Shown piece after piece: positions 1-5,402 of a stretch of DNA of 5,402 nt. A model generated the notes under the pieces. The model searched no databases and was not told the origin of the DNA. It worked only from the letters and a program-made list of their open reading frames with translations. Made by a program: the position numbers and the translations under genes. Position 1 is the stretch's first letter. Each line of letters starts with the position of its first letter. Source of the DNA: Magnetococcales bacterium (GTDB lineage: Bacteria; Pseudomonadota; Magnetococcia; Magnetococcales; JADFWU01); the NCBI GenBank assembly GCA_015234045.1, contig JADFWU010000096.1, positions 1-5,402 on the forward strand. The letters are read 5' to 3'.

Positions 1-6
1 TGCTCA

Positions 7-21
7 CGTACTACAAGTACG
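7..21. repeat. inverted repeat at the left edge
   Basis: CGTACT (7-12) and AGTACG (16-21) are perfect complements around ACA. This is downstream of the DUF2335-like gene on the minus strand. No T-run follows in that direction within the window, so it is not a demonstrable terminator. Its left context is cut off by the window edge. Confidence 0.35.
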
Positions 22-32
22 CTCCGCTTTTT

Positions 33-78
33 CGTTGGATTTGCCTTGCCAGGAACCGAAATCTGGCGAATGTCAACG
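33..78. repeat. nested inverted repeats over the stop of the DUF2335-like gene
   Basis: An outer pair CGTTG (33-37) / CAACG (74-78) encloses an inner pair GCCAG (48-52) / CTGGC (63-67). In RNA this could form an interrupted stem across the end of the gene, including its TGA at 75-73. Both arms are only five bases long and no U-tract follows, so terminator function is doubtful. Confidence 0.25.
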
Positions 79-576
79 CGCCCTAGAGCTGTCAGATTTG
101 TCGGGTTTTCGTCCTAACACGAAGACAGTGGCTAGACCGATGACTGTGCCACCACCGATAATGGATGCGGCCTCAGGGTGTCCAGTTAATCCAAGTGCAC
201 ACGCAATACAAAGAGATGACATGACAACAATCAAGCCGTTGCGTTGGTTTCTGCTGTCATTGTCAATTTGTGCATCAAGTGCTTTTTCTTCCATTTTGCG
301 TCGATGTTTTGATTCCTCTTCAGAGGCCGTGAGGAGGCGATCTGTTATTCCAGGGTGGAGCTTTTCGATTCGTTCCAGCTGTGCAGCATCTGGCAATGGT
401 GATGAAAAAACCTGCATTTCCGAAGAGTTACTTAAGATTAATCCCGCTAATTGAGGTGAGTTTTTAACTGCCTCTATAATATCCCCTTCAGTCACTGTAT
501 CGACATCATCGGACGGGTATTCCGTTGGCGGATCGGTAATGGCTTGATCATCAACTTGTTTTGAGGTGTCATCCAT
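73..576 (-). CDS. DUF2335-like two-helix membrane protein, function unknown
   Basis: A 167-residue protein starting with ATG at 576-574 and ending with TGA at 75-73. The acidic, probably cytoplasmic N-terminal half (about 1-55) is followed by a segment (about 57-112) with FSSPLPDAAQLERIEKLHPG, then a charged, probably helical stretch rich in E, K and R. Two hydrophobic segments follow, about 114-131 and 135-155, separated by a short TGHPEA turn, and then a short polar tail. The order 'PLP..LE.IE..HPG..DR.L..AEEE..HR' then two helices linked by a G.PEAA turn matches what I remember of the DUF2335 family of predicted membrane proteins; this is recall, not a search. There is no signal peptide and no catalytic motif. 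The start lies inside the end of the upstream gene (8-base overlap), so translation is probably coupled. The function is unknown. A membrane-acting effector or a structural helper protein are both possible, and neither is shown by the sequence. Confidence 0.8.
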   Translation of the reverse strand: MDDTSKQVDDQAITDPPTEYPSDDVDTVTEGDIIEAVKNSPQLAGLILSNSSEMQVFSSPLPDAAQLERIEKLHPGITDRLLTASEEESKHRRKMEEKALDAQIDNDSRNQRNGLIVVMSSLCIACALGLTGHPEAASIIGGGTVIGLATVFVLGRKPDKSDSSRAR

Positions 577-952
577 TTTTTGTGACTTTTCTCAAAGCGA
601 TATCATAGTCTTGCTGCATGTGCTGAACATCTCTAAGTATGGCTGTAGCTGCATTTCTTGTAGGTATAAATGATTTATAATCAACTTGTTGGCTTATGTT
701 TATGAGGTTGGAAAGGCTGTTTTTGAAGGATGACAGTTTTCCCGCTGATTGAGTGATACGTTTGATAGGGCGATGGGATTTGATTGTATTGCTGAGAATA
801 ACGCAGGCATCACCATTCTGTTCACGTCTAACATGTGAGATGTGCTTACGAAGTTTAGTGGTCGCATTAATCTCAGAAGCGCTTTTTTGACGGGCGCGTC
901 TTTGTTTGGCCGCTTTCTCAATTTCAGCTTTTGGAATTCTGATTGTGATCAT
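569..952 (-). CDS. small basic protein of unknown function, partner of the DUF2335-like gene
   Basis: I chose ATG at 952-950, giving 127 residues. An in-frame GTG at 955-953 directly precedes it, but the AGGGTGA ribosome binding site (minus strand, 965-959) lies 6 bases before the ATG and only 3 before the GTG, so the ATG is preferred. The protein is strongly basic: an N-terminal MITIRIPKAEIEKAAKQRRA segment is followed by more K/R-rich stretches, with no membrane helix, signal peptide, Cys-rich motif or catalytic signature. The second half (about residues 70-125) looks largely helical and polar. The charge would suit nucleic-acid or phospholipid contact, but that is inference. It lies directly upstream of the DUF2335-like gene and overlaps it by 8 bases (TGA at 571-569, next ATG at 576-574). 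Both genes look AT-richer than flgK. I do not recognise a family. Confidence 0.68.
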   Translation of the reverse strand: MITIRIPKAEIEKAAKQRRARQKSASEINATTKLRKHISHVRREQNGDACVILSNTIKSHRPIKRITQSAGKLSSFKNSLSNLINISQQVDYKSFIPTRNAATAILRDVQHMQQDYDIALRKVTKNG

Positions 953-958
953 CACATA

Positions 959-965
959 TCACCCT
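959..965 (-). promoter_or_regulatory. ribosome binding site deciding the start of the basic-protein gene
   Basis: Read on the minus strand this is AGGGTGA, a good Shine-Dalgarno match, followed by the six bases TATGTG and then ATG at 952-950. This placing favours the ATG over the adjacent in-frame GTG. An ATG at 957-955 is out of frame and is followed immediately by a TGA. Confidence 0.55.
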
Positions 966-1149
966 GTTTTATACCCAAAGAAAAATGCTCATAGGTGTTA
1001 CGCAATTGCCGGTTGAAACAGGCATAAAAGCGTGCAGCCAACTATGTAACTCCAATCTCAATTTACAACCAGTATTTATGATCAGGCAAGAGATGGTTTA
1101 ATCTGTTGGACTCTGTCTTCGGTGAATGCGTTTCAAAATAGTTGGCAGA
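966..1149. other. intergenic stretch between suhB and the left cassette, no gene seen
   Basis: This interval lies downstream of suhB and upstream of the basic-protein gene, both on the minus strand. I find no open reading frame of note, no tRNA-like fold and no hairpin followed by a T-run, so no intrinsic terminator for suhB is visible. The only inverted repeat at the suhB end is GATCA-ATAC-TGATC (1148-1161), which spans the suhB stop codon and lacks a U-tract. A TATAAA on the minus strand (973-968) is too close to the ribosome binding site to serve as a -10 box. The promoter of the left cassette is therefore unidentified, and read-through from suhB remains possible. Confidence 0.5.
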
Positions 1150-1950
1150 TCAATACTGATCCAAGCCGGAATCGCGCATATGATCGAGTAAGATGCGATG
1201 CATTTTCGGGTTGGCGGCGACTACGTTCCCGTTTTGCATGTGCTTTTTTTCGCCGATGAAGTCAGTCATATAGCCACCAGCCTCATGGACCAAAATTACG
1301 CCAGCTGCGATATCCCAAGGCGAAAGGCGCATTTCCCAGAATCCATCAAAACGGCCAGCCGCCACATAAGCCAGATCCAATGCCGCGCTACCAGCGCGGC
1401 GCACGCCACGGCATTCGGTAAAGAGTGATTCAAAGGACTTCATATAGGGCGAAAGCAGTTTTTTGTTCCGATGCGGAAAACCAGTACCCAGAATTGCTTC
1501 TTTCAATAGACCTGTTTGGCTCACCCGGATGCGGTGTTTATTGCAGAAGGCACCGCGTCCGCGCTCAGCGGTGAAAATTTCGTCCATGATGGGATTGTAA
1601 ACCACACCTGCGATGACCTCTTCTTCGTAGGTCAAAGCAACGGACAGAGCAAAGTGGGGGATGCCTTGAAGAAAGTTGCTGGTGCCATCAATGGGGTCGA
1701 TGATCCAGTTATGGGGTTTGTCTTTGCCATAGTTTCCACCCTCTTCCGCCTTAATGCCGAAAGTGGGGTGGGCTTTTTTGAGGTGGTAGATAATTTCCTG
1801 TTCCACTTCCACGTCAGCTGAGCTGACAAAATCATTGGGGCCCTTTTCTATAATCTCAAGCCGATGACGATTTTCAAAAAGGTTGCGTGCTTTGCGCCCA
1901 GCCCGGTAGGCGGCATTGGTCATCACATTGAGAAAGGGGGAGTGATTCAT
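1150..1950 (-). CDS. suhB: inositol-1-monophosphatase family protein SuhB
   Basis: A 266-residue protein, nearly the length of E. coli SuhB (267). The family is a Mg2+-dependent, Li+-sensitive cytosolic phosphatase that hydrolyses myo-inositol 1-phosphate and related sugar phosphates. In E. coli SuhB also takes part in the NusA/NusB/NusG ribosomal RNA antitermination complex. All metal-site motifs are present: A-E-E-G-G at about 68-72 (E69 aligns with human IMPA1 E70), WIIDPIDGTSNF at 82-93 (D85, D88, T90), and the C-terminal PWDIAAG at 211-217 (D213). The substrate-contact region GSAALDLAYVAAGRFDGFWE is at 187-206. The N-terminal KGPNDFVSSADVEVE segment (36-50) matches the family's usual 'K...D.VT.AD...E'. 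The start is ATG at 1950-1948, with AGGA (minus strand, 1961-1958) seven bases upstream. It is transcribed divergently from flgK and has no evident functional link with flagella. Other members of the family, such as CysQ or fructose-1,6-bisphosphatase-like forms, are less likely given this motif set and length. Confidence 0.93.
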   Translation of the reverse strand: MNHSPFLNVMTNAAYRAGRKARNLFENRHRLEIIEKGPNDFVSSADVEVEQEIIYHLKKAHPTFGIKAEEGGNYGKDKPHNWIIDPIDGTSNFLQGIPHFALSVALTYEEEVIAGVVYNPIMDEIFTAERGRGAFCNKHRIRVSQTGLLKEAILGTGFPHRNKKLLSPYMKSFESLFTECRGVRRAGSAALDLAYVAAGRFDGFWEMRLSPWDIAAGVILVHEAGGYMTDFIGEKKHMQNGNVVAANPKMHRILLDHMRDSGLDQY

Positions 1951-1957
1951 GAGGGTT

Positions 1958-1961
1958 TCCT
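1958..1961 (-). promoter_or_regulatory. suhB ribosome binding site
   Basis: Read on the minus strand this is AGGA, seven bases before the ATG at 1950-1948. It supports the chosen suhB start, which also matches the family's N-terminal length. Confidence 0.5.
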
Positions 1962-2001
1962 ATGTACAGAACAGCGCAGAGTAAGCGCACTGATACCAAT
2001 A

Positions 2002-2019
2002 AAGGTGAAGCATCACCTT
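2002..2019. repeat. perfect inverted repeat in the suhB leader/promoter region
   Basis: AAGGTGA (2002-2008) and TCACCTT (2013-2019) are perfect 7-base complements around a 4-base AGCA loop, 52 bases upstream of the suhB start codon. A run of seven A (2026-2032) lies to its right. Read on the minus strand the T-run precedes the stem rather than following it, and on the plus strand the stem is followed by A, so it is not an intrinsic terminator in either direction. It could be an operator or a leader hairpin for suhB; the sequence does not distinguish these. Confidence 0.45.
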
Positions 2020-2129
2020 CTAACTAAAAAAATTGCCGCACAATGATACCGTAAAAGCTGATTCGGCAACATTTTCCTATCTCGAACGCCCTTCAGGCAT
2101 TGGATGCCGGATTTGTGCGGCGTTGATGT

Positions 2130-2144
2130 TGGCACACCCTCTGC
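2130..2144 (+). promoter_or_regulatory. candidate distal sigma-54 (RpoN) promoter toward flgK
   Basis: TGGCACA-CCCT-CTGC agrees with the -24/-12 consensus TGGCACG-N4-TTGC at 9 of the 11 fixed positions, with the invariant GG (2131-2132) and GC (2143-2144) at the correct spacing. The differences are A for G at the seventh position and C for the first T of the -12 element. The predicted transcription start is near 2156, which would give a leader of about 200 bases before flgK. It has the same orientation and the same CTGC -12 variant as the match at 2243. It could instead drive a short leader RNA, or be fortuitous. Confidence 0.5.
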
Positions 2145-2154
2145 TTTTGAACAC

Positions 2155-2176
2155 GGGAAAATCGAATTTTCTGCCC
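2155..2176 (+). repeat. small hairpin at the predicted start of the distal sigma-54 transcript
   Basis: GAAAAT (2157-2162) and ATTTTC (2166-2171) form a perfect 6-base stem closed by CGA. The outer GGG (2155-2157) and CCC (2174-2176) could extend or compete with it if the TG at 2172-2173 bulges. It sits where a transcript from the distal sigma-54 match would begin. The stem is A/U-rich and has no T-run, so it is not a terminator. Confidence 0.35.
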
Positions 2177-2201
2177 AGTAATCTGCCTAATTGGATGATT
2201 T

Positions 2202-2216
2202 ACCGTTCTAAACGGT
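2202..2216. repeat. palindrome upstream of the proximal sigma-54 promoter
   Basis: ACCGTT (2202-2207) and AACGGT (2211-2216) are perfect complements around CTA, centred about 60 bases upstream of the predicted start at 2269. It ends one base before the FleQ-like palindrome at 2218-2231. Its placement and symmetry would suit an activator or repressor dimer, but I know no regulator with this exact consensus. Confidence 0.4.
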
Positions 2217-2217
2217 T

Positions 2218-2231
2218 GTCAAAATCATGAC
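2218..2231. promoter_or_regulatory. FleQ/FlrA-like operator
   Basis: GTCAAAATCATGAC has the form GTCA-N6-TGAC with an A/T-rich centre. The Pseudomonas aeruginosa FleQ consensus, as I recall it, is a 14-base gtCaNtAAAtTGAC. The arms and length match, while the centre differs at several positions. It lies at about -51 to -38 relative to the predicted start of the proximal promoter, 11 bases before its -24 element. FleQ and FlrA are the master activators of sigma-54 flagellar genes in pseudomonads and vibrios, and FleQ also acts as a c-di-GMP-responsive repressor. The family assignment is inference from the site alone. Confidence 0.45.
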
Positions 2232-2242
2232 CGCCAGCAAAG

Positions 2243-2257
2243 TGGCACGCTGTCTGC
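2243..2257 (+). promoter_or_regulatory. proximal sigma-54 (RpoN) promoter of flgKL
   Basis: TGGCACG-CTGT-CTGC, followed by A, matches the consensus TGGCACG-N4-TTGC at every fixed position except the first T of the -12 element. GG (2244-2245) and GC (2256-2257) have the correct spacing. The predicted start is about 2269, giving a leader of about 90 bases before the flgK ATG at 2359. Hook-junction genes are sigma-54-dependent class III genes in Vibrio and Pseudomonas, so the position agrees with the gene downstream. Such promoters need an enhancer-binding activator of the FlrC/FleR or FlrA/FleQ type, not encoded in this window. Confidence 0.8.
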
Positions 2258-2294
2258 ATGACGGTGGGTGACAGACACGCTCTAAGCTTCACAA

Positions 2295-2309
2295 GCCAGG
2301 ATGGCTGGC
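2295..2309 (+). repeat. small inverted repeat in the flgK leader
   Basis: GCCAG (2295-2299) and CTGGC (2305-2309) are 5-base complements around GATGG, about 50 bases upstream of the flgK start. The stem is short and may be chance. Some flagellar sigma-54 activators bind downstream of the transcription start, so a DNA-level role cannot be excluded. Confidence 0.25.
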
Positions 2310-2346
2310 AATAATAACAAGGAAGCAGAGCAGAGAAAATTTTTGC

Positions 2347-2351
2347 GAGGG
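2347..2351 (+). promoter_or_regulatory. flgK ribosome binding site
   Basis: GAGGG lies seven bases before the ATG at 2359. Another ATG at 2354 is out of frame and too close to the site, so 2359 is the start. The protein then begins MALSDIL, as FlgK proteins normally do. Confidence 0.7.
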
Positions 2352-2358
2352 ACATGTC

Positions 2359-4212
2359 ATGGCTTTATCCGACATTCTGAATGTTTCAAAGATGGGCGTT
2401 TTCGGCAGCCAAACGGCGTTGAAGGTTGTTTCCCACAATATCAGCAACGTTAATACACCGGGATATTCACGACAGTCGGTCTCTTTCACCAATAATACGC
2501 TGCTCAATGATGGCGGCAAGATGAATGGTGGGGAAGGGGTCTCAGTCAGTGGTGTCTCTCATAAGTTTGACGAACTGGTGGATAACCGACTGCTCAGTGG
2601 CGAACGTGAACTGGGGCGTTTGACCGCGCGGGATCGTCTGATGCATCTGGTTGAAGAGGTGTACAACGAGCTGGATGGTGATGGACTCTCCACGCGGATG
2701 GAGTCCTTTTACAGCGCTGTGGATGACCTCGCTATCAGCCCACTCAATCCAGTTGCTCAGGAAGAGGTGGTTTCACAGGCCGACGCGTTGGCACGATTCG
2801 CCAATAATATGAATGACAGTCTCAGTGAGTTAACGCTTCCTGTTGATCAGGAAATAACTCTGATGCTGGATGATGTCAACACCCGTTTAACCAATCTGCG
2901 GGATGTGAATGCTGACATTATTCGTCAGGAAGCGACAGGACAGCCCGCGCTGGATCTTCTGGATCAACGGCGCACCATGATGATGGAGTTGGGCAATCTG
3001 GTCGATATTCAGACAGTGCAGACTGATGACGGTGGCGTGAGTATTTTTACCGGTAATGGTCAGCTTCTGCTGGATCATGATTATACCGCCAGCTATACCC
3101 GTGGTCCTCAAGAGGATGACAGTGACAATCTGAGCATCATCTTTGCTGGTGTGAATACGGATTACACCGACAATATCTTAGGCGGACAGTTGAAAGGTCT
3201 GCTGGAAGTGCGTGATGAGGTGCTCAATGGCGATGATGGATTTCTCACTCAGTTGGAAGGGCTGATTGATGAGATCCGTTATCAGATGAACACTGTTCAT
3301 GGCCAGTCAGTCAACCGCGATATGCGTACGGAACTAACCGGTGTTTTTTCGTTGGGCTCTTATACGGACACCGCGCTGGAAGAGATCCCTCTCACCTCCT
3401 CCGATGATGGCTATGACGCGGATTTTCCGCCGCCACCGGATTTGGCTCGGGCGATTGAGAATATCCAAGCGTTTTATGATGGAACCGGCACGCTGCTTGA
3501 CGCAGCCAACCAACCAGAGATCACTTTTGCCTACGGGCCAGACGCGACCAGCCTTCAGCCTTTTAGCGTTGAAGTGGTTGATCCGGCTACCGGCAAGATT
3601 CGCAGCTTCCAGGCTCTGGCCGATGCCATCAACAATGCATCGGGCAATGATGGCAACCTGACTGCATCCATTGATGCGGATGGTGCGTTTAAACTGGCGG
3701 TCAGTGGCGATGCTCAGGTATTTGGTGTGGCCGAAGATAATACCGGTCTGATCGCGGCTATGGGTGTTGGTGCGATGTTCTCCGGCACAGGCGCTGAGGA
3801 TATGGCGGTTAATACTCTGTTGATGGAAGACTCTGCCAATCTGGCATCAGTCAAAATCAATATGGACGATCCAGCCAACCCGGTCTTTGATGATGCAGAT
3901 AACAGCGGCATGTTGGCACTGGGTGCGTTGCGCTCAGAACGGCTTGAGCTGAATGGACGTAACGCAAGCTTGGCATCTCACTACGCCAACATTGTTGGCA
4001 CGTTGGGTTCCGAGTTGATGCGTAACCAGGAAGCACTGCAATCCCAGCAGACCGCACAGAGTTTCATCACCGAAGTTCGGGAGTCAGTCTCCGGTGTGTC
4101 GCTGGAAGAGGAGTTGACCGATTTGATTCGGTTTCAGCGCTCTTTCCAAGCATCCAGCAAGATGGTTTCCGTGGCTGATCAGCTCATGGATACCATCATC
4201 AGAATGGTTTAA
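2359..4212 (+). CDS. flgK: flagellar hook-associated protein 1, FlgK (HAP1)
   Basis: A 617-residue protein that forms the first junction layer between the hook and the FlgL ring. It is exported by the flagellar type III apparatus and so lacks a Sec signal peptide. Residues 1-40 carry the rod/hook-family N-terminal helix ending in HNISNVNTPGYSRQ (26-39), the hallmark motif. The helical core around 100-220 contains the usual LLDQRRTMMMELGNLVDI (200-217), followed by VSIFTGNGQLLL (227-238). The last 38 residues (580-617) hold the conserved C-terminal coiled segment VSLEEELTDLIRFQRSFQAS and end ...DTIIRMV. It is longer than Salmonella FlgK (553). The extra length lies in an acidic middle region (about 345-500) that includes a PPPP-D run (357-361) and a flagellin/hook-insert-like segment around 390-470. 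flgL follows after 24 bases, and the proximal sigma-54 promoter lies about 100 bases upstream. No flgJ precedes it in this window. Confidence 0.96.
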   Translation: MALSDILNVSKMGVFGSQTALKVVSHNISNVNTPGYSRQSVSFTNNTLLNDGGKMNGGEGVSVSGVSHKFDELVDNRLLSGERELGRLTARDRLMHLVEEVYNELDGDGLSTRMESFYSAVDDLAISPLNPVAQEEVVSQADALARFANNMNDSLSELTLPVDQEITLMLDDVNTRLTNLRDVNADIIRQEATGQPALDLLDQRRTMMMELGNLVDIQTVQTDDGGVSIFTGNGQLLLDHDYTASYTRGPQEDDSDNLSIIFAGVNTDYTDNILGGQLKGLLEVRDEVLNGDDGFLTQLEGLIDEIRYQMNTVHGQSVNRDMRTELTGVFSLGSYTDTALEEIPLTSSDDGYDADFPPPPDLARAIENIQAFYDGTGTLLDAANQPEITFAYGPDATSLQPFSVEVVDPATGKIRSFQALADAINNASGNDGNLTASIDADGAFKLAVSGDAQVFGVAEDNTGLIAAMGVGAMFSGTGAEDMAVNTLLMEDSANLASVKINMDDPANPVFDDADNSGMLALGALRSERLELNGRNASLASHYANIVGTLGSELMRNQEALQSQQTAQSFITEVRESVSGVSLEEELTDLIRFQRSFQASSKMVSVADQLMDTIIRMV

Positions 4213-4225
4213 GGAACGTAAGGTC

Positions 4226-4229
4226 AAGG
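4226..4229 (+). promoter_or_regulatory. flgL ribosome binding site
   Basis: AAGG lies seven bases before ATG 4237 and ten before ATG 4240. Two adjacent in-frame ATGs are therefore possible starts. Family proteins usually begin MRVT or MRIS, which points to 4240, while the spacing slightly favours 4237. Confidence 0.5.
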
Positions 4230-4236
4230 TGTCATT

Positions 4237-5402
4237 ATGATGCGTGTAACCCAATCAATGCTCTATCAGGGCAGCCTGGGCGGCCTTCAAGGTAACTTCC
4301 AGGAGATGAAGTCGGTCCAGGATCAAACCTTGTCCGGCAGTCGGTTGAATAAACCGTCTGACGATCCGGCCTCGGTATTCCGGGACATGATGTTTTCCAA
4401 TAGCCTGGAAGGGGTCAAAAGCCTGAAACGCACCACCGGCCTTGCTTCCGAACGTCTGGCGCTGGGCGAGAACCATATTACAGTGATGCATGAGAAATTC
4501 CTGGATGCTCAGGATCTCATTCTCAAACTGGGCAACGATGTGGTGAATGGTACGCCAGAAGTACTCACCGCGGCTTCTCGTGAAGCGCTGGCCCTGTATC
4601 AGGATGTGTTGAAAAACGCCAATGCGGAACTGGATGGCGTGCCGCTTTTTTCCGGTGGTAAAAGCTGGGTACCGTTTGATGAAACCCAGGTGAAGGCCAC
4701 GGATATGATGATGCGTCAGGCATCGGATTCCAGCGGTGATCTCGTCAGTGCGCCAGCCGGTTGGCAGGCGCAAACCGACGAGACAGTTTCAGAAGTGCCC
4801 ATGAGTGTTCGGCTGACCTACAACGAAGCGAATGCCGAATATGAAGTTGATGTAAACGGTGAGACGCAAACGTCCATCGCGGTAACTGGAGAAAATCCCC
4901 AAACCTTGGATCTGGGTAATGGGGTCACAGTAACCGCCGGTGATCTGCCGGAAGATGGCGATGCGCTCTATTTTGAAGTCGTTCCCCGTTATCTTGGTGG
5001 GGAGCAGGACCGGTTGATCAAGGTCTCCGATGATCACGCTTTGGCAGGCAACGTAACTGGCGAAGAGTTGATTGAAGGTAAAGACCCTCCGGGACGTGGC
5101 GTTAATTTGTTCGAGGCACTGTCCGGTCTGCGTGGCGCTCTGCTGCGTGCAGATACCGATGAAATTTCGGCAAGACTGGCGAAGGTGTCTGAAGGGCGGG
5201 CGCAAGCTTCGGATCTTCAGAACATCACCGGCATTCGAACAAAGCTTGTGGATTCGGTTTCCAATACGTTGGATTTTGACCAATACACCATTGAAGAGTC
5301 CAAAGCAGTCAATAAAGAAGTGGATCTCTTTGATGCGATGAGTCGTTTAGAGCAGGCCAATCAGGCCATGCAGGTAATGACCATCAGCGAACGACAGATT
5401 CT
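4237..5402 (+). CDS. flgL: flagellar hook-associated protein 3, FlgL (HAP3), partial at right edge
   Basis: Open from the ATG pair at 4237/4240 to the last base, with no stop, so the 3' end lies outside the window. At least 387 residues are visible from the second ATG. FlgL is the junction protein between FlgK and the filament and is exported by the flagellar type III system. Numbered from ATG 4240, the N-terminus MRVTQSMLYQGSLGGLQGNF (1-20) and the flagellin-like SGSRLNKPSDDPASVFRDM (32-50) are diagnostic. GVNLFEALSGLRGALL (287-302) is the conserved return helix, and the C-terminal DLFDAMSRLEQANQAMQ (362-378) is the flagellin/FlgL C-terminal helix. By comparison with the family I expect only about 10 to 15 missing residues. 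It is longer than E. coli FlgL (317), because of an acidic beta-rich insert at about 143-285. It shares the flgK transcript: the 24-base gap contains no terminator or promoter. Confidence 0.95.
   Translation, partial: MMRVTQSMLYQGSLGGLQGNFQEMKSVQDQTLSGSRLNKPSDDPASVFRDMMFSNSLEGVKSLKRTTGLASERLALGENHITVMHEKFLDAQDLILKLGNDVVNGTPEVLTAASREALALYQDVLKNANAELDGVPLFSGGKSWVPFDETQVKATDMMMRQASDSSGDLVSAPAGWQAQTDETVSEVPMSVRLTYNEANAEYEVDVNGETQTSIAVTGENPQTLDLGNGVTVTAGDLPEDGDALYFEVVPRYLGGEQDRLIKVSDDHALAGNVTGEELIEGKDPPGRGVNLFEALSGLRGALLRADTDEISARLAKVSEGRAQASDLQNITGIRTKLVDSVSNTLDFDQYTIEESKAVNKEVDLFDAMSRLEQANQAMQVMTISERQI

Follow-up and report, generated by a model that had tools for sequence, protein, structure and literature searches.

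Sigma-54 RNA polymerase waits at its promoter until an activator that is bound to an enhancer opens it; a review of flagellar examples is available (PMC3930126). Sigma-54-dependent middle flagellar operons are driven by FlrC in Vibrio, FleR in Pseudomonas, and FlgR in Campylobacter (PMC3930126, PMC7064773). In Caulobacter, which employs FlbD and its ftr elements, flagellar sigma-54 promoters are controlled from separate enhancers, which are located upstream or downstream (PMC3096577, PMC3930126). For the Magnetococcales, the magnetotactic cocci and their relatives, a search of open-access papers revealed no description of flagellar sigma-54 regulation. Here, we analyzed a flgK locus of this order, which carries two sigma-54 promoter sequences in tandem downstream of a conserved palindrome.

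The analyzed stretch of DNA, referred to as the window, is the entire contig C113 of genome G000 with a length of 5402 bp, whereby the source assembly consists of 117 contigs and is 93% complete. Comparisons were carried out with a set of 44 Magnetococcales genomes from 14 families. Family f1 is represented by the window genome alone and the remaining genomes are related to it at order level. A search with the single FlgK protein as query revealed no close relatives of the window genome, and a search with a FlgK alignment as query yielded matches in other Magnetococcales families and in distant phyla only. The following features are referred to below:

1150-1950, minus strand: gene of the inositol monophosphatase family (PF00459), divergent to flgK
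2063-2077, no strand assigned: palindrome CGGCAACATTTTCCT, candidate enhancer, upstream of both promoters (14.3 bits held out)
2130-2144, plus strand: distal sigma-54 promoter TGGCACACCCTCTGC, exact match with -24 GG and -12 GC, predicted start at about 2155-2156
2145-2242, plus strand: inter-promoter spacer with the short inverted repeats GAAAATCGAATTTTC and ACCGTTCTAAACGGT (fold z -0.18)
2243-2257, plus strand: proximal sigma-54 promoter TGGCACGCTGTCTGC, ortholog of the order-wide flgK promoter, predicted start at about 2268-2269
2359-4212, plus strand: flgK, hook-filament junction protein (TIGR02492 above cut-off, PF22638), first gene 3' of both promoters
4237-5400, plus strand: flgL, second gene of the unit, running off the contig (top match TIGR02550 flgL, E 5.5e-30, under cut-off; Flagellin_N)

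Both promoters and the palindrome are located within the 408 bp intergenic region between the phosphatase gene and flgK. The divergent arrangement of these two genes is present in 40 of the 44 genomes, and three of the remaining four have incomplete upstream sequence; the neighborhood is long-lived and kept in nearly all Magnetococcales families. The window also harbors two overlapping minus-strand genes at 73-576 and 569-955, one of which codes for a DUF2335 membrane protein and the other for a small protein that matches no family above cut-off. A search of this gene pair against a defence library gave no match, and no plasmid records resembling the region were found.

Two Sigma-54 Promoter Sequences Upstream of flgK

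An earlier note on this DNA had reported two same-strand matches at 2130-2144 and 2243-2257 that share TGGCAC and an equal spacing, and both their coordinates and their strand were confirmed. TGGCACACCCTCTGC and TGGCACGCTGTCTGC are the sole exact TGGCAC-N5-CTGC matches in the window; they lie 113 bp apart from start to start and present an identical, standard GG-to-GC spacing. A sigma-54 promoter is expected to have an invariant GG and GC at fixed spacing within a TGGCAC-N5-TTGC context. The distal site conforms to this, and the proximal site does so likewise and is in addition conserved at the orthologous position. For scoring, a weight matrix was built from the best site in front of flgK from each of the 43 other Magnetococcales genomes, whereby the window genome was excluded. 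With this held-out matrix the distal site reaches 21.5 bits and the proximal site 18.0 bits. Applied to the upstream regions of all 44 genomes (600 bp each, two of them shorter), the matrix yielded 52 matches of at least 9 bits and 48 of at least 14 bits, compared to about 1.7 and about 0.35 matches, respectively, per 44 regions in the shuffled control, and there was no match of at least 9 bits on the reverse strand of these regions. Analyses at genome level relied on pattern searches and on individual stretches of sequence. Throughout the window genome, the pattern TGGCACN6TGC occurs 56 times versus 16 times for the reversed control pattern, and TGGCATN6TGC occurs 52 times versus 12 times. 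As read off the lists of these 108 matches, no same-strand pair other than the one in the window lies within 300 bp. Furthermore, the distal site is the top generic sigma-54 match between the palindrome and the proximal site (p 0.005 from shuffles). The suggestion that such a pair is unlikely to occur by chance is thus borne out by the held-out scores and by the shuffle and reverse-strand controls.

It had also been claimed that both sites carry the same unusual CTGC in place of TTGC. In the flgK promoters of this order, the first base of this -12 element is C in 46%, G in 28%, A in 19%, and T in 8% of the cases, so that T is the rarest base at this position. Since C prevails at this place, CTGC is ordinary and does not link the two sites, and we rejected it as a shared signature. 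The flanks of the distal and proximal sites are identical at 12 of 41 positions, which is about what chance would give. Therefore, the two sites do not stem from a recent duplication of the promoter. In the spacer, a weak IHF-like site is present at 2188-2200 on the minus strand, with one mismatch to the consensus used. As the window contains many weak matches of this kind (10 compared to about 5 expected), it was dropped as a candidate and no conclusion is based on it.

The rpoN gene was not found in the assembly of the window genome (117 contigs, 93% complete), and the same holds for rapZ, which in each of three inspected relatives lies two genes downstream of rpoN. Because rapZ is missing too and 38 of the 41 genomes in the order set do have rpoN, the absence of rpoN is probably due to an assembly gap. 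The genome presents 14 Sigma54_activat matches, which means that enhancer-binding activators are present. A loss of sigma-54 from the genome was set aside, given that rapZ is missing as well and these activators remain.

Distribution of the Distal and Proximal Sites Among Magnetococcales

A sigma-54 site in front of flgK is present in all 44 genomes, and the proximal site of the window is its counterpart. In single-promoter genomes this site has a median distance of 83 bp to the flgK start codon, compared to 116 bp for the proximal site here. With the flgK matrix, a distal site was identified in 7 of the 44 genomes, belonging to 4 of the 14 families, and it is absent from the other 37. The tandem genomes are the window genome (f1), G012 (f13), G013 (f14), and all four genomes of family f5, whereby the second site of one of the latter (G015) scores 9.6 bits only. 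The distance between the distal and the proximal site ranges from 84 to 152 bp among the tandem genomes. Using a looser generic matrix, secondary sites at p<=0.01 were obtained in 7 of 44 genomes on the forward strand and in none on the reverse strand, and at p<=0.05 there were 12 forward compared to 2 reverse sites. Outside f1, the proximal site is retained without exception, and the distal site is mostly lacking. Of the tandem sigma-54 promoters that the earlier note had put forward, the two genuine sequences in front of flgK thus stand, with the distal one recurring elsewhere, whereas their connection through a shared variant does not.

In family f13, the genomes G028, G033, and G019 carry weak versions of the distal site at the corresponding alignment position, and these versions have lost the -24 C. 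The sequences of this family form a series from TGGCATATCTATTGC in G012 and TGGTATGATTCTTGC in G028 to TGGTTC and TGGTGC in G033 and G019, respectively, and the site is gone in G024. On the FlgK tree, the tandem state requires four changes, so that it has undergone repeated gain or loss and does not represent one trait retained throughout the order. The alignment of the f5 genomes shows an intergenic region that has diverged apart from a few conserved islands, which include both sites and the palindrome. As sequence elements, the distal and the proximal site are a real and non-random pair that is common to several families.

Two side observations concern the DNA upstream of flgK. Upstream of the main palindrome, f5 genomes (L016, L026, L085) show two more conserved stretches, namely a CGACAAAAAGTTAACA-like sequence and a GGCGGACAAWTATGCCGCC-like palindrome. 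In many relatives from several families, a GGCAACGG(C)-like sequence, which resembles one half of the main palindrome, is located about 10-15 bases after the proximal -12 element, near the predicted start.

A Conserved Palindrome as Candidate Enhancer

The palindrome at 2063-2077 has a length of 15 bp and is present in front of flgK in 44 of 44 genomes. Its order consensus is GGGAAACATTTGCCG / CGGCAANNNTTGCCG, with the variants CGGCAAGATTTGCCG or CGGCAAGAATTGCCG in some genomes. A conserved dyad a few hundred bp from the promoters is what is looked for in a sigma-54 enhancer (UAS), and the palindrome presents both properties. As flgK and the phosphatase gene are divergently arranged in nearly all genomes of the set, conservation of the palindrome alone cannot tell which of the two genes it serves. 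G008 lacks the phosphatase gene next to flgK but nevertheless retains a palindrome, CGGCAAGATTTGCCC on the minus strand, at a distance of 100 bp upstream of the sigma-54 site of flgK. Moreover, palindromes are located near the sigma-54 sites of flaG-fliD and of a gene for an SLT-domain transglycosylase in G010, and near that of fliK-flgD in G018. By hand count, sigma-54 sites of at least 10 bits were found within 300 bp of 7 of the 28 palindromes outside flgK, versus 2 of 54 nearby control stretches. Taken together, the retention in G008, the occurrence at other flagellar sigma-54 sites, and the difference to the control stretches point to flgK as the gene that is served. The palindrome is probably the binding site of the activator of flgK-flgL.

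In the window genome, the strongest sigma-54 sites outside flgK mostly lack a palindrome match, and the genome-wide count of the palindrome pattern is not above that of the control (16 versus 19). A role as general sigma-54 enhancer of this genome was therefore rejected, and the palindrome is specific to a subset of sites at most, so that we regard it as a candidate enhancer for a subset of flagellar operons.

Distances between the palindrome and the distal site were measured from the palindrome start to the start of the distal -24 element. They amount to 66 bp in the window genome, 68 and 69 bp in two f5 genomes, and 69, 67, 69, and 69 bp in four f13 genomes, three of which carry the weak sites. 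The other tandem genomes show 90, 100, and 39 bp, and the single promoters sit 97-226 bp from the palindrome. A distance of 66-69 bp therefore recurs in families f1, f5 (two of four genomes), and f13, which suggests either descent from a common ancestor or a need for this position. The two promoter sequences and the palindrome, as well as their conservation and spacing, can be read directly from the DNA. It is a tentative idea, which we hold to be possible rather than probable, that the flagellar sigma-54 operons of the Magnetococcales share an undescribed enhancer, CGGCAANNNTTGCCG, with a second flgK promoter at 66-69 bp from it in several families, and that this one enhancer serves both promoters.

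Proposed Control of flgK-flgL and Comparison With Known Systems

The best reading of the locus, which we consider fairly likely, is that flgK-flgL has two sigma-54 promoters that share one enhancer. The interval would then control a flagellar operon whose transcription depends on sigma-54 RNA polymerase. An enhancer-binding protein of the flagellar FlrC/FleR/FlbD type would bind to the palindrome at 2063-2077, and DNA looping would allow it to open the polymerase held at either promoter. Transcription would start at about 2268 from the order-wide proximal promoter, whose -24 element lies 179 bp downstream of the palindrome, and at about 2155 from the added distal promoter, whose -24 element lies 66 bp downstream of it. 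Both would give rise to flgK-flgL mRNA, whereby the leader would comprise about 205 nt in transcripts from the distal and about 90 nt in transcripts from the proximal promoter. The most likely use of such a pair would be to raise flgK-flgL output, or to tune it differently, in response to one signal. Here, we infer from the arrangement of sequence elements that the activator binds to the palindrome, that transcription also begins at the distal site, and that output is affected.

It might also be that the proximal promoter fires alone, whereby the distal site would hold sigma-54 polymerase in a closed complex that seldom opens, either as the relic of a former promoter or as a parking or decoy site located between the enhancer and the proximal promoter. 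We regard this as rather unlikely, though worth serious consideration. It would fit to the finding that the flgK matrix detects no distal site in 37 of 44 genomes and to the f13 sites, which resemble a decaying series leading from G012 over G028 and G033/G019 to the loss in G024. Moreover, the distal site is 66 bp away from the palindrome, a shorter distance than that of every single promoter (97-226 bp). However, a relic would not be expected to outscore the proximal site, as the distal site of the window does (21.5 versus 18.0 bits), nor to be kept in four of four f5 genomes. That the distal match is a mere chance occurrence is extremely improbable. The motif is short and a single genome cannot show conservation within its family, but the shuffle and reverse-strand controls, the recurrence in four families, and the palindrome distance of 66-69 bp in three of them all speak against chance.

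As regards the product of the distal promoter, a separate small RNA or a regulatory leader could be assumed, since about 113 nt lie between the predicted starts and two short perfect hairpins are possible. The earlier note had likewise proposed a leader RNA. However, the leader folds in an ordinary manner (z about -0.8 to -0.9), a search of it against Rfam revealed no family, no terminator-like site was found within 1900-2450, and the tandem genomes differ in how far apart their promoters are (84 to 152 bp). The leader RNA or riboswitch was thus discarded, and we consider an explanation of this kind very improbable. Somewhat less so, albeit still improbable, is that the palindrome, and perhaps also the distal site, serves the divergent phosphatase gene and not flgK. 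The conserved divergent neighborhood (40 of 44 genomes) and a sigma-70-like site on the minus strand at 2222-2195 would be in line with this, whereas the palindrome without adjacent phosphatase gene in G008, its presence near other flagellar sigma-54 sites, and the orientation of the distal promoter toward flgK argue against it.

Overall, the region fits a known kind of control region, the flagellar sigma-54 promoter with enhancer, and the doubled promoter is a recurring variation of it. It offers a concrete hypothesis, namely that an order-wide activator site acts together with the flgK sigma-54 promoter, to which a second promoter has been added in some families. With the operons driven by FlrC, FleR, and FlgR it has in common that rod, hook, or hook-associated genes are preceded by a -24/-12 promoter and would be controlled by sigma-54 and a dedicated enhancer-binding protein. 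Unlike these operons, the flgK locus analyzed here presents tandem promoters and a conserved upstream palindrome. The likeness to FlbD/ftr refers to the arrangement, in which flagellar sigma-54 promoters would be controlled from a separate enhancer element, here the candidate CGGCAANNNTTGCCG. Tandem promoters with separate sigma factors are known from glnAp1/glnAp2, where there are likewise two starts for one gene and leaders of different length. In contrast to glnAp1/glnAp2, both flgK promoters belong to the same sigma-54 class. Two promoters of the same class under one enhancer allow one to ask how enhancer action is divided between them and, if the proposed reading is true, flgK would constitute a natural test of enhancer-promoter choice and of read-through interference in a sigma-54 system.
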